From Bryobacteraceae bacterium (lineage in GTDB: Bacteria; Acidobacteriota; Terriglobia; Bryobacterales; Bryobacteraceae): a stretch of 64,000 nucleotides of DNA. The DNA lies in contig JAIEMJ010000038.1 of assembly GCA_019752335.1 (NCBI GenBank), positions 1-64,000 of the forward strand, in the 5' to 3' direction. The notes beneath the pieces are model-generated. The model made no database searches. It had not been told where the DNA came from and was given only the letters and a program-made list of their open reading frames with translations. Shown piece after piece: positions 1-64,000 of the stretch. Each line of letters opens with the position of its first letter. The first letter of the stretch is position 1. Position numbers and translations under genes: made by a program.

Positions 1-326
1 CGTAGCCCTTCCCCAAACATTTTTACATCACAATGTTCGATTTCACCCTATTTTTTCACAGTCCCGTAAGGGAGGGGATGCTCGTAGCATCCCCTCCCTT
101 ACGGTCGGGGTTCGTTGTTGGGCTGGAAACCGGACATGTTCTATTTTCTGAGCTTCTGAGCTCAGCGGCGGTTTTACTGGCGTTTCCGTAAACGCCGCCC
201 CAGTTCTAACCAGCTAAAGGTTCACCCTTGGCCGTACTCGTCACCGAAGCAATCTTTCTGCGCTGCTGGGCGACGGGCATAAAGTTGCCGAGGAAGGAGG
301 TTCAGACTACAACCCGATCAAAGCGC
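1..326. other. Non-coding stretch with three hairpins
   Basis: No convincing gene. The stretch holds three inverted repeats in a row: the strong one at 64-104 (listed separately), ctgagct/agctcag at 149-155 and 160-166, and ggcgttt/aaacgcc at 179-185 and 190-196. None is followed by a clear T tract on the plus strand. It lies past the 3' end of the minus-strand operon that ends at 327, so it may hold transcription-stop or repeat-derived structures. Confidence 0.6.
64..104. repeat. Perfect 19-bp inverted repeat, REP-like hairpin
   Basis: Left arm ccgtaagggaggggatgct (64-82), loop cgt, right arm the exact reverse complement (86-104). There is no T run, so an ordinary intrinsic terminator is not obvious. 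From memory, similar CCCTCCCTTACGG strings occur between genes in related Acidobacteriota, which suggests a dispersed REP-type element. That comparison is inference. Confidence 0.75.
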
Positions 327-809
327 CTAGTACACGGCGAAGGAGAAGACCTGATTCGAGCCCTCCGGCGACAGCGTGTACTCGCCGTTCGCCAAGGTCT
401 CCGCGAGTTCCACGCGATACAGCCCATCGGCCACTCGGGTCACGTTCATGCGCAACGGCTTGGGTGCGTTCTTCCCCGCCTTCATCGGCAGCACTAGCTG
501 GCGGCTGCTCCCTTTCGTCTCCATGCGATAACAGGAGAGTTTCTCCGCCGAAAGCTTATCGACGGCTATCAGAAAGATCGGTTCCGCCAGCGGCGTGCGC
601 GCCTTGGCGGCCGCGCCCGGCACCGTATAGACCGTATCGTTTTTGTTCTTGCTTTCCTGGGCTTCGGAGGAGTCGGTCTCCACCAGTTGATTGGCGTGGA
701 GTAGGTACGGAATGTCACTCTTCGGGGGCCTGGGACCCTTATAGCGATCCTGCGCGAGCAACGTGCCGGCGATGGCGAGGGACAAGAGTAGCTTGGTCAT
801 CATCAGCAT
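327..809 (-). CDS. Small secreted protein of unknown function
   Basis: About 160 residues with a short signal peptide (MMTKLLLSLAIAGTLLAQ), then a hydrophilic mature part with alternating beta-like stretches. I do not recognise a family. Several in-frame starts exist: GTG at 821, ATG at 809, 803 and 800. I use 809, but the signal peptide fits all of the ATGs. It lies 25 nt after the stop of the AttH-like gene on the same strand, so it is probably the last gene of the 4984-to-327 operon. Its product should be exported to the periplasm or cell surface. Confidence 0.65.
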   Translation of the reverse strand: MLMMTKLLLSLAIAGTLLAQDRYKGPRPPKSDIPYLLHANQLVETDSSEAQESKNKNDTVYTVPGAAAKARTPLAEPIFLIAVDKLSAEKLSCYRMETKGSSRQLVLPMKAGKNAPKPLRMNVTRVADGLYRVELAETLANGEYTLSPEGSNQVFSFAVY

Positions 810-834
810 TGACGCTATCACGCCTGCGTAAGTT

Positions 835-1866
835 TCACTTCAGGGGCCCGAAGCTCACCGGCTTGTCGTAGCCGGTCATCTCGAGGTAGCCCACGCCCGT
901 CGCGTCGCCCGTAATGGCGACCGCGCCCTCCCAGTAGGTGGGCGATTGCGGACGCTTGCTCAGCAACTCCTGCGCGTCCAATCGGCTCTTGACGATCAGC
1001 TTCAAGCCCGCGGCTTCCACGGTCCACTCCACCGGATAATTCTTCCAGCGCCGCCCGGGGGTCATCTTGATGCGGCTCAGGTGGCGCGTCTGCCCGTCGC
1101 GCTCCACCAGGGTGCCGCTCGAATAAGGGTCAATCGTGCCGTCGCGGCGCCGGAGTTGGAACATCATCAACTCGCGGCCGTCGTTCAGTTGCAGGCTCAT
1201 CCAATCCCAGCCTGTCTGCTCGGCGTCCAACTGATGCGTGAAGAACTCGTGGTCCATCCAGGCTTGGCCGCTCACTTGCCTCGTCTCCTCGCCGATCTTC
1301 ACTTCGCCGCTCACCGCCAGCCGGCTTAGGGAGACATAGTGCGACGCCCGGCCCGCTCCCTGCGCCTTCTGGCTCACGCCATTTTCCCCATGAATCACCG
1401 GCGCCTTGCGGCTCTGTAGCGTCAGTTTTAGAGAAAAACGCGGATCAATGGCCTGTAAGTCGATTTCACTTTCCGTTCGCCAGGTTACTTGCCAATTCCC
1501 ATTCCAGACGCGACGGGTGGCGGCATCCGCGCCTGCCAGTCCGGGGCCCGGACGATTGAGCCTTTCGGCGTGATAGAAGCGCTGGCCCGTAATATCGGTG
1601 AAGGCCAGGTGCGCCAGATAGACGTCGCGCACGGCCCAGATACCCGGCTTGGCTTGCGCATCGACCCCCTGCCGGAAGAAAGTAAGCTCGAAGCCGAGTT
1701 CGCGGCCTTGCGTGTCGCGCAGGTTGCCGGTATAGTACCACCACTCGGTTTGAAAGTCGGGATGACTAAAATGGTCCGCGGGGAATTGGTAAACGTAGCC
1801 CGGCAACGCCACGCGATACTGCGCCGATAGGAGACTCGCCCAGCCAAGTAAAAGTAAGATCTTCAT
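835..1866 (-). CDS. AttH/CrtC-type lipocalin-like secreted protein
   Basis: 343 residues. A signal peptide ([16 protein letters not shown]) is followed by the features of the AttH/CrtC (hydroxyneurosporene synthase-like) family: FPADHFSHPDFQTEWWYYTGNL near residues 29-50, then ELTFFRQG, and SGQAWMDHEFF with DWMSLQL near residues 200-225. Two lipocalin-like barrels are expected. The family includes carotenoid 1,2-hydratases, but members encoded with ABC exporters (the Agrobacterium attEFGH arrangement) have no proven substrate. Its ATG overlaps the stop of the upstream permease by 4 nt, so the two are translationally coupled. I infer a periplasmic lipid-binding or lipid-modifying partner of that ABC system rather than carotenoid synthesis, as no carotenoid gene is nearby. 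Confidence 0.85.
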   Translation of the reverse strand: MKILLLLGWASLLSAQYRVALPGYVYQFPADHFSHPDFQTEWWYYTGNLRDTQGRELGFELTFFRQGVDAQAKPGIWAVRDVYLAHLAFTDITGQRFYHAERLNRPGPGLAGADAATRRVWNGNWQVTWRTESEIDLQAIDPRFSLKLTLQSRKAPVIHGENGVSQKAQGAGRASHYVSLSRLAVSGEVKIGEETRQVSGQAWMDHEFFTHQLDAEQTGWDWMSLQLNDGRELMMFQLRRRDGTIDPYSSGTLVERDGQTRHLSRIKMTPGRRWKNYPVEWTVEAAGLKLIVKSRLDAQELLSKRPQSPTYWEGAVAITGDATGVGYLEMTGYDKPVSFGPLK

Positions 1867-4328
1867 TCTTCGTGAATCACTTCAATCGGATTAAGTGCCA
1901 ATGCGACACGCGCCGGATAGAGCCCGGCTAGGAGAGTCGCGGTAAAAATAATCGTCAACGCGCCGAGTAAAATCGCAATCGGAGCATGAAACTGGATTGA
2001 CCAGCCGAAGCTCTGTTTATTGATCACGTAAACCAGCACCAACGACAAGATGCCGCCGAGTAACATCCCGCCCGCAACCGACAGCAAACCAATCAACCCG
2101 GCCTCGCACAGAATCAACTTACGAATTTGCGTCCGCGCCGCGCCAAGAAAGCGCAACAGACTCAATTCCCGGCGACGGTCAATCACCAAGGCCAACAGCG
2201 CGCCCGCCACGCCCGTCACCGCGACAAACACGGCGACCAATTCCAAGGCGTAAGTGATGGCGAACGTCCGGTCAAAAATCAGAATCGCCTCGCGGCGCAG
2301 CGTCTGGTTCGGGAGCACCAGCACGCGGGCGTCGCTCAGCGCGGCTTCGATGGCCCGCTGCGCGGCGATCACCTGCGTGCCGGGCTTCAAATAAATGGCC
2401 AAGTTGGAGGGCGCCGGATCCGGCAGATAGCGCAATAGCCGCTCCCGGTGCATGATGATGTAACCGCGCTCATTCGAATAGTCCGTATAGACGCCCACCA
2501 CGCGAATCGGCCGCACTTGGTCACCCAGCGGCAACTGAATCGTATCGCCCATATGGACCCCATGTTTGTTGACGAAAGGCTCACTCACGATCGCGGCATC
2601 CGACGTCAGCATCTGCGGATAAGCCTCATCCGGATCGCCTTCCAGTAGATGAAACGCACCGCGCCGTTTCACGACGTTGGCGTCACCCGAACCCAAGGTC
2701 ACCGGCAGGCCGCGAAAATGAATGGGGTACGCGCGAAACTGGTCTACCATGGCGACCATCGGCAAGGCGGCCACGCGCCCGGCGATATCCGGACTCAGCG
2801 TCGGAAAACGGTCTCCGCCGGCCGGCACGGCTGGCTGCAGAAAGATATCGGCGCGTAGCTGCGAGTCAATCCACTGAATCACTGTCTCGCGAAAGCTGCC
2901 TACCATAATTCCGACACTCACTAACATCGCCACCGCCGTAATCAACGCGGCAATCAGGACGGCGGTGCGGCGCAAAGCGGCATCCAGGCTTTGGCTCGCT
3001 AGCAGACCCTCCACGCCGAGTAACTTGCGTAGTAAGTCGCGCGTCGCGCGTGTGACGAAATGCACGAAGGCCGGCGTCGCCAACGACGCAGCGAGCACCA
3101 ACAAGGCAGCCGCCAGATATCCAAAAAGCGGACGCCGTCCAATCGGCGGCGCGAACGACGCGCCGAAGGCCGCCAGCGCGCACGCCGCGGCGATCGCCAA
3201 GTGGCGGTACTGCTGCTGGCCCACTTCGTAGTCCTTCCGGCCCCGCGCCATCGCTTCCACTGGCGCGACGGCCGCGGCCTCGCGCGCCGGGGCCCAGGCC
3301 GCGGCGAGCGTCACCGTCAGCCCCGCAATCACCGCCTTCAGCGTCGCCAGGAAGCTCAAGGCGATCACGCCGGGCTGGCTCGAAACGTACAAATTCTGCA
3401 CCGTCGCGCCAATCGCCCCCACGGCGGCTTCCGCCATCAGCCGACCCAGCGGCACACCAATGGCAATCCCCGCCAAGCCGAAAAGCAAAGCCTCCGCCAG
3501 AAACATCGCCAGCACCGTCGTACTCGTCATCCCAATCGCACGCAAAATCCCAATCTCCGCCCGTCGCCGGACCACGGAAACCGAAATCGTGTTGTAAATC
3601 AAAAACGCGCCGACTACCAAAGCGATGTAACTCAGAATGACTAAGTTCGAACGAAAACCCGCCAGCATTTTTCGATTCTCTTCGGTGCGCGCCCCGAACG
3701 GAGCCAGTGTCGCTCCAGCGGGAAGTGCTTCTTTTAACCGTGACTCGAACGACTCTGGCGCGTCGATCAGCAAACGGTCAATCTTCCCCGGCCGCTTGAG
3801 TAACTCCTGCGCGACGCCGATATCCACGAGGGCGAAAGCTGTGTCCGAAGCAACAATCGCGCGCACCGTGAGTAAGTGGTCATGATCGTTCACGCGTAAC
3901 GTCACCTGCTCGCCCACCTTACGCCCCGTCGCCGACGCCAGGATGAGTCCAGGTTCAAACGAAGTAGTCTCAAAGCGCGCATCGAGCGCATGGGCGACTA
4001 AGTCCAAGCCAATCAGCGGCAGGGTCTGCTTACTCTCGACGAGCAGCGCGTGGTCCTCCATGCGCGGCCGGACGTTGACCGCCAGGGGCAGCGTCGCCAG
4101 CTTCGCGTAAAGCCGTTCGTCCAACCCGCCCACGGCGGTCACCTCATAGTCGGCCTCGCCGGCCACGGTCTCTAGCGACGAGCGGAAAGAGCCCGTGGCC
4201 GCGTCGCTGGCCAATTCAATGGCCAACACCACGGCGATGCCCAAAGCTACGGAAAGAACCGTCAGCAGCGTCCGCACGGGTTCCGCGCGTAGCGGGCGTA
4301 AAATCAGGCGGGCGAAGAGACCAATCAT
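1863..4328 (-). CDS. FtsX-family ABC transporter permease, duplicated form
   Basis: 821 residues, the length of the large MacB/FtsX-type permeases with two repeat units. An N-terminal membrane helix ([20 protein letters not shown], near residues 21-40) leads into a periplasmic domain and a membrane core near residues 230-370, including [19 protein letters not shown] second unit follows with helices near 375-420 and 455-480, another periplasmic domain, and a last core near 690-815 with [13 protein letters not shown]. The ATG overlaps the ATPase stop and its own stop overlaps the AttH-like start, so this is the middle gene of a coupled operon. The likely role is mechanical export or release of lipid or lipoprotein-like substrate at the inner membrane. 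Confidence 0.9.
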
Positions 4329-4984
4329 GCGGCGGAGAGAATCCGTCCGTCGCGCATTTCAATCACCCGGTCCGCCACCGCGGTTGACTCCGCCGAATGT
4401 GTCGCCATCACGATCGTGGCCTTCTCCTCGTCCACAATGCGGCGCAGCAACGCCAGGATCGTCGTGCCCGTCGCAGAGTCCAGATTGCCGATCGGTTCGT
4501 CGGCCAGCAGCAGACTCGGCCGGTGTACCAGAGCCCGCGCAATCGCCACGCGCTGCATCTGCCCGCCGGAGAGTTGGTGCGGATAGCGATGCCCCAGCCC
4601 CGCCAGTTCTACGCGCGCCAGGCGATCCAACGCCTGCGCCCGCGCCCGCGGCTGTCCGCTCAGCAGCAACGGCAGTTCGACGTTCTCCGCCGCCGTCAGA
4701 TTCGGAAGCAGTTGGAAGGACTGGAAGATAAAGCCGATCTTCTCCCGCCGCAGCTTCGTCAGCGCGGCATCGTTCAAGCCCCTGGTAGCCTGGCCGTCGA
4801 TCTGTACGGTGCCGGATGTCGGAAAGTCCATCGCCCCGGCCAGGTTCAGCAGCGTCGACTTCCCACAGCCGCTGCGGCCCACCAACGCCAGCAATTGGCC
4901 CGCCGGCACGCTAAGCGACACGCCGTCAACCGCGGCGGTGCCGGGGTAATTCCGGCGGACATCGATGAATTCGAGGACGGGCAC
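4325..4984 (-). CDS. ABC transporter ATP-binding protein, LolD/MacB type
   Basis: 219 residues, one complete nucleotide-binding domain. Walker [10 protein letters not shown] is at residues 36-44, followed by a Q-loop ([24 protein letters not shown]), the signature LSGGQMQR, Walker [13 protein letters not shown] and the H-loop MATHS. The start is GTG at 4984, with an AAGAG-like ribosome site just before it. It is the first gene of the minus-strand operon and supplies the ATPase for the FtsX permease behind it. The cytoplasmic LolD/MacB-B class is assigned from the [16 protein letters not shown] pattern and the partner type. The substrate is unknown. Confidence 0.92.
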
Positions 4985-5041
4985 GTTCTCTTAGATTGTC
5001 GCGCGACCCCAGGGAGCACATTTTCTCGTTACCCTGGAGGC

Positions 5042-6505
5042 ATGCGCTTCGTCCTGCTACCGCTCCTGGCCACCACTCTGCTGGCCGACGAGTGGACGGT
5101 CTTTCGCATCGGCCCCTTCGAAGCCATCACCCAGAACGAGCAGAAGAGCGCCCGCGCCGTCCTCAACCACGTCGAGCAACTGCGGCATACGCTCGGGCAA
5201 GCGCTCGGCCAGCCGGAACTGAAGTCCCGCTGGCCGATTCGCCTCACCGTGGGCGGCAAAGTCACCACGGACCTCGTCATTGACCGTGACGCCTACACCG
5301 CCACCATCGCCAAGAACACGCCCGTCCCGGACCAGTGGAATCGCGCCCTGGCCGGCATCTTCCTCAATGACTCGGTCGCCCGCATGCCGGAGAAGTTCGA
5401 GCGCGGCCTGATCGAGTTCTTCAGCACGCTGAACGTCGAAGGCGTCCGCGTCATCGGCGGAGCCGCGCCCCCCCGGCCCAGCCTCGATTGGGCCCGCGTC
5501 GATCTGCTCATGGTGAGCGACAAGTACCGCGGCCGCTTGCGCACGCTGCTATTTAATCTGCAAAAAGGCAACGCGCCGGAGCCCTCCTATAAGAACGCCT
5601 TCGAACGCACCGAAGCCGAGATCGAGACCGAAGCGAAAGCCTGGCTGGCCGCCGGTAATTTCCCCACCACCTCCCTCAACGCCAAGCCCATCGCCCCCGA
5701 CCGCGACTTCCTCGCCCGGCCCTGGAATCCCTTGAAGAAGACGGAATCCGCCATGGACGCCTTTGACCGCGGCGACTACGCCGCCGCCGTCCGCATCAAG
5801 CCGGACTGGCCCGCCGCCAAAGTGAAGCTAGCCGAATCCGCGTCCGAAGCCGACAAAATCCGCCTCCTGCGCGAGGCCGCCACCGAGGCGCAGCGCAATC
5901 CCGACTACTGGCGCCTGCTCGCCGAAACCCTGGCCGCCTCGCGCGAGTATGGCGAATCCTACAAAGCCTGGGGCGCCGCCGAACGCGCCGCCCGCGACGA
6001 CGCGGAACGAGCCAAAATGCGCACCGCACGCTTAGCCCTCGAAAATGCCAAGCTCGACTTCGAGGACGCCGAACGTCAGCGCAAGAAGGACGAAGCCGCC
6101 CGCGACCTGGAGCGCGTCAAGAACGACTCGCTGCGCAGCATCCGTATGGCGGAGGCCAAGGCCAATGAGTCGCTCGCCGGTGGTGACAGTGGTGGTGAGT
6201 CCGTCAAGCCGGTCCCCTGGTGGGACGACCCTAAGAATGAGCGGACCGCCACCGGCGATCTGGAACGCGTCGAATGCGCCCAAGGCCGCATGACTCTGGT
6301 CCTGCGCGACACCGCCAAAAAGCTCTCCCGCATCACCCTTCCCTCGGACTCCTCTCGACTGAAACTCCGCGGCCAAGAGGGCACCACCCTCGTCTGCGGT
6401 CCACTCCCCAAACCCCTCCCGCTCAAAGTGGTGTACGCCGTCCCCCCGAAACCGTCAGCGGGCGTCCTGGGAGAAGCGTCCTCCATTGAGTTTGTACAAA
6501 AATAG
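5042..6505 (+). CDS. Secreted protein with TPR-like C-terminal half
   Basis: 487 residues from the ATG at 5042, which has a good ribosome site (TGGAGG) and opens with a signal peptide (MRFVLLPLLATTLLADE). The N-terminal half is a globular domain of a type often found in secreted Acidobacteriota proteins. From about residue 230 the chain is helix-rich and Ala/Glu-rich, with TPR-like spacing and a coiled-coil stretch (NAKLDFEDAERQRKKDEAAR). The last 90 residues look beta-rich. I do not recognise a named family. It is divergent from the ABC operon and is followed 1 nt later by the MFS gene. Confidence 0.75.
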   Translation: MRFVLLPLLATTLLADEWTVFRIGPFEAITQNEQKSARAVLNHVEQLRHTLGQALGQPELKSRWPIRLTVGGKVTTDLVIDRDAYTATIAKNTPVPDQWNRALAGIFLNDSVARMPEKFERGLIEFFSTLNVEGVRVIGGAAPPRPSLDWARVDLLMVSDKYRGRLRTLLFNLQKGNAPEPSYKNAFERTEAEIETEAKAWLAAGNFPTTSLNAKPIAPDRDFLARPWNPLKKTESAMDAFDRGDYAAAVRIKPDWPAAKVKLAESASEADKIRLLREAATEAQRNPDYWRLLAETLAASREYGESYKAWGAAERAARDDAERAKMRTARLALENAKLDFEDAERQRKKDEAARDLERVKNDSLRSIRMAEAKANESLAGGDSGGESVKPVPWWDDPKNERTATGDLERVECAQGRMTLVLRDTAKKLSRITLPSDSSRLKLRGQEGTTLVCGPLPKPLPLKVVYAVPPKPSAGVLGEASSIEFVQK

Positions 6506-6506
6506 A

Positions 6507-7706
6507 ATGAAAAACCGCTGGCTGGTCCTGAGCCTCTTCTACCTCTCCTCCGTCCTCAATTACCTGGATCGCTCGGTGATGGCCGCCCTCTCCCCCCTCC
6601 TAAGACAGGAACTCGGCTTTGACCTCACCCAATACGGTTGGCTACAGGGCATCTTTTCCGCCTTCTACGCCTTCTCCGCCCCCATCGCCGGCCTCCTCGT
6701 CGACCGCTACGGCCTCACCGTCGCCACCGTCAGTGCGGTCGGCTTCTGGAGCGTCGCCGGCATGGCCCGCGGACTCGTCAGCAGCTTCCTGGGCCTGGTC
6801 GGCACCCACACGCTGATGGGCATCGGCGAGTCCGCGGGTATCCCTTCCACCGCCAAGGCCTCGCACCGCTACCTGCGGCCCGAGGAGCGCGCCTACGGTC
6901 CCGCGATGAGCCAGGTAGGCCTCTGCATCGGCGCTATCGCCGCGCCGACGGCGTTCACCTGGATCGCTGTCACCTTCGGCTGGCGCTGGGCCTTCCTCGT
7001 CCCCGGCGCCCTCGGGCTCCTCTGGATCCCCCTCTGGCTCTGGACCGACAAGAATTCCTACGTCCCCCAAGGCGACCCCGCCCACGTCGACTCGCCCCTC
7101 GCCCCCCGCGCCATGCTGCGTGACCCCTTCCTCTGGGGACTCGCCGTCGGCAACTTCTTCTCCATGGCCACCTTCTCCCTTTGGACCGTCTGGACCACCG
7201 AATACTTCGTCCGCACTTTCGACCTGAAGCTCACCAGCGCCAATTACAACTACGCCTGGGTGCCGCAAGTGATCGCCGGCTTCGGCGCGCTGTCCGGCGC
7301 CTGGTTCTCCAAGCGGCTCGCCTCGCGCGGCCTGGCCCCTTTTGAAGCCCGTCGGCGCACCTGCTTCTTCGCGGCCTTCTTTATGCTCACCACCGGGCTG
7401 GTCCCCTTCGCCACCACGCCGCTGATGGCCATGGTGCTGATCTCCGTGAGCTTCTTCGCCGCCAGCGTCTGGGGCGTGAATTATTACACGCTCCCCGTCG
7501 ACGTCTACGGGCAGGGCCGCACCGGCTTCGCCGTCTCCTTCCTCACGGCTTCGTTTGGCGTCTTCGTCCTGGTCGTCTCGCCGCTGATCGGCGCCATTGC
7601 CCAACGCCAGGGCTTCGCCGTGGTCTGCTATGCGTTTGCCTTTTTCCCGCTGATCGGCTTCGGCGCGATGGAGGTAGGAAGGCGTTGGCGTGCGCGGCTG
7701 GCTTAA
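6507..7706 (+). CDS. MFS transporter, ACS (anion:cation symporter) type
   Basis: 399 residues with about 12 hydrophobic helices. Near the start, SSVLNYLDRSVMAALSPLL is the hallmark of the ACS family (hexuronate, glucarate, phthalate and related organic anions), and the loop GLLVDRYG is the MFS signature between helices 2 and 3. I use the ATG at 6507, as the in-frame TTG at 6486 lies inside the upstream gene. The gene overlaps the glycosyltransferase behind it by 17 nt. A sugar-acid substrate is plausible given the mannonate dehydratase-like gene 14 kb away, but the specificity cannot be read from sequence. Confidence 0.88.
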   Translation: MKNRWLVLSLFYLSSVLNYLDRSVMAALSPLLRQELGFDLTQYGWLQGIFSAFYAFSAPIAGLLVDRYGLTVATVSAVGFWSVAGMARGLVSSFLGLVGTHTLMGIGESAGIPSTAKASHRYLRPEERAYGPAMSQVGLCIGAIAAPTAFTWIAVTFGWRWAFLVPGALGLLWIPLWLWTDKNSYVPQGDPAHVDSPLAPRAMLRDPFLWGLAVGNFFSMATFSLWTVWTTEYFVRTFDLKLTSANYNYAWVPQVIAGFGALSGAWFSKRLASRGLAPFEARRRTCFFAAFFMLTTGLVPFATTPLMAMVLISVSFFAASVWGVNYYTLPVDVYGQGRTGFAVSFLTASFGVFVLVVSPLIGAIAQRQGFAVVCYAFAFFPLIGFGAMEVGRRWRARLA

Positions 7707-9192
7707 GCAAGCCCTATTCGCCCTTCTCGGTAAGGACCCCGAGGGCGTCGTCGTGGTCTGCGACCCCCGCCTGACGGACGAGATGCGCCGCCTGGTGCCG
7801 GATCGCCGCATCCTCCCTTGGCCCGGCCGCTCGCTCCGCCGCTACCGGGTCGCGCAAGTCGCCGTGATGTTCGACGGCCGCTGGCCCGGCCTCCGCGTCT
7901 TCTTCCTCGGCCCGATTCTCGCCTTCCACCCCAACCTCGAGCGCCACCAACTCAGTTGGCGCTGCCCGATCGCTTCGTTGCTATTCGTTCTCGGCACACC
8001 GCTGGATCGCATCTACCTGCGCCCGTGGTGGCTGGGTGGCGGCGAGAAGACCATCCGGCCGCAGGAAGTGACCGTCATCCCCGGACGCCCGCCCGCGCCC
8101 GGCCGGAAACGCATCGGCATCCTGACGCCCTATCTGCCCTACCCCCTGGCCCACGGCGGCGCCGTCCGCATCTTCAACCTGCTCCGCGAAGGCGCCCGCG
8201 ACTTCGACCTCACGCTCTTCGCCTTTGTCGAGGAGCCCGGACCCGTCGCGGCTGGCCCGCTCCCTGATTGGTGCGAGAAGATCATCCTCGTCCCCAAGCC
8301 GCGCTACCGCGAACCCCGCTGGTCCAGTTGGGCACCGCCGGAGGTGGAAGAATACGAGTCCCCCGCCATGCGCCGCGCCCTCGCCGCCCATCCGCTGGAC
8401 CTGCTCCAAGTCGAGTACACCCAACTCGCCCGCTATCCCGGCCACGTCCTCGTCGAGCACGACGTCACGTTCGACCTGCAAAAACAGGTGGAAGCCCAGT
8501 CTCCCACCGTGAGCCATCGCTGGAATCGCTGGCGCTGGGAACGTTTCGAGCGCGCTGCCGTCTCGCGCTTCCCCGCCACGGTCGTCATGTCCGACAAGGA
8601 CCGCGCGCTCCTCGGCCAAGGCACGGTGATTGCCAACGGCGTCGACCTCGAACGCTATCAGCCGTCGCCTGAGCCACCGGGACGCCGCCTGCTCTTCATC
8701 GGCTCCTTCCGCCACTTCCCGAACGTCACCGGCCTGCGCTGGTTCCTCGACGAAGTCTGGCCCCTCCTCGCCGATGTCGACCTCGATATCGTTGCGGGAC
8801 CCCAGCCGGATCTCTACTGGGCGATGCCCTCGCTCCCCCGCATCCAGCAGCACAGCTTTGTCGAGGACGTCCGGCCACTGTACTACCGCGCGAACGTCGT
8901 CATCGTCCCCACCCTGGTCTCGGCCGGCACCAACGTCAAGGTCCTCGAGGCGATGGCCATGGAACGCGCGGTCGTCTCCACGCCCTCCGGCGCCGGCGGC
9001 TTAGGACTGGTGGACGGCGAATCCATCGTCCTCGGAGCGACGCCCCAGGAGTTCGCCTTGGGCATTCTGCGACTCCTCGAAAACGACGCCGAGCGCCATG
9101 CGATCGCGCGCGCAGGCCGCCGGATCGCCCAGGAATCCTTCGGCTGGCAGGCCCTGGGAGAAAGGCAGGCCGCCCTATGGAAGAGCTGCTAA
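7690..9192 (+). CDS. GT4-type glycosyltransferase with N-terminal extension
   Basis: 500 residues. The last 360 residues are a GT-B glycosyltransferase: a donor/acceptor start GILTPYLPYPLAHGGAVRIFNLL near residue 140, then VIANGVDLERY, LLFIGSFRHFPNVTGLRWFL, and the nucleotide-sugar region AGTNVKVLEAMAMERAVVST near 415-435. The first about 135 residues are not a standard GT domain and look like a separate alpha/beta module (VVVVCDPRLTDEMRRLVPD). The start is GTG at 7690, inside the MFS gene. It is cytoplasmic and likely acts in surface polysaccharide or glycolipid synthesis. The acceptor is unknown. Confidence 0.88.
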   Translation: MRGWLKQALFALLGKDPEGVVVVCDPRLTDEMRRLVPDRRILPWPGRSLRRYRVAQVAVMFDGRWPGLRVFFLGPILAFHPNLERHQLSWRCPIASLLFVLGTPLDRIYLRPWWLGGGEKTIRPQEVTVIPGRPPAPGRKRIGILTPYLPYPLAHGGAVRIFNLLREGARDFDLTLFAFVEEPGPVAAGPLPDWCEKIILVPKPRYREPRWSSWAPPEVEEYESPAMRRALAAHPLDLLQVEYTQLARYPGHVLVEHDVTFDLQKQVEAQSPTVSHRWNRWRWERFERAAVSRFPATVVMSDKDRALLGQGTVIANGVDLERYQPSPEPPGRRLLFIGSFRHFPNVTGLRWFLDEVWPLLADVDLDIVAGPQPDLYWAMPSLPRIQQHSFVEDVRPLYYRANVVIVPTLVSAGTNVKVLEAMAMERAVVSTPSGAGGLGLVDGESIVLGATPQEFALGILRLLENDAERHAIARAGRRIAQESFGWQALGERQAALWKSC

Positions 9193-9611
9193 TCCGCCCA
9201 GGCACCGCCGCCGACTTGCCCGCCATCGCCGCCCTGCAGGCCTCCGTCCCCGAAGCGGCGGACTGGCCCGTCGAGGACTACCTGACCTACCACCTGGACT
9301 TGGCCGTACGGGGTGGAGTACTCGCTGGATTCCTCGTCACCCGCCGTCTCACTGACGACGAAGCCGAGATCCTGAATCTGGCCGTGGCGCCCTCGGCGCG
9401 CCGCCAAGGCGTGGCCAGCCAATTACTTGCCGCCGCCTTCGCCCGCTGGCCCGGCGACTGGTTCTTGGAGGTGCGTGAGTTCAACGCCCGAGCGCAGGCT
9501 TGTTACGAGAAAGTGGGGTTCTTCATCGCCGGCCGGCGCCCAAATTATTACTCCGTCACAAATGCAAATTCCCGCGAAGGGGGGATTGTCATGGTCAGAC
9601 GGAAGTGCTAA
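9177..9611 (+). CDS. GNAT N-acetyltransferase, RimI-like
   Basis: 144 residues, the usual length of a single GNAT domain. The acetyl-CoA loop is LNLAVAPSARRQGVASQLL near residues 68-86, with the terminal part EVREFNARAQACYEKVGFFIAGRRPNYY typical of RimI (ribosomal protein N-terminal alanine acetylation). The ATG at 9177 lies 16 nt inside the end of the glycosyltransferase gene, so it is translationally coupled. Ribosomal S18 as substrate is family knowledge only. Many RimI-like proteins have other targets. Confidence 0.85.
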   Translation: MEELLIRPGTAADLPAIAALQASVPEAADWPVEDYLTYHLDLAVRGGVLAGFLVTRRLTDDEAEILNLAVAPSARRQGVASQLLAAAFARWPGDWFLEVREFNARAQACYEKVGFFIAGRRPNYYSVTNANSREGGIVMVRRKC

Positions 9612-9794
9612 TCTGTGATTCCTGATGGCCGTTCGGTGACCGTCAGGGCGTAAGATGATCGCGAATACTTTCCCACCGAGCCCGTCTTCTTTCCGCGTTC
9701 CGCGGCAAAACTCCAACTCTGTTCGGCCGCTCTCGCGCGGAATTGTCCTAAGACGACCCGGCGTGGATTCCTCAGGCAAGGAGAACCACCCTAT

Positions 9795-10025
9795 ATGACA
9801 ATACCTTCACAGGAAGATTTGAAGGCACAATTGATGGCAACGGATGCGGAGTTCGCCAAACTAGCGGCTCAGCATGCGAACTACAAGCAGCAAGTGGCCG
9901 AGTTAGAGGCCAAGGCGGAATTGTCCTCCGCCGAAGAACTTCAGGAGCACGAGCTCAAGAAGTTGAAGCTGCGTTTGAAGGATGAAATGACGGCCATTCT
10001 GAACCGTCATGCGGTGCCCGCTTAG
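9795..10025 (+). CDS. DUF465 (YdcH-like) small coiled-coil protein
   Basis: 76 residues, nearly all helical: FAKLAAQHANYKQQVAELEAKAELSSAEELQEHELKKLKLRLKDEMTAIL. This is the DUF465 pattern of short cytoplasmic coiled-coil proteins with no known activity. A clear ribosome site (AAGGAGA at 9778-9784) sets the ATG. It stands alone: about 180 nt of untranslated sequence lies before it, with an imperfect hairpin near 9630-9650, and a strong terminator follows. Confidence 0.88.
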   Translation: MTIPSQEDLKAQLMATDAEFAKLAAQHANYKQQVAELEAKAELSSAEELQEHELKKLKLRLKDEMTAILNRHAVPA

Positions 10026-10054
10026 CCCATCCGTTGCCAGATCGCTTTGGTAAA

Positions 10055-10084
10055 AAAAGCCCGGCCTGTTCAGGCCGGGCTTTT
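10055..10084. terminator. Intrinsic terminator, bidirectional
   Basis: Stem aaaagcccggcctg/caggccgggctttt around a short loop, flanked by A and T runs on the two sides, so it can work in both directions. It closes the DUF465 unit and insulates the TonB receptor gene behind it. Confidence 0.92.
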
Positions 10085-10110
10085 CCCTTTCGCTGGGGCC
10101 GAAAATCGGA

Positions 10111-10116
10111 TATAGT
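10111..10116 (+). promoter_or_regulatory. -10 box, near-leaderless start for the TonB receptor
   Basis: TATAGT lies 9 nt before the ATG at 10126, and no Shine-Dalgarno sequence is present. Transcription would start about 3 nt before the ATG. No good -35 is visible. Confidence 0.5.
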
Positions 10117-10125
10117 ATCGACATC

Positions 10126-13100
10126 ATGCTTCAGACTGTTCGTCTCTTCCTTCTTGTCTCGCTCGTCGCCACCACGAGCCTGTGGTCGCAAGCCGTCAAC
10201 GGTACAATCGTCGGCACCATCGCCGACGCCACGGGCGCCTTGGTAGCCAACGCCAAGGTCACCGCCCTCGAAACCAACACGAATTTCACCCGCTCGCTAC
10301 AGTCCACGGAGTCGGGAACCTACACCTTCTCCAACATGCCTCCCGGCTTGTACACCATCTCCGTTGAACTCGCCGGCTTCCGCAAGTCAGTGCGGGAAAA
10401 GGTGGAGGTCACCATTAACTCCACCAACCGCGTGGACTTCCAACTCCAACCCGGACAGATCTCCGAGCAGATCGAGGTCACCGCCGAGCTTCCCATTCTC
10501 CAGACGGACCGCACCGACACCGGCCGTTCCATGGATCAACGCCAGGTATCCGAATTGCCCTTAACCCAGAACCGCAATTTTCAGGGCCTCGTCAATCTGG
10601 TGCCCGGAGCGGCGCGCGCGCAGCGCAATCACTCCGAATTCTTCAACTCGAATGACTCCATGCAGTCCCGCGTCAACGGACAGTCCCGCCTGGCCAATAA
10701 CATTCAGTTCGAAGGCGTCGACAATAACCATCGCACCGGTTTGTTAACCGCTTACATTCCGCCCGCCGAAGCCATTCAGACGGTCGACATCACCACCTCG
10801 AATTACGACGCCGAAATGGGCCGCGCGGGCGGCGCCGTGATGAATGTCACCATCAAGTCCGGCACTAATGATTTCCATGGCAGCCTCTACGAATTCAATC
10901 GCGTCAGCCGTCTGGCCGCTCGCCGCACGGACTTACTCGTCAAGCCGCCCATCACTTACAACTACTTCGGCGGCACTTTCGGCGGCGCCATCGTCAAGAA
11001 CAAAACGTTCTTCTTCGGCGACTACCTCGGTATCCGGGACCGTCTGGGCAAAGGCCATCGCGTCAACATTCCCACCACCGCTTTCCGCGCCGGCGACCTC
11101 TCACAATCGCCCACTACGATTTACGATCCGCGCACCGGCAACCCCGATGGCACGAACCGCCTGCCGTTCGCGGGCAACATCATTCCTACCGCGCAGATCT
11201 CTTCCATCGCCGCCCGCCTCAACGCCCTCATTCCCGCGCCCACCTCGGCCAACGTCACCGGCGTCAACTTCGAAGGCTCCACCGTCCGCGCCAAGGACAC
11301 CAACGGCTTCGATGCTAAGGTCGACCACAACTTCAACGAGAATACCCGCGTCAGCGTGCGTTACTCCTTCCAGCGCCCTCGCCTCACCGATCCGCCGTTG
11401 TACGGCGCCCCGGGCGGCCCGGCCAACGGCGGCTTTGGCGGCACCGGCATCACCAAGACTCACACCGCCGGACTCAACGCCACCCGCGTCCTGTCGCCGA
11501 CGTTGATTACCGAATTTCGCGTCGGTCTGATGCGCTACCGCAACGACGCCTACGCCACGGACTACGGCACCGCCGCCTCCGACGCCGTCGGCATTCGTGG
11601 CGTGAACATCTCTGATCTCACCTCTGGCCTCACCAATATCGACATCCAAGGCTATTCGAGTCCCGCCGTCGGCTATTCGCTTTCCTTGCCTTGGATCCGC
11701 TTCGAAACCAACTGGAACTTCATCAACAACTGGACGAAGAATCAGGGCAAGCACACCATCAAGTTCGGCGCCGACTACCGCTTCAACCGTGACGGACTTC
11801 TGCAAACGCAAGTCTATTCGCTGCGCGGCCAGTATCGCTTCCGCTCCGGCCAGACCGGCCGCAACGGCGACCCGAACCAGGGCTTCGCCAACGCCTACGC
11901 CGCCTTCCTGCTCGACCAACCCAACGACTATGGCCGCGACCTGCTTTCGGCCTTTCCCGAATATGTCCAGCGCCCGCTCTTTACCTATGTGCAGGATAAA
12001 TGGCAGGTCTCGAAGAAACTCACCATCGACATGGGCGTTCGTCACGAACTCTATCCGCCGGCCACGCCGCGCTTGAAAGGCGGCTTCTCCAACTATGACC
12101 TCGATACGAACTCCCTCATCGTTGCCGGTGTCGGTAATAATCCCCGCAACCTCGGCCGTAAGAATTACCTCACCAACTTCGCTCCGCGTTTCGGCATCAG
12201 TTACCGTTTGAACGAAAAGACGGTCATTCGCTCGGGTTACGGCTTGAGCTTCATTCCCTTCGCGAATAACTCCTACGCTTACAATTTCCCCGTCCGGCAG
12301 AACAACGCGTTTAACTCGGCGAATTCATTCGTCGCCGCCGGCCGCATGGCCGACGGACTCCCCGCGCCCCTTCCTTTCAACGTTCCCGCGGACGGCATCA
12401 TCCGCAACGCGCCCAATCAGAATTACGATGTGATTCCGCTCAACTACCGCGAGGGCTACATCCAGAGCTACAACCTGGCCATCCAGCGTGCGCTCCCCGC
12501 GAAGTTCACCTTGGACGTGGCCTTCGTCGGCAATAAAGGCACCCGCATTCCCACGGTCTTTAACGCCAACCCAGGTCTGGTCCTCGGCGCTGGCCGCGCC
12601 GGCCGTCCGTTGTGGTCGAAGTTCAACCGCGACACGGACACCAACCTGAGCTTCGTCGGCACCTCGAACCGCTACAACTCGATGCAGGTCAAGTTCGACC
12701 GCCGCTTCTCCGGCGGCTTCTCGATGACCACCGCTTACACCTGGTCCAAGGCCATCGACATCTCGAACGACAACGGCGGTTTCGCTTACTACATCAATCC
12801 GGAGCGCTCGCGCGCCGTCGCCGACTTTGACCGCCGCCACATGTTCAACCAGAGCTACATCTGGGAACTGCCCTTCGGCAAGGGGAAACCCTTCGCCACC
12901 TCCGGCATGGCCAGCCAGATCCTCGGCGGCTGGCAGATCACCAGCTTGCTGACCTTGATGAGTGGCCAGGCGATGAACATTTCTGCCCCCGGCGCCACCC
13001 TCAACGCTCCCGGCAATAACAACAACCCCAACTACATCGGACCCGGCGGCTTGCCCACCCCCGGCGCCATCAACTTCCGCGCCACTGGCCGGAACCAGCC

Positions 13101-13410
13101 CACCTGGTTCGATCCTTCCGTCTTCGCTGCCCCGGCGCCCAACGCCTTCGGCAACGTCGGCCGCAACGCCTTCTACGGCCCCGGCTTCGGCAACGTGGAC
13201 CTCTCGCTCTTCCGCCGCTTCCAGATCAAGGAGCGCTTCAAGCTCGAGTTCCGCGCCGAGAGCTTCAACTTCTCGAATACGCCCCAGTATCCGAATCCCG
13301 ACGGCGGCTTCGGCAACGCCACCTTCGGCCAAATCACCAACGCAGGCATCGGCAACTCCGCCGACGGTGGCAGCCGCCAGATCCAGTTCGGCCTCCGCCT
13401 GATGTTCTAG
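10126..13410 (+). CDS. TonB-dependent receptor, Oar-like
   Basis: 1094 residues. A signal peptide (residues 1-22) is followed by a carboxypeptidase-regulatory-like (CNA-B) domain near 24-105 (GTIVGTIADATGALVANAKVTALETN), a plug domain near 120-240 (VSELPLTQNRNFQGLVNLVPGA, then IQTVDITTSNYDAEMGRAGGAVMNVTIKSGTNDFHGSLYEF), and a long outer-membrane barrel ending in a terminal Phe (QFGLRLMF). This architecture is greatly expanded in Acidobacteriota, where it is thought to import oligosaccharides or peptides. No SusD-like partner is visible. It stands alone between terminator-like hairpins. The ligand is unknown. Confidence 0.95.
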   Translation: MLQTVRLFLLVSLVATTSLWSQAVNGTIVGTIADATGALVANAKVTALETNTNFTRSLQSTESGTYTFSNMPPGLYTISVELAGFRKSVREKVEVTINSTNRVDFQLQPGQISEQIEVTAELPILQTDRTDTGRSMDQRQVSELPLTQNRNFQGLVNLVPGAARAQRNHSEFFNSNDSMQSRVNGQSRLANNIQFEGVDNNHRTGLLTAYIPPAEAIQTVDITTSNYDAEMGRAGGAVMNVTIKSGTNDFHGSLYEFNRVSRLAARRTDLLVKPPITYNYFGGTFGGAIVKNKTFFFGDYLGIRDRLGKGHRVNIPTTAFRAGDLSQSPTTIYDPRTGNPDGTNRLPFAGNIIPTAQISSIAARLNALIPAPTSANVTGVNFEGSTVRAKDTNGFDAKVDHNFNENTRVSVRYSFQRPRLTDPPLYGAPGGPANGGFGGTGITKTHTAGLNATRVLSPTLITEFRVGLMRYRNDAYATDYGTAASDAVGIRGVNISDLTSGLTNIDIQGYSSPAVGYSLSLPWIRFETNWNFINNWTKNQGKHTIKFGADYRFNRDGLLQTQVYSLRGQYRFRSGQTGRNGDPNQGFANAYAAFLLDQPNDYGRDLLSAFPEYVQRPLFTYVQDKWQVSKKLTIDMGVRHELYPPATPRLKGGFSNYDLDTNSLIVAGVGNNPRNLGRKNYLTNFAPRFGISYRLNEKTVIRSGYGLSFIPFANNSYAYNFPVRQNNAFNSANSFVAAGRMADGLPAPLPFNVPADGIIRNAPNQNYDVIPLNYREGYIQSYNLAIQRALPAKFTLDVAFVGNKGTRIPTVFNANPGLVLGAGRAGRPLWSKFNRDTDTNLSFVGTSNRYNSMQVKFDRRFSGGFSMTTAYTWSKAIDISNDNGGFAYYINPERSRAVADFDRRHMFNQSYIWELPFGKGKPFATSGMASQILGGWQITSLLTLMSGQAMNISAPGATLNAPGNNNNPNYIGPGGLPTPGAINFRATGRNQPTWFDPSVFAAPAPNAFGNVGRNAFYGPGFGNVDLSLFRRFQIKERFKLEFRAESFNFSNTPQYPNPDGGFGNATFGQITNAGIGNSADGGSRQIQFGLRLMF

Positions 13411-13431
13411 AAACCCGTCGCCCTAAATTGT

Positions 13432-13455
13432 GGGACGGCCCCCCAGGTCCGTCCC
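13432..13455. repeat. GGGACGG/CCGTCCC hairpin after the TonB gene
   Basis: Stem gggacgg (13432-13438) and ccgtccc (13449-13455) with a 10-nt C-rich loop, 22 nt after the receptor stop. A T-rich tail is weak. It may stop transcription, or be one end of the neighbouring repeat element. The pairing of such hairpins with the flanking sequence suggests a REP-like composite. Confidence 0.6.
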
Positions 13456-13465
13456 CGCCTTTACT

Positions 13466-13661
13466 CTCTCCAGAAACCACCCCGTAAACCACTGATTCTT
13501 ATAGGTGGAAAAATTCCTTAAACGAGCCGCGTCCTTCGTGCGCGGCTGGGAGACGGCGCTTGGTCACGGCGGCTTGCCGCCAATCACGCCTTACTTCCCA
13601 GCCCCGAACGGAGTGAGGGGGTCATTAAGAATCAATGGTTTACGGGATGGTTTCTGGAGAG
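13466..13661. repeat. 196-nt element bounded by 36-nt inverted repeats
   Basis: Left arm 13466-13501 (begins ctctccagaaacca, ends ctgattctta) and right arm 13626-13661 are reverse complements at 34 of 36 positions. Both differences become G-U pairs in RNA made from the minus strand. Inner hairpins exist too (gccgcg/cgcggc near 13530, ggctggga/tcccagcc around a third stem near 13540-13600). This could be a non-autonomous mobile element or a structured RNA. No transposase is present. Confidence 0.75.
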
Positions 13662-14046
13662 GTCTGTGGCTCGTTTTCAGCGGCGGCCACTTTACGCCAG
13701 TGATCTAGCCTAGTTTCATCCTCCGCTGCCGCCCCCGGCGGTGCCGAGTTCACAGCGATTTTGAGAAATCGCAAGACACTCTAAACCAATCACTTACCCT
13801 CGACTGCCTCCCCCCACCGCACCCGTCCTCCCCGCGACGCGTGACACACTGAAGTCAAGAGTCATTCTGCACGCCCCGCCAACCGGTCGTCGTCAGAGAG
13901 GCGTCCGAAGCCGGGCCCGGCCATCCCAGAAAATGCTTTAGAATCAATTACTCGCCGGTCCGTTTCGTACATGGAACCCAGACCGCCTGGCGCAGGAACC
14001 GCCTGGCGCTAAGGCCGGGGCCCATCCCGGCCGATAGACATCCAAT

Positions 14047-14802
14047 ATGCTTCCCAAGCAGTTCTTCGCGAAGGCCGCCATCACGCTCGCTGCAGCGGCG
14101 GCGTTCTTTCTCATCCGCCCCGACACGCTCCTGTTCGCGCGTGCCGAGCACCAGCGTCTCCTGGGCTCCAGCCAATTGATTGCGGAATACCTGCGCACCA
14201 CCCAGGTCAAGAAGCTTCAAATCGGCGCGGGAAAGCACAACATGGACGGTTGGCTGAACACCGATATCGACATGCGCACGGAGGAGGCCAGCAAGCAAGC
14301 CTACCTCGACGCCACCGAGAAATTCCCCCTGCCGGACCGCTCCTTCCGTTACATTTACGGCGAACACGTCTTCGAACATCTGCCCTTTCCCCAAGGCATC
14401 TTCATGCTGAAGGAGAGCTACCGGATCCTCGAGCCGGGAGGCCGCATTCGTCTCGCCACCCCCAACCTCAATAAGTTCCTGGCCCTCTTCCGTGAGGACC
14501 AGACGCCCGAAATGAAGGAGTACATCAAGGAAAAGCTGCAATGGCACGAATGGCCGGAGTTGCCCGACAACGAGTGCTTCATCCTCAACATGCAACTACG
14601 CGAGTGGGGACACCAATTCGTCTACACGCCGAAGATGCTGCGCGCGGTGCTCGAGAACGTGGGCTTCCGCGAAGTAAAGGAATACCCGGTCAGCCAAAGT
14701 GACGACCCCGCCCTACGCGGCCTCGAAGTCCGCGCCAGTTGGAAAGCCGCCAAGGCCAACGTCTACGAAACCATGATCTTCGAAGCCGTCAAACCTCAAT
14801 AA
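14047..14802 (+). CDS. Membrane-anchored class I SAM methyltransferase
   Basis: 251 residues. A hydrophobic N-terminal segment (ITLAAAAAFFLI, residues 12-23) is followed by a Methyltransf_11-like domain: LQIGAGKHNMDGWLNTDID near 58-76 is motif I, FPLPDRSFRYIYGEHVFEHL near 91-110 is the post-I/IV region, and ILEPGGRIRLATPN follows near 126-140. This is the type linked to polysaccharide or glycan clusters (GAG..NxxGWxNxD). No ribosome site is visible before the ATG. It is isolated, with 640 nt of non-coding DNA upstream and a converging pseudogene downstream. The substrate is unknown. Confidence 0.85.
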   Translation: MLPKQFFAKAAITLAAAAAFFLIRPDTLLFARAEHQRLLGSSQLIAEYLRTTQVKKLQIGAGKHNMDGWLNTDIDMRTEEASKQAYLDATEKFPLPDRSFRYIYGEHVFEHLPFPQGIFMLKESYRILEPGGRIRLATPNLNKFLALFREDQTPEMKEYIKEKLQWHEWPELPDNECFILNMQLREWGHQFVYTPKMLRAVLENVGFREVKEYPVSQSDDPALRGLEVRASWKAAKANVYETMIFEAVKPQ

Positions 14803-14808
14803 CGTGGC

Positions 14809-15099
14809 CTACTTCTGCCCCTGAATCCAGCGCCGGATCTCCGCTTCCAAAACGGCCAGGGGAATCGAACCATGCGCCAGCACCGCATGATGAGAGGCGC
14901 GAAGGTCAAAGCGCTCACCGAGTTCCCGCTCGGCTAGCCGCCGCATCTCTTTGATTTTCAGTTCGCCCATCTTATAGGCCAAGGCGTGGCCGGGTTCGTC
15001 CATCCGCCAAGTAACTCGCCTTGCTCCTCGGCGAAGATCTTCTGTAACTTCTCTCTCCGTCTGGGCCAACAGGAGTAACGGCAGAATCAAGTAAGTCAT
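14809..15099 (-). pseudogene. DUF885 protein remnant with internal deletion
   Basis: The 96-residue frame starts with a clear signal peptide (MTYLILPLLLLAQ) and then runs almost directly into the C-terminal end of DUF885-family proteins (DEPGHALAYKMGELKIKEMR, then ERFDLRASHHAVL and IPLAVLEAEIRRWI). Complete DUF885 proteins are about 550-600 residues, so roughly the middle 450 or more residues are missing while the reading frame is kept. It sits 7 nt after the beta-helix gene on the same strand. It is unlikely to have the original activity. A small secreted product could still be made. Confidence 0.75.
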
Positions 15100-15106
15100 G
15101 TGATTT

Positions 15107-17014
15107 CTAACGGTAAAAAGGCTTCCAGGTAATCCAACGCGGGCCATAATGCGGCTCCGGCTGATTCACTTCGAGCGCCCCTAAGTCCGGCCCCTTACCA
15201 GTGAAGGTATCGTTGATCGTGGGGAGTAACACGCCCGCATCTACCGCCTTCGAGTTCGGCTTCAAACGGAAGTTCAAATCCATCGCGTGATGCACCTGAT
15301 AGCGCCGCGCCGGATCCGGCGGCGCCAGTTTCTCGAAGACGTCATAGTCGATCTCGACCCCGTGCATCTCCTGCCCCGTCCCGGCGCGGAACTCGGCTAG
15401 CGTCGAGAAGTCCTTCCACTCCGTCTTGCCCGGCACCAGCCAGGCATACTGCGCCGCCACGTCGCGATTTGGCCGGTAACCGTTGTAGTCGCTGCTGTAG
15501 TTACCGGTCGCATTCGCCCAGGTCATCACGCCCCGCTTCGGCACGTCGCGACCGAGGAATAAGTTATTGCGGAAATGCACGTTCGAGTAGGGCTCACGCG
15601 CCGTCTGTTCGCCGATCAGCGTATTGTGATAAACCAGCATGCCCGCCGGAGAGGCGCTAAACTTAAACGCGCCCCCCGCGGGGACATGATAAAGCAGATT
15701 GCGGAAGAAATAGATCGGCCCGCCAAAAACTGGCTGCGAACTATAGCCATTGTGGGCGGCGTTCACCCCGCGATTCTCAAAGACCCGGACATTGTGCGCC
15801 CCGCCGTCGGTCTCAATAAAGTCGTCGTTCGAGAGGTGTATGTCGTTGCGGTAAATGTCAATCGAAGAAGCACGGCGCTCCGGATCCGGATCCGGTGGGC
15901 CGTAAGTCGAAATACAAATCCCGTCATGGAAATAGGCGACCGCGTTGTGCGCGACAACATGCCCCGGCCCGTAGACCTTCACCGCGAAAAAGCTGCGTAG
16001 TTGGTGCGAGGGATAAATACCCGCCGCGCGCTGTCCCGCCTGATTCCAGCCAATCAAACGCATCTGATCCTCCCGGCCAAGGAATAAATTGTCGGTAATC
16101 AGAAAGTCACGCGACCCCGCGTTTTCCGTCCATACGCCCGCGCCGATATCCTCGAAGCGGCAGTTCCGCACCGTCAGCGCCACGGCGCCTAGCACCTCTT
16201 TCTCGCCGGCGAAGAAAACCACCTCGGTGTTCCGGAAAGTAAGTCCCTCAAAGATATGGTGCTCGGAGGCCATCACCTCAAACAGACGCGCATTGCCCGC
16301 GCCGTCAAAAATCGCCTCGCCGTCACCGGCGCCTTTGATGGTAATCGGCTTTTCCGCCGTGCCCTTCAAGGACAGGCTCCAGGTGCCGCTGAAGGGCGCG
16401 CTGAGCGGGTCCACGTAGTTCAAGCGCTCGGGACGGTAAAGGCCGGCGTGAATCAGCAGCGTATCGCCCGGCTGCGCCTTGTTCATGCGGACGGCGGTCC
16501 AGTCGCCGCGGCCTTCGCCATAGTAAGCGGCTTTCAAACCGATAAAGCTAGGCTCTTGCTTCGGCCCCTCATGGTCCGCCGGATAGACATGCAACACGCG
16601 GCCGCCGGCGTAGGGCTGCGGCGCGGTCCGCGTGGCGACGGTCACCTTTTGCTGCGCCGTCCCTGTGACGCCATCCGGATCGGTCATCGTAAACTCGCAC
16701 TCATACTTCGTGCCCGGCTCCAAGTTCAGAATGCTACCCGCGAAGCCGTGCGGCACGGTGTAAGTCATGTTCTCACGCGTGCGGTAAACGTGCTCCCCGC
16801 CGATGCGCAGCAAGGGCATCGCGGGCCGCCAAGCGGACGTCCCCACGGCACGGTAGCGCACTTCCACCGTGGCATTGCGATTCTCATCGCCCTCAATGCT
16901 CCACTCGAAGCCAAGGTTCAACAAAGTCGGATGCTCGACGTAAAAACGCCCCGGTCGAGTGGCATTTTGGGCCGCTAAGGTGGAGGCAAACAAGGCAAGG
17001 ACAGCAAATCGCAT
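15107..17014 (-). CDS. Secreted right-handed beta-helix protein
   Basis: 635 residues with a signal peptide (MRFAVLALFASTLAAQ). Residues 20-125 form a fibronectin/purple-phosphatase-like beta domain (LNLEPGTKYECEFTMTDPDG). From about 175 on, NKAQPGDTLLIHAGLYRPERL begins the parallel beta-helix with repeating strands (HHIFEGLTFRNTEVVF, ALTVRNCRFEDIG, DFLITDNLFLG) to about residue 520. Such folds are found in polysaccharide lyases and pectin-active enzymes, but catalytic residues cannot be assigned. The ATG at 17014 has TATAAT exactly 6 nt upstream and no ribosome site. It is next to other sugar-linked genes. Confidence 0.88.
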   Translation of the reverse strand: MRFAVLALFASTLAAQNATRPGRFYVEHPTLLNLGFEWSIEGDENRNATVEVRYRAVGTSAWRPAMPLLRIGGEHVYRTRENMTYTVPHGFAGSILNLEPGTKYECEFTMTDPDGVTGTAQQKVTVATRTAPQPYAGGRVLHVYPADHEGPKQEPSFIGLKAAYYGEGRGDWTAVRMNKAQPGDTLLIHAGLYRPERLNYVDPLSAPFSGTWSLSLKGTAEKPITIKGAGDGEAIFDGAGNARLFEVMASEHHIFEGLTFRNTEVVFFAGEKEVLGAVALTVRNCRFEDIGAGVWTENAGSRDFLITDNLFLGREDQMRLIGWNQAGQRAAGIYPSHQLRSFFAVKVYGPGHVVAHNAVAYFHDGICISTYGPPDPDPERRASSIDIYRNDIHLSNDDFIETDGGAHNVRVFENRGVNAAHNGYSSQPVFGGPIYFFRNLLYHVPAGGAFKFSASPAGMLVYHNTLIGEQTAREPYSNVHFRNNLFLGRDVPKRGVMTWANATGNYSSDYNGYRPNRDVAAQYAWLVPGKTEWKDFSTLAEFRAGTGQEMHGVEIDYDVFEKLAPPDPARRYQVHHAMDLNFRLKPNSKAVDAGVLLPTINDTFTGKGPDLGALEVNQPEPHYGPRWITWKPFYR

Positions 17015-17020
17015 GCGACG

Positions 17021-17026
17021 ATTATA
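17021..17026 (-). promoter_or_regulatory. -10 box for leaderless beta-helix mRNA
   Basis: TATAAT on the minus strand, ending 6 nt before the ATG at 17014, which puts +1 on the start codon. It overlaps the short gap after the TIM-barrel gene, so the downstream gene has its own promoter. Confidence 0.65.
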
Positions 17027-17029
17027 GTC

Positions 17030-17920
17030 CTAACCGCGAAACGCCTCCCGCAGAATCTTATAGCTCACCGGCACCGCCGTGGACGGATCCTCCTTGCCCT
17101 CCATCTCGAGCGAAACCCAACCGCCATAGCCCGCGCCACGCAGGATGCCGGCGATGCGTTTGTAGTCGAGGTCCAAGGTGTAATACTCGCCGCCGCCCTG
17201 GTAGGTCTTCGCCTGCACCATGATCGCGTGCGGCGCGAGTTTCGCGATGCCATCGTAAGGCGAGACGGCCTGCGGGAAGTTCCCCGTATCCACGTTAAGC
17301 CCCAACCACGGGCTGTTCACCTGGCGAAAGATCCGCAGCAGATCATCGGGCTGCGTGGTGAGTCCCCAGTGATTTTCGAGCGCTAGCAAGACGCCTTCTT
17401 TCTCCGCCGTCGCGAGGCAGGCGTTGATGCCTTCGACGCACCACTGAATGGCATCGTCGTTGACGAAGCCCGCCACCGGCGGCTCCAAACCGCCGGCCTT
17501 CATCAGGTCGTTGAAGTTGGGAATCGTCTTCCAACGTCCGGAGTTCAGCCGGACGCACGGGATGCCCAACTGCGCGGCCAGGCGCAGACAATGCTCCGTA
17601 TGGCGGATCGCCTCCTGGCGCAGATCAATGAACGGAGAGACGAAGTCCTGATGGATGGAGAACAACGGCAGCGCGACGCCAGCGCGAAAGGCATGCCGCT
17701 TCAACTTCTTCAGATAAGCGGGCGTCTCGGCCTCCATGCCGCGATGCAAAATCTCGACTCCCTCAAAGCCAATCCGCGCCGCGTCGTCGATCACCTGTTC
17801 GACGGGGACGCGCTTCGACTTGAAGTGCCAATAAGAATACGTAGAGACGGCCAGGCGGATCGGGCGGCTTTGGCCCAGCAAGGGCGAGGCGGCGAGTGCG
17901 AGAAGAGTTCGACGGCGCAT
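17030..17920 (-). CDS. Sugar phosphate isomerase/epimerase-like TIM barrel, exported
   Basis: 296 residues from the ATG at 17920. The N-terminus MRRRTLLALAASPLLGQS looks like a short Tat or Sec signal. The rest is the AP_endonuc_2/xylose isomerase-like barrel: IRLAVSTYSYW, then GFEGVEILHRG, GIPCVRLNSGRW, GVLLALENHWGLTT and LGLNVDTGNFPQ, ending ILRGAGYGGWVSLEMEG. The Glu and Asp of LENH, VDTGN and LEMEG are the usual metal ligands. The substrate is probably a sugar or sugar-like acid. It is divergent from the DUF6807 gene (36-nt gap), and TAGAAT lies 5 nt before its ATG. Confidence 0.88.
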   Translation of the reverse strand: MRRRTLLALAASPLLGQSRPIRLAVSTYSYWHFKSKRVPVEQVIDDAARIGFEGVEILHRGMEAETPAYLKKLKRHAFRAGVALPLFSIHQDFVSPFIDLRQEAIRHTEHCLRLAAQLGIPCVRLNSGRWKTIPNFNDLMKAGGLEPPVAGFVNDDAIQWCVEGINACLATAEKEGVLLALENHWGLTTQPDDLLRIFRQVNSPWLGLNVDTGNFPQAVSPYDGIAKLAPHAIMVQAKTYQGGGEYYTLDLDYKRIAGILRGAGYGGWVSLEMEGKEDPSTAVPVSYKILREAFRG

Positions 17921-17956
17921 GTACAATTCTAGGCTGGCTTTTGTCATACTACCGGC

Positions 17957-18886
17957 ATGCGTTTTCTGCCGCTCTTATTTTGCCTCGCCGTTGCTCACGC
18001 CCAAGTGGGCGTCGTGGCCCAGAAGAATCAGGTGGACGTCACCATCGACGGCCAACCCTATACGACCCTTTACTTCGGCCCGGATACCACGAAGCCGTAT
18101 CTGCATCCGCTGCGCGCCGCCTCCGGCAAGCTCGTTTCCCGCCGCTTTCCGATGGACAACGTCGATGGTGAATCGAAGGATCATCCCCATCATCGTGGCC
18201 TCTGGTTCTCGCATGGCGATGTGAACGGCTGGGATTTTTGGGCTAATGAGAAGTCGCAGAAGGGCGTCGGGAAGGGCTCCGGCGTGATCGCCCTTGACAA
18301 GCTGGTGTCCGCCAAAGGCGGCAAGAAGGCCGGCGAGATCAAAGCCAACTTCACCTGGAAGGACGGTACCGGCAAGTCGCTTCTCGCCGAGCAGAAGACC
18401 ATCCGCATCGAGCCCATGGGCAAGTCCCGCGTGATCGACCTCGACATCCAACTCACCGCGCTCGACACCGTCAAATTCGGCGACACCAAGGAAGGCGTCT
18501 TCGCCATTCGCCTGGCCAAGGCGCTCGAAGAGACGCAAACCGGCACCATGCGCTCCGCTTCCGGCGCCATGAAGGAGAAGGCCGTCTGGGGCACGGCGTC
18601 GCCCTGGGTGGACTACACGGGCACGATCGAAGGCGAGTCTCTCGGCATCGCCATCTTCGACCATCCGAAGAATCCCCGCCACCCCACCTACTGGCACTCC
18701 CGCGCCTACGGCCTCTTCGCCGCCAACATCTTCGGCGTCCGCGACTTCACCCGCGACAAAACCAAGAACGGAGACCTCGAGCTGAAGACGGGCGAAAAGC
18801 TACACTTCCGCTACCGCGTCCTCATCCACCCCGACGGCACCGAAGCGGCCGGCATCAGCAAACTCTATGAGTCCTGGGCCAAGTAG
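17957..18886 (+). CDS. Secreted DUF6807 (PmoA-like) family protein
   Basis: 309 residues with a signal peptide (MRFLPLLFCLAVAHAQ). The family's core is clear: TTLYFGPDTTKPYLHPLRAASG near residues 36-57, the histidine-rich DHPHHRGLWFSHGDVNG near 75-92, then GWDFWAN. Family members are often annotated PmoA but are not methane monooxygenase. They occur with sugar isomerases and dehydrogenases in Planctomycetota and Acidobacteriota. The fixed histidines suggest metal or sugar binding. It is divergent from the TIM-barrel gene with a 36-nt shared promoter region. CATACT lies 6 nt before the ATG. Confidence 0.88.
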   Translation: MRFLPLLFCLAVAHAQVGVVAQKNQVDVTIDGQPYTTLYFGPDTTKPYLHPLRAASGKLVSRRFPMDNVDGESKDHPHHRGLWFSHGDVNGWDFWANEKSQKGVGKGSGVIALDKLVSAKGGKKAGEIKANFTWKDGTGKSLLAEQKTIRIEPMGKSRVIDLDIQLTALDTVKFGDTKEGVFAIRLAKALEETQTGTMRSASGAMKEKAVWGTASPWVDYTGTIEGESLGIAIFDHPKNPRHPTYWHSRAYGLFAANIFGVRDFTRDKTKNGDLELKTGEKLHFRYRVLIHPDGTEAAGISKLYESWAK

Positions 18887-18968
18887 GGGATCTACTTTGT
18901 GCCTGCGCCGCTGAGGAAGCTGCCAAGCGATCCCGGAGAAATACGCCGCTTGGCCAGCGCGCTAAACA

Positions 18969-19340
18969 CTACGGAACCGGCACGACGGCCGGCGCGCCTT
19001 GGTCCTTGACGAAGAACGCGAGGAATACCGCCGGCTTCGTCTTGCTGGCATTGCGGCCAACGACGTGGATGTCTTGCGGGTTCTCCGTGAACGTCTGCCC
19101 CGGCCCCAGGGTGACTTCCTTGCCGCCCTTCACCTGCATCACGATGGAACCCTCCACCACGTAAACGAAGACATGCGCGTTGTGCCGATGGACTGACCCG
19201 GTAGCGCCCGGCGCGTACTCCACCCGCAGCAGCGCCCCCTCCTTGCCCGGAATGCCGTCGAGCGGCTTGCTAATCAGCGGCGTGACCTTAGTGTCTTGCG
19301 CGGCCAGCAGGCCGGCGGCAAAGAAGAGTAGCTTCAGCAT
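18969..19340 (-). CDS. Secreted cupin-domain protein
   Basis: 123 residues: a signal peptide (MLKLLFFAAGLLAAQ) and one cupin barrel. Motif 1 is GSVHRHNAHVFVYVVEGSIVMQVKGG near residues 48-73, and motif 2 is LGPGQTFTENPQDIHVV near 78-94. The histidines and the Glu that bind metal are partly kept. The likely role is small-molecule binding or a simple metal enzyme outside the cytoplasm. TATACT lies exactly 6 nt before the ATG and no ribosome site is visible, so it should be a leaderless single-gene unit. Confidence 0.88.
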   Translation of the reverse strand: MLKLLFFAAGLLAAQDTKVTPLISKPLDGIPGKEGALLRVEYAPGATGSVHRHNAHVFVYVVEGSIVMQVKGGKEVTLGPGQTFTENPQDIHVVGRNASKTKPAVFLAFFVKDQGAPAVVPVP

Positions 19341-19346
19341 CCGGAC

Positions 19347-19352
19347 AGTATA
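19347..19352 (-). promoter_or_regulatory. -10 box for leaderless cupin mRNA
   Basis: TATACT on the minus strand, with 6 nt between it and the ATG at 19340. The predicted +1 is the A of the start codon. Confidence 0.65.
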
Positions 19353-19370
19353 CCGCCCTCCATCGGGATA

Positions 19371-19757
19371 CTAGAGACAACGCAGTTCTGGATAAGCGAG
19401 CAAGCGCTCATCAACCGTAAGCAGGGGGATCTTCATTTCAATGGCCGTCGCGGCGATGAATCGGTCGGCCGGATCCGGGTGCGGCAAAGCGACCGTCCGC
19501 GAACGAACGGCGATCGCAAAAGTAATGCCCGCTTCCCGCACTTGAACGGAACGAAGGGCCTGGCTGACCCAGACGGAGGGAACAGCGGTCACCGGGAGCC
19601 GCTCCTTCTCGATCAGCATGTGGGCCTCCCAAACGCTGATAGCACTGAGCAGGAGCTCGTTGCCCTCGTCCTCCATCAGGGTTCGATGAGTCCGGCTCAA
19701 ACGTGGATCCCCGAGAAGAAACCAGATCCAGATGTGGGTATCGAGCAGCAGCCTCAT
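19371..19757 (-). CDS. vapC: VapC-type PIN-domain toxin
   Basis: 128 residues, the standard PIN-toxin length. The acidic residues of the nuclease site are visible: D6 in LLLDTHIW, E44 in ISVWEAH, D95/D98 in HPDPADRF and D116 in LTVDERLL. VapC toxins cleave specific RNAs, often tRNA, when freed from the antitoxin. The ATG follows the antitoxin stop with no gap, the usual coupled arrangement. The cognate antitoxin and its operator are listed next. Confidence 0.93.
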   Translation of the reverse strand: MRLLLDTHIWIWFLLGDPRLSRTHRTLMEDEGNELLLSAISVWEAHMLIEKERLPVTAVPSVWVSQALRSVQVREAGITFAIAVRSRTVALPHPDPADRFIAATAIEMKIPLLTVDERLLAYPELRCL

Positions 19758-20000
19758 TTACGAATCGCGCATGGCCTCCCACTCCACATCTTCCAGCGGC
19801 TGAACGATGTCCCCCGCCGGCTTGAGCAGAGTAGACTTCATCACGCCAAAGGCGCCTTTACGGCTACGCGGACGTGCCGGGTGGACCACCACCAAAGGCT
19901 CACCGTTCTTGAGAACCTCAATCGGCTCACCGGTTTGGCGCACTTCCTCCAGCAATCGCAGGCATACCGCCTTGAACTCGGACACGTTGATCTGCTCCAT
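19758..20000 (-). CDS. Phd/YefM-type antitoxin
   Basis: 80 residues from the ATG at 20000: MEQINVSEFKAVCLRLLEEV, then GEPIEVLKNGEPLVVVHPA. This is the Phd/YefM DNA-binding fold (N-terminal dimer with INVSEFKA). The C-terminal part (DIVQPLEDVEWEAM) is acidic and should wrap around the PIN toxin. A longer frame reaches back to 20081 but would read through the operator, so it is rejected. Autorepression through the palindrome at 20000-20040 is the expected control. Confidence 0.92.
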   Translation of the reverse strand: MEQINVSEFKAVCLRLLEEVRQTGEPIEVLKNGEPLVVVHPARPRSRKGAFGVMKSTLLKPAGDIVQPLEDVEWEAMRDS

Positions 20001-20040
20001 AGCTTGACTATAGTCACTAAATGTGACTATAGTCAAGCTA
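20000..20040 (-). promoter_or_regulatory. Palindromic operator-promoter of the toxin-antitoxin pair
   Basis: Perfect inverted repeat: tagcttgactatagtcac (20000-20017), a 5-nt centre, and its exact complement (20023-20040). Each arm itself contains the 10-bp palindrome gactatagtc, so there are two sites 19 bp apart. On the minus strand the arms also supply TTGACT and TATAGT spaced by 18, with 6 nt to the ATG. Because of the symmetry the same promoter exists on the plus strand. Confidence 0.9.
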
Positions 20041-20116
20041 TTCGCCAGACGCCGCCAGTGGTTACGGGCTTCAGCCCGCAACCCGCAAGATGGACCCCCT
20101 AGTCCGTCACCCTGAT

Positions 20117-21247
20117 TTACGCGTTCCTCGCCAGCGACTCGCTATTCCAACCCTCCACCATCTGGATGCAGGCGCGGATATAGCCGAAGGAGAAGGCGAA
20201 GGCTTGCTGGCTGCGCGGGTCGCCGGGGATATGGGGGACGTGGTCCGGCATCACCATGCCGTCGAAGCCCACTTCCTTGTACGTCTTGATGCACTCCAGG
20301 AAATTCACATCGCCATCGTCGGGCAGCACCTCCTGGAAGTTGAGAAACTTGCCCTTGATATTCCGGAAATGCACATTGAAGATCTTCTTGCGCGTGCCGA
20401 AGTAACGAATGATCTCGTGGATCTCCTTATTCGGATTCTCCAGGTCCTCGCTGATCGTACCCTGGCAGAAATTCAAGCCGTGGTAGGGATTCTCCTTGAT
20501 GCTCACGAAGCGCTTTAGTCCTTCGAAGCTACCCAGCACCGTTTCCACGCCGCGCCAGCCCTTGCCCTTGGGCATTCCAGGATCGTGCGGATGACAAGCG
20601 ATCTTCACCTTGTATTCGGCGGCGACGGGCACCACGCGTTCCAGGAAGTAAGTGATGCGCTCCCAGTAAACGTCGGCCGGCACCGGGCCAGCTTCCGTCA
20701 GCGGCGGATCCTGCTTACCCTTCGCATAGTTAAACGTACTCAAAGTCGCGCCGCCGCGGCCGATGGTGGGCTCCGTGCGGACTACGCCCAAGATACTCAT
20801 GTTGTATTTCGCCGACGGAATTCCCGCGCGGGAAATATTCCGGATGATGTTACAGACATCTTCAATATCGCGATCCCGCTGCGGACTGTTGCCCTTCATG
20901 ATGTCCGGATATTCGTGCTTCGTGATGTAAGCCGAACTGAGCGGCAAAGGCACCATATCCAGATTGATCTTGTGCTTCTCGACGCGCTCCTTCAACGCTT
21001 TCAGGTTGTCGACGCTCCATTTCTCGTCGTACTTGCGCGAGGGCAGCGTGCTGCAGATGCTGGTGAGTCCGAAGGCGGCGAACAGGCCCAGGCTCACCTC
21101 GTCGTCGGCGTTCTGCGTGCCGAGCTTCATCACGCCGGGCTTGCCGGAAAGCGAAGGGTGGAAGGACTTAGCGGTGGCTGCGGCCGCCGCGGGCGACGCC
21201 AAGGCGGCCGCTGCTGTGGAGGCTTCGAGAAAATTACGTCGTTTCAT
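20117..21247 (-). CDS. UxuA-like mannonate dehydratase family protein, Tat-exported
   Basis: 376 residues. The N-terminus MKRRNFLEASTAAAALASPAAAAA is a twin-arginine signal, unusual for UxuA itself, which is cytoplasmic. The barrel shows KIACHPHDPGMPKG near 222-235, HGLNFCQGTISED near 265-277, FNVHFRNIKG and GMVMPDHVPHIPGD near 330-343, which match the metal ligands of the mannonate dehydratase group. True UxuA removes water from D-mannonate. This exported paralogue may act on another sugar acid. TATTAT lies 9 nt before the ATG. It is the last gene of a run downstream of tsaE (14-nt overlap) but may also have its own promoter. Confidence 0.82.
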   Translation of the reverse strand: MKRRNFLEASTAAAALASPAAAAATAKSFHPSLSGKPGVMKLGTQNADDEVSLGLFAAFGLTSICSTLPSRKYDEKWSVDNLKALKERVEKHKINLDMVPLPLSSAYITKHEYPDIMKGNSPQRDRDIEDVCNIIRNISRAGIPSAKYNMSILGVVRTEPTIGRGGATLSTFNYAKGKQDPPLTEAGPVPADVYWERITYFLERVVPVAAEYKVKIACHPHDPGMPKGKGWRGVETVLGSFEGLKRFVSIKENPYHGLNFCQGTISEDLENPNKEIHEIIRYFGTRKKIFNVHFRNIKGKFLNFQEVLPDDGDVNFLECIKTYKEVGFDGMVMPDHVPHIPGDPRSQQAFAFSFGYIRACIQMVEGWNSESLARNA

Positions 21248-21665
21248 CGTGCGGACATAATATCACTTCAATTTCCCGGCTCTCATCCGGCCGCCGCCGC
21301 AGGCGCACCTCAATGCGCTCGCGCGGCCACAACTCCGGGAAGCGTTCGCCCCATTCGATGAGCGTGAGCGCCGGCCGGTCCAGCAACTCGTCGAGGCCCA
21401 AGGCCTCCACCTCCCGCGACTCGTCCAACCGGTACAGGTCAATGTGGAAGACCCGCGCGGGCACGCCGTATTCGTGAATCAAGGTGAACGTGGGGCTGGT
21501 GACGGAGTCCGCCAAGCCGCGCCCCTCGACGATGCCCTTCGTCAACGTGGTTTTACCGGCGCCCAAATCGCCGATCAGCAGGACCAACGCCTGCGCCGGC
21601 CACGCGGCGGCCAGTTTCCGGCCGAGGGCGATGGTCTCGTCTTCGCTATGCGTCGAGTAGGTCAC
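21234..21665 (-). CDS. tsaE: tRNA t6A synthesis ATPase TsaE
   Basis: 143 residues, the usual length. The P-loop is GDLGAGKTT at residues 32-40, followed by SPTFTLIHEYG near 57-67, DLYRLDESREVEALGL and IEWGERFPELWP, all typical TsaE signatures. The protein is the ATPase of the TsaBDE complex that makes N6-threonylcarbamoyladenosine in tRNAs reading ANN codons. The start is GTG at 21665, 20 nt inside the end of the nnrD/E gene, a common neighbour in bacteria. Confidence 0.95.
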   Translation of the reverse strand: MTYSTHSEDETIALGRKLAAAWPAQALVLLIGDLGAGKTTLTKGIVEGRGLADSVTSPTFTLIHEYGVPARVFHIDLYRLDESREVEALGLDELLDRPALTLIEWGERFPELWPRERIEVRLRRRPDESREIEVILCPHDETT

Positions 21666-23019
21666 GATAAGCCTCGGGCAAGTAAGTGAGCAAGTCTGTC
21701 GCGATAACGCAATGCTCGGTCAAGTGCCTCTCCGCGCACCCGCCCGCCTTGCCATGCAGCCAGACGGCGGCCAGGATGGCCTCCTTCGCCTGAGCCGGAT
21801 GCTGCGCCAGCAGGCTCGCAATCAGCCCAGTGAGAATGTCGCCGGAGCCCGCCTTGGCCATGGCGGGCGTCCCCGTCGGATTGACGTAGACGTGGCCATC
21901 CGGAAAGGCGATCAGAGTCCGCTGACCCTTCAATACGAGCACCACTTGATGCAAGACAGCAAAGCTACGTGCATTCACAACCCGGTCGCCCGTGGAGTCC
22001 GGCTGCAAACGGCGCATCTCGCCAGGATGCGGCGTGAGGACGCGCAACGCCGGGGCAAGCGGTATCGCCACCGTCGCCAACAAGTTCAGCGCATCTGCAT
22101 CCATCACCATCGGCTGCGGTGCACTCGCGTACCACTCGAGCGCGCGCCGGTCCATGCCCAGCCCCGGCCCGACGGCAAGCACGGTGTACTTCGACAGGTC
22201 CGCAAGATCAGCGGCGGTCATCAACTCGGGCGGCAGACTCGCCGCTTCGCTATGCACCGACACCCAACCGGCGCCGCCCCGCAACGCGGCCATCCCAGCC
22301 ATCTCGGCCGCGCCCGTCTTGCCCTTCGCCCCGCCCACCACCAGCACGTGCCCGAAATTGCCTTTATGCGCGTCACGAGGACGGCGCGGCAGCACGGGGG
22401 GGCCACTCAAATGCAGCGAACTCGCCAACAGACTTGCCGGTGACCCGATCTGACAAACGTGAGACTCGCCCAGCCGGTCACAATTTGGCGGCAGCACGTG
22501 CGCGGGCTTGGGCGCGGTGAAGGTCACCGTCAAGTCCGCCCGCACGATGGCCCCCACCTGATCCGGCGCGTCGCTATTCATGCCGGAAGGCAGATCGACG
22601 GCCACCACCGGGACGGCGAGCGAATTGATTTCGGCAATCAATTCGGCCACGCGGCCGCGCGCGGCTCCGGTGATTCCCGTGCCCAGCAGGGCGTCCACCA
22701 CCAACGTTGGCTGCCCGGTAAAGCCAAGCTGAGCGCCCGTCGCCGCCAACATGCGCCATTGTTGCTCCAAGGGTTCAGCCGCCAGGACAACGTCCACCTG
22801 AGCCTGGTCCACCACGGCCAACAGCCGCGCGATCGCCAGTCCGTCGCCGCCGTTGTTGCCCTTGCCCACGTAGACGCGCACCCGATGCGCGGACAGTCGC
22901 CCAAAGCGTTGCCGCATGCACTCCACCACGCGATGAGCGGCGTTCTCCATCAGGATGTCGCCTGGAATGCCCGTGCGCTCGTCCACCAAGCGCATCTCCG
23001 CGGCCGTCAGTACTTGCAC
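21646..23019 (-). CDS. nnr: Bifunctional NAD(P)HX epimerase/dehydratase
   Basis: 457 residues with both domains. The N-terminal YjeF_N epimerase has GIPGDILMENAAH near 17-29, VYVGKGNNGGDGLAIARLL near 49-67 and VVAVDLPSGMNSD near 137-149. The C-terminal ribokinase-like dehydratase (NnrD) has GHVLVVGGAKGKTGAAEMA near 223-241, the phosphate loop LTPHPGEMRRL, and GTPAMAKAGSGDILTG near 392-407. The enzyme repairs hydrated NADH and NADPH. The start is GTG at 23019, 4 nt after the rimP stop, so rimP, nnr and tsaE form one unit. Confidence 0.95.
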   Translation of the reverse strand: MQVLTAAEMRLVDERTGIPGDILMENAAHRVVECMRQRFGRLSAHRVRVYVGKGNNGGDGLAIARLLAVVDQAQVDVVLAAEPLEQQWRMLAATGAQLGFTGQPTLVVDALLGTGITGAARGRVAELIAEINSLAVPVVAVDLPSGMNSDAPDQVGAIVRADLTVTFTAPKPAHVLPPNCDRLGESHVCQIGSPASLLASSLHLSGPPVLPRRPRDAHKGNFGHVLVVGGAKGKTGAAEMAGMAALRGGAGWVSVHSEAASLPPELMTAADLADLSKYTVLAVGPGLGMDRRALEWYASAPQPMVMDADALNLLATVAIPLAPALRVLTPHPGEMRRLQPDSTGDRVVNARSFAVLHQVVLVLKGQRTLIAFPDGHVYVNPTGTPAMAKAGSGDILTGLIASLLAQHPAQAKEAILAAVWLHGKAGGCAERHLTEHCVIATDLLTYLPEAYRDLLDA

Positions 23020-23023
23020 CGGC

Positions 23024-23503
23024 TTACCCCTTCGGCCACTCGAACTTCAGGTTCGCCTTGCTGATCTGGTCCAGCGGCACGCCCAACGTCTCCCGCTCCA
23101 TGGTCAACTGCACGACGCCGTCCGCAAAGCCGGCCAGCCGGCCCACCAGCGTCTTCTGTTTGCCAATCGGCTCCCGTAGCACGAGCTTGGCGAGTTGCCC
23201 GGTGAAGCGCGTATAGTCGCGCGCCGTCACCAGCGCGCGCTCAATGCCTGGCGAGCCCACTTCCAACTGGTAGCCGTCTTCGCCGGGAATCAGATCCTCG
23301 GCGTCCAGCACGGCGGACACCTGATGCGACACCTTCTCGCATTCGTCCAGCGACACGCCGCCCTCCACGTCTTTATCGAGGGTGATGCGCAGCAGCCGGT
23401 GCTTGCCGCCGCCCACCATCTCCACCTGCATCACCTCCAGGCCCAGGCTGGTGGCGGCCTGTTCCACGATTTCCTTCAAACGGCCGAGTATAGCTTCGCG
23501 CAA
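23024..23503 (-). CDS. rimP: Ribosome maturation factor RimP
   Basis: 159 residues from a TTG at 23503 with GGGAGG 4 nt upstream. The open frame runs back to 23656, but the extra 51 residues have no RimP match and cross the speA promoter region. Conserved stretches are EIVEQAATSLGLEVMQVEM, LRITLDKDVEGGVSLDECEKVSHQVSAVLD and LEVGSPGIERAL. RimP assists 30S subunit assembly. The neighbours nusA and infB, which usually follow rimP, are missing here. Instead nnr and tsaE follow, so the classical rimP-nusA-infB order is broken. Confidence 0.93.
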   Translation of the reverse strand: MREAILGRLKEIVEQAATSLGLEVMQVEMVGGGKHRLLRITLDKDVEGGVSLDECEKVSHQVSAVLDAEDLIPGEDGYQLEVGSPGIERALVTARDYTRFTGQLAKLVLREPIGKQKTLVGRLAGFADGVVQLTMERETLGVPLDQISKANLKFEWPKG

Positions 23504-23550
23504 AACGCCTCCCAGTGTCACCCTAGCAAACCCTGTAACCAAAATGCTGC

Positions 23551-23578
23551 TTGGGCGATCCCCCCAATTCGTTAAACT
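23551..23578 (+). promoter_or_regulatory. Candidate sigma-70 promoter of speA
   Basis: TTGGGC (23551-23556), a 16-nt spacer and TAAACT (23573-23578). The spacer/-10 block CCCCCAATTCGTTAAACT is 14/18 identical to the block before the ATP synthase operon at 54212-54229. The leader to the TTG start would be about 50 nt. Confidence 0.55.
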
Positions 23579-23631
23579 GAAGGGGACCCGGGCCGCGCGC
23601 GCCCATCCAGTTTGCGAGGACGAGAAAAACA

Positions 23632-25575
23632 TTGAGCCTGAAAATGAACGAAGCACCGGCCACGTTTGAGCCGAACGAGCGCTGGTCAGCGGTGGATGCG
23701 AACGAACTGTACGACGTCAGCCGTTGGGGCAAGGGTTACTTCTCGGTGGGCCAGAACGGCCACCTCTGGGTCCATCCGTCGAAAGAGCCCGGGCGGCAGA
23801 TTGACCTCAAAAATCTGATCGACACCCTGCGCCTGCGCGGCATTCAGACGCCGATTCTCATCCGCTTCGGCGAGGTGCTGCGCCATCAGTTGAGCGAAAT
23901 CAACGATGCGTTTCAGGTGGCGATTAAAGAGAACGGCTACCAGGGCAAGTACTGCTGCGTCTACCCGATCAAGGTGAATCAACAGCGCCACGTGGTGGAA
24001 GAGGTGCTCGCCTACGGCAAGCAATACGGCTTCGGCCTGGAAGCGGGATCGAAGCCAGAGTTGATGGCCGTGCTCGGCATCACTGACGGCTCCACGCCGA
24101 TCGTTTGCAACGGCTTCAAGGATGACGAGTACATCGAGATGGTGATGCTCGCCAAGAAAATCGGCCGCAACATCACGCCGATCATCGAAAAATATACGGA
24201 GCTCGACTTAATTCTCAAGTACTCCGAGAAGGTGGGCGTGCGTCCGACGATCGGCTTGCGCGTCAAGCTGGCGGCGCGCGGCTCCGGCCGTTGGAAGAGC
24301 TCCGGCGGTTACCGCTCCAAATTCGGGCTTACAGTAAGTGAAGCGCTGAAGGTACTCGCGGAACTGAAGGCGCGCGGCATGGAAGATTGCCTCGAGTTAC
24401 TCCATTTTCACCTCGGCAGCCAGATTACGAATATCCGGCAGATCAAGGGCGCGGTGACGGAACTGGCGCGGATTTATGCGGACCTGAAGAAGCAGGGCGC
24501 GGGCTTGAAGTTACTCGACGTGGGCGGCGGCTTGGGGATCGATTACGACGGCTCCCAGACGGACTTCGAGTCGAGCGTGAATTACTCCTTGCAGGAGTAC
24601 GCCAACGACGTGGTCCACCACATTCAGCATGTGTGCGATGAAGAGTCCGTCGCGCATCCCACGATTGTCACGGAGAGCGGCCGCGCCATCGCGGCCTATC
24701 ACAGCGTCCTGGTCTTCAACGTCGTGGGCGTGTCGGGCTTCGGTGACGAAGAGCTGAAGGAGGTCTCTTCCGAGGCCGAGCAGCCGCTGATTGACCTACA
24801 GGAGACCCATCGTAGTTTGACGATGAAGAACCTGCTCGAAAGCTTCCACGACGCGCAGCAGGCCCTCGATTCGGCGCTGAACCTCTTCTCGCTGGGCTAT
24901 ATGTCGCTCGAACAGCGCAGCATGGCGGAGAACTATTATTGGACCATTTGCCGCCGCGTGCTCAACATGGCTAGGACCATGGACGTTTTTCCCGAGGAAC
25001 TCGAAGGCCTGGATAGCTTGCTGGCGGACACTTACTTCTGTAACTTCAGCCTCTTTCAATCGATGCCCGATAGCTGGGCGATCAAGCAGCTTTTCCCAGT
25101 GATGCCGATTCACCGTTTGAATGAGCGCCCCGGCCGCAAGGGCGTCCTTGGCGACGTCTCCTGCGATTCGGATGGCAAGATCGATCAGTTTATTGACCGG
25201 CGCGACGTGAAGAAAACATTGCCGCTGCATCCCTTCGGCGAAGACGAGTATTACCTGGGAGCTTTCCTCGTGGGCGCCTATCAGGAAATTCTGGGCGACT
25301 TACACAACTTATTCGGCGACACGAATGCCGTCCACATTAAGTTGAGCGACACCGGCTCCTACGAGCTCGAGCACTACGTGCCCGGCGATACCGTGCGCGA
25401 GGTGCTGGACTACGTGCAGTTCTCCTCCAAGGCGTTGCTGGAGCAGTTCCGGCGCGATGTGGAGGTCGCGTTGCGCGAGGGCCGCATCGGTTACGAAGAG
25501 AGCGGCCGGTTGCTGCGCTTTTACGAAGATGGCCTGCAAGGCTACACCTACTTGGAAGACGCTCACGTTAAGTAA
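23632..25575 (+). CDS. speA: Biosynthetic arginine decarboxylase
   Basis: 647 residues, the normal size of SpeA. The PLP lysine lies in CCVYPIKVNQQRHVVEEV (about residue 114). GLEAGSKPELM, GLRVKLAARGSGRWKSSGG, the substrate/PLP glycine stretch DVGGGLGIDYDG and the TESGRAI motif are all present, as is the C-terminal LPLHPFGEDEYYLGAFLVGAYQEILGDLHNLFGDTN. The enzyme makes agmatine for polyamine synthesis. The frame opens with TTG at 23632 (GAGGA 10 nt before). An ATG at 23644 is the other candidate. It heads a plus-strand series to the selenoprotein gene. Confidence 0.96.
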   Translation: MSLKMNEAPATFEPNERWSAVDANELYDVSRWGKGYFSVGQNGHLWVHPSKEPGRQIDLKNLIDTLRLRGIQTPILIRFGEVLRHQLSEINDAFQVAIKENGYQGKYCCVYPIKVNQQRHVVEEVLAYGKQYGFGLEAGSKPELMAVLGITDGSTPIVCNGFKDDEYIEMVMLAKKIGRNITPIIEKYTELDLILKYSEKVGVRPTIGLRVKLAARGSGRWKSSGGYRSKFGLTVSEALKVLAELKARGMEDCLELLHFHLGSQITNIRQIKGAVTELARIYADLKKQGAGLKLLDVGGGLGIDYDGSQTDFESSVNYSLQEYANDVVHHIQHVCDEESVAHPTIVTESGRAIAAYHSVLVFNVVGVSGFGDEELKEVSSEAEQPLIDLQETHRSLTMKNLLESFHDAQQALDSALNLFSLGYMSLEQRSMAENYYWTICRRVLNMARTMDVFPEELEGLDSLLADTYFCNFSLFQSMPDSWAIKQLFPVMPIHRLNERPGRKGVLGDVSCDSDGKIDQFIDRRDVKKTLPLHPFGEDEYYLGAFLVGAYQEILGDLHNLFGDTNAVHIKLSDTGSYELEHYVPGDTVREVLDYVQFSSKALLEQFRRDVEVALREGRIGYEESGRLLRFYEDGLQGYTYLEDAHVK

Positions 25576-26266
25576 GGTCCATGTCGTATTAGTGACGCCG
25601 CGCAACCCGCTGAATATCGGCGCGGTGGCACGGGCCATTAGTAACTTCGGCTTCGAAAGCCTACGCTTGGTGGACCCTTACCGCGTCGCGATGGACGAGG
25701 CTCGCAGCGCCCCCGGCGCCGGCGCGATTCTGGTCTCGGCCCGCGAGTACGCCACGGTGCGCGAAGCCATCGCCGATTGTGAGTTGGCCGTCGGCACGGC
25801 GTCCATGGACTTGCGGGAGTCGCGTCTGCCGCTGGATCGCTTAGAAGACGCCGCGCCGCTGGTGCGGGGCACTCCCGGCAACGTGGCCTTGCTCTTTGGC
25901 TCCGAAAAATACGGCCTCTCGAACGACGACCTCAGCTTCTGCCACCGGCTGGTACGCATTCCCACGCGGCCTGAACATGGCTCAATGAATCTCGGCCAAG
26001 CGGTCGCCGTCTGCCTCTATGAGCTAATCCGCGAACCAGGCACTTACCCGCCAGCGGTGCGGCGGCAAGCCCCATCTGGGCAACTCGACCGCCTCGCCGA
26101 CGGGCTCCAGCAAGTGCTCACCCAAGTGGAGTACGCGCAAGTGCCCACCACGCTGCACAAGCTGCGCCGCCAACTGCGGCGGCTGCATCTATCGCCCAAG
26201 GATGCGCAAGCCGTGCAAGGCATGCTCCGGCAAATCCTCTGGAAACTCGGAAGCAAGTTATCCTAG
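25529..26266 (+). CDS. TrmJ-like SPOUT RNA methyltransferase
   Basis: SPOUT-fold RNA methyltransferase of the TrmJ/TrmH group. VHVVLVTPRNPLNIGAVARAISNFGF is the N-terminal signature. NVALLFGSEKYGLSNDDLSFCHRLVRIPT, then GSMNLGQAVAVCLYEL, form the knotted SAM site. TrmJ methylates the ribose at position 32 of tRNA. The start is uncertain: the ATG at 25529 lies 47 nt inside speA and adds an odd leader. The homologous part begins near 25590, and no good start codon lies there. The C-terminal 60 residues form an extra helical part typical of TrmJ. Confidence 0.85.
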   Translation: MACKATPTWKTLTLSKVHVVLVTPRNPLNIGAVARAISNFGFESLRLVDPYRVAMDEARSAPGAGAILVSAREYATVREAIADCELAVGTASMDLRESRLPLDRLEDAAPLVRGTPGNVALLFGSEKYGLSNDDLSFCHRLVRIPTRPEHGSMNLGQAVAVCLYELIREPGTYPPAVRRQAPSGQLDRLADGLQQVLTQVEYAQVPTTLHKLRRQLRRLHLSPKDAQAVQGMLRQILWKLGSKLS

Positions 26267-26272
26267 AGACAT

Positions 26273-26530
26273 ATGACGAAATGCGAACGCACTTATGAGC
26301 TGGCGCGGCCGCTCGACGAAGCCCTCTTGGAGCAGGTGAACTCGCTGCTGGGCATCCACGGCATTCAGAAACTGCGCGTCGCTCCACAACTGGACGCCAT
26401 CACCGTAGGCTGGGACGCGGCGCGGCTTTCGATTCCGCAGATGGAGAGCTTGCTCGCGCAGCGCGGCTTCGCGCTGAAGCCGTTCGTGCCGCCCGCCCCG
26501 CCGCCCAAGCCTGAGCCGGTCAGCGCATGA
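26273..26530 (+). CDS. Small protein, possible HMA-like fold, unknown function
   Basis: 85 residues between the trmJ-like gene and nadE. LLEQVNSLLGIHGIQKLRVAPQLDAITVGWDAARLSIPQMESLLAQRGF has the beta-alpha-beta spacing of heavy-metal-associated-like (HMA) domains but lacks the metal-binding CxxC. The C-terminus is proline-rich (PPAPPPKPEPVSA). The stop overlaps the nadE start (ATGA), so it is co-translated with nadE. No function can be assigned. Confidence 0.7.
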   Translation: MTKCERTYELARPLDEALLEQVNSLLGIHGIQKLRVAPQLDAITVGWDAARLSIPQMESLLAQRGFALKPFVPPAPPPKPEPVSA

Positions 26531-28158
26531 TTGTTGCCCTAGCCCAATTCAATCCCACGGTGGGCGCCCTCGCGGCCAACGCGGACCGCATGGCCGCGAT
26601 GGCCCGCGACGCGGCCGCGCGCGGCGCCGATATCGTGGCTTTTCCCGAGTTAGCCATCTGCGGTTACCCCCCGCGCGACTTACTCGAAAAAGCCAGCTTC
26701 GTGGATGGCTGCGCGCGCGAAGTGGCCCGCTTGGCCGAGATCACGCGGGACCTGCCGCTGGCCATCATCGTCGGTACGGTCGCCCGCAATCCCCGCGCCC
26801 TCGGTAAGCAACTCGCCAACGCCGCGCAGGTGTTGTCCGCCGGAGAGATCGTTTTCGAGCAGCGGAAAATGCTGCTGCCCACTTACGACGTTTTCGACGA
26901 AAGCCGTTACTTCGTCCCCGGCGACAAACAAACCATCTGGGAATACCGCGGACGCAAAATCGCGTTAACCATCTGCGAAGATGCCTGGAACGACAAACAA
27001 TATTGGGACCGTCCGCTCTACACGCGCGATCCCGTAGCTGAGTTAGCCGCCGCCGGCGCCGAGTTACTCATCTCCATCAATGGCTCTCCGTATCACTACG
27101 GCAAGCGGGCGCAACGCCGCGAAATGTTCGCCGCCTTGGCCGCGCATCACCGCATGCCGGTTTACTACGTGAATCAATCCGGCGGGAACGATCAGTTAGT
27201 CTTCGATGGCTCCAGCTTCGCGCTGGAGGCCGACGGCCGCGAAATTGCGGCCGCCGTCTCGTTCGCGGAAGACCTGGTGCTGCCCGGCGATCATCGAGCC
27301 AATCTCGCCAACGAAACCGAAGCGGTTTACGACGCCCTGGTGTTGGGCACCCGCGACTACATCGGCAAGTGCGGCTTCAAGAAAGTGCTCATCGGCCTCT
27401 CCGGCGGGATTGACTCGTCGATCACCGCGGCCATCGCCGTCGATGCCGTCGGCGCCGCGAACGTCATCGGCGTTTCGATGCCGGGACCCTACTCGTCTGA
27501 CCATTCGCTCACCGACGCCCGTGAGATGGCCCAGCGCCTCGGCATACGGTATGAGGTATCGCCCATCACGGAAGTCTGTGCGACTTTTGAGAAAGTCTTG
27601 GAGCCCTTGTTTGCGGGCTATGCGCGCGACGTGACCGAGGAGAACCTCCAGGCACGTTTGCGCGGAGTGACCCTCATGGCGCTCTCGAATAAGTTCGGCG
27701 CCATGGTACTCACCACCGGCAACAAGAGCGAACTCGCCGTCGGCTACTGCACCCTGTACGGCGATATGTGCGGCGGACTGGCCGTCATCAGCGACGTACC
27801 AAAAACGCTCGTCTACCAGATCTCCCGCGTCGCCAATCAACGCCATCCGGGCGCGATTCCCGAAAACGTCTTTATCAAGCCCCCTTCCGCCGAGCTGCGC
27901 CCGGACCAAAAAGACTCGGACTCCTTGCCCGAGTACGATACGCTCGATGCGATTCTGAAGGGCTATGTGGAAGAAAGCCAGAGCCCGGCCACGATTGCCT
28001 CCGCGCTCAACTTACCGCTCGCCCTGGTCCGCGACATCGCCAATAAGGTGGATCGCAATGAGTATAAGCGGCAGCAGGCGGCGCCGGGTTTGAAGGTTAC
28101 CACGAAGGCCTTCGGCATCGGCCGCCGTTTCCCGATCGCGCAGAGATTCTCGGAGTGA
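26527..28158 (+). CDS. nadE: Glutamine-dependent NAD+ synthetase
   Basis: 543 residues. The N-terminal nitrilase-type glutaminase carries FPELAICGYPPRDLLEK (Glu), the Lys in EQRKMLLPTYDVFDE, and the Cys in LTICEDAW. The C-terminal synthetase domain has the ATP loop GLSGGIDSSITAAIA near residue 292 and TGNKSELAVGYCTLYGD near 398-414, then KPPSAELRPDQKDSDSLPEYD. The enzyme amidates deamido-NAD with glutamine. It is co-translated with the gene before it and overlaps the MATE gene by 4 nt. Confidence 0.96.
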   Translation: MIVALAQFNPTVGALAANADRMAAMARDAAARGADIVAFPELAICGYPPRDLLEKASFVDGCAREVARLAEITRDLPLAIIVGTVARNPRALGKQLANAAQVLSAGEIVFEQRKMLLPTYDVFDESRYFVPGDKQTIWEYRGRKIALTICEDAWNDKQYWDRPLYTRDPVAELAAAGAELLISINGSPYHYGKRAQRREMFAALAAHHRMPVYYVNQSGGNDQLVFDGSSFALEADGREIAAAVSFAEDLVLPGDHRANLANETEAVYDALVLGTRDYIGKCGFKKVLIGLSGGIDSSITAAIAVDAVGAANVIGVSMPGPYSSDHSLTDAREMAQRLGIRYEVSPITEVCATFEKVLEPLFAGYARDVTEENLQARLRGVTLMALSNKFGAMVLTTGNKSELAVGYCTLYGDMCGGLAVISDVPKTLVYQISRVANQRHPGAIPENVFIKPPSAELRPDQKDSDSLPEYDTLDAILKGYVEESQSPATIASALNLPLALVRDIANKVDRNEYKRQQAAPGLKVTTKAFGIGRRFPIAQRFSE

Positions 28159-29540
28159 GTAAGTTACTCCGCGCGATTGCGGAAAGCCTGCGCGGTGGCC
28201 ATCATGACTACACCACCGGCTCGTTGACTCGCGCCATTTTCCTGCTTTCCCTGCCGATGGTGCTGGAAATGGCGATGGAGAGTTTATTCGTTGTCGTCGA
28301 CATTTTCTGGGTGGCGCACCTCGGCGAAAATGCGATCTCCACTGTGGGACTTACCGAAGCGATGTTCTCCATCGTCTTCGCCGCCGCCATGGGACTCAGT
28401 GCCGCCGCCACGGCCACCGTGGCTCGCCGCATTGGTGAGAAGAATCCCTCGGCCGCCAGCCACGCGGGTGCGCAGTCGATCCTGCTCGGCATTGCCGTCT
28501 CGCTTTGCTTCGCCGTCCCCGGAGCCATCTGGGGCGGGGAGTTACTCGCCTGGATGTCCGGCTCAGCCTCGCTGGCAGCTTACGGCGGCAGCTTCACCAA
28601 GATCATGCTGGCCGGTACGCCCGGCGTGGTGCTGCTATTCCTGAACAACGCGATCTTCCGGGGCGCGGGCAACGCTACCATCGCCATGCACGCGCTGTGG
28701 CTGGCCAATGCCTGCAACATGATTCTCGATCCTCTCTTCATCTTCGGCTGGGGACCCGTCCCCGCCATGGGCGTCACCGGCGCGGCGATCGCCACCACCA
28801 CCGGCCGTTCCATCGGCGCGCTGTATGGCTTCTGGCGGCTCTACGAAGGCCGCGGCGAGCTAAAGCTCCGCGGCGAACACTTCCATTGGGACGGACCGCT
28901 GATGCGCCAATTGGCCGGCATTGCCGCGCCGGCCGGCTTTCAGTATCTGGTGCCCACCGCGAGTTGGCTCGGACTGATGCGCATCGTCGCCGTCTTTGGC
29001 GGCGCGGCCACCGCGGGCTACACCATCGCCATTCGCATCATCGTCTTCGTCCTGCTGCCCGCTTGGGGACTCTCGAACGCCGCCGCGACGCTGGTGGGCC
29101 AGAATCTCGGCGCGAAGCAACCGGAGCGCGCGGAGAAAAGCGTCATCGCGTGCGGCCTCTACAATATGGCTTTTCTGGTAACGGTGTCCCTGGGCTTGAT
29201 TTTCTTCGCCGAGCCGTTAGTGCGGTTGTTTACGCAAGAAGACGCCGTGGTACGTGTCGCCGTCGAGTGCCTGCGCATTCTCAGCTATGGTTACGGCTTC
29301 TACGCGTGGGGCATGGTGTTGATCCAGGCCTTCAACGGCGCGGGCGACACGCGGATTCCCACGCTGGTAAACTTTGGTTGTTACTGGCTGTTTCAATTGC
29401 CGCTCGCTTATGCTTGGGCCAATTGGTGGGGCGGCGGTCCGTCGGGAGTCTTCTGGGCCGTGCCCATGGCGGAGTTACTGCTGGCGTTGGTCGCCTACGT
29501 GCTTTTCCGGCGCGGCGGCTGGAAACTGACGGTAGTGTAA
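28155..29540 (+). CDS. MATE family efflux transporter
   Basis: 461 residues with about 12 helices in two related halves: LSLPMVLEMAMESLFVVVDIFWVAHLGENAISTVGL near 32-70 begins the first, and IAAPAGFQYLVPTASWLGLMRIVAVFGG the second. It is of the NorM/DinF-related type that exports cations or drugs using Na+ or H+. The start is GTG at 28155, overlapping the nadE stop. The next gene, the radical SAM selenoprotein, begins 1 nt after its stop, so the two may serve the same metabolite. That is inference. Confidence 0.92.
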   Translation: MSKLLRAIAESLRGGHHDYTTGSLTRAIFLLSLPMVLEMAMESLFVVVDIFWVAHLGENAISTVGLTEAMFSIVFAAAMGLSAAATATVARRIGEKNPSAASHAGAQSILLGIAVSLCFAVPGAIWGGELLAWMSGSASLAAYGGSFTKIMLAGTPGVVLLFLNNAIFRGAGNATIAMHALWLANACNMILDPLFIFGWGPVPAMGVTGAAIATTTGRSIGALYGFWRLYEGRGELKLRGEHFHWDGPLMRQLAGIAAPAGFQYLVPTASWLGLMRIVAVFGGAATAGYTIAIRIIVFVLLPAWGLSNAAATLVGQNLGAKQPERAEKSVIACGLYNMAFLVTVSLGLIFFAEPLVRLFTQEDAVVRVAVECLRILSYGYGFYAWGMVLIQAFNGAGDTRIPTLVNFGCYWLFQLPLAYAWANWWGGGPSGVFWAVPMAELLLALVAYVLFRRGGWKLTVV

Positions 29541-29541
29541 G

Positions 29542-30861
29542 ATGCGCGTCCTTCTCGTCAACACCTATGACCTCGGCCATCAGCCCTTCGGCTTGGCGTC
29601 GCCAGCGGCTTGGCTGGCACGCGCGGGCCACACGGTAGTCTGCGCGGACTTGGCCGTCGAGCCGATGCCCAACGCCCGCTTCGACCGCGTCGCCTTCCAT
29701 CTGCCGATGCACACCGCCACGCGCCTGGCGGCCCCGTTGATCGAGCAACTGCGCGGCCAAGCCCGCATCGCTTGCTATGGCCTCTACGCCCCGCTCAACG
29801 CCGAGTATCTGCGCTCCTTGGGCGCCGAAGCCATCATCGGCGGCGAGTTTGAAGCCGCCTTAGTCGATTGGGTAAACGGCCACGTCGTGGCCGAGAAACA
29901 CCTGGACCGCCTGGAGTTTATCGCGCCACAACGCCAGTTACTGCCCGTGCTCGATCGCTACGCCAAGTTACAAGTCAACGGCGAGTCGCGCACGGTCGGC
30001 TACACCGAAGCCAGCCGGGGCTGCAAACATCTTTGCCGCCATTGTCCCGTGGTGCCCGTCTATGAGGGCCGCTTTCGTGTCGTACCGGTCGAAGTCGTAT
30101 TGCAGGATATCCGCCAACAAGTGGCGGCCGGCGCCCGCCACATCACCTTCGGCGACCCTGACTTCTGGAACGGCCCCACGCACGCCCGGCGCATCGTGCA
30201 GTACTTGCACGCCGAGTTTCCGGCTCTGACTTACGATGTCACCATCAAGGTCGAGCACTTACTCGCCCATCGCGACTTACTCGCAGAATTGAAAGCCACC
30301 GGCTGCCTGATGGTCACCAGCGCCGTCGAGTCGCTCGACGACGCGGTCTTACAGCGCCTCGAAAAAGGGCACACCCGCGCCGATTTCGAACTCGCCGTCG
30401 ACTTACTCCGCGCCGCCGGACTCACCCTGGCCCCCACCTTTATCGCCTTCACGCCCTGGACGACGCGCGCCAGCTACCTCGACTTACTCCGCACGCTGGC
30501 TGGGCTCGACTTAGTCGAAAACGTCGCCCCCGTGCAACTAGCCTTGCGGCTCCTCATCCCCTCTGGATCACGCCTGCTGGAATTGTCCGAAGTGCGGGAG
30601 TTGCTTACCGGCTACGATCAGCAAGCGCTCCTGCATCGCTGGCAACACCCCGATCCCGCCATCGACGAACTCGCGGCGGCGGCGATTCGCCTGGCCGGAA
30701 AGAAGCGTTCGCGCCAGGAGGGATTCGCCGCACTCTGGCAACTAGCCGGAGGAGGCGAGTACACCACGCCGGCCTTACCGGCCCGCGCCTCCATCCCCTA
30801 TCTCGACGAGCCCTGGTACTGTTGAGCGGAGCCGACCGACGGCCAGTTGGCTGTCTTATAG
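29542..30861 (+). CDS. Radical SAM selenoprotein, CUAEP-tail family
   Basis: 439 residues when the TGA at 30823-30825 is read as selenocysteine (residue 428). Residues 1-130 form a B12-binding-like Rossmann part (MRVLLVNTYDLGHQPFGLASPAAWL). The radical SAM cluster is C161xxxC165xxC168 in ASRGCKHLCRHCPVVP. After PYLDEPWYC the frame continues as Sec-AEPTDGQLAVL to TAG at 30859. WYC-U-AEP is the tail for which this family of (seleno)proteins is named, with some members having Cys in place of Sec. A hairpin begins 5 nt after the UGA. The function of the family is unknown. Ending the gene at the UGA would remove the conserved tail. The SelA/B/D machinery is not in this window. Confidence 0.87.
30830..30852 (+). 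promoter_or_regulatory. Candidate bacterial SECIS hairpin
   Basis: AGCCGAC (30830-30836) pairs with GTTGGCT (30846-30852), 7 bp including one G-U, closing a 9-nt loop CGACGGCCA. It begins 5 nt after the UGA at 30823, and the loop G residues lie about 13-17 nt after it, the place expected for SelB binding. Confidence 0.65.
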
Positions 30862-30868
30862 AGCTGTC

Positions 30869-32227
30869 TTATAACGTGCGCAACAGACGATGCATGAATT
30901 CGAGGCCTTCGTAGAAGGCCTCGACGCCGATGCGTTCGTCCTGCCCGTGGGCGCGAATCGGGTCAATGTTAAAGAAGACGGCCGGGGCGCCGTAAGTGGG
31001 GATGCCGGCGCGGCGGAGTTCGGCGCTGTCGGAGGCCCAGGGATCCATCACGGGAACGACGGCGAGGCCAGGGTACATCTCGCCGACGAGTTTCTCCACC
31101 ATGCCGAACACCGTAGGGTTCAGCGGCGAGGCCGGGCTGCCCTCCATCGTACCCAGGGGCGTAATGCCCACGAGCGGATCCGCCACCACGCGGGTAAGCG
31201 TCTCCACGACGCGCTCGCGCGAAACGCCCGGCAGTACGCGGCAATTCACGTTGGCGACGGCCGATTGGGGCAGCGCATTGCGGGCGTGGCCCGCCTCCAC
31301 GGTGGTCGCGACGCACGTGGTCCGCAGAATGCTGTTCAGCATCGTCGAGCCCTGCGCCAGCCGTTCCGCGGCGGCAAGATCCGGCTGAGAGCCGCTCACG
31401 GCCTTCATGTCGGCGCGGACCGCGGGACTCGCTTCGCGGGTGGACATGCGCTCGAAGAAAGAGCGCGTCGTTTCGTTGATCTCGATGGGGAAATCGAACT
31501 TCGCCAGCCGGGCCAAGCCTTCGGCGAGCCGGTAAATCGCGTTTTCCTTCACCGGCTGCGAACTGTGCCCGCCGGGATTCTTGACGGTGAGCAGGAAGTT
31601 GGCGCTGGCTTTCTCGCTGGTCTGGAAGGTGTAGCGCAGCCGCTGGCCGCGCTCGATCAGGCCGCCGCCGGCGTCCGTATTGATGCACCACTCGGCCTCG
31701 ATCCAGTCGCGGTGCTGCTTCAGCAGCCAGGCGACTCCGTTGTCGGGGCCGCCCTCTTCGTCCGCCGTCAGCGCAAGAATCAGGTCTCGCCGGGGAACGT
31801 ATCCTTCGCGTCGCAAGCGGATGAAGTTGGCCACGAGGATGGCCGCTTCGTCCTTCACGTCGGTGGTGCCGCGGCCGTAAAAGTAGCCGTCGCGCTCGGT
31901 GAAGATGAACGGGTCCAGACCGGACGACCAGTCCGCTGGGCGGGCTTCGACGACGTCGAGGTGCGCGATGAAGAGGACCGGCTTGGCATTGGTGGAGCCC
32001 TTCAGGCGCGCCACGATGTTCATTTTTTCGGGTCGGGGCCCAGCGAGTTCGACAGGTAGGCCAGCCGCCTTCAAGCGATTGGCCATGGCCAAGGCAGCCT
32101 TAGTACTACCGTTGCGTTGGGTAGTGTCGATTTCCACGAGTTCGCGGAAGATCTCACGCGCCAGGTCGCGAGGGCCTTGAGCGGCGCACAAGCTGGCCGT
32201 CAGCAGCAGGAGAAAGACTTGGGACAC
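30869..32227 (-). CDS. Secreted M20 family metallopeptidase
   Basis: About 452 residues from GTG at 32227, which opens a signal peptide (SQVFLLLLTASLCAAQ) and has TATCCT 5 nt before it. Other in-frame starts are TTG 32245, ATG 32296 and TTG 32305. The zinc site is seen in VLFIAHLDVVEA, FYGRGTTDVKDEAA, LTADEEGGPDNG and NTDAGGGL, and the dimerisation domain in VKNPGGHSSQPVKENAIYRL. The last His is in DPIRAHGQDERIG. This is the carboxypeptidase/aminoacylase group. It acts outside the cytoplasm on peptides. It converges on the selenoprotein gene with a 7-nt gap. Confidence 0.92.
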   Translation of the reverse strand: MSQVFLLLLTASLCAAQGPRDLAREIFRELVEIDTTQRNGSTKAALAMANRLKAAGLPVELAGPRPEKMNIVARLKGSTNAKPVLFIAHLDVVEARPADWSSGLDPFIFTERDGYFYGRGTTDVKDEAAILVANFIRLRREGYVPRRDLILALTADEEGGPDNGVAWLLKQHRDWIEAEWCINTDAGGGLIERGQRLRYTFQTSEKASANFLLTVKNPGGHSSQPVKENAIYRLAEGLARLAKFDFPIEINETTRSFFERMSTREASPAVRADMKAVSGSQPDLAAAERLAQGSTMLNSILRTTCVATTVEAGHARNALPQSAVANVNCRVLPGVSRERVVETLTRVVADPLVGITPLGTMEGSPASPLNPTVFGMVEKLVGEMYPGLAVVPVMDPWASDSAELRRAGIPTYGAPAVFFNIDPIRAHGQDERIGVEAFYEGLEFMHRLLRTL

Positions 32228-32363
32228 CCAATAGGATAGAGACAATTTGTCCGCTTTGGTTAAAGAAGTACGGCATATTGTCTGGTCAGCCCGCATTTCC
32301 GGCAACGAATGGATTTAGAATCAATGCTTTGCAGTATGGCCCACGGCGTGCCTATCTCTGGGC

Positions 32364-34145
32364 ATGAAGCTCACTCTCTTCCTGTCGCTCGTGGGTGCCA
32401 CCTTGGCCGCCGGGCAGACCATTTCACCGCACGTCACGTCACCCAGAGCCGGAAAAACGGCCAGCGTCATCGTCCAGTATCGCCCGTCCGATCCGGAAAC
32501 GTTCCAGGCGAAGGTCCGCTCGTTAGGCCGTTCGGCCAAGCAGGTCCACGGCGAACTCGGTTTGGTGAGCGTCGAGGCGACGGCGCAGGACCTGGAGGCA
32601 CTCGCCGCCGACCCGAACGTCGAATACGTCTCGCCGGACCATGCGGTGCAGAGCACGCAGGCCGTGAGCGCAACGCTGGCCAATCAGAGCAGCATTGAAT
32701 TTGCCCGCCGGGCCGCCGGCACGCAGCAGTTACTCACCAGCGGCTTTACGGGCCAGAGCATTGGCGTCGCGGTGATCGACAGCGGCGTGAACGATCAGCC
32801 GGACCTGCGCGACGGCGGCATCCGGGTCGTTTTTTCGCAGACCTTCGTCGGCGGCGCCGCGACGGACGCCTATGGCCACGGCACACATGTGGCCGGCATC
32901 ATCGCCGGCAACGGCGCCATGTCCACGGGCACCGGTAACACCTCCACCATCGCCGGTATCGCGCCGAGGGTGAATATCGTCAACTTGAAGGTATTGAACG
33001 ACACGGGCATCGGCTCGGACACGTCGGTGATCGCCGGCATCAACCGCGCGATCGAGTTGCGGACGCGGTTCAACATTCGCATCATCAACCTCTCCCTGGG
33101 GCGTCCGGTGTTTGAGAGCTTCCGGCGCGATCCATTGTGCCGGGCCGTGGAAGCGGCTTGGCGCGCGGGCATCGTGGTGGTGGTGGCCGCGGGCAACAAC
33201 GGCCGCGACAATACGTTCGGCACGAATGGCTATGGCACGATTGGCGTGCCGGGTAACAGCCCGTTTGTGATCACGGTGGGCGCGATGAAGACGCAGGGTA
33301 CGATTTCGCGCGGCGACGATGAAATTGCCACCTACAGTTCGAAGGGTCCCTCGCTGATTGACCGCATCGTGAAGCCGGACCTAGTCGCACCGGGCAATCA
33401 GATCGTCTCCGTCATGGCGGCGAACAACTTTCTCGCCACCAACTTTCCCAGCACGCGGGTGATGCGCTCCAGCTATCAAGGCAACCTGAAGGCCGATAGT
33501 CTCTCGGCGGACTACTTTACGTTGAGCGGCACCAGCATGGCGACGCCGATGGTGAGCGCGGCGGCCGCGATGCTGTTGCAGCGCGACAGCACGCTGACGC
33601 CGGACCAAGTGAAGAGCCGTTTGATGCGGACTGCATCGAAGACTTTCCGCACCAACACCTCCTTCATGGACATGGCCACTTGCCAGACCTTTACCGCACA
33701 GTATGACCTCTTCACGGTAGGCGCCGGTTACCTGGACGTGAACGCCGCGATGGCGAACAACCATAAGTCGACGCGCATGGCGATCTCGCCCTACGTGGTT
33801 TACGATGCCGCGACGCGGCGGGTGATTCTGAAGTACGACACGATTGCCGGCACCAACGTGGTGTGGGGCGAGAATGTCGTTTGGGGCACGAACATCGTGT
33901 GGGGCGAAAATGTCGTGTGGGGCGAGAATATTGTCTGGGGTGAGAACGTCGTTTGGGGAGAAAGCACGACCACGGGCTTCAACGTGGTGTGGGGTGAATC
34001 CTCGCCGAACAGCACGTCAGTCGCCGGTGCGCGTAATATTTCGCCGGTGAGCATCCTTACGTCGGGCGAACCAAACTCGACGATGGGCAGCTCTGATTTA
34101 CCCGGGATGAGCCGAGCCTGCTCCGGACCGAGCCTTCAGCAGTAA
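32364..34145 (+). CDS. Secreted S8 (subtilisin) protease with NVVWGE repeats
   Basis: 593 residues: signal peptide (1-17), an inhibitor_I9-like propeptide near 32-95 (VIVQYRPSDPETFQAKV), and a peptidase S8 domain with D139 (AVIDSGVN), H172 (GHGTHVAG), the oxyanion Asn in AAGNNG near 276-280, and S391 (LSGTSMATP). After the catalytic domain (about 465) comes a tail in which NVVWGE-type hexapeptides are repeated six times in a row (498-533) with a seventh at 540-545, then a Ser/Asn-rich end. Such WG repeat tails occur in other Acidobacteriota subtilases and may serve surface or complex attachment. Confidence 0.94.
   Translation: MKLTLFLSLVGATLAAGQTISPHVTSPRAGKTASVIVQYRPSDPETFQAKVRSLGRSAKQVHGELGLVSVEATAQDLEALAADPNVEYVSPDHAVQSTQAVSATLANQSSIEFARRAAGTQQLLTSGFTGQSIGVAVIDSGVNDQPDLRDGGIRVVFSQTFVGGAATDAYGHGTHVAGIIAGNGAMSTGTGNTSTIAGIAPRVNIVNLKVLNDTGIGSDTSVIAGINRAIELRTRFNIRIINLSLGRPVFESFRRDPLCRAVEAAWRAGIVVVVAAGNNGRDNTFGTNGYGTIGVPGNSPFVITVGAMKTQGTISRGDDEIATYSSKGPSLIDRIVKPDLVAPGNQIVSVMAANNFLATNFPSTRVMRSSYQGNLKADSLSADYFTLSGTSMATPMVSAAAAMLLQRDSTLTPDQVKSRLMRTASKTFRTNTSFMDMATCQTFTAQYDLFTVGAGYLDVNAAMANNHKSTRMAISPYVVYDAATRRVILKYDTIAGTNVVWGENVVWGTNIVWGENVVWGENIVWGENVVWGESTTTGFNVVWGESSPNSTSVAGARNISPVSILTSGEPNSTMGSSDLPGMSRACSGPSLQQ
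33855..33962 (+). repeat. 18-bp tandem repeat coding NVVWGE
   Basis: Six tandem 18-bp units (consensus aacgtcgtntggggcgag) within the S8 protease gene. One unit has GT in place of GE, and Ile alternates with Val in the second residue. A seventh unit follows after a 6-codon spacer at about 33981. Base changes between units are mostly silent, so protein-level selection is likely. Confidence 0.9.
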
Positions 34146-34172
34146 CTCCAAGCCTTACAACGCAGACGAAAG

Positions 34173-34204
34173 CAGCCCGCGGCTTACGAGCCGTGGGCTG
34201 TTTT
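34173..34204 (+). terminator. Intrinsic terminator of the S8 protease gene
   Basis: Stem cagcccgcggct/agccgtgggctg (34173-34184 and 34189-34200) with loop tacg, one G-U pair, then TTTT. It lies 28 nt after the stop. Confidence 0.9.
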
Positions 34205-34297
34205 GCTTCTCCTCCGTCGCGGCTCCCTGGCCGGCGTGACAGCGTAACTGAGGGTTGGAGGTAGTTACTGTCGCGCAAACGGGCAAAGGGAGCCGGG

Positions 34298-34534
34298 CTA
34301 AGGCCGTAGTGCGGCGGCGCCCATCAGCAGGCCCAGCCAATACGCCACCGCGATCAGCAGCAGCCCGGAGATGAGCAGATTGCTGGACTGGCTGCGGTGA
34401 CGGGCCGCGCTCGACGCCGAGTACCGGCGGAACGCGCTGCGGTCGCGCACTTGGAATTTTGCTGGCTGCCGCTTGACCCGCGACACGCTGCCCATGCGGG
34501 CTTGCGTAAACGGTGTGTGATCAGCAGTAGCCAT
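34298..34534 (-). CDS. Small membrane protein, unknown function
   Basis: 78 residues. The first 50 are basic and hydrophilic (RVKRQPAKFQVRDRSAFRRYS), and one C-terminal membrane helix follows (LLISGLLLIAVAYWLGLLMGAAA). This suggests a tail-anchored inner-membrane protein with a cytoplasmic N-terminus. I recognise no family. It is a single gene between the protease terminator and the AMP ligase. Confidence 0.6.
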   Translation of the reverse strand: MATADHTPFTQARMGSVSRVKRQPAKFQVRDRSAFRRYSASSAARHRSQSSNLLISGLLLIAVAYWLGLLMGAAALRP

Positions 34535-34615
34535 GCACTAATGATGCCGTTTAGAAGAATTCTTGACGATAGGTAGTTCGGGTGATACGGCCTAGAACCC
34601 TCGCATCCTCCAGTA

Positions 34616-36151
34616 CTAAACCTTCCGAAAGGCCCGCCGCAGGAACTTCCCGCTCGCCGTCTTAGGAATTTCGTCGACCACTTCAACCACGCGAGGATAC
34701 TTGTACGCCGCCAGACGCTCCTGGCAAAAGGCGATCAGTTCGGCGGCCGTCGCGGGAGACTTCAGCGCCACGATGGCCTTCACCGTCTCGCCGCGATAGT
34801 CGTCCGCCAGACCGACCACGGCCGCTTCGCGCACGGCGGGATGCTGGTACAGGACGTCCTCCACTTCGCGCGGCCACACCTTGAAGCCGGAGGCGACGAT
34901 CATGTCTTTCTTGCGGTCCACCACATAGAACCAGCCGGCGGCGTCCATGATGCCGATGTCGCCCGTGAGGAAGAAACCGTCGTGGAAGGCCTGGGCGGAA
35001 GCGGCGGGCTGATTCCAGTAGCCGGCGAAGAGCATGGGGCCTTGCAAGGCAATCTCGCCCACTTCGCCCGGCGGCAGGTCGCGTGCGGGATTCTCGGGGT
35101 CCACGATTTTGGCGATCGAATTCGGAATCGGTACGCCGATGGCGAGCGCTCCCGAGGCCGGATCGACGGGCCCGGTAAGGCCGATCGGCGTCAGATGGCT
35201 GGGCGAGTTTACTTCGGTAAGTCCGTAGGTATTGTGGATGCGCACGCCGAAACGCGCAAAGAACTGCTCCACGATGGCGGGTGGCACGGGGGCGCCGCCG
35301 GTGCCGCACTTGGTCCACGACGAAAGATCATGCTCACCGCCCTCGCGCAGTAGGGCGATGTAGGCCGTAATCGACGCCAGCGAGATCGTAGCGCGGTGTT
35401 TGGCGAGCAGGCGCAGCATTTCAGCGGCCTGAAAGCGATGCGCCAGAATCAGCGGTGCACCGGAGACAGCGGCGACGCCGATCTGCGCCACCAGTCCGGT
35501 GATGTGGAACAAGGGGGCGATGCCGGCGATGACATCCTGGTCCGTCGCGCTGAACCAGGCGCGCATCACGTGCGCGTTGAAAGCAATGTGCCGGTGCAGG
35601 CTGATGGAGCCCTTGGGCGTACCGGTGGTGCCGGAGGTGTAAACCAGGTAGGCAATGTCGTCGAGGCCGGGCCGCACTTTCGATTCAACCGCCGCAGGCA
35701 GCGCCGCGATTTGGCTCTCCAGGAGGACCTGCTCCACGGCCGTGCCCGGCACGGCGAACTGGCCTTGCCCGGCGAAGATTTCGTCGCGGCAGATGTAGAC
35801 TTTCGCCCCGGAGTCCGCTAAATGGAAGGCGATTTCTCGTTGTTTGAGCAGGGCGCTGAGCGGTACCAGGATGGCGCCGCGCAACCAGACACCGTATTGG
35901 GCGATGAGAAAGCTGGGATCGTTTTGCAAGGAGACCGCGACGCGGTCGCCGGGAGCAACACCCCACGCCGCCAGCCGTGCCGCCAGGCGATGCGCGCCGT
36001 CGCTGATTTCGCCATAGGAAATCGCCGTGTCGAAATGAAACACGGCGATGCGCTCTGGAGCCTGGGCCAGAAACGAATCGAGGAGGGTTTGCGTGGGTAG
36101 CGCGATCTCGGGCGGAACGTGGGGCGAATAGTGAGCCAGCCAAGGATACAC
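34616..36151 (-). CDS. AMP-dependent acyl-CoA synthetase/ligase
   Basis: 511 residues, the length of a complete ANL-family enzyme. The AMP loop is YLVYTSGTTGTPKGSISLHRHI near 165-186. GGAPVPPAIVEQF and HNTYGLTE form the adenylate pocket. FLTGDIGIMDAAGWFYVVDRKKDMIVASGFKVWPREVE is the hinge region, and PKTASGKFLRR carries the C-terminal catalytic lysine. It activates a fatty or aromatic acid as acyl-AMP and then acyl-CoA. The acyl specificity cannot be read. The start is GTG at 36151, with TACCCT 6 nt upstream, which suits a leaderless mRNA. Confidence 0.93.
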   Translation of the reverse strand: MYPWLAHYSPHVPPEIALPTQTLLDSFLAQAPERIAVFHFDTAISYGEISDGAHRLAARLAAWGVAPGDRVAVSLQNDPSFLIAQYGVWLRGAILVPLSALLKQREIAFHLADSGAKVYICRDEIFAGQGQFAVPGTAVEQVLLESQIAALPAAVESKVRPGLDDIAYLVYTSGTTGTPKGSISLHRHIAFNAHVMRAWFSATDQDVIAGIAPLFHITGLVAQIGVAAVSGAPLILAHRFQAAEMLRLLAKHRATISLASITAYIALLREGGEHDLSSWTKCGTGGAPVPPAIVEQFFARFGVRIHNTYGLTEVNSPSHLTPIGLTGPVDPASGALAIGVPIPNSIAKIVDPENPARDLPPGEVGEIALQGPMLFAGYWNQPAASAQAFHDGFFLTGDIGIMDAAGWFYVVDRKKDMIVASGFKVWPREVEDVLYQHPAVREAAVVGLADDYRGETVKAIVALKSPATAAELIAFCQERLAAYKYPRVVEVVDEIPKTASGKFLRRAFRKV

Positions 36152-36157
36152 GCCCGG

Positions 36158-36163
36158 AGGGTA
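36158..36163 (-). promoter_or_regulatory. Possible -10 box for leaderless acyl-CoA ligase mRNA
   Basis: TACCCT on the minus strand, 6 nt from the GTG start at 36151. It fits TANNNT, but its GC-rich centre makes it weaker than the others. Confidence 0.35.
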
Positions 36164-36271
36164 TCACAGACTAAGGTGTTCGCCCCATGCTTGGAGGCAG
36201 GCCGCCGGACGAAAGAAAGAATAGCCCTTAGAGGGAGCGCCCGTAGTGTATGCACGGGGCCTGAAGTCAGC

Positions 36272-38683
36272 ATGAGTTCAATCGCTAGACTCTACATTGC
36301 CGCTGTTTCCGTGGCCGGCTACGGCTGGCTTTTGCTCGCGTGCGCGCAGGCGCAGGACTTGGCGTGGCTGCCGCTGCTGGCTTGCCTGGTGATGGTGGTG
36401 CTGGCGTCGCCGCTGAAGGTGGCGCTGCCGGGCGTCGCGGGTACGCTGTCCATCAATTATATGGTGAGCCTGTTGGCGATGGGCTATCTGTCGGAACCGG
36501 GGGTCCTGCTGGTGGCCGCGGCCGGCAGCCTGACCCAATGCCTGTGGAAGACGAGGCAGCGTCCGCAATGGGTGCAGACGCTCTTCAGCATTGCCGGCAC
36601 GATCGTTTCGGCGGGCGCGGCCTATCAGGCCTTTCACCATGGCACCGTACGCACCTATAGCGACAACAGTGCACTCTTATACTTCGTCGCCAGCCTGACT
36701 TACTTCCTGGTGAACACGGCGTTGATCTCGCTGGTGATCAGCCTCACGGCGGGCCATCCGATTTTGCGGCACTGGTACGAAAACTTCCTCTTCACGGCGC
36801 CCCAGTATCTGATTTGCGCGGTGCTCGCGTGGGCGTTCTCCATCGTTTACGAGAGCCTGGGCTGGGAAGTGGCGATCCTGCTTTTGCCGACGGCGTATCT
36901 GATCGAGCGCTCCTACAGCATCTATCTGCGCCGCCTGGGCGAACAGGAGCAGCACACGAAGCGCATGGCCGAGTTGCATTTGCGCACGATTAAGGCGTTG
37001 GCGCTGGCCATCGACGCCAAGGATGAAACCACGCATGACCATCTGCGCCGCATGCAAGTCTACTCCACCGAAATCGCCCGCGAACTTGGCTTGAACGACG
37101 ATCAGATTCAAGCCCTGAACGCCGCCGCCTTATTGCACGATATCGGCAAACTGGCGGTGCCTGAGTACATCATTTCGAAGCCCGGCAAGCTCACCGCCGA
37201 GGAGTTTGAAAAGATGAAGGTGCATCCGGCGGTGGGAGCGGAGATCCTGGAGGCCGTCGATTTCCCCTATCCCGTTGTGCCGATCGTGCGTTCGCATCAC
37301 GAGCGCTGGGATGGGTCGGGCTATCCGGACGGTTTGCGCGGGGAGGCGATCCCGATTGGCGCGCGGATTCTCGCGGTGGTGGACAGCCTGGACGCCTTGG
37401 CGTCGGACCGGCAGTATCGCGCGGGGCTGCCCCTCGAAGAGGCGATCGCCGTCATCGCCCAGGAAGGCGGGCGCACGTTTGACCCGCGCGTAGTCGACAT
37501 CGTCACGCGCCGCTATGCGGACTTCGAGCAAAAGACGAAGGCCGCCCTGCCCACCGTGACGCGGGTCCGCTCCTTCCGCGGCGCCACGCACGTCGAAACG
37601 ATCAACACCTCGGGCGGCGGGCCTAACACGTCTGACCTCACGCAGATGAACTTCACGCTTTCCATCGCGGCGGCGCGGCAGGAGATTCAGACGTTGCTCG
37701 AAGTGACGCGCGACATTGGCACGTCCCTCAGCATCGACGATACCTTCTCCTTGTTGGCCGGGCGCCTCAAGAACATCGTGCCGCATGACAGCCTGGCCAT
37801 CTACATCCACGAAGCGCAAGTGCTGCGGCCGGAGTACGTCACCGGCCTCGAAGCGAAGCTCTTTGGCTCGCTCGAGATTCCCGTCGGGCAAGGCCTCTCC
37901 GGTTGGGTGTTTGAGAAGCAGCAGCCGATCATCAACGGCAGTCCGTCGGTGGAGCCGGGTTACTTGAATGACCCCTCCAAGTTCTCGACGCTGCGCTCGG
38001 CGCTGGCCGTCCCGCTCGAAGGCGTGGACGGCGCGATCGGCGCCTTGGCGCTCTATTCGGCGGAAGCCGAGGCCTTTACGCAAGATCACCTGCGCCTGCT
38101 GCTGGCGATCAGTTCGAAGTCTGGTACGGCGATTGAGAATGCGCTGCGCTTCAAGCAGGCGCAGCGTTCCGCGGCGACGGATGAACTTACGGGCCTACCC
38201 AATGCGCGCAGCCTGTTCCTGCACTTGGATAGCGAAGTGAAGGCCGCCACGGCCGGGGGCACGACGCTCTCGGTCTTAGTGACCGACCTGGACGGCTTTA
38301 AAGCCGTCAACGACCACTTCGGACATTTGGAAGGCAACCGTCTGTTGCAGCTCACGGCGCAGGGTCTACGCCAGTTGTGCCGCGGCGCGGACTATGTGGC
38401 GCGCATGGGCGGGGACGAGTTCGTCGTCATCCTGCGCGGGGCGACGCCGGACGCTGTCGCGCGGCGGATCACGCAGATGCGCGAGATGGTGCAGGCGCAG
38501 GGACTGGCGGTGACGGGCCGCGAGTGCGTCAGCCTGAGCGTGGGCCAGTCAAGTTTTCCGGAGGATGCCGCTTCGGCCGAGCTACTCTTGGATATCGCCG
38601 ACAAACGGATGTTTGCCTTGAAGCAGGAACTCTACCGGAGCGGCAAGAAGAAACGCGGCGAAATGTTTACGCCGGTGGCCTAG
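36272..38683 (+). CDS. Membrane HD-GYP/GAF/GGDEF cyclic-di-GMP protein
   Basis: 803 residues from the ATG at 36272. The earlier frame start has no family support. Residues 1-220 hold about six to seven membrane helices. The HD-GYP phosphodiesterase follows, with HDIGK near 290 and HHERWDGSGYPDGLRGEAIP near 335-355. A GAF domain lies near 475-625, then a GGDEF cyclase with DELTGLPNARSL and the intact motif MGGDEF near 711-716. Both the synthesis and breakdown motifs look complete, which is uncommon for an HD-GYP/GGDEF hybrid. It probably senses a membrane or small-molecule signal and sets c-di-GMP levels. Confidence 0.93.
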   Translation: MSSIARLYIAAVSVAGYGWLLLACAQAQDLAWLPLLACLVMVVLASPLKVALPGVAGTLSINYMVSLLAMGYLSEPGVLLVAAAGSLTQCLWKTRQRPQWVQTLFSIAGTIVSAGAAYQAFHHGTVRTYSDNSALLYFVASLTYFLVNTALISLVISLTAGHPILRHWYENFLFTAPQYLICAVLAWAFSIVYESLGWEVAILLLPTAYLIERSYSIYLRRLGEQEQHTKRMAELHLRTIKALALAIDAKDETTHDHLRRMQVYSTEIARELGLNDDQIQALNAAALLHDIGKLAVPEYIISKPGKLTAEEFEKMKVHPAVGAEILEAVDFPYPVVPIVRSHHERWDGSGYPDGLRGEAIPIGARILAVVDSLDALASDRQYRAGLPLEEAIAVIAQEGGRTFDPRVVDIVTRRYADFEQKTKAALPTVTRVRSFRGATHVETINTSGGGPNTSDLTQMNFTLSIAAARQEIQTLLEVTRDIGTSLSIDDTFSLLAGRLKNIVPHDSLAIYIHEAQVLRPEYVTGLEAKLFGSLEIPVGQGLSGWVFEKQQPIINGSPSVEPGYLNDPSKFSTLRSALAVPLEGVDGAIGALALYSAEAEAFTQDHLRLLLAISSKSGTAIENALRFKQAQRSAATDELTGLPNARSLFLHLDSEVKAATAGGTTLSVLVTDLDGFKAVNDHFGHLEGNRLLQLTAQGLRQLCRGADYVARMGGDEFVVILRGATPDAVARRITQMREMVQAQGLAVTGRECVSLSVGQSSFPEDAASAELLLDIADKRMFALKQELYRSGKKKRGEMFTPVA

Positions 38684-38946
38684 CTCTTCATCAGTTGACG
38701 GCCCCGGTCAAACAGACCTGCGGCTTCGTCGGCGATTTCGCGGCCCCGGTCATAGAGGTCACGGCCTTTTTCCATCATCTCGCGCCCTTGCGACTCGAGC
38801 TTCTCGCGGCCGCTCCGGGCCGTATGAGCAATCTTGCGCCGGGTGTGCGCGCCCGAGGCAGGAGCATAGAGCAGTGCGATCGTACTGCCGATGGCTACGC
38901 CCGCGATAAACCACAGGGCGCCCGAAGTGTTGTCTCGTTCTTGCAT
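38680..38946 (-). CDS. YtxH-domain small membrane protein
   Basis: 88 residues. One N-terminal membrane helix (ALWFIAGVAIGSTIALLYAPASGAHTRRKI) is the YtxH signature with the APxSGxxTR motif, followed by a coiled coil (KLESQGREMMEKGRDLYDRGREIADEAAGLFDRGRQLM). The family is linked to envelope and stress functions without a known activity. The stop overlaps the end of the HD-GYP/GGDEF gene by 4 nt on the other strand. A TTTATT box lies 6 nt before the ATG. Confidence 0.88.
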   Translation of the reverse strand: MQERDNTSGALWFIAGVAIGSTIALLYAPASGAHTRRKIAHTARSGREKLESQGREMMEKGRDLYDRGREIADEAAGLFDRGRQLMKS

Positions 38947-38985
38947 TGGAGAAATAAAGTCCTTCCGGCTTCCAGTGTATCCGAG

Positions 38986-39345
38986 CTAACGGGCCGCTTC
39001 ACGGAGCCGCACCGCGACCGCCACCAATTGGTTCGCTACCTTCTTCGCTTCCACGGTAACGACGGCGCCAGGGACAAACTTTGCCGCGGCCACGGCCTGC
39101 TTGCCCTCGAAGAAAAGCGTCTTCCTGGTGACTTCGATGGTAACCGTTTGGTCCTCGCCAAGTTCCACCAGCACACGCTTCTTGTCGAGCGACCGTAGCG
39201 TGCCATCGAAGGTGGCGACGGCGGTCTGGAGAATATCGAGGTCCGAGCCAGGCGCGCCGTTCGAGCGGCTCCGCGGAGGATAGCCGCCCCGCTGCGCGAG
39301 CGAGGCGGGCGCGAGTAGGATAGCGAGCAGGAGCAGGAAGAGCAT
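38986..39345 (-). CDS. Small secreted beta-rich protein, DUF5666-like
   Basis: 119 residues: a signal peptide (LFLLLLAILLAPASLAQ), a disordered Arg/Gly-rich linker (RGGYPPRSRSNGAPGS), then an OB-like beta domain (TFDGTLRSLDKKRVLVELGEDQTVTIEVTRKTLFFEG). The pattern resembles DUF5666-type domains. The ATG at 39345 follows a TTG by one codon, with GAGGA at a workable distance. The function is unknown. Confidence 0.75.
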   Translation of the reverse strand: MLFLLLLAILLAPASLAQRGGYPPRSRSNGAPGSDLDILQTAVATFDGTLRSLDKKRVLVELGEDQTVTIEVTRKTLFFEGKQAVAAAKFVPGAVVTVEAKKVANQLVAVAVRLREAAR

Positions 39346-39565
39346 CAAAGGAAGTCCTCGATTACTAGCATACCGCTAGCCACCTTCAATTCGCGGCAGG
39401 GCGTCATGCTCGAAAAAACCGCTGCAATCAGTCGACTCCGGGAATGCGGAGGGTCTCGCCGGTACGGTTCCGAGACCGCTGGTGATTCTCAACTCGACTT
39501 ACTAACAGCGGGACGCGCGGGTACAAAATCCACCCCGCCTCCGAAGTTCGCTACTCGTTGGGCCA

Positions 39566-40201
39566 TTAACTCTCGAAGTCGAATTTGAAGATCGGATCCA
39601 GCGCGCTTTCCGCGTTCATGAGCGCCAGTTCGTGCAAGAGTCCCGTGTGCAAGTCATAAACCCAGCCGTGCACCGTTAGCACGCCGCCGCGTGTCCATAC
39701 CTGTTGAACAATGGATGTTTCCGCTAAGTTTGTTACTTGCTCCATAACATTTAGTTCCACCAGCCGGCGCCATTTCGCGTCCTCGTTGGCAATGGCGTCC
39801 AACTCGCGGCGGTGGAAGCGGTAAATGTCCTTGATGTGCCGGAGCCACTTGTTGATCAGGCCCAGATGCTTGTGCGAGAGCGCATTCTTGATCCCGCCGC
39901 AACCATAGTGACCGCAGATGATGATGTGCTTCACCTTGAGCACCTCCACGGCATACTGCAGGACGCTGAGCATGTTGAAGTCCGTGTGGATGATCAGATT
40001 CGCGATGTTGCGATGGACGAAGAGCTCGCCGGGCTCACGGCCTGTCACCTCCTCGGCGGGAACGCGGCTATCGGAGCAGCCGATCCAGAGATACTCCGGC
40101 GTCTGCGTTTTTTCCATGCGCGCGAAGTAGTCGGGATGGATGCTCAATTTGTCCTGCACCCAGGCCTTGTTGGCCAGCAATAACTTCTTATGAGATTCCA
40201 A
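39566..40201 (-). CDS. can: Beta-class carbonic anhydrase
   Basis: 211 residues, close to E. coli Can. The zinc ligands are visible: C42, D44 and R46 in IGCSDSRVP, and H98 and C101 in [14 protein letters not shown]. It converts CO2 and bicarbonate in the cytoplasm. The start is TTG at 40201 (GAATCTCATAAG follows), 9 nt after the stop of the SulP transporter gene on the same strand, so the two form an operon. A bicarbonate-uptake role for the pair is strongly suggested. Confidence 0.95.
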
Positions 40202-40210
40202 GGCTGAATC

Positions 40211-41767
40211 CTACTCTTTCATCGCGGCGAGATTTCTTGCCGAACCGTGCGTTTTCTTGAGCTCTACCCGTATCCGCCGGTGACGCGCATTCTCGAGAAA
40301 ATCGCTAATAACGTCGTCAATGTCGGCGTCGACAAACGTCGCGTTGTGGCCATCAATGAGCAACTGTGCCCCGTCTGGAATGCGAGCCAGTTGGAGCTTC
40401 AGGTCCGCTTTATTCAAAAACGACATGTCTTTGTTGAAGCGCAATAGGTAAAGGTCTCCATCGTTCACCACGGTAGTTGCTTTATGGTAATTGCCCCGCA
40501 AAACGAAAAACAGGCCCACGGCCAAACCGATCATTACCCCCTTGAGCAAGTCAATCAGCACCACGCCCAGCACCGTGGCGAGAAAGGGAAGAAATTGCGC
40601 ATGTCCAGCGGTGTACATCTGCGTGAAAAGCTTCGGTTGGCAAAGCTTGTAGCCCACCAGGATCAGAATCGCCGCCAAACAAGAAAGAGGCACATGATTG
40701 AGCCAGGTGGGGATGAGCAGAACGGCTAGCAAGAGCAGCAACCCATGCAACATCGCCGAATTGCGGCTGCGGCCACCGGCATAAACATTGGCCGACGTCC
40801 GCACGACAACCGAAGTTATCGGTAACCCTCCGATCAAGCCGCTGCAAAGGTTTCCCGCTCCCTGGGCGAACAGTTCACGGTTGGGCGAGGAGAGACGCCG
40901 GTAAGGGTCAAGCTTATCCGCCGCCTCCAACGACAACAGCGTTTCGAGGCTGGCCACCGAGGCCAGGGTGACGGCGGTAGTCCACACCTCTTGCCGGAGT
41001 AAAGCGCCAAAGTCGGGGAAAGTGAACAGGTTCGCCAGGGCCTGAGCGTTGTTGAGTACCGGGAGCGACACCAGATGGCCGTCCTCGGCGCGGAGGTAGA
41101 AGTTCGGAAAGAGCCCGCGAAAGACCTCGTTCATCCCGGTGCCAAGCAAGACGGCAGCCAGCGCGCTGGGGAATAGCGTCGTGAAGCGGTAGGGCTTCAG
41201 CCAAGGCGAATCCCAGGCGAGCAGGAGCAGCAGGCAACTGAGAGAAATTAGAATCGCTTCCGGGTTGCTGGTGAGCAGCGCTTTCACGATGTCGGTGAAC
41301 GTATTTTCGCCGGCGCGTTCCAAGAAGGAGAAATCACCTTCGTAGTCGTTATCGCGGCCGACAGCGTGGGGGATTTGTTTCAAGATAATCACCAGGCCGA
41401 TCCCCGCCAGCATTCCCTTCAAGACGGAGCTAGGTACATAGTTGGCCACCGAGCCAAAGCGTAAAGCGCCGAAGACAATTTGCAGTGCTCCCGCCAGCAC
41501 GATGCAGGCTTGAAACGCGGGATAGCTTCCCAGGTGCTGGATGGCTGCGCTGACGATGACAGCGAGCCCCGCGGCCGGCCCACTGACGCTCACTTCGGAG
41601 CCGGAGAGGGCTGCCACGACGGTGCCACCGATGATCCCGGCGAGCAGACCCGCGAAGAGCGGCGCACCGCTGGCCAGGGCGATTCCTAGGCACAAGGGCA
41701 GCGCGACCAGGAACACAACCAGCCCAGCGGAAGCGTCCGCGCGCCAAGTGTGTTTACCTTGCCCCAT
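40211..41767 (-). CDS. SulP-type transporter, probable bicarbonate transporter
   Basis: 518 residues: a membrane core of about 12-14 helices (ADASAGLVVFLVALPLCLGIALASGAPLFAGLLAGIIGG is the SulP start) and a C-terminal cytoplasmic STAS-like domain near 430-515 (LPLLDGHN-type strand at QLLIDGHNATFVD). The SulP family takes up sulfate, bicarbonate or other anions. Linkage to a carbonic anhydrase and the N-terminus are like BicA-type transporters. TAAGCT lies exactly 6 nt before the ATG, so its mRNA is probably leaderless. Confidence 0.9.
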   Translation of the reverse strand: MGQGKHTWRADASAGLVVFLVALPLCLGIALASGAPLFAGLLAGIIGGTVVAALSGSEVSVSGPAAGLAVIVSAAIQHLGSYPAFQACIVLAGALQIVFGALRFGSVANYVPSSVLKGMLAGIGLVIILKQIPHAVGRDNDYEGDFSFLERAGENTFTDIVKALLTSNPEAILISLSCLLLLLAWDSPWLKPYRFTTLFPSALAAVLLGTGMNEVFRGLFPNFYLRAEDGHLVSLPVLNNAQALANLFTFPDFGALLRQEVWTTAVTLASVASLETLLSLEAADKLDPYRRLSSPNRELFAQGAGNLCSGLIGGLPITSVVVRTSANVYAGGRSRNSAMLHGLLLLLAVLLIPTWLNHVPLSCLAAILILVGYKLCQPKLFTQMYTAGHAQFLPFLATVLGVVLIDLLKGVMIGLAVGLFFVLRGNYHKATTVVNDGDLYLLRFNKDMSFLNKADLKLQLARIPDGAQLLIDGHNATFVDADIDDVISDFLENARHRRIRVELKKTHGSARNLAAMKE

Positions 41768-41773
41768 CGGGAA

Positions 41774-41779
41774 AGCTTA
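41774..41779 (-). promoter_or_regulatory. -10 box for leaderless SulP-carbonic anhydrase mRNA
   Basis: TAAGCT on the minus strand, 6 nt from the ATG at 41767, with no Shine-Dalgarno sequence between. Confidence 0.5.
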
Positions 41780-41797
41780 GCAGATCAAGCCGCCGGC

Positions 41798-43150
41798 TTA
41801 CGCCCAGAGCTCGTTTACGGGGCCGTATTGATCGCGGTCTGAGAAAGGGACGTACTGGAAGCCGCGGCCACTGGGGTCAGCGAGTTCCTTGGTGTAATCG
41901 ATGCCGAGGGCGGAGTAGATGGTGGCCTCCACGTCCTCCGGGCGGATGTCGCGCTTGCGGGACCAGCCGGACTCTACCGTCGCCGCACCGGTGCGGTCCG
42001 TTGAGCCGACTACCAGCCCGCCCTGAACGCCCCCGCCCGCGAGCAGGATGGCTTGCTGCGCGTAATGGTCCCGGCCTTGGCCGCTGTTCAGATTGCCGGG
42101 GACACGCCCGAACTCACCCATGCAGACGACCAGCGTTTCGTTCAGGACGCCATCATTCTTCAGGTCCGTGAGCAGCGGCGCGATGGCGTTGTCGAATTGC
42201 TTGGCGATGCTCCAATGGCCGGCGTTCGGCTTGTAGATGTCTTCGTGCTGGTCCCAGTCGCCTTGCGTGATTTGGATGAAGCGGGCGCCGGAATTGGCGC
42301 GCAGCATGCGCCGGGCGGCGATGCAGGCGTTGCCGAAGCCAGTGGTGCCGTAGCGCGCGCGCTCGGCGGCGTCGAAGGTGAAGATGGAATTCACCGTGTT
42401 GTTGTACATCAGCTTGCGCGCGGCCTCGGTGTAGGCGAAGCTCTCGTGTACGGCGGAGCCGAGTTCTGCGGAGAGCTTGAGGTCGCTGTCGAGGTCGTTG
42501 AGGAGGGCGGTGCGGCGGTCGAGCCGCGCGGCGCCCAGGGGATGCGTCGTATTGGCGAGTCCGCCGCCACCGGGCGACATATAGAAGGGATGATTGGCCG
42601 CGCTGAGGAAGCCGGCGCCCGGGCCGTTGCTGGTGTTGAGCGACACAAAGACGGGCAGGGTGGCGCTGGGGTCGCGGCCGCTGAATTCCTGGGCCACCAC
42701 GGATCCGATGTGCGGCGCGAAACGCGCATTCGCTTGCGCCGGATTACGCCCGATCATCACCCAGGTGCGCGCCAGTACGTGCACCAGCGCCCAGCTCTTC
42801 ACCGAGCGGACCAGCGCGACGTTGGGCAGATGCGCGGCGAGATTCGGCAGCAGACCCTGGGGCCAGCGGACGTCGCCGTAGGAAGTGGGGTTAAAGCCAG
42901 CGGGGGTCCAGGGGCCCTCTTTCAGGTCGAAGGTGTCGACGTGGCTGGGTCCGCCGGACATCAGGATGAAGATGCAGTTGCAGGCCGTGCCTTTGGTCGA
43001 CACCGCCGCGCGCGCGACAGTCTCCGCGGGGCGTTCCGGCAGCAGGAAGTAGCCGCCCACGGCGGCTCCCGCGTGGCGGAAGAACATGCGGCGGCCGAGG
43101 TGCGGACGTCGCCAGAAACCGGGTTGCGTGGGGACCATGGGCGGCTTCAT
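41798..43150 (-). CDS. DUF1501 (sulfatase-like fold) secreted protein
   Basis: 450 residues. RRMFFRHAGAAVGGYFLL near 20-37 is a twin-arginine-like signal, and NCIFILMSGGPSHVDTFDLK near 58-77 is the DUF1501 start with its metal-binding pattern. ITQGDWDQHEDIYKPNAGHW, LVVCMGEFGRVP and GRDHYAQQAILLAGGGVQGG are the later family motifs. DUF1501 proteins are always found with DUF1549/DUF1553 partners in Planctomycetota and Acidobacteriota. Their function is still unclear. The gene starts 1 nt after the DUF1549 stop. Confidence 0.93.
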   Translation of the reverse strand: MKPPMVPTQPGFWRRPHLGRRMFFRHAGAAVGGYFLLPERPAETVARAAVSTKGTACNCIFILMSGGPSHVDTFDLKEGPWTPAGFNPTSYGDVRWPQGLLPNLAAHLPNVALVRSVKSWALVHVLARTWVMIGRNPAQANARFAPHIGSVVAQEFSGRDPSATLPVFVSLNTSNGPGAGFLSAANHPFYMSPGGGGLANTTHPLGAARLDRRTALLNDLDSDLKLSAELGSAVHESFAYTEAARKLMYNNTVNSIFTFDAAERARYGTTGFGNACIAARRMLRANSGARFIQITQGDWDQHEDIYKPNAGHWSIAKQFDNAIAPLLTDLKNDGVLNETLVVCMGEFGRVPGNLNSGQGRDHYAQQAILLAGGGVQGGLVVGSTDRTGAATVESGWSRKRDIRPEDVEATIYSALGIDYTKELADPSGRGFQYVPFSDRDQYGPVNELWA

Positions 43151-43151
43151 C

Positions 43152-44978
43152 TTAGTAGCTGAACAGAAACTCCGCTTTGTTGACGCAGGCCCAGGCCAGA
43201 TCCTCGAGCGCCGTGTTGCGATCCCCGGAAGCGAGCGAGGCGATCGCCGTGCGGGCTTCTTTTTCGTCCGGACGGCGGCCCAAGAAAGTAAGGAAGAGCT
43301 CCTCTACGGCCTGCGCGTTGTCGGTGATCTTGAAGATGGTGGCGAGATTCGGCGCCGTGGCGCGCGTGCGATTCGAAACGAAGTTATCGTTCATGATCGC
43401 CATGCGCTGCAGGATCGAAAGGTCCGCGCTGCGCTGGCGCGAGTCGCGGTTGCCGCGCAGGAAGGAATTCAGGAAGCTCGCCGTATTGCCGTCGCCGCGC
43501 GGCTCGTCGGTATCAGGAAACTGCATCGCCAGCCGCACGGCGGGCAGGCGGGTCAGCGTGTAGTTGTTATACAGCCCGGAACCGATGGAGAGCACGTCGT
43601 GGATCTCTTCTGACCATAGACGCCGCGGATAGTGGCGCGCGAACAGCGGCACCAGGTCGAGCGTCCAATTGCCGTCGTAGCGCGAACTCATCTGGTAGGC
43701 GTTCGAGCGCAGCAGGAAGCGCATCATGTAACGCATGTCGAAGTCCGAGGCGCGGAACTCCTCGGCGAGTTTCTGGAACAGCACCGGATGGGTGGCTTGC
43801 AGCTTCCACGGCGCGGGCGGCGGATTGGCGGGATCCAGCCGTTCCGGATCCAGCATGTCGAAGGGCTCGACGAGACCCATCCCGAAGAACTCGCGCCAGA
43901 AGCGGTTGGCGAAGTTGTAGGCGAACATCGGATCCTGGTAGATCTTGCTGCCAAAGAAGGCGCGCCAGTTGCCGTCGGGCGGCGCTGTGCCGTCGCGATA
44001 GATCGGTGTAAGATTCAGCGCGCCCGGTACGCCGGCGCGCGTGGGCCGGTTGCCGGTGGTGGTATTGAGGTCGTAGGTACCGGTCGTGCGGTCGGTGACG
44101 TCGAAGGAGAAGTAATAGAAGTCCGTGGTGGGCACGCTGCGGCTGGGCATGTTCAGCCGGGAGAAATGCGCGGCCATGCGCCAGGCTTCGTTGCGCGTGG
44201 CGCGCGAGCCCCACAGGTTGAGCTCATCCAAATGCCCGCGGCCATTGTGGCACAGTAGACAGTCATACTGCGACATGCCGAGGAAGTAAGTAGCGGTCTT
44301 CACCAGGCCGTTGTCGTAAGTATCCTGGCTGGGGCCCATGCTGGTTTTGGCGGAGATGGGGAAATTCACGTTCCCGGTGGCGGCGTCGTAGTGGTTGCCG
44401 CTGGCGGTGATCAGCTGCTGCACCATGTCGCGCAGGCTGGTGTCGCTCTGCACGGTGCGCTTCAGATACGCGTAATAGGCGTTGCGGCCATCGTCGCGCC
44501 GGTCAAAGAGGGCCGGAAAATTGCAGTTTTCGAGCAGGTCTCCCCACCACATCGTCCACTTATCGACAAAGGGTGCCGACCCAATCAAGGCGTCGATGAC
44601 GGCGTCGCGCTTGGCGGGATCTTCGTTGGCGAGGAACGCGCGCAGGTCAGCCGGAGAGGGCAGGCGGCCGGTGAGGTCGAGCGTAACGCGTCGGAGGAAC
44701 TCTTCGTCGGTGGCGAGCGGCGCGGAGACGATGCCGCGCTTGTTCAATTCGCCGAAGATCTCTTCGTCGATGAAGTTGCGCGGCGGCAATGCGGAAGCGG
44801 GAGTGCGCTCGGCGCCGCTGGCGGACCGCTTCTGGCCGGCGAGGCGGGAAACGCGCTGGAAGATTTCACGTTGCGCCCGGGCCTCGCGTTCCAGAAACGC
44901 GGACGCGTTGCGTTGATACTCGCAGTCGGCGGCGTGCAGGAGTCCGGAAATGGCGAGTAGGGCAGCCGGGAGGCGCAT
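43152..44978 (-). CDS. DUF1549/DUF1553 secreted protein with CxxCH
   Basis: 608 residues from the ATG at 44978, with signal peptide MRLPAALLAISGLLHAA. DUF1549 comes first (FIDEEIFGELNKRGI, then DEEFLRRVTLDLTGRLPSPADLRAFL near 120-145, and DKWTMWWGDLLE). DUF1553 follows (NRFWREFFGMGLVEPFD near 395-410, and LAEEFRASDFDMRYMMRFLLRS). A single CLLCH near residue 250 is a c-type haem attachment motif inside the family. It is the partner of DUF1501. A TATACT box lies 13 nt before the ATG and overlaps the divergent promoter of the Uma2 pair. Confidence 0.93.
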   Translation of the reverse strand: MRLPAALLAISGLLHAADCEYQRNASAFLEREARAQREIFQRVSRLAGQKRSASGAERTPASALPPRNFIDEEIFGELNKRGIVSAPLATDEEFLRRVTLDLTGRLPSPADLRAFLANEDPAKRDAVIDALIGSAPFVDKWTMWWGDLLENCNFPALFDRRDDGRNAYYAYLKRTVQSDTSLRDMVQQLITASGNHYDAATGNVNFPISAKTSMGPSQDTYDNGLVKTATYFLGMSQYDCLLCHNGRGHLDELNLWGSRATRNEAWRMAAHFSRLNMPSRSVPTTDFYYFSFDVTDRTTGTYDLNTTTGNRPTRAGVPGALNLTPIYRDGTAPPDGNWRAFFGSKIYQDPMFAYNFANRFWREFFGMGLVEPFDMLDPERLDPANPPPAPWKLQATHPVLFQKLAEEFRASDFDMRYMMRFLLRSNAYQMSSRYDGNWTLDLVPLFARHYPRRLWSEEIHDVLSIGSGLYNNYTLTRLPAVRLAMQFPDTDEPRGDGNTASFLNSFLRGNRDSRQRSADLSILQRMAIMNDNFVSNRTRATAPNLATIFKITDNAQAVEELFLTFLGRRPDEKEARTAIASLASGDRNTALEDLAWACVNKAEFLFSY

Positions 44979-44991
44979 GCTTGAGGACCTC

Positions 44992-45001
44992 AGTATATAA
45001 C
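44992..45001. promoter_or_regulatory. Overlapping divergent -10 boxes
   Basis: The sequence agtatataac carries TATACT on the minus strand (44992-44997, for DUF1549) and TATAAC on the plus strand (44996-45001, for the Uma2 gene). With 8 nt to the plus ATG and 13 nt to the minus ATG, both leaders would be only a few nt long. RNA polymerase cannot open both boxes at once. Confidence 0.55.
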
Positions 45002-45009
45002 GTCTGGCG

Positions 45010-45717
45010 ATGATAAACTCGGGGTGTCTATCGGAGACCCGGCGATTGTCCACCGCAGCCCACCTTCTAGTTCCGCCTCTGCGTGACGGTGACGAACTCA
45101 CCAGCGAGGAATTCCTGCGCCGCTGGGAAGCCATGCCAGACCTGAAGCACGCCGAGTTGCTCGATGGCGTCGTCTCTATGCCTTCCCCTGTCAGCGACGA
45201 ACACTCGTCCTTCCAACTTACGCTCGGCACTTGGCTGGACCTCTATGCGATGAACACACCGGGGTGCGACGCCGGGTCGGACGGCACTTGGTTGATGGGC
45301 GCGAAACAGGTTTTGCAGCCCGATATTGCGCTGTGGATCTTGCCGGGCCACGGTGGGCAATCCCGGCGCGAGGGTAGCTTCTCTGCCGGAGCTCCGGAAC
45401 TAGCCTTGGAAATCGGGGCCAGCACCAGCGCGCGGGATCTCAACGCGAAGCAGAAGCTCTATCTGGAAGTGGGCGTGCAAGAGTACGTCGTCGCGGCCAC
45501 GCGCAAAGAGCAGTTGCTTTGGCTGGTGCGCTCCCCGGACGGGTTTGTTCCGCTGGAGCCCGAAGCCGATGGCGTGATCCGGTCACCCGGGTTTCCGGGC
45601 TTGTGGCTCGACGTAGCCGCACTGTGGCGCCGGGACAAGCGGCGCGTGGTGGCCGTCCTGCAACAAGGACTGGCCACGCCGGAGCATGCGGCCTTCGTGG
45701 AGCGGCTGGCCCGATGA
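45010..45717 (+). CDS. Uma2 family (DUF820) nuclease-like protein
   Basis: 235 residues. LTSEEFLRRWEAMPDLKHAELLDGVVSMPSP near 31-62, VLQPDIALWILP near 101-112, APELALEIGASTSARDLNAKQKLYLEVGVQEYVVA near 127-165 make up the restriction-endonuclease-like fold of the Uma2 family, with the PD..E.E catalytic pattern (PDIAL, LALEI). Such proteins are common in cyanobacteria and planctomycetes and have no known target. It is followed by a tandem paralogue with a 4-nt overlap. Confidence 0.9.
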   Translation: MINSGCLSETRRLSTAAHLLVPPLRDGDELTSEEFLRRWEAMPDLKHAELLDGVVSMPSPVSDEHSSFQLTLGTWLDLYAMNTPGCDAGSDGTWLMGAKQVLQPDIALWILPGHGGQSRREGSFSAGAPELALEIGASTSARDLNAKQKLYLEVGVQEYVVAATRKEQLLWLVRSPDGFVPLEPEADGVIRSPGFPGLWLDVAALWRRDKRRVVAVLQQGLATPEHAAFVERLAR

Positions 45718-46400
45718 GCGCCACCGCCATCCCGCTGCTACCGTTGCTTCGCGAAGGCGATCGCCTCGACAGCGAGGAGTTTCTCCGCCGTTGGGAAGCG
45801 ATGCCCGGCCTGAAGCATGCCGAACTCATCGCCGGAACCGTCTTCTTCATGCCTTCCCCCGTTAGCTCCCTCCACTCTGACGCCCATACGGAAATGATTG
45901 ACTGGCTTTTGGCCTACAAGAGCCAGACCCCCGGCTGCCACACCGGCATCGACTGCACCTGGAAGATGGGTCCGCTCGACACCGCGCAGCCCGATCTGTT
46001 TTTGCGCGTCTTGCCAGAGTACGGGGGTCAGTCCTCACTCGACGGAGGCTACCATGCCGGGGCTCCTGAGTTGATCGTCGAGATCAGCGGCTCTAGCCTC
46101 TCCCGGGACCTGGGCATCAAGCTTGACTTGTACCGGAAGGCCGGGGTGCGCGAGTACGTCAACGTCGTACTGCAACCCCGCCAACTGATCTGGCGCCAAC
46201 TCAACCGCGGACGCTATCGTGAGATCGAGGCCGATGAAGATGGCCTGCTCCGGTCGCGGACGTTCCCTGGCTTATGGCTCGACCCCGCCGCCTTGTGGAA
46301 CCCGAAGCGCTCCATTCGCACGGCAGTGCAGAAGGGCCTCAAGTCGCCCGAGCACGCAGCGTTTGTGAATGCACAGTTACGGCGCAACAAAGGTAAATAG
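45714..46400 (+). CDS. Uma2 family (DUF820) nuclease-like protein, tandem copy
   Basis: 228 residues from the ATG at 45714, which overlaps the first copy's stop (ATGA). It has the same layout: LDSEEFLRRWEAMPGLKHAELIAGTVFFMPSP, QPDLFLRVLP, APELIVEISGSSLSRDLGIKLDLYRKAGVREYV and a matching C-terminus (SPEHAAFVNAQL against TPEHAAFVERLA). The two copies are therefore an in-place duplication, about half identical by eye. Coupled translation suggests a heterodimer. Confidence 0.9.
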   Translation: MSATAIPLLPLLREGDRLDSEEFLRRWEAMPGLKHAELIAGTVFFMPSPVSSLHSDAHTEMIDWLLAYKSQTPGCHTGIDCTWKMGPLDTAQPDLFLRVLPEYGGQSSLDGGYHAGAPELIVEISGSSLSRDLGIKLDLYRKAGVREYVNVVLQPRQLIWRQLNRGRYREIEADEDGLLRSRTFPGLWLDPAALWNPKRSIRTAVQKGLKSPEHAAFVNAQLRRNKGK

Positions 46401-47105
46401 GCGGCTGGGCGCATCCTCCGGCAGCAAGTAAAGGCGCCCATTCCGGAGCGTCATTCCCTCGTGCGTGTAGGGAACGCCGCGGTCCGTCGCGCCGGCTTCC
46501 AGCCGCTTGAGTAACTGGAAATCCGGCAGGCGAAGCCACTCCACGGCGCCCTCCCGCGCGGAAACATTGCCGGACCCCAGCAGTTCGCCGCGCACCAGCT
46601 TCAGATCCTGGTAGCTGGTCCGGCCCGGATTCGGCGTGCGCGACAACTCGACGCCCGCGCGCGTCCAACGGTAGAGCACTTTGCTGTCCCAATTGCCGCC
46701 AATGAGCCCATCAGTTCCGGCGGCGACGCAGCCGATATGGTCTTCGACGGGGAACTGCCCGCGCAACGCCAACGTCTTCTTGTCGCGCCGCTGCATGGTG
46801 GTGGGCCCGTCGCGGTCGTATTCGGCCACGGGGATCCACACCGAATCGCCATCGAGCGTCAGGCCACCAGGATGGAAGCGGGCTCCCTCCTGCACCTCAA
46901 CCTGCGCCAGCAGCTTGCCGGTGCGGACGTCGAAGCGCGACAGATAGCCCTTCAGCGCCCGCTTGTCCACCGACGATACCCAAAGCACGCCGCCCTCCAC
47001 GTCGATTCCCTGCACGTGGTGGACGTCGGTTTGCAGAGTCACGGGCGGCAAGGCTTTCCACGTATCGAGCTGGGCCAGCCAAGCGAGCCAGAGAATTGCC
47101 GTCAT
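46377..47105 (-). CDS. Secreted beta-propeller-like protein, DUF6454-like
   Basis: 242 residues from the ATG at 47105, opening MTAILWLAWLAQLDTW. TLQTDVHHVQGIDVEGGVLWVSSVD near 23-46, GARFHPGGLTLDGDSVWIPVAEYDRDGPT near 75-102, and DHIGCVAAGTDGLIGGNWDSKVLYRW near 121-146 are repeating propeller blades and fit DUF6454. TATAAT lies exactly 6 nt before this ATG, which supports this start over the longer frame. The stop overlaps the Uma2 end by 24 nt on the other strand. The function is unknown. Confidence 0.8.
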   Translation of the reverse strand: MTAILWLAWLAQLDTWKALPPVTLQTDVHHVQGIDVEGGVLWVSSVDKRALKGYLSRFDVRTGKLLAQVEVQEGARFHPGGLTLDGDSVWIPVAEYDRDGPTTMQRRDKKTLALRGQFPVEDHIGCVAAGTDGLIGGNWDSKVLYRWTRAGVELSRTPNPGRTSYQDLKLVRGELLGSGNVSAREGAVEWLRLPDFQLLKRLEAGATDRGVPYTHEGMTLRNGRLYLLPEDAPSRLFTFVAP

Positions 47106-47111
47106 GGGGCG

Positions 47112-47117
47112 ATTATA
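47112..47117 (-). promoter_or_regulatory. -10 box for leaderless propeller-like gene mRNA
   Basis: TATAAT on the minus strand, 6 nt from the ATG at 47105. It decides the start choice for this gene. Confidence 0.65.
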
Positions 47118-47158
47118 CGTTGCTAACCGCCGGCGGTCGCCGGAGTCTAAACGGGGGA

Positions 47159-47701
47159 ATGGAAGACAGTCTGGCTGTGGCGCTGGCCAAAGGCGGCGAC
47201 GGTGACGCCTATCGCACGCTCGTGGACCGCTACAGTCGAAGTGTCTTCCGCCTCGCCTATCGCATGACGGGCAACGAACAGGACGCCGAGGACGTGGTGC
47301 AGGAGACTTTTTTGCGGGCATACCGCCATCTGAATCGTTGGGACGGCCGGTCCAGCTTTGGGACGTGGATCTACCGCATCGCCGCCAACTACGCGCTGGA
47401 TCTGTTGCGCTGTCGCAAGCGGCAAGGCTCAGTCGCGCCGCCGGAAGCGGAGCTACGCGCCGTGGATCCGGGGCCGGACCGGCTGCATTTCAGCGGCGAG
47501 GTGCAGCGCCAAGTGGCCGCCACGCTCGACGCCTGCTCCGGCATGGAGCGCACCGCGTTCGTGCTGCGCCATTTCGAAGGCCAGTCGATCGACGAGATTA
47601 GCGCGGCCCTGGGCGTCTCCGCCAACTCGACGAAGCAAAGCATCTTCCGGGCCGTGCAAAAGCTGCGGCGCGCCCTGGAGCCCTTGGTGAACCACGCATG
47701 A
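47159..47701 (+). CDS. ECF-type sigma-70 factor
   Basis: 180 residues, the length of an ECF sigma factor. Region 2 is FRLAYRMTGNEQDAEDVVQETFLRAYRHLNRWDGRSSFGTWIYRIAANYALDLLR near 31-85. Region 4 is ERTAFVLRHFEGQSIDEISAALGVSANSTKQSIFRAVQKLRRAL near 130-173. The ATG at 47159 has GGGGGA before it. The stop overlaps the anti-sigma gene start (GCATGATG), so the pair is co-translated. The regulated genes are probably this operon and others. Confidence 0.94.
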   Translation: MEDSLAVALAKGGDGDAYRTLVDRYSRSVFRLAYRMTGNEQDAEDVVQETFLRAYRHLNRWDGRSSFGTWIYRIAANYALDLLRCRKRQGSVAPPEAELRAVDPGPDRLHFSGEVQRQVAATLDACSGMERTAFVLRHFEGQSIDEISAALGVSANSTKQSIFRAVQKLRRALEPLVNHA

Positions 47702-48432
47702 TGACCCATCCGAACGAAGAGCAGTTGATGCTGTACTACTACGGCGAGTGTCCAGAAGCCGCCGCCACCACGCGGCATCTGGAGGAGTGCGAAGCTTGCC
47801 GCGCGGGCTATCAAGCCCTGCAGCGCGTCCTGAATTCGGTGGACAGTCTGCCCGTGCCGGATCGCGCGGCGGATTACGAAACGCTGGTGTGGGGGAAGCT
47901 CTCCACACACTTGGCGCCATCCCAGTCCTGGCCCTGGCGCTGGTACCGGCCGCTAGCGGCGTGCTTGGCCCTGGCCGCTTTGTTGTTGACGGCGTTTCTG
48001 GCGGGCCGCATCAGCCATCACCCAGCACCGCCTTCCCTCGCCAGTGCCGCGCAACTGCGCGAGCGCGTGCTGCTAGTCGCCTTGGGCGCGCACCTGGAAC
48101 GGACGAGGATGCTCCTGGTCGAGTTCGCGAACGCGGAGCCTCGCGCTGGCCACTTCGAGATCGCCTGGGAACAGGGCGCGGCGGAAGAGTTACTCGAAGC
48201 CAACCGGCTTTACCGTCAGTCAGCGGCGAACTCCGGCGACATCGCGGCGACTCGGTTACTCGAAGAATTAGAGGGCGTGATGGTGGAACTGGCCCACAGT
48301 CCAGTGTCGTTACCGGCGGCACGTTTTGAAGAATTACGCGCCCGCATTGAAGAACGCAGTCTGCTGTTTAAGTTAAACGTGCTGCAAGCCGATTTTGCCC
48401 GCCGCGAGTCGGCGCCGGCCAATATTTTGTAA
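47698..48432 (+). CDS. Zinc-finger anti-sigma factor
   Basis: 244 residues. The N-terminal ASD has the HxxxCxxC zinc motif in RHLEECEACRAGY (H, C, C near 27-34), preceded by MTHPNEEQLMLYYYGE. One membrane helix follows near 85-105 (ACLALAALLLTAFLAGRI), and the periplasmic part is alpha-helical (residues 110-244). It should hold the ECF factor at the membrane and release it on an envelope signal. The next gene is 14 nt downstream with its own ribosome site. Confidence 0.9.
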   Translation: MMTHPNEEQLMLYYYGECPEAAATTRHLEECEACRAGYQALQRVLNSVDSLPVPDRAADYETLVWGKLSTHLAPSQSWPWRWYRPLAACLALAALLLTAFLAGRISHHPAPPSLASAAQLRERVLLVALGAHLERTRMLLVEFANAEPRAGHFEIAWEQGAAEELLEANRLYRQSAANSGDIAATRLLEELEGVMVELAHSPVSLPAARFEELRARIEERSLLFKLNVLQADFARRESAPANIL

Positions 48433-48446
48433 GTAAGGACATTATC

Positions 48447-49739
48447 ATGAAGAAATTACTTGGAGTATTCGGAATTCTCTTGCCTTTGACGGCGCAGCCG
48501 GTGGCCGACAAGGCGGAAATTGTCGCGCAGGTCCGCGCAACGGTAGAAGCGCAGGTGCGTTCCGCCACGGAGCAGGCGCGTACCGCCATGTCTGATGCCC
48601 GGCGCGCCATGGAGAGCTATCGCGACTCCAGCGACTCCTACCATCGCGGCACCCGCGCGCTCGACAGCCGCGACTACGATCGCGCCGTGACGAGCTTTGA
48701 CCGGGCCATTACCGCCAAGTCCCCGCGTCTGGAAGGCGCTTACTATTGGAAGGCCTATGCGCTCGGTAAGTTAGGCAAACGCGACGAAGCTTTGGCGGTG
48801 CTGGCTACTTTAGCCAAGGAATATCCGCAAAGCCGCTGGCTGAACGACGCGAAAGTACTGACGGCGGAGTTACAGCAGGCCACCGGCCAAGGCGTCTCGC
48901 CGGAGAGCCAGAGCGACGAGGACCTGAAGCTTTACGCCATCAACGCTTTGGTGAACACAGATCCTGACCGTGCCGTGCCGCTCCTTCAGAAGTTACTCAG
49001 CGAAGCCAAGGCGTCGCCGCGGATGAAGGAGCGCGCGCTTTTCGTGCTCGCGCAAAGCCCGAGCGAAGCGGCGCGCAACACGGTGAGCCAGTGCGCTCGC
49101 GGGGGCGCGAATCCCGACTTACAATTGCGCGCGGTCGAGTATCTGGGCGCCTTTCGCGCCAAGGAGAGCCAGCAGGCGCTCGCCGAGATCTACGCCGGCA
49201 CGACGGATGTCAACTTGAAGCGCGCCGTCCTGCGCGGTTACCGCGGTTCGCGCGACACAGAGCACTTACTCACCGCCGCCAAGAGCGAAACGAATCCGGA
49301 ACTACGCCGCGAAGCCATTGATGCGCTAGGCTCGCTGCAAGCCACCAACGAACTGACTCAGCTCTACGCCGCCGAAAGTAACTTCGAATGGAAAGAGCGT
49401 CTACTGCGCGCGATGTCGCGTGGACAGAATACGGCGAAGTTACTCGAGGTCGCCCGTACGGATAAGGATAGCCGCCTGCGCCTGGCGGCGGTGCGTTCGC
49501 TATCGTCCTCCCGCAAAGGACTCGGCCCCGATGACCTCACCGCACTCTACGCCACCGAGCCCGAAGTCAGCGTGCGCGGCGCGCTCCTGGACGCGCTTTG
49601 CGCGCAAGGCTCGGCGGCGCAATTGGTGGAGGTGACGCGCAAGGAGTCCAATGCGGAACTGAAGCGCCGGGCCGTGCAACGGCTCAGCGGCATGAAGTCG
49701 AAAGAAGCGACCGACTATCTGATTGAGCTCCTGAAGTAG
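48447..49739 (+). CDS. Secreted TPR plus HEAT-repeat protein
   Basis: 430 residues: a signal peptide (MKKLLGVFGILLPLTAQ), a coiled coil (VEAQVRSATEQARTAMSDARRAM), a TPR pair near 64-125 (YHRGTRALDSRDYDRAVTSFDRAITAK), then HEAT-like repeats from about 150 to 430 (ELRREAIDALGSLQATNELTQLY and so on). The ribosome site is AAGGAC. In many Acidobacteriota an ECF/anti-sigma pair is followed by such a protein, which may be the envelope sensor or target. Its last 65 bp are duplicated at 50448-50512. Confidence 0.88.
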   Translation: MKKLLGVFGILLPLTAQPVADKAEIVAQVRATVEAQVRSATEQARTAMSDARRAMESYRDSSDSYHRGTRALDSRDYDRAVTSFDRAITAKSPRLEGAYYWKAYALGKLGKRDEALAVLATLAKEYPQSRWLNDAKVLTAELQQATGQGVSPESQSDEDLKLYAINALVNTDPDRAVPLLQKLLSEAKASPRMKERALFVLAQSPSEAARNTVSQCARGGANPDLQLRAVEYLGAFRAKESQQALAEIYAGTTDVNLKRAVLRGYRGSRDTEHLLTAAKSETNPELRREAIDALGSLQATNELTQLYAAESNFEWKERLLRAMSRGQNTAKLLEVARTDKDSRLRLAAVRSLSSSRKGLGPDDLTALYATEPEVSVRGALLDALCAQGSAAQLVEVTRKESNAELKRRAVQRLSGMKSKEATDYLIELLK

Positions 49740-49740
49740 C
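49676..49740 (+). repeat. 65-bp direct repeat, copy 1 (end of the HEAT gene)
   Basis: This copy begins gcaacggctcagcggcatga and ends ctgaagtagc, so it covers the last codons and stop of the HEAT-repeat gene. It is identical over all 65 bp to 50448-50512. Flanking bases differ, so the edges are sharp. The two copies are 772 bp apart. Confidence 0.95.
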
Positions 49741-49866
49741 CCGGGGTGGCTGGTCTGGCTGCGTAAGGTAGCAACAACGGGTATCTTAACGGACAGCGTT
49801 GAATAACTATGCCGATGAACTCTGTTTCGAAGGGGAACCAACGAGACTGGAAACTGGCTGTCGGCG

Positions 49867-50370
49867 TCAGCCTTTCTCGATGGGCTTGCCGGAACTCAAA
49901 GATACCAGTTCACGCCACTTCTGTTCATCGGCCAGGAAGCGGCGTGGCACAACGTGGAAGCAGTTCGGCGAGCTATAGATCAAATACTGGTCCTTGAACT
50001 CGACAATTCGCAACACAGCAGACCAGGGAAGTTTAAGCTCCAAGGATGGGCGCGAGATCTGGAATCCCGCGGTGTCAAATTCATAAGTGCCCAACTCGCT
50101 GAGATGTTGGTGATGCTTGAACTGAGATCGCGCCTGGATGCTCGCTCCGCCGAGCAGCCAAAAGAGAAACAATATCGGAACGATCAGACCTACCCAGCTA
50201 CTAGCCTGTTGACTGATGAGTGCTACAGCGGCGAACGCGATGGCCAGGAAGACAAACCAGCCAATCAAGAGACGATGGAGCCAAGATCTCCGCGTCGCCT
50301 GCCGGATGCCAGTCGCCAAGTCCTCGGCGACGAGCTTGCCCTGAAACGAGACTGAACTGGCAGGATGCAT
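49867..50370 (-). CDS. YcxB-like membrane protein on a small island
   Basis: 167 residues with two membrane helices near 31-77 (LLIGWFVFLAIAFAAVALI and VGLIVPILFLFWLLGG). The C-terminal soluble part has a YcxB-like beta pattern (YEFDTAGFQISRPSLELKLPWSAVLRIVEFKDQYLIYSSPNCFHVVPRRFL). The gene lies alone between the two 65-bp repeats and has visibly lower GC than its neighbours, both signs of acquired DNA. YcxB-family proteins are inner-membrane proteins of unknown role. The ATG at 50370 has no clear ribosome site. Confidence 0.75.
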   Translation of the reverse strand: MHPASSVSFQGKLVAEDLATGIRQATRRSWLHRLLIGWFVFLAIAFAAVALISQQASSWVGLIVPILFLFWLLGGASIQARSQFKHHQHLSELGTYEFDTAGFQISRPSLELKLPWSAVLRIVEFKDQYLIYSSPNCFHVVPRRFLADEQKWRELVSLSSGKPIEKG

Positions 50371-50447
50371 GCAAATATTCTCTCATCTCAAACGCATTCC
50401 ATATAAATGCCGGAACCGTAAATGCCAGGCACCAACCGGAGACAAAG

Positions 50448-50512
50448 GCAACGGCTCAGCGGCATGAAGTCGAAAGAAGCGACCGACTATCTGATTGAGC
50501 TCCTGAAGTAGC
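50448..50512 (+). repeat. 65-bp direct repeat, copy 2
   Basis: Exact copy of the HEAT gene end at 49676-49740, here with no gene in front of it. It reads MKSKEATDYLIELLK and a stop. Together the repeats bracket the YcxB-like gene and 707 bp of other sequence. Confidence 0.95.
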
Positions 50513-50577
50513 TCGCCACTCAACAGCCCGTTCCGGCCACTCATCGGAAATACGGGCCATTCGCCCGGCCGCTTCGT

Positions 50578-50583
50578 TAGGCT
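50578..50583 (+). promoter_or_regulatory. -10 box for leaderless S41-like mRNA
   Basis: TAGGCT lies 6 nt before the ATG at 50590, and no Shine-Dalgarno sequence is present (GAAGAT fills the gap). Confidence 0.5.
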
Positions 50584-50589
50584 GAAGAT

Positions 50590-52452
50590 ATGCGCTTCGC
50601 CCTGACCCTTCTTCTGGCTCTGCTTCCGCTCGCGGGCCAGGATCTCGCGGCCCGCCGGCAGGATCTGCAGTTTGTCCTCACCGAAGTGCCGCGCCGTCAT
50701 CCGAACTTCTTCACTCAGATGACGCGTGCCCAATTCGACAACGCCGGCCGCGCGCTCGACGCGGCGTTGCCCAGCCTTTCGAACGAAGTCTTCTACACGC
50801 GGCTGGCCAGCCTGATCGCCGCCGGCAAGGACGCCCACACGTTCCTCTCGCTCAGCGGGCCGGCGGGCCTTGCTTTAGGCTTCCGGGCGCTGCCGGTGAG
50901 CTTTGGCATCTTCGACGATGGCATCTTCGTCGTCAGCGCGCTGCCGGAATTGGGACCGCTGCCGAAGGCGAAGCTACTGCGCGTGGGCGGGGTGAGCATC
51001 GAGCAAGCGATCGAGCGCTTCCGGCAAGTGATTGCCACCGAGAATGAACCCTGGTTCCGCTACTTGCTGCCGGGCTACCTGCGCAACCTGGGTGTGTTGC
51101 GCGGCTTGGAACTCGCGCCGGCCGACGGCCCGGCCACCTATACGTTGCAACTCCCGACGGGGGAAACGAGTGACGTGGAGATGAGCCCCACGGCCGGCGG
51201 GTTGGTGGGCGCGCGGCCACAGCCTGGCTTCACCGGCGTCTTTCAGCGCAACAACAGCGAGAACTACTGGACGGAGTACTGGCCGGAGAACCGGGCGATT
51301 TATGTAGCTTATCGCGTCTGCCAGGAGTCCGCGGCGAAGCCCATTGCGCAGTTTGCCCGCGAGATCGGCGAGTTGGCGCGGCAACCGGTGGACACGATGA
51401 TCTTCGACTTACGCGGGAACACCGGCGGCAACTCGATCTTCTTCTCGCGGCTGGTGGACGCGCTGGGGCAGACCATCTCCGATCAGGTGTTGGCGAATCG
51501 CCGCTTTCGCGCCTTCGCCCTGATCGATGGCGGGACGTTCTCGTCCGGCATGAACGCCGTCTTTGACCTGAAACGGCCTCTGAATCTTCCCCCGGGCTTC
51601 GGCCCTGAGGACGGCTCCCCCGTGGTGACGATTCTCGGCACGGCCACCGGCGGTCGTCCGGGCGGCTATGGCGAAGTATTGCCCTTGCAGTTGCCTGGCT
51701 CCGGCCTTTCCATGCAATACTCAACCCGCTTGATGACCGTGCCTACCTACATTCCCCGTCTCGAAAGCATCTTCCCGGAAGTGCGCGTGACGGACCGCGC
51801 GACGGACTACTTCACCCGCCACGATGCCTACCTGGCCGCCGCCTTGGCGCGCATCGCCAACCCGCCGCCGAACGCGGTGGGCGACATCATCGTCGTGAAC
51901 GGCGCGAGCTTTCGTCTCGAAACCGGCATCGCCCCTGGCTCCTTCGCCACGGCCTTTGGCCGCTTCCAAGGCACGAATACGCTCACGGTGAACGGTATCC
52001 CAGCGGCCATCCTGGCCGCCAGCCCCTCGCAGATCGTCTTTCGCGTGCCGGTAAATACGGCCCTCGGCAGCGCCGTGGTGGAGAGCAGCGGCTTGCGTGG
52101 CACCTTCCCGGTGCGCGCGGCAGGCCCCGGACTCTTCGTCGCGGAACCGGCGAATCTCGCGCAGCCCGGCGCCGTGCTGAATCAGGATTCGCGCCTGCAT
52201 ACGGAGCTACAAGCCGCGCGCGCCGGCGAGGTGCTCCAGCTCTTCGGCACCGGTTATCCAAGCAACCACCAAGCCGCGGTCTGGATCGGCCAACAGCCTG
52301 CCGAGGTCCTCTTCAGCGGCATGGCGCCCGGCGTCCCCGGCCTATGGCAAGTCAACGCTCGCATCCCCGCCACCCTCGGCCCCGGCCCCCAACCCCTCTT
52401 CCTGGCCTCCGGCGACAGCGTCAGCAATGGCGTCACGGTTTGGCTGCGTTAG
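50590..52452 (+). CDS. Secreted S41-like protein with Solibacter-type C-terminal domain
   Basis: 620 residues. Signal peptide (MRFALTLLLALLPLAGQ), a helical N-terminal part and a PDZ-like stretch near 100-140 (LLRVGGVSIEQAIERF), then an S41/tail-protease-like core near 240-380 (VDTMIFDLRGNTGGNSIFFSRLVDAL, then LIDGGTFSSGMNAV and GTATGGRPGGYGE). The Ser of FSSGM is at the usual S41 position, but the paired Lys cannot be placed with certainty. Residues 415-620 are a TIGR03437-like domain (NGASFRLETGIAPGSFATAFGRF, TVNGIPAAILAASPSQIVFRVP, ARAGEVLQLFGTGYPSN, VNARIPATLG). This domain is typical of Solibacter-type Acidobacteriota. Confidence 0.88.
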   Translation: MRFALTLLLALLPLAGQDLAARRQDLQFVLTEVPRRHPNFFTQMTRAQFDNAGRALDAALPSLSNEVFYTRLASLIAAGKDAHTFLSLSGPAGLALGFRALPVSFGIFDDGIFVVSALPELGPLPKAKLLRVGGVSIEQAIERFRQVIATENEPWFRYLLPGYLRNLGVLRGLELAPADGPATYTLQLPTGETSDVEMSPTAGGLVGARPQPGFTGVFQRNNSENYWTEYWPENRAIYVAYRVCQESAAKPIAQFAREIGELARQPVDTMIFDLRGNTGGNSIFFSRLVDALGQTISDQVLANRRFRAFALIDGGTFSSGMNAVFDLKRPLNLPPGFGPEDGSPVVTILGTATGGRPGGYGEVLPLQLPGSGLSMQYSTRLMTVPTYIPRLESIFPEVRVTDRATDYFTRHDAYLAAALARIANPPPNAVGDIIVVNGASFRLETGIAPGSFATAFGRFQGTNTLTVNGIPAAILAASPSQIVFRVPVNTALGSAVVESSGLRGTFPVRAAGPGLFVAEPANLAQPGAVLNQDSRLHTELQAARAGEVLQLFGTGYPSNHQAAVWIGQQPAEVLFSGMAPGVPGLWQVNARIPATLGPGPQPLFLASGDSVSNGVTVWLR

Positions 52453-52562
52453 GGCCGGCTGACTTCAGTGGATAGCACGGGGTATCCCACAGCGCGCCAA
52501 CGCCAACCCGGGAAGCCAGGGTGCAGGACACAATCTGTCCCCTCAACCGTCAGCGACCGAAG

Positions 52563-53170
52563 CTAGCGGAAGAGCCGGGCCCTTGGCAATCGCCCTCGGC
52601 AGGAACGCCGAACTTGCCGGGCATTACTCGGAAAGAGAAGCACCCATGCTAGGACCGGCACCAGCCAGGGCCGGGCATAGCTACGCACCTTGCGGTTTCC
52701 ATCTGCCCAATGTACCAATCCAATGCTTTGCCTTAGCTCAGAAAAAACCCTGATGGTGCCGGGCACCACCAGGAAGGGAAGCAAGCCTGTCGCCAAGCGT
52801 CTAGCCGCCTACGGCAAGATCCGCCGGGCGCCAATACCCGGAGCGCGGCTGGCACCAGTGCCGGGGAGTCGACCAGTGCCTTCCAAGGCTTCACTCCCCT
52901 GCGGCGGTCGCCGACAGCGAACGTAGGAGGGTCGAGAATCACGAGATCGAATCTCTCCCCGGGATGCCGTTCGGCGTAGACCAGACAAGCGAACGCATCC
53001 ATGCAGACGAAGCGGGCGCTGGAGCGTTGCGGGCGAGATTGCGTTTCCCCCATTCGAGATACCGGGCCGAGACGCCCACGTTGGTCACGCGCGAACCCGC
53101 CGCGTCAGCGGTGCGGCGACAGGTCGAGAGGCAAACAAATTCAGCACCCGCGGCTGGCGCAACCGCTACC
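52563..53170 (-). pseudogene. Decayed class I SAM rRNA methyltransferase (RlmI-like)
   Basis: Pieces of an RlmI/PUA-type methyltransferase C-terminal domain in different frames. RVTNVGVSARYLEWGKRNLARN (motif I region) is in one. After a shift near 53010 come RFVCMDAF, ERFDLVILDPPTFAVGD (motif IV) and LRVLAPGG in a second, to about 52830. WVLLFPSNARQ near 52640 is in a third, after an interruption of about 150-190 bp. No full frame or N-terminal half is present. The break holds a hairpin repeat at 52749-52773. It is clearly a dead gene. Confidence 0.75.
52749..52773. repeat. GGTGCC-G-GGCACC hairpin in the pseudogene
   Basis: Arms cctgatggtgcc (52749-52760) and ggcaccaccagg (52762-52773), 11 of 12 matching, around one base. 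A partial relative tgccaggca lies at 50423-50431, in the island between the 65-bp repeats. It sits just where the methyltransferase frame is interrupted, so a small REP-like insertion is plausible. Confidence 0.6.
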
Positions 53171-53185
53171 CCTTCAACCCTCACG

Positions 53186-53935
53186 TTAACGCCGGATCTT
53201 CGCAATCTCCCCCGCGCTGAGCGCCTCCGCATAGACCGCCACCTCGTCAATCCACCCCGTATACTGCACCCCCAGCCGCAGAGTCGGTTTGCCGGATTCC
53301 CAGGTGAACGGCTCCCCAATCACGGGCGACGAGCCCTGAAGCTTGCCGTCCACGTAAAGCTTCGCAACTCCCTTGCCGGTTCCCAGGCCCTGATATACGA
53401 TCGCCACGTGGGTCCACTTGCCGCGCGCAAAGACCGGCTCCTTCACCACCACCAGGCGCTTATCGAAATCGGGATTGTTCTCGGTGTTCTTCGGATTCCA
53501 GACCTTCAACTGGCCGAAGACGCCGAGCCGGAAGAAGCGTTCGTCTTTGGTATAGTCCACCCAGAGCGCGGAGTCGTTGTAGGCTTTGTCGGTGAGCTGC
53601 AGCGGATCGACGTAGCCCGGGGCCAGGTCCAACTTCGGATCGAGTTGCAGGAAGAAGCTGATGGTGCCCGTTACCGGCGAGAGTCCCTGCGCGGGGAAGA
53701 ACACCGCCTGCGTGGTCTTTTGCGTGAAGTGCAACGCGCCGTTCTCGTGCACCACGCCGGTGCCGGCCAAGCCCGGCTTCGCCGCCGCCAGGCTCTTATA
53801 GTCCGGCGCCGAGTGAATCCGCTTGTCGCCCGGCGACCTTTCGGCGTCGACACCCCGGTTGAACGAGGCGTGGAACAAAGGCTCGGCGGCTTGGGCCAGC
53901 AGACTCAACACGGAAAAGAAAAGGCAGTAGCGCAT
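53186..53935 (-). CDS. Secreted LamG-like (concanavalin A fold) protein
   Basis: 249 residues from the ATG at 53935, with signal peptide MRYCLFFSVLSLLAQAA and AAGGA 5 nt before the ATG. The frame continues back to 54157 but without family support and would overlap the small plus-strand gene. GTISFFLQLDPKLD near 87-100, FARGKWTHVAIVYQGLG near 163-180, LYVDGKLQGSS and YTGWIDEVAVYAEALSAGEIAKI near 225-247 are the LamG_3 pattern. The role is probably carbohydrate or surface binding. Confidence 0.88.
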   Translation of the reverse strand: MRYCLFFSVLSLLAQAAEPLFHASFNRGVDAERSPGDKRIHSAPDYKSLAAAKPGLAGTGVVHENGALHFTQKTTQAVFFPAQGLSPVTGTISFFLQLDPKLDLAPGYVDPLQLTDKAYNDSALWVDYTKDERFFRLGVFGQLKVWNPKNTENNPDFDKRLVVVKEPVFARGKWTHVAIVYQGLGTGKGVAKLYVDGKLQGSSPVIGEPFTWESGKPTLRLGVQYTGWIDEVAVYAEALSAGEIAKIRR

Positions 53936-53999
53936 GTCCTTTTCAAGGTACTGCGAACCGGCCGGCGATTTCAAACCAGGTAAACTAAGAGCTAAAGCC

Positions 54000-54164
54000 A
54001 TGGACATGGACATACACGAAGCCGAAACCCGGGCCCTGCAAGGTGAGTACGTCATTCCGGCGCCGCAAGTTCGCGAGCTCGGTTCTGCCCTGGGACTGGT
54101 GCACTGGGAAGAGGGCTGGGAAAAACCGCTCACGGACGAGGAAATGGCCGAATTCAATTGGTAA
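54000..54164 (+). CDS. Possible small protein, unknown function
   Basis: 54 residues, acidic with Trp near the end (LGLVHWEEGWEKPLTDEEMAEFNW). Two starts are possible, ATG at 54000 and 54006. The frame is open further upstream to 53934, but that part lies over the signal peptide of the LamG gene on the other strand. A TAAACT box ends about 14 nt before 54000. The coding case rests on composition only, and the ribosome site is weak. Confidence 0.4.
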   Translation: MDMDIHEAETRALQGEYVIPAPQVRELGSALGLVHWEEGWEKPLTDEEMAEFNW

Positions 54165-54199
54165 GCCGCCCCGGCGTGCCCGTATCTAGTAAGGGGTTG

Positions 54200-54229
54200 T
54201 TGCCGAGAGTGCCCCCAATCTCGTAAACT
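54200..54229 (+). promoter_or_regulatory. Candidate promoter of the ATP synthase operon
   Basis: TTGCCG (54200-54205), an 18-nt spacer and TAAACT (54224-54229). The block CCCCCAATCTCGTAAACT matches the speA promoter block 14/18. tcgtaaacttt occurs again at 54273-54283, just before the atpF ATG, where it is too close to the ATG to be a -10. No Shine-Dalgarno sequence precedes that ATG. Confidence 0.55.
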
Positions 54230-54284
54230 TTAATCATTGGGGTTTGGATTCACCTAGCCTAGGGGTACCAAGTCGTAAACTTTC

Positions 54285-54728
54285 ATGGACCAAATGCTTA
54301 GCGACGTCGGCGCAATTCTGCTTAGAGCCATCCCGACTTTCATCCTTGTTATCTTTCTTTTCTTCTATTTGAAGAGCATGTTCTTCGGCCCGCTGGAGAA
54401 AGTATTGGCTGAACGCCGCGCCCGCACGGACGGCGCGCGCAAGCAGGCCCGCCACTCGATTGAAGCCGCCGAGCAGAAAGTAGCCCAGTACGACGCGCAA
54501 CTACGGACCGCGCGGACCGAACTCTTCGCCAAAATCGAGGCCGAACGTAAGCAATGGGCCGACGCCCAGGCCGCGCAAGTGGCCGCCGCCCGCGAAAAGT
54601 CCCTGGCCCAGGTGAAGGCCGCCCGCGCGCAAATCGCCCAGGACGCCGCCGCCGCGCAGGCGACGCTTGCGGCGCAAGCCGAGGAACTCGCCTCCCGCAT
54701 CACGGTCACTGTACTGAAGGGCGCCTAA
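54285..54728 (+). CDS. atpF: F-type ATP synthase subunit b (first copy)
   Basis: 147 residues. One N-terminal helix (AILLRAIPTFILVIFLFFYLKSMFFGPL, about 10-37) is followed by a long charged coiled coil (EKVLAERRARTDGARKQARHSIEAAEQKVAQYDAQLR and on). This is the ATP-synt_B family peripheral stalk of Fo. Two different b genes stand in a row, as in bacteria with a b-b' heterodimeric stalk. It heads the operon, which contains no atpB, atpE or atpI. Confidence 0.93.
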   Translation: MDQMLSDVGAILLRAIPTFILVIFLFFYLKSMFFGPLEKVLAERRARTDGARKQARHSIEAAEQKVAQYDAQLRTARTELFAKIEAERKQWADAQAAQVAAAREKSLAQVKAARAQIAQDAAAAQATLAAQAEELASRITVTVLKGA

Positions 54729-54737
54729 GCAAACATC

Positions 54738-55355
54738 ATGGCCAAGCTGATTCTCATCCTCGTCACCGCCATCGTGTGTCTGGCGCAAGAACATGCCACC
54801 CCGGGCGACGCCCACGCCGCCGCCAATGGCGAACCCGCTCATAAGACGGAAGAAACCGCCGAGCCCATCGTTTGGGGACTAGACCTCACCGTCTGGAAGT
54901 GGATCAATTTCGGTATTTTGATGGCCGGCGTCGGCTACCTGTTCGCGAAGCAAGGCGTTCCGTTCTTCCAGGAGCGCGCGGCCGGTATCCTCAAAGATAT
55001 CTCCGACGCCCAGAAGACCAAGACCGAGGCCGATGCCAGGGCCGCTGAACTCGAAAGCCGCATCGCCAACCTGGGCGACGAAATTGCCCGCATGCAGGCC
55101 GACGCCCAAGCCGAAATGCAAAACGAAGCCAAGCGCATGGAGGCCGAAACGGCCCAGTCGCTCGCGAAGGTGCAAGCCTCCGCCGAGCAGGAGATCGCCA
55201 GCGCCACCAAACAGGCCAAGGCCGAACTCTCCGCCCACGCCGCCGCCCTGGCGATTGACTTGGCCGCCGGACGCATTCGCTCCGGCTTGAACGAAGGCCA
55301 GTCCCGCGGGCTGGTGAGCGCCTTCATCCAGGATCTCGAAAAGGTAAAGAACTAG
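54738..55355 (+). CDS. F-type ATP synthase subunit b (second copy)
   Basis: 205 residues, longer than the first copy. It opens with a second hydrophobic segment (LILILVTAIVCLAQEHATPGDAHAAANG) that looks like a cleavable signal peptide, then GLDLTVWKWINFGILMAGVGYLFAKQGVPFFQERAAGILKDI (the membrane helix and start of the stalk) and a coiled coil of about 120 residues. It ends just 7 nt before atpH. Together with the first copy it should form the peripheral stalk. I take it as the b partner of a b/b' pair. Confidence 0.92.
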   Translation: MAKLILILVTAIVCLAQEHATPGDAHAAANGEPAHKTEETAEPIVWGLDLTVWKWINFGILMAGVGYLFAKQGVPFFQERAAGILKDISDAQKTKTEADARAAELESRIANLGDEIARMQADAQAEMQNEAKRMEAETAQSLAKVQASAEQEIASATKQAKAELSAHAAALAIDLAAGRIRSGLNEGQSRGLVSAFIQDLEKVKN

Positions 55356-55362
55356 AAACCCG

Positions 55363-57445
<2,083 letters not shown>

Positions 57446-57448
57446 GCA

Positions 57449-58318
57449 ATGCCGAGCTTAATTGACATTCGCCGGCGCGTCCGGTCCGTCAAAAATACGC
57501 AGCAGATCACCAAGGCCATGAAGATGGTGGCCGCGGCCAAGTTGCGCCGCGCGCAGGAGCGCGTGCTCGCCGCCCGTCCGTACGCGGCGATGCTCGAACA
57601 GATGCTGGCCAGCGTCTCCGGCGCCGCTCGCGGCGATGACCAGGCCAGCGAACTGCCGCTCCTGGCCGTGCGCCCCGAGCAACGTGTCCAGCTGATCCTC
57701 GTCACCGCGGACCGTGGCCTCGCCGGCGGCTTCAACACCAATCTGATCAAGGCCGCGCAGCGCTTCCTGAGCGATCACTCCGGGAAGGACATCCGCATTG
57801 AGGCCGTGGGCCGCAAAGGCCGCGACTTCTTCGCCAAGCGCGCCACGCTCTCCGGCGAGCACATTGGGCTGGTCAACAAAGTGGCCAAGCTCACCTACGC
57901 CGAGACGCAAGCCGTCACGCAGCGAGTGACGCAGCGCTACATCGACGGCGAGATCGACGCCGTCTATCTGATCTACAACGAATTTAAGAGCGTGATCGCG
58001 CAGAAGCTGACGGAAACCAAGCTCCTGCCCATCGAGATGAAGGACGAGGGCCAAGCTCCCGGCGACTATCTCTACGAGCAGCCGCCCGACGTGCTGCTGG
58101 GGACGCTCTTGCCGAAGTACATCGAGAACAGCGTCTATCGCGCCATTCTCGAATCCATCGCCGCCGAACAAGCCGCCCGCATGACGGCTATGGACGCGGC
58201 CAGTTCAAACGCCGCCGACGTTATCGAAAAGCTGACGCTCTACATGAACCGCGTCCGGCAGGCGAGCATCACCAAGGAAATCATCGAAGTCGTCAGCGGC
58301 GCTGCTGCTCAGGAATAG
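57449..58318 (+). CDS. atpG: F-type ATP synthase subunit gamma
   Basis: 289 residues. The N-terminal helix PSLIDIRRRVRSVKNTQQITKAMKMVAAAKLRRAQ and the C-terminal family signature ITKEIIEVVSGAAAQ are intact. It is the central rotor shaft of F1. It lies 3 nt after atpA. Confidence 0.97.
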   Translation: MPSLIDIRRRVRSVKNTQQITKAMKMVAAAKLRRAQERVLAARPYAAMLEQMLASVSGAARGDDQASELPLLAVRPEQRVQLILVTADRGLAGGFNTNLIKAAQRFLSDHSGKDIRIEAVGRKGRDFFAKRATLSGEHIGLVNKVAKLTYAETQAVTQRVTQRYIDGEIDAVYLIYNEFKSVIAQKLTETKLLPIEMKDEGQAPGDYLYEQPPDVLLGTLLPKYIENSVYRAILESIAAEQAARMTAMDAASSNAADVIEKLTLYMNRVRQASITKEIIEVVSGAAAQE

Positions 58319-58321
58319 TAG

Positions 58322-59773
<1,452 letters not shown>

Positions 59774-59777
59774 CTCC

Positions 59778-60185
59778 ATGGCAGCTACCACCTTCGAACT
59801 CGAAGTCGCCACGCCGGAGAAACTGGTGATCCAAGCCACCTGCACGGAGGCCACCATCCCCGGCGCCGACGGCGAACTCGGCATCCTGCCCGGCCACGCC
59901 GCGCTGCTCTCTTCGCTCACCTCGGGCGTCTTGCGCTACAAGGCGTCCAGTGGCCGCGACGAAGTCCTGGCGATCCACGGCGGCTGGGTGGAAGTGCAGC
60001 CCACGCTGGTGCGCGTCCTCACCGACGCGGCCGAGAATCCCGACGCGATTGACCGCGCGCGCGCCGAAGAGTCCTTGAAGCGCGCCCAGTCGCGCTTGGC
60101 CAACATCGCCGAAAACGTCGACTTGGCGCGCGCCTTGAATGCGCTCAAGCGGGCCCAGGTCCGCGTCGAGATCGCGAAGAAATAG
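59778..60185 (+). CDS. atpC: F-type ATP synthase subunit epsilon
   Basis: 135 residues. The N-terminal beta sandwich (FELEVATPEKLVIQATCTEATIPGADGELGILPGHAALLSSLTSGVLRY) and the C-terminal two-helix part (DRARAEESLKRAQSRLANIAENVDLARALNALKRAQVRVEIAKK) are both present. It is the last gene of the operon and converges on the DinB gene with a 17-nt gap. I see no clear intrinsic terminator there. Confidence 0.95.
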   Translation: MAATTFELEVATPEKLVIQATCTEATIPGADGELGILPGHAALLSSLTSGVLRYKASSGRDEVLAIHGGWVEVQPTLVRVLTDAAENPDAIDRARAEESLKRAQSRLANIAENVDLARALNALKRAQVRVEIAKK

Positions 60186-60202
60186 TCACTAAATCGTCAG
60201 TG

Positions 60203-60697
60203 CTAAGGATTGATGATCCGATGCAGATCCAAGGAAGGCGACTTCGCACCGCCCAGCGATAGCAGGGTATGAATCTGTCCCCGATGATGGGTCTGATGAT
60301 TGAAGAAGTGGGCCATCGCCACCTCAGGCTGTTCTGTGTAGAGGCGTCCCTGGTTATTCACGTACGAAATCGCTCGCGCGAAAACCGCAGACGTAGCTTC
60401 GTCGAAGAAAGCCACAATTTCGGCGTCTTGTTCCTTCCGCGCCCCGCGCAACGCCTCGAACTCCTCGTAGAGGATGGTGTTCAACGGGGGCGTCACCGCG
60501 CCGCCCCCCTGAAATCGTGCCATCCAAATCCGGTCCCCCAACAGGACATGGTTGAGAATGCCGTGGATGCTCCCGAACGAGGTCTGTCTCGTCAAGCGTA
60601 AATCCTCCTCCGGCAAAGCCGCGCAGGCATCGAAAAGCCGCACGTTGGCCGTGCGGTTATAACGAGCGAGCATTTGAAAGTGCTCCAGGAGTCCCAT
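60203..60697 (-). CDS. DinB family protein
   Basis: 164 residues. LARYNRTANVRLFDACAALPEEDL near 10-33, SIHGILNHVLLGDRIWMARF near 43-62 and AHFFNHQTHHRGQIHTLL near 128-146 give the three histidines of the DinB four-helix bundle (H50, H132/H136). The family binds a divalent metal and is related to bacillithiol and mycothiol S-transferases. The substrate is not known. Confidence 0.9.
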   Translation of the reverse strand: MGLLEHFQMLARYNRTANVRLFDACAALPEEDLRLTRQTSFGSIHGILNHVLLGDRIWMARFQGGGAVTPPLNTILYEEFEALRGARKEQDAEIVAFFDEATSAVFARAISYVNNQGRLYTEQPEVAMAHFFNHQTHHRGQIHTLLSLGGAKSPSLDLHRIINP

Positions 60698-60718
60698 GAA
60701 GCTTATTCTCTCGCAGAA

Positions 60719-60946
60719 TCAGCGCAATGCCGCGATTTGTGCGTCGAGATGCGCCAGGGCATCCTCCACCAGCATCCGGTGCCGAGGGTGCGTCGCCCGC
60801 GCTAAATCCGCCGCCACGCGTACCCTGGTCAGTTCCAGGCTTTGTAGTTGCCGCTCGCGTTCGGAGATGGCCCGCGCCGGAAGCCGCTCGGCCTCCCGCA
60901 GTTCCTGCTGGGATTCGATGTCCTTGCTTTCCCACCCACGCGCCAT
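60719..60946 (-). CDS. Small helical protein, unknown function
   Basis: 75 residues, all-helical and charged (ESQQELREAERLPARAISERERQLQSLELTRVRVAADLARATHPRHRMLVEDALAHLDAQI). TATGAT lies exactly 6 nt before the ATG and overlaps the stop codon of the TPR-like gene upstream, so it should have its own leaderless mRNA. I recognise no family. Confidence 0.75.
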   Translation of the reverse strand: MARGWESKDIESQQELREAERLPARAISERERQLQSLELTRVRVAADLARATHPRHRMLVEDALAHLDAQIAALR

Positions 60947-60952
60947 ACAGGC

Positions 60953-60958
60953 ATCATA
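60953..60958 (-). promoter_or_regulatory. -10 box for leaderless small-protein mRNA
   Basis: TATGAT on the minus strand, 6 nt from the ATG at 60946. It includes the TGA stop of the gene before it. Confidence 0.6.
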
Positions 60959-61721
60959 ACCCGCGCGACACGATGGGATTGTCCGGATAGTCCTTGGCCA
61001 GGCGGCGCAACATCTGGTCGCTCTCGGCTTTGCGCTTGTCCTTGCGATAGATCTGCGCCAGCAGCAACTGGGCGAAGCCCTTCAAGTATCGGCCACCGAC
61101 GGCGGCCTTGCGCAAGTTGGCGATGGCCTCCGTGCGATTGCCTTCCGCCGCTTCCATCTTCATAAACGGCTTCAGAAAGAACGGGACACTCGACACCAGA
61201 TAGTCGCTGAACCCAATGGTGAACCAGGCATCCTGCAAGTCCGGATGCGTGCGCGTCAGCCGCAGCGCGTACTGCTGCGCCAGCTTCGCCGACGCCCAGC
61301 TTTGCCGGTAGCTCTTCTCCACCAAGGCCAGGTAGTCGCGCTCCAAGCCGTGAATCAGCATCAGCGCCATTAGCGCCTTGGGATCGTCGGGATCCTTGCT
61401 CAGCAGCGTTTGCGCCCGGCGCTCCGCCAGTCGCGACGACGTCTGAATGCGCTCCCAAACCGCCGGGTCCGGCTTCCCCTGCGCCTTGCCGCCACCCGGC
61501 TCCTGCGTCAGCAGCTTCAAGCGCTCCAGTTCCGCGAAAAGGTCCGCCGCCGCCACCACCGCTGGACCCAGCGGATCCTGGTCATTCTGCGCCGAATACT
61601 CGCGACCCAGCGCGCGGCCGTTCGCGAAATCGAAGCTATAGATCCTGGCGAACGCCGCATCTATCGTAGGGGCACCAAATAGGGAAGAACAGACGAGGGT
61701 AAGAATGAGAAGGGGTTTCAT
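60954..61721 (-). CDS. Secreted TPR-like protein, paralogue 1
   Basis: 255 residues. A signal peptide (MKPLLILTLVCSSLFG), then helical repeats with RKAAVGGRYLKGFAQLLLAQIYRKDKRKAES near the end. It is a clear paralogue of the next upstream gene: both share SFDFANG/NCDFTAAN, then DPLGPAVVAAADLFAELERLKLL / DPLGHTFRASSDLFFELDRLKVL, and RSFFLKPFMKM-like/LPFFVKWFVKF blocks. It lies 15 nt after the first copy's stop. A role in envelope protein-protein contact is possible. The function is unknown. Confidence 0.82.
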   Translation of the reverse strand: MKPLLILTLVCSSLFGAPTIDAAFARIYSFDFANGRALGREYSAQNDQDPLGPAVVAAADLFAELERLKLLTQEPGGGKAQGKPDPAVWERIQTSSRLAERRAQTLLSKDPDDPKALMALMLIHGLERDYLALVEKSYRQSWASAKLAQQYALRLTRTHPDLQDAWFTIGFSDYLVSSVPFFLKPFMKMEAAEGNRTEAIANLRKAAVGGRYLKGFAQLLLAQIYRKDKRKAESDQMLRRLAKDYPDNPIVSRGL

Positions 61722-61736
61722 TATGAAAATAAGGAC

Positions 61737-62594
61737 TTACTGAGCAGCAGCTAACTCTTTGACGCGGACCAACTCCTTTTTGAACAAAGGATTCTCGGGA
61801 AACTCGCGAGTCAGCTCATCCAGTAGACGCACACTCTGCGGAAGCCGTTTCTCTCGAAGATGAATAAGACTTAACAATATCTTAGCAAAAGGACCGAGAT
61901 AGCGCCCGCCCTCCACCACGCGCTCCAGCTTGCGTACGGCTAGGAGTTTATCGCCCTGGGCGTCGTCGAACTTTACGAACCACTTCACAAAGAAAGGCAG
62001 GCTGCCCAGTAGGTACTCCGTGCTGCCCGTGGTCATGTAGGCGTCGGTGTAGCCGGGGTCGACTTTCAATACCTGCAAAGCCAGACGCTGGGCGTCCTTA
62101 GCCAGACTCAGGCTGGCAATCTGCCGTTTCTCAATGAGGGCGGTATAGTCCATCGCCATGCCCGAATTGATGGCGAGCGCGAAGAGGGCATCGGAGTCGT
62201 TCGGATTCGCCTTCAGCCGCTGATTCGCGGTTTGGCGGCCGCGTTCGATGGCGCCCAGGAAGGCCGCGCGCAGATTCGGATCCGGCTTCAGGCCCTTTTT
62301 GTCGGCGATTCGTTTGTCGTCGGCGAAGAACTCGCCTTCCAGCACCTTCAGCCGATCCAGTTCGAAGAACAAGTCCGAGGACGCGCGGAAGGTGTGGCCC
62401 AACGGATCCGCGGGCTCCTTGCGAATGTAGTCGTCGAGCAGATGATTCGCCGCCGTAAAGTCGCAGTTGTACATGCGCCCCAACGCGGACTTCACCACGG
62501 CATTCGTCCGCGGACCCGTCAAACGAGCAGGCGCCTGCGCCATGGCCAGCGACGGCAGGAAGATGAGGCACAGCTTAACCGAAGAGACGTTCAA
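61737..62594 (-). CDS. Secreted TPR-like protein, paralogue 2
   Basis: 285 residues from a TTG at 62594 (NVSSVKLCLIFLPSLAMAQA is the signal peptide). A further in-frame TTG at 62618 adds 8 residues. No ATG is present in the region, and GTC/GTT rule out closer starts. Helical repeats as in paralogue 1 follow, with the lysine/arginine-rich RKLERVVEGGRYLGPFAKILLSLIHLREKRLPQS near 215-250. Its start overlaps the end of glnE by 20 nt, so glnE and the two paralogues are one unit. Confidence 0.8.
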   Translation of the reverse strand: MNVSSVKLCLIFLPSLAMAQAPARLTGPRTNAVVKSALGRMYNCDFTAANHLLDDYIRKEPADPLGHTFRASSDLFFELDRLKVLEGEFFADDKRIADKKGLKPDPNLRAAFLGAIERGRQTANQRLKANPNDSDALFALAINSGMAMDYTALIEKRQIASLSLAKDAQRLALQVLKVDPGYTDAYMTTGSTEYLLGSLPFFVKWFVKFDDAQGDKLLAVRKLERVVEGGRYLGPFAKILLSLIHLREKRLPQSVRLLDELTREFPENPLFKKELVRVKELAAAQ

Positions 62595-64000
62595 AGTAAT
62601 CCCGCGTACGCGATTCAATTTGGGTTAACTCGACGGCCAACGGCTGATCGTGCAAATGATCGGGCGTCCAGCGCGCCACCATGATGGCCAGTTGCTGGCC
62701 CGCAACAGCCGCGGTGGGCAGGCTGCCGGCGGCTTGCCCATCCAGCAGACGCAAGCCATGATCCACGGCCCGGTAAAGCGTGGCGGCGTCGAGCAGAAAG
62801 CGCGCGTCGGCGCGTTCTAAGTGGCCCATCTTCTCGACAATATCGATTCGCTCGGGCGTATTCAAGGTCTTGAAGAAAATACCCGCGCCCTTTAGCCGCA
62901 AATACATCAGCGAGAAGTCGATGTCGTAGTAGCCGCCCCGGCCCGCCTTCAGCGGATTCTCGCCGCCCTGCTCGCGTTCAATGCGCAACCGCATCTGCTT
63001 CAGCAAGGGCCGGGAGCGGCCGCTTTGGCCATAGCGGCGAAAGTCGAGTTCCTGGAGGTGGTTCAAAAACAGGCTGGCCTCTTCGGGATCTCCCGCGACG
63101 GCGCGGGCCTTCATATAGGCGATCCCCTCCCAGGCCTCCGAGCGGTATTCGAAGTACTCCTTGATGGCCGACGCGCTCTGCACCAGCGGCCCGCCTTCGC
63201 CATTGGGCCGCAGCCGCGTGTCGACCGAAAGCACCTTGCCGCCGCCGGTGTAGGCCGTCAGCAATTCGATCATGCGCTCGGCGACCCGCGTCCAGAAGAC
63301 ACGCTCGCCGGCGTCGAGGTCGGGCAGAACAAAGACCAGGTCCGCGTCGGAGCCCAGGTCGAATTCCTTCACGCCCAGCCGCCCCAACGCAATCACCAGC
63401 AGTTGATCGTGCGCCGTGTAGCCGGGGTCCACCGGCGGATGGCTCCCCGCCACCTGCCAGATCGCCATCTGATAAGCGGCGCGGATCACGGAGTCCGCCA
63501 GCAGCGACGTCTGTTCGAGCGTCTTGAAAACGGGCACGCCCAAAGCTAGGCTCGCGGCTTGCAGACGGAACATTTCGCGCCGGAAGAACAGGCGTAAGTC
63601 GGTGGGCGTGGCGAGTTCCGCCGCGGCTTCCCGATAGTCATCGGTAAGCTGGCGGGCGGCCAGAAAGCGCAGGTCGCGCAGGTCGCCGAGCCAGGCCGGG
63701 GTCCGCGTCAAGTGGTCACTGAGAAAGGGCGAATTCTCAAAGAGATCCAGCAGATGGCTCACCAGCACCGGATCGTCGTTGAGCCAGCCCAGCCATGTGG
63801 GATTCGCCGCGACGCTCTCCAAAAAGCTCTCAAAGCTCAGCAAATTGCGCCGCGGCCGGCCCAGCCGCAACGTCCGCGCGAACTCCGGCGCGGCCGTATC
63901 CAGCAAGCGCAGCAAGTTCGCCGACACCGGCGGCGCCTCGCCCGGCGGCGGCACGGAGATCTGCAAGGCGCGCGCCGCGGCCACCGCCGGCGGCGACTCG
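62575..64000 (-). CDS. glnE: Glutamine synthetase adenylyltransferase GlnE, 3' part
   Basis: At least 470 residues, cut by the window edge, so the N-terminal part is missing. The stop is at 62575. LVIALGRLGVKEFDLGSDADLVFVLPD is the nucleotidyltransferase catalytic site (GSDAD), followed by LTAYTGGGKVLSVDTRLRPNGEGGPLVQS and YMKARAVAGD, and the GlnD_UR_UTase-like helical domain near the end. It is the C-terminal adenylyltransferase half, which adds AMP to glutamine synthetase when nitrogen is plentiful. The N-terminal deadenylylase half should lie beyond 64000. Confidence 0.93.
   Translation of the reverse strand, partial: ESPPAVAAARALQISVPPPGEAPPVSANLLRLLDTAAPEFARTLRLGRPRRNLLSFESFLESVAANPTWLGWLNDDPVLVSHLLDLFENSPFLSDHLTRTPAWLGDLRDLRFLAARQLTDDYREAAAELATPTDLRLFFRREMFRLQAASLALGVPVFKTLEQTSLLADSVIRAAYQMAIWQVAGSHPPVDPGYTAHDQLLVIALGRLGVKEFDLGSDADLVFVLPDLDAGERVFWTRVAERMIELLTAYTGGGKVLSVDTRLRPNGEGGPLVQSASAIKEYFEYRSEAWEGIAYMKARAVAGDPEEASLFLNHLQELDFRRYGQSGRSRPLLKQMRLRIEREQGGENPLKAGRGGYYDIDFSLMYLRLKGAGIFFKTLNTPERIDIVEKMGHLERADARFLLDAATLYRAVDHGLRLLDGQAAGSLPTAAVAGQQLAIMVARWTPDHLHDQPLAVELTQIESRTRDYFERLFG

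What the first reader, a model, noticed from the sequence alone, without database searches (positions are those of the whole stretch)
29542..30861. Radical SAM selenoprotein missed by standard gene calls
Seen: the frame reaches ...PYLDEPWYC, a TGA at 30823, and then stays open as AEPTDGQLAVL to a TAG at 30859. The tail WYC-U-AEP matches the conserved C-terminus for which the CUAEP/CCAEP-tail radical SAM (seleno)protein family is named. A 7-bp hairpin starts 5 nt after the UGA with G residues in its loop. Known: the family has no assigned function. Inferred: Sec-428 next to C427 forms a C-U redox pair at the tail, used by or on the radical SAM enzyme (C161, C165, C168), and the adjacent MATE gene may export the product. 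The organism must then have SelA, SelB, SelD and tRNA-Sec elsewhere.
Basis: partly seen in the sequence, partly recalled or inferred. Interest (0 to 1): 0.85.

Follow-up and report, generated by a model that had tools for sequence, protein, structure and literature searches.

The report
Selenium enzyme with a ligase partner
A soil-bacterium gene that seems to end at a stop codon very probably reads through it to insert selenocysteine near its end, giving a radical enzyme of a known but uncharacterised family that nearly always occurs with one particular amino-acid-joining enzyme, so the pair may make an undiscovered small molecule.

Summary
Window 29542-30861, read with UGA as selenocysteine, is a 439-aa member of NCBIfam NF040546, the CUAEP/CCAEP-tail radical SAM (seleno)proteins (605 bits, cut-off 500). 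The genome has tRNA-Sec, SelA, SelB and SelD. In homologues the UGA aligns with Cys; the hairpin behind it is complete in 88 of 102 distinct Sec-type but 4 of 30 Cys-type sequences. It starts 12 nt, not 5, after the UGA.

(1) The nearest characterised family is ArsL, reported to transfer an aminocarboxypropyl group from SAM to arsenic; the C-U pair aligns with the CC of ArsL's RCCLKC tail. (2) An ATP-grasp L-amino-acid ligase occurs in 63 of 65 carrier genomes of the window's phylum (67 of 396 overall) and 95 of 99 of a second phylum (126 of 400 overall). It is often the next gene, but lies on another contig in this genome.

Best reading: an ArsL-like transferase whose Cys-Sec tail holds or activates a soft acceptor, the ligase making a peptide. 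The acceptor is unknown and no chemistry was tested. The MATE neighbour is not conserved.

The parts
29542..30822 (+). Codons 1-427 of the radical SAM selenoprotein: alternating strand-helix N-terminal domain (presumed Rossmann-like) and radical SAM core
   Evidence: AlphaFold2 model mean pLDDT 93.9, pTM 0.92; fold nearest AprD4, MgmA, OxsB, TsrM
30022..30045 (+). CxxxCxxC motif (C161, C165, C168), presumed ligands of the SAM-binding [4Fe-4S] cluster
   Evidence: Invariant in 33 of 33 and 59 of 59 aligned members and in 4 of 4 ArsL-family proteins
30823..30825 (+). UGA codon read as selenocysteine 428, next to Cys427
   Evidence: Cys codon at this place in 10 of 57 and 21 of 78 homologues with the C-X pair; Sec machinery present in the genome
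30826..30858 (+). C-terminal tail AEPTDGQLAVL; the part kept also in Cys forms is W[YF]C[UC][AS]EP
30838..30855 (+). SECIS-like hairpin: 7-bp stem, loop AGUU with G in the second position, 19 nt from UGA to loop
   Evidence: constraints of the bacterial SECIS model as printed in PMC13188914
30859..30861 (+). TAG, end of the extended frame
28155..29540 (+). MATE efflux transporter ending 1 nt before the radical SAM gene; a neighbour, not shown to belong
   Evidence: TIGR00797 247.7 bits, cut-off 147.4; no homologue in the stretches held around 60 and 80 related loci

Best explanation
The gene encodes a selenocysteine-containing CUAEP-tail radical SAM enzyme (shown by sequence comparison, not at the protein level; I put it at about 0.95). 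It is one half of a two-gene pathway whose other half is an ATP-grasp L-amino-acid ligase (supported by co-occurrence in two phyla and frequent adjacency; about 0.9). The most likely chemistry, inferred from its being the closest relative of ArsL among the models searched, is non-canonical cleavage of SAM and transfer of the 3-amino-3-carboxypropyl group to a soft heteroatom acceptor, which the C-terminal Cys-Sec pair holds or activates near the cluster; the product is a gamma-substituted 2-aminobutyrate (inferred; about 0.5). The ligase would then join this amino acid to another to give a dipeptide (inferred from its LAL_C2 and ATP-grasp domains). Selenium tunes the enzyme but is not its substrate, because Cys forms persist in genomes in which SelA and SelD were not found. 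What exports the product varies or is unknown.
For: Family score 605 bits against a cut-off of 500; the family model matches 0 of 14 control genomes. Sec machinery over the curated cut-offs: tRNA-Sec 69.1 bits against 47, called tRNA-SeC with anticodon tca by ARAGORN, SelB 375.6 against 242.25, SelA 468.4 against 267.9, SelD 350.1 against 125, itself with an in-frame UGA. Sec/Cys pairing and hairpin contrast. selA in 47 of 47 examined Sec-form genomes but 5 of 10 Cys-form ones. ArsL kinship: the window scores 256 bits on the ArsL model and 41 on the next family; two ArsL-family proteins score 336 and 366 bits on the CUAEP model and 57 and 75 on the next; 49 positions are conserved in at least 95% of 79 CUAEP rows and in all 4 ArsL rows, C427 and C428 among them. 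Ligase: 63 of 65 carriers, 67 of 396 genomes overall, expected overlap 11; 95 of 99 carriers, 126 of 400 overall, expected 31; next gene downstream on the same strand in 36 of 67 named loci with room. ATP-grasp genes also sit in 3 of the 4 ArsL-family plasmid regions viewed, of 16 such records listed (not 54). Four Cys-form genomes without selA or selD matches keep the pair.
Against: No chemistry was tested. The window protein falls below the ArsL cut-off (256 of 450 bits) and has another tail; the alignment of the two tails rests on MAFFT alone across long gaps, as the BLAST and model alignments end near residue 380. Genes of ArsL clusters are nearly absent around CUAEP loci: 1 ArsM-like and 1 ArsC-like hit in 141 stretches at E 1e-12, so the acceptor need not be arsenic, and without arsenic the analogy is weaker. 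The ligases of the ArsL clusters are only 23-29% identical to the CUAEP partner ligases, and their LAL_C2 scores are below the Pfam cut-off or absent. Carriers without the ligase: 2 of 65 and 4 of 99, and 1 of 5 further genomes, that of Solirubrobacter taibaiensis (L186); the viewed 17-kb region of the Thermomicrobium roseum plasmid has no annotated ATP-grasp gene. Ligase without the radical SAM gene: 4 of 67 and 31 of 126 genomes. The co-occurrence P values ignore phylogeny. The closest solved folds, AprD4 and MgmA, do other chemistry.
Confidence: 0.55

Rival explanations
1. The Cys-Sec pair is a redox couple (selenenyl-sulfide) that reduces substrate or enzyme during conventional 5'-deoxyadenosyl radical chemistry on an unknown small molecule; the ligase acts on the product.
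For: Vicinal Cys-Sec pairs often serve redox chemistry (recalled). The fold is closest to AprD4, a radical SAM diol dehydratase (Z 28.7), and to MgmA (Z 27.1). Sec and Cys interchange many times, at least 16 changes on a quick tree, which fits a rate-tuning redox residue.
Against: Sequence kinship is far stronger with ArsL than with AprD4 (256 against 29 bits), and ArsL has a Cys-Cys pair aligned at the same place.
Confidence: 0.25
2. It is an arsenic enzyme like ArsL: it makes the 2-amino-4-arsonobutyrate skeleton from arsenite, and the ligase turns it into an arsenic-containing dipeptide.
For: Closest to ArsL; ArsL-family clusters of Priestia, Alicyclobacillus and Pantoea also hold an ATP-grasp gene; vicinal thiol/selenol pairs bind As(III) well (recalled); arsenite methyltransferase selenoproteins are listed in PMC13188914 (passage).
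Against: With 13 proteins of ArsL clusters as queries (E 1e-12) only 2 of 141 stretches around CUAEP loci gave a hit, whereas ArsM or ArsR is annotated in all 4 ArsL-family regions viewed.
Confidence: 0.2
3. The UGA is a genuine stop and the conserved-looking tail is chance.
For: The hairpin of this sequence alone is weak (z -0.39 to -1.65).
Against: The tail recurs in 132 distinct sequences, 30 of them with Cys in place of UGA; the hairpin goes with UGA; full Sec machinery.
Confidence: 0.02
4. Selenium itself (selenophosphate or selenide) is the acceptor, and the product is a seleno-amino acid.
For: Association with Sec machinery in most carriers (59 of 65 genomes have selA).
Against: Four Cys-form genomes, 97-99% complete, have the radical SAM gene and the ligase but no selA match at E 1e-40 and no selD match at E 1e-20.
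Confidence: 0.03
5. The CUAEP tail is itself a peptide substrate or scaffold on which the ligase or the radical enzyme acts.
For: W[YF]C[UC][AS]EP is kept in Sec and Cys forms alike while the residues after it vary; ATP-grasp enzymes can act on peptides (recalled).
Against: The partner's domains are those of ligases for free amino acids, and its best solved relative is BL00235, which makes Met-Gly and Met-Met (PMC6920838, passages). ArsL has a Cys-rich C-terminus and acts on a small molecule.
Confidence: 0.05

Closest known systems
NCBIfam NF040546, CUAEP/CCAEP-tail radical SAM (seleno)protein
   Same: Match to positions 1-467 of 468 of the model, 605 bits over a cut-off of 500; Cys-Sec tail; radical SAM core
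   Different: Nothing defining; a member. The model's name assigns no function.
ArsL, arsinothricin biosynthesis radical SAM enzyme (NF040542)
   Same: 31% identity over 412 columns with the Pseudomonas protein; 49 shared conserved positions and a vicinal Cys pair at the C-terminus; ATP-grasp gene near 3 of 4 ArsL-family genes viewed (not 54)
   Different: 256 bits against a cut-off of 450; tail CUAEP instead of RCCLKC; almost no arsenic genes around
AprD4, MgmA, OxsB, TsrM (B12-type radical SAM folds)
   Same: Fold over most of the chain: Z 28.7, 27.1, 26.1, 24.9 with 356-399 aligned residues
   Different: 17-20% identity in those alignments; other chemistry; no B12-binding Pfam match in the window protein at E 0.001
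L-amino-acid ligases BL00235 and BacD (for the partner)
   Same: ATP-grasp_4 and LAL_C2 domains above cut-off; best PDB match 3VOT (BL00235), E 3.8e-37
   Different: Substrates of the partner are unknown; BL00235 makes Met-Gly and Met-Met (PMC6920838, passages)

Membership tests
CUAEP/CCAEP-tail radical SAM (seleno)protein NF040546 | Score above the curated cut-off (500 bits) | tested here: met
   605.5 bits with the tail, 585.6 without
CUAEP/CCAEP-tail radical SAM (seleno)protein NF040546 | C-terminal C[UC]AEP tail | tested here: met
   WYC-UGA-AEP, as in homologues
CUAEP/CCAEP-tail radical SAM (seleno)protein NF040546 | CxxxCxxC radical SAM motif | tested here: met
   C161, C165, C168 invariant; PF04055 49 bits, cut-off 29.5
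Selenoprotein | Sec machinery in the same genome | tested here: met
   all over the curated cut-offs. Weak hits are unspecific: at E 0.001 the tRNA-Sec, SelB and SelD searches ring in 14 of 14 control genomes (over the cut-off in 5, 2 and 2), SelA in 4 (over in 1)
Selenoprotein | Downstream hairpin: 3-9 nt loop, 4-16 bp stem, G in the first two loop positions, 16-37 nt from UGA (model in PMC13188914) | tested here: met
   Loop 4 nt AGUU, stem 7 bp, 19 nt; goes with UGA in relatives (weaker)
Selenoprotein | Selenium in the protein | not testable with these tools
   Needs 75Se labelling or mass spectrometry
ArsL NF040542 | Score above the curated cut-off (450 bits) | tested here: not met
   256.4 bits
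ArsL NF040542 | RCCLKC C-terminus | tested here: not met
   Tail is WYCUAEPTDGQLAVL; only the vicinal pair aligns
ArsL NF040542 | Arsenic gene neighbourhood | tested here: not met
   No hit in window 20001-42000 and hits in 2 of 141 stretches in all; the rest of the genome was not searched for ars genes
ArsL NF040542 | Aminocarboxypropyl transfer to As(III) | not testable with these tools
   Biochemistry needed
B12-dependent radical SAM enzymes | Cobalamin-binding N-terminal domain | tested here: inconclusive
   Fold matches B12-type enzymes over most of the chain but no PF02310 match at E 0.001
L-amino-acid ligase (partner, G000 contig C17, L113:8381-9598) | ATP-grasp and LAL_C2 domains above cut-off | tested here: met
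   113.6 bits (cut-off 27) and 52.7 bits (cut-off 29.4)
L-amino-acid ligase (partner, G000 contig C17, L113:8381-9598) | Dipeptide formation | not testable with these tools
   Biochemistry needed

The most novel reading that the evidence does not exclude
A widespread, overlooked two-gene pathway (radical SAM carriers: 65 of 396 genomes sampled from the window's phylum, 99 of 400 from a second phylum) makes an unknown dipeptide that carries a heteroatom-substituted 2-aminobutyrate: an ArsL-type selenoenzyme transfers the aminocarboxypropyl group of SAM to an acceptor held by a C-terminal thiol-selenol clamp, and a dedicated amino-acid ligase couples the product. The acceptor is something other than arsenic in most carriers.
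Probability: 0.4. Interest if true: 0.82.

Novelty: new member of a known kind. Interest (0 to 1): 0.6.

Why it matters
NF040546 has no assigned function in its name, and I found no paper naming it in the held library (terms 'CUAEP' and 'NF040546'; two likely papers are not held). Its pairing with one amino-acid ligase in two phyla, and its closeness to ArsL, turn 'unknown selenoprotein' into a concrete question: which amino acid does it make from SAM, and which peptide follows? If the ArsL-type chemistry holds, it would be an aminocarboxypropyl-transfer radical SAM family with a selenocysteine beside ArsL and Dph2, and a pointer to a soil metabolite that I did not find described.

Tried and rejected
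Rejected: a true stop at UGA; selenium as substrate; the MATE neighbour as dedicated exporter (0 of 60 and 0 of 80 loci at E 1e-10). A POT peptide transporter is near 19 of 60 and 4 of 80 loci, but a gene for a DNA-ligase-D phosphoesterase domain is conserved at many of the same loci, so this may be mere gene-order conservation within one group. Nfu/NifU-type genes sit near part of the second clade, again possibly lineage synteny.

Led nowhere: Rfam on the 3' region (three matches with E 0.45-0.69, taken as chance); promoter/terminator scan (1 promoter-like site against 1.2 in shuffles, 6 terminator-like against 5.5; the one + strand terminator-like site overlaps the SECIS hairpin); PDB sequence searches found only distant relatives. 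First neighbour clustering was spoilt by long antisense ORFs in GC-rich DNA, so neighbours were counted by tblastn. A translation of SelD on the wrong strand was repeated correctly. No coordinates of the model are in the Python box, so the tail-to-cluster distance was not measured. Literature: 'CUAEP' and 'NF040546' 0 papers; ATP-grasp + radical SAM + selenocysteine, 2 papers seen as listing only; three of ATP-grasp/arsenic/radical SAM/aminocarboxypropyl, 4 papers seen as listing only. Two papers by Haft on new selenoprotein families are not held and may mention this family.

Results that weaken the picture: in 70 loci of the second phylum (50 Sec, 20 Cys) all six stem pairs can form in 27 of 48 assessable Sec rows and 3 of 20 Cys rows, although the start range allowed was wider than. 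Those 70 were chosen mostly for having an in-frame TGA, so their Sec:Cys ratio means nothing. The named loci were found with two patterns of which one includes the tail with Cys codons, so their ratio is biased too. Four Cys rows of 30 do allow the full hairpin. Rows dropped: 4 of the 65 carrier genomes were not fetched (G080, G099, G128, G295); 4 of 61 examined loci have no tail motif (L099, L102, L103, L104; the last two at contig ends); rows shorter than 36 nt, with N, or identical were dropped.

Full report
1. What is there. Window 29542-30822 encodes 427 residues up to a TGA at 30823; the frame stays open for AEPTDGQLAVL to TAG at 30859. A standard ORF listing gives the 427-residue product, so the gene is shortened by 12 codons rather than missed. 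Read with TGA as Sec, the protein matches NCBIfam NF040546 (model positions 1-467 of 468) at 605.5 bits (cut-off 500); the truncated product scores 585.6. The CxxxCxxC cysteines 161, 165, 168 and the pair 427-428 (Sec shown as Cys) are invariant in both alignments (33 rows; 59 rows).

2. Selenocysteine. The genome (G000, 7.2 Mb, 55 contigs, 97.25% complete; the window is on contig C10) has tRNA-Sec (69.1 bits, cut-off 47; ARAGORN: tRNA-SeC, anticodon tca), SelB, SelA and SelD, each with one match well over the curated cut-off (tRNA-Sec has a second place just at its cut-off). The controls show that weak matches mean little: at E 0.001 the tRNA-Sec, SelB and SelD searches ring in all 14 control genomes, over the cut-off in 5, 2 and 2; SelA in 4, over in 1. 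SelD has its own in-frame UGA in the context AAG-U-ASK. The family was found in 65 of 396 genomes of the phylum. I examined 61 of the 65 loci, the window included: 57 have the tail motif, 47 with TGA and 10 with TGC at this codon. All 47 TGA genomes have selA; of the 10 TGC genomes 5 do. G080, also with a TGA but not fetched and 75% complete, has no selA match; with it Fisher's P is 3e-4.

3. Hairpin. In the window: 12 nt after UGA, stem GACGGCC/GGCUGUC (30838-30844/30849-30855), loop AGUU. As a single sequence it is weak (z -0.39 to -1.65). Across relatives it is strong: among 132 distinct downstream sequences, six of six stem pairs can form in 88 of 102 Sec rows and 4 of 30 Cys rows; 6.4% of shuffled Sec rows reach six (Fisher P 1.5e-13, relatedness ignored). 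Stem positions change on both sides (for example A-T 61, G-C 18, C-G 4 of 102 at pair 5). In 70 loci of a second phylum the contrast is weaker (27 of 48 against 3 of 20). On a quick tree of 135 family members and 4 ArsL-family rows at least 16 Sec/Cys changes are needed.

4. Nearest kin. After its own family the window protein scores 256 bits on the ArsL model and at most 41 on others. Two ArsL-family proteins from plasmids score 336 and 366 bits on the CUAEP model, next best 57 and 75. Identity with the Pseudomonas ArsL is 31% over 412 columns. Forty-nine positions are conserved in at least 95% of 79 CUAEP rows and in all 4 ArsL rows, with C427 and C428 aligned to the CC of RCCLKC (that part of the alignment spans long gaps and rests on MAFFT alone). 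[quoted passage not shown] 2024, not seen. PMC8552651 names Dph2 as the other such enzyme. The AlphaFold2 model (59 sequences, pLDDT 93.9, pTM 0.92) is closest to AprD4 (Z 28.7, 393 residues, rmsd 3.3), MgmA, OxsB and TsrM.

5. The partner. The neighbour most often kept is an ATP-grasp protein with LAL_C2, the L-amino-acid ligase C-terminal domain. It lies within about 2.5 kb in 42 of 61 phylum loci, as next gene downstream on the same strand in 26 (my count from the listing); among named loci with 1.5 kb of downstream sequence it is the next gene on the same strand in 36 of 67 and anywhere in the locus in 45 of 67. In the window it is not adjacent, but the one LAL_C2 match of this genome, on contig C17, is 51% identical to one of the neighbour ligases. 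With that protein as query (E 1e-50), 67 of the same 396 genomes match; 63 of them carry the radical SAM gene (65 in all; expected overlap 11). The two carriers without it, G099 and G335, are 71% and 74% complete. In 400 genomes of the phylum of L191 (titled an Anaerolineae MAG), 99 carry the radical SAM gene and 126 the ligase, 95 both (expected 31). In the first phylum 20 of the 63 genomes with both have them on different contigs. The Fisher tests (1e-65 and 9e-59) ignore phylogeny. Of 5 further carrier genomes reached through named loci 4 have the ligase; Solirubrobacter taibaiensis (L186) has no match at E 1e-30.

6. Independent hint. A plasmid search with the window protein gave 17 records: 1 of the CUAEP family and 16 of the ArsL family. 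I viewed 5. ArsL-family genes of Priestia, Alicyclobacillus and Pantoea sit with an ATP-grasp gene, plus ArsM or ArsR and transporters; the Pseudomonas arsQLM region has none, nor does the Thermomicrobium CUAEP region. Those ligases are 23-29% identical to the CUAEP partners, so this is shared logic, not shown orthology. With 13 other proteins of these clusters as queries, 2 of 141 stretches around CUAEP loci gave a hit.

7. Mechanism. Shown by sequence: Sec-type gene, Sec machinery, tail conservation, hairpin, ligase linkage. Inferred: ACP transfer (from ArsL); tail as clamp or activator of a soft acceptor (from the aligned vicinal pair, and from Cys or Sec standing at either position: one UU and one UC tail); dipeptide formation (from the ligase's domains; best solved relative BL00235, which makes Met-Gly and Met-Met, PMC6920838 passages; a gamma-substituted 2-aminobutyrate would resemble Met). 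Selenium is not the acceptor: G088, G269, G293 and G373 carry the Cys form and the ligase without selA or selD matches; G317 lacks selA and has only a below-cut-off selD-like match.

8. Known or new. The gene is a member of a named family. The reviews PMC13188914 and PMC9312934 (passages) do not mention it under the terms searched. I found no paper on the ligase linkage or the ArsL logic (the last two seen as listings), but the two papers most likely to treat the family are not held.

Noticed in passing
L172 (match 6200-7585; Chloroflexi MAG, JAACFF010000287.1) and L191 (match 9001-10383; Anaerolineae MAG, JAHDWK010000010.1): Tails with Sec codons elsewhere in the pair: WY-TGA-TGA-AEP (two adjacent UGA, six of six stem pairs) and WY-TGA-TGC-AEP (five of six). 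One genome each; none among 70 further loci of L191's phylum.
   Followed up: partly
L198 3635-4858, L200 2436-3668, L201 7461-8777: ATP-grasp genes in ArsL-family (RCCLKC-tail) plasmid clusters of Priestia, Alicyclobacillus and Pantoea, which might mean arsenical peptides.
   Followed up: partly
G000 contig C9 243525-244424 (L114 3526-4425, minus): SelD of the same genome has an in-frame UGA in the context AAG-U-ASK, its presumed catalytic position (position recalled).
   Followed up: partly
window 26527-29540: nadE (named by eye), MATE and the radical SAM gene run in one direction with an overlap and a 1-nt gap, as if one operon; no MATE was found near related loci.
   Followed up: partly
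window 32364-34145: Subtilisin-like ORF (named by eye) with a run of near-identical NVVWGE-type repeats near its C-terminus.
   Followed up: no
L197 6509-10855 (Thermomicrobium roseum plasmid): CUAEP-family gene of a cultured isolate between a PLP aminotransferase and an MFS transporter, without an annotated ATP-grasp gene in the 17 kb viewed; its chromosome was not searched.
   Followed up: no
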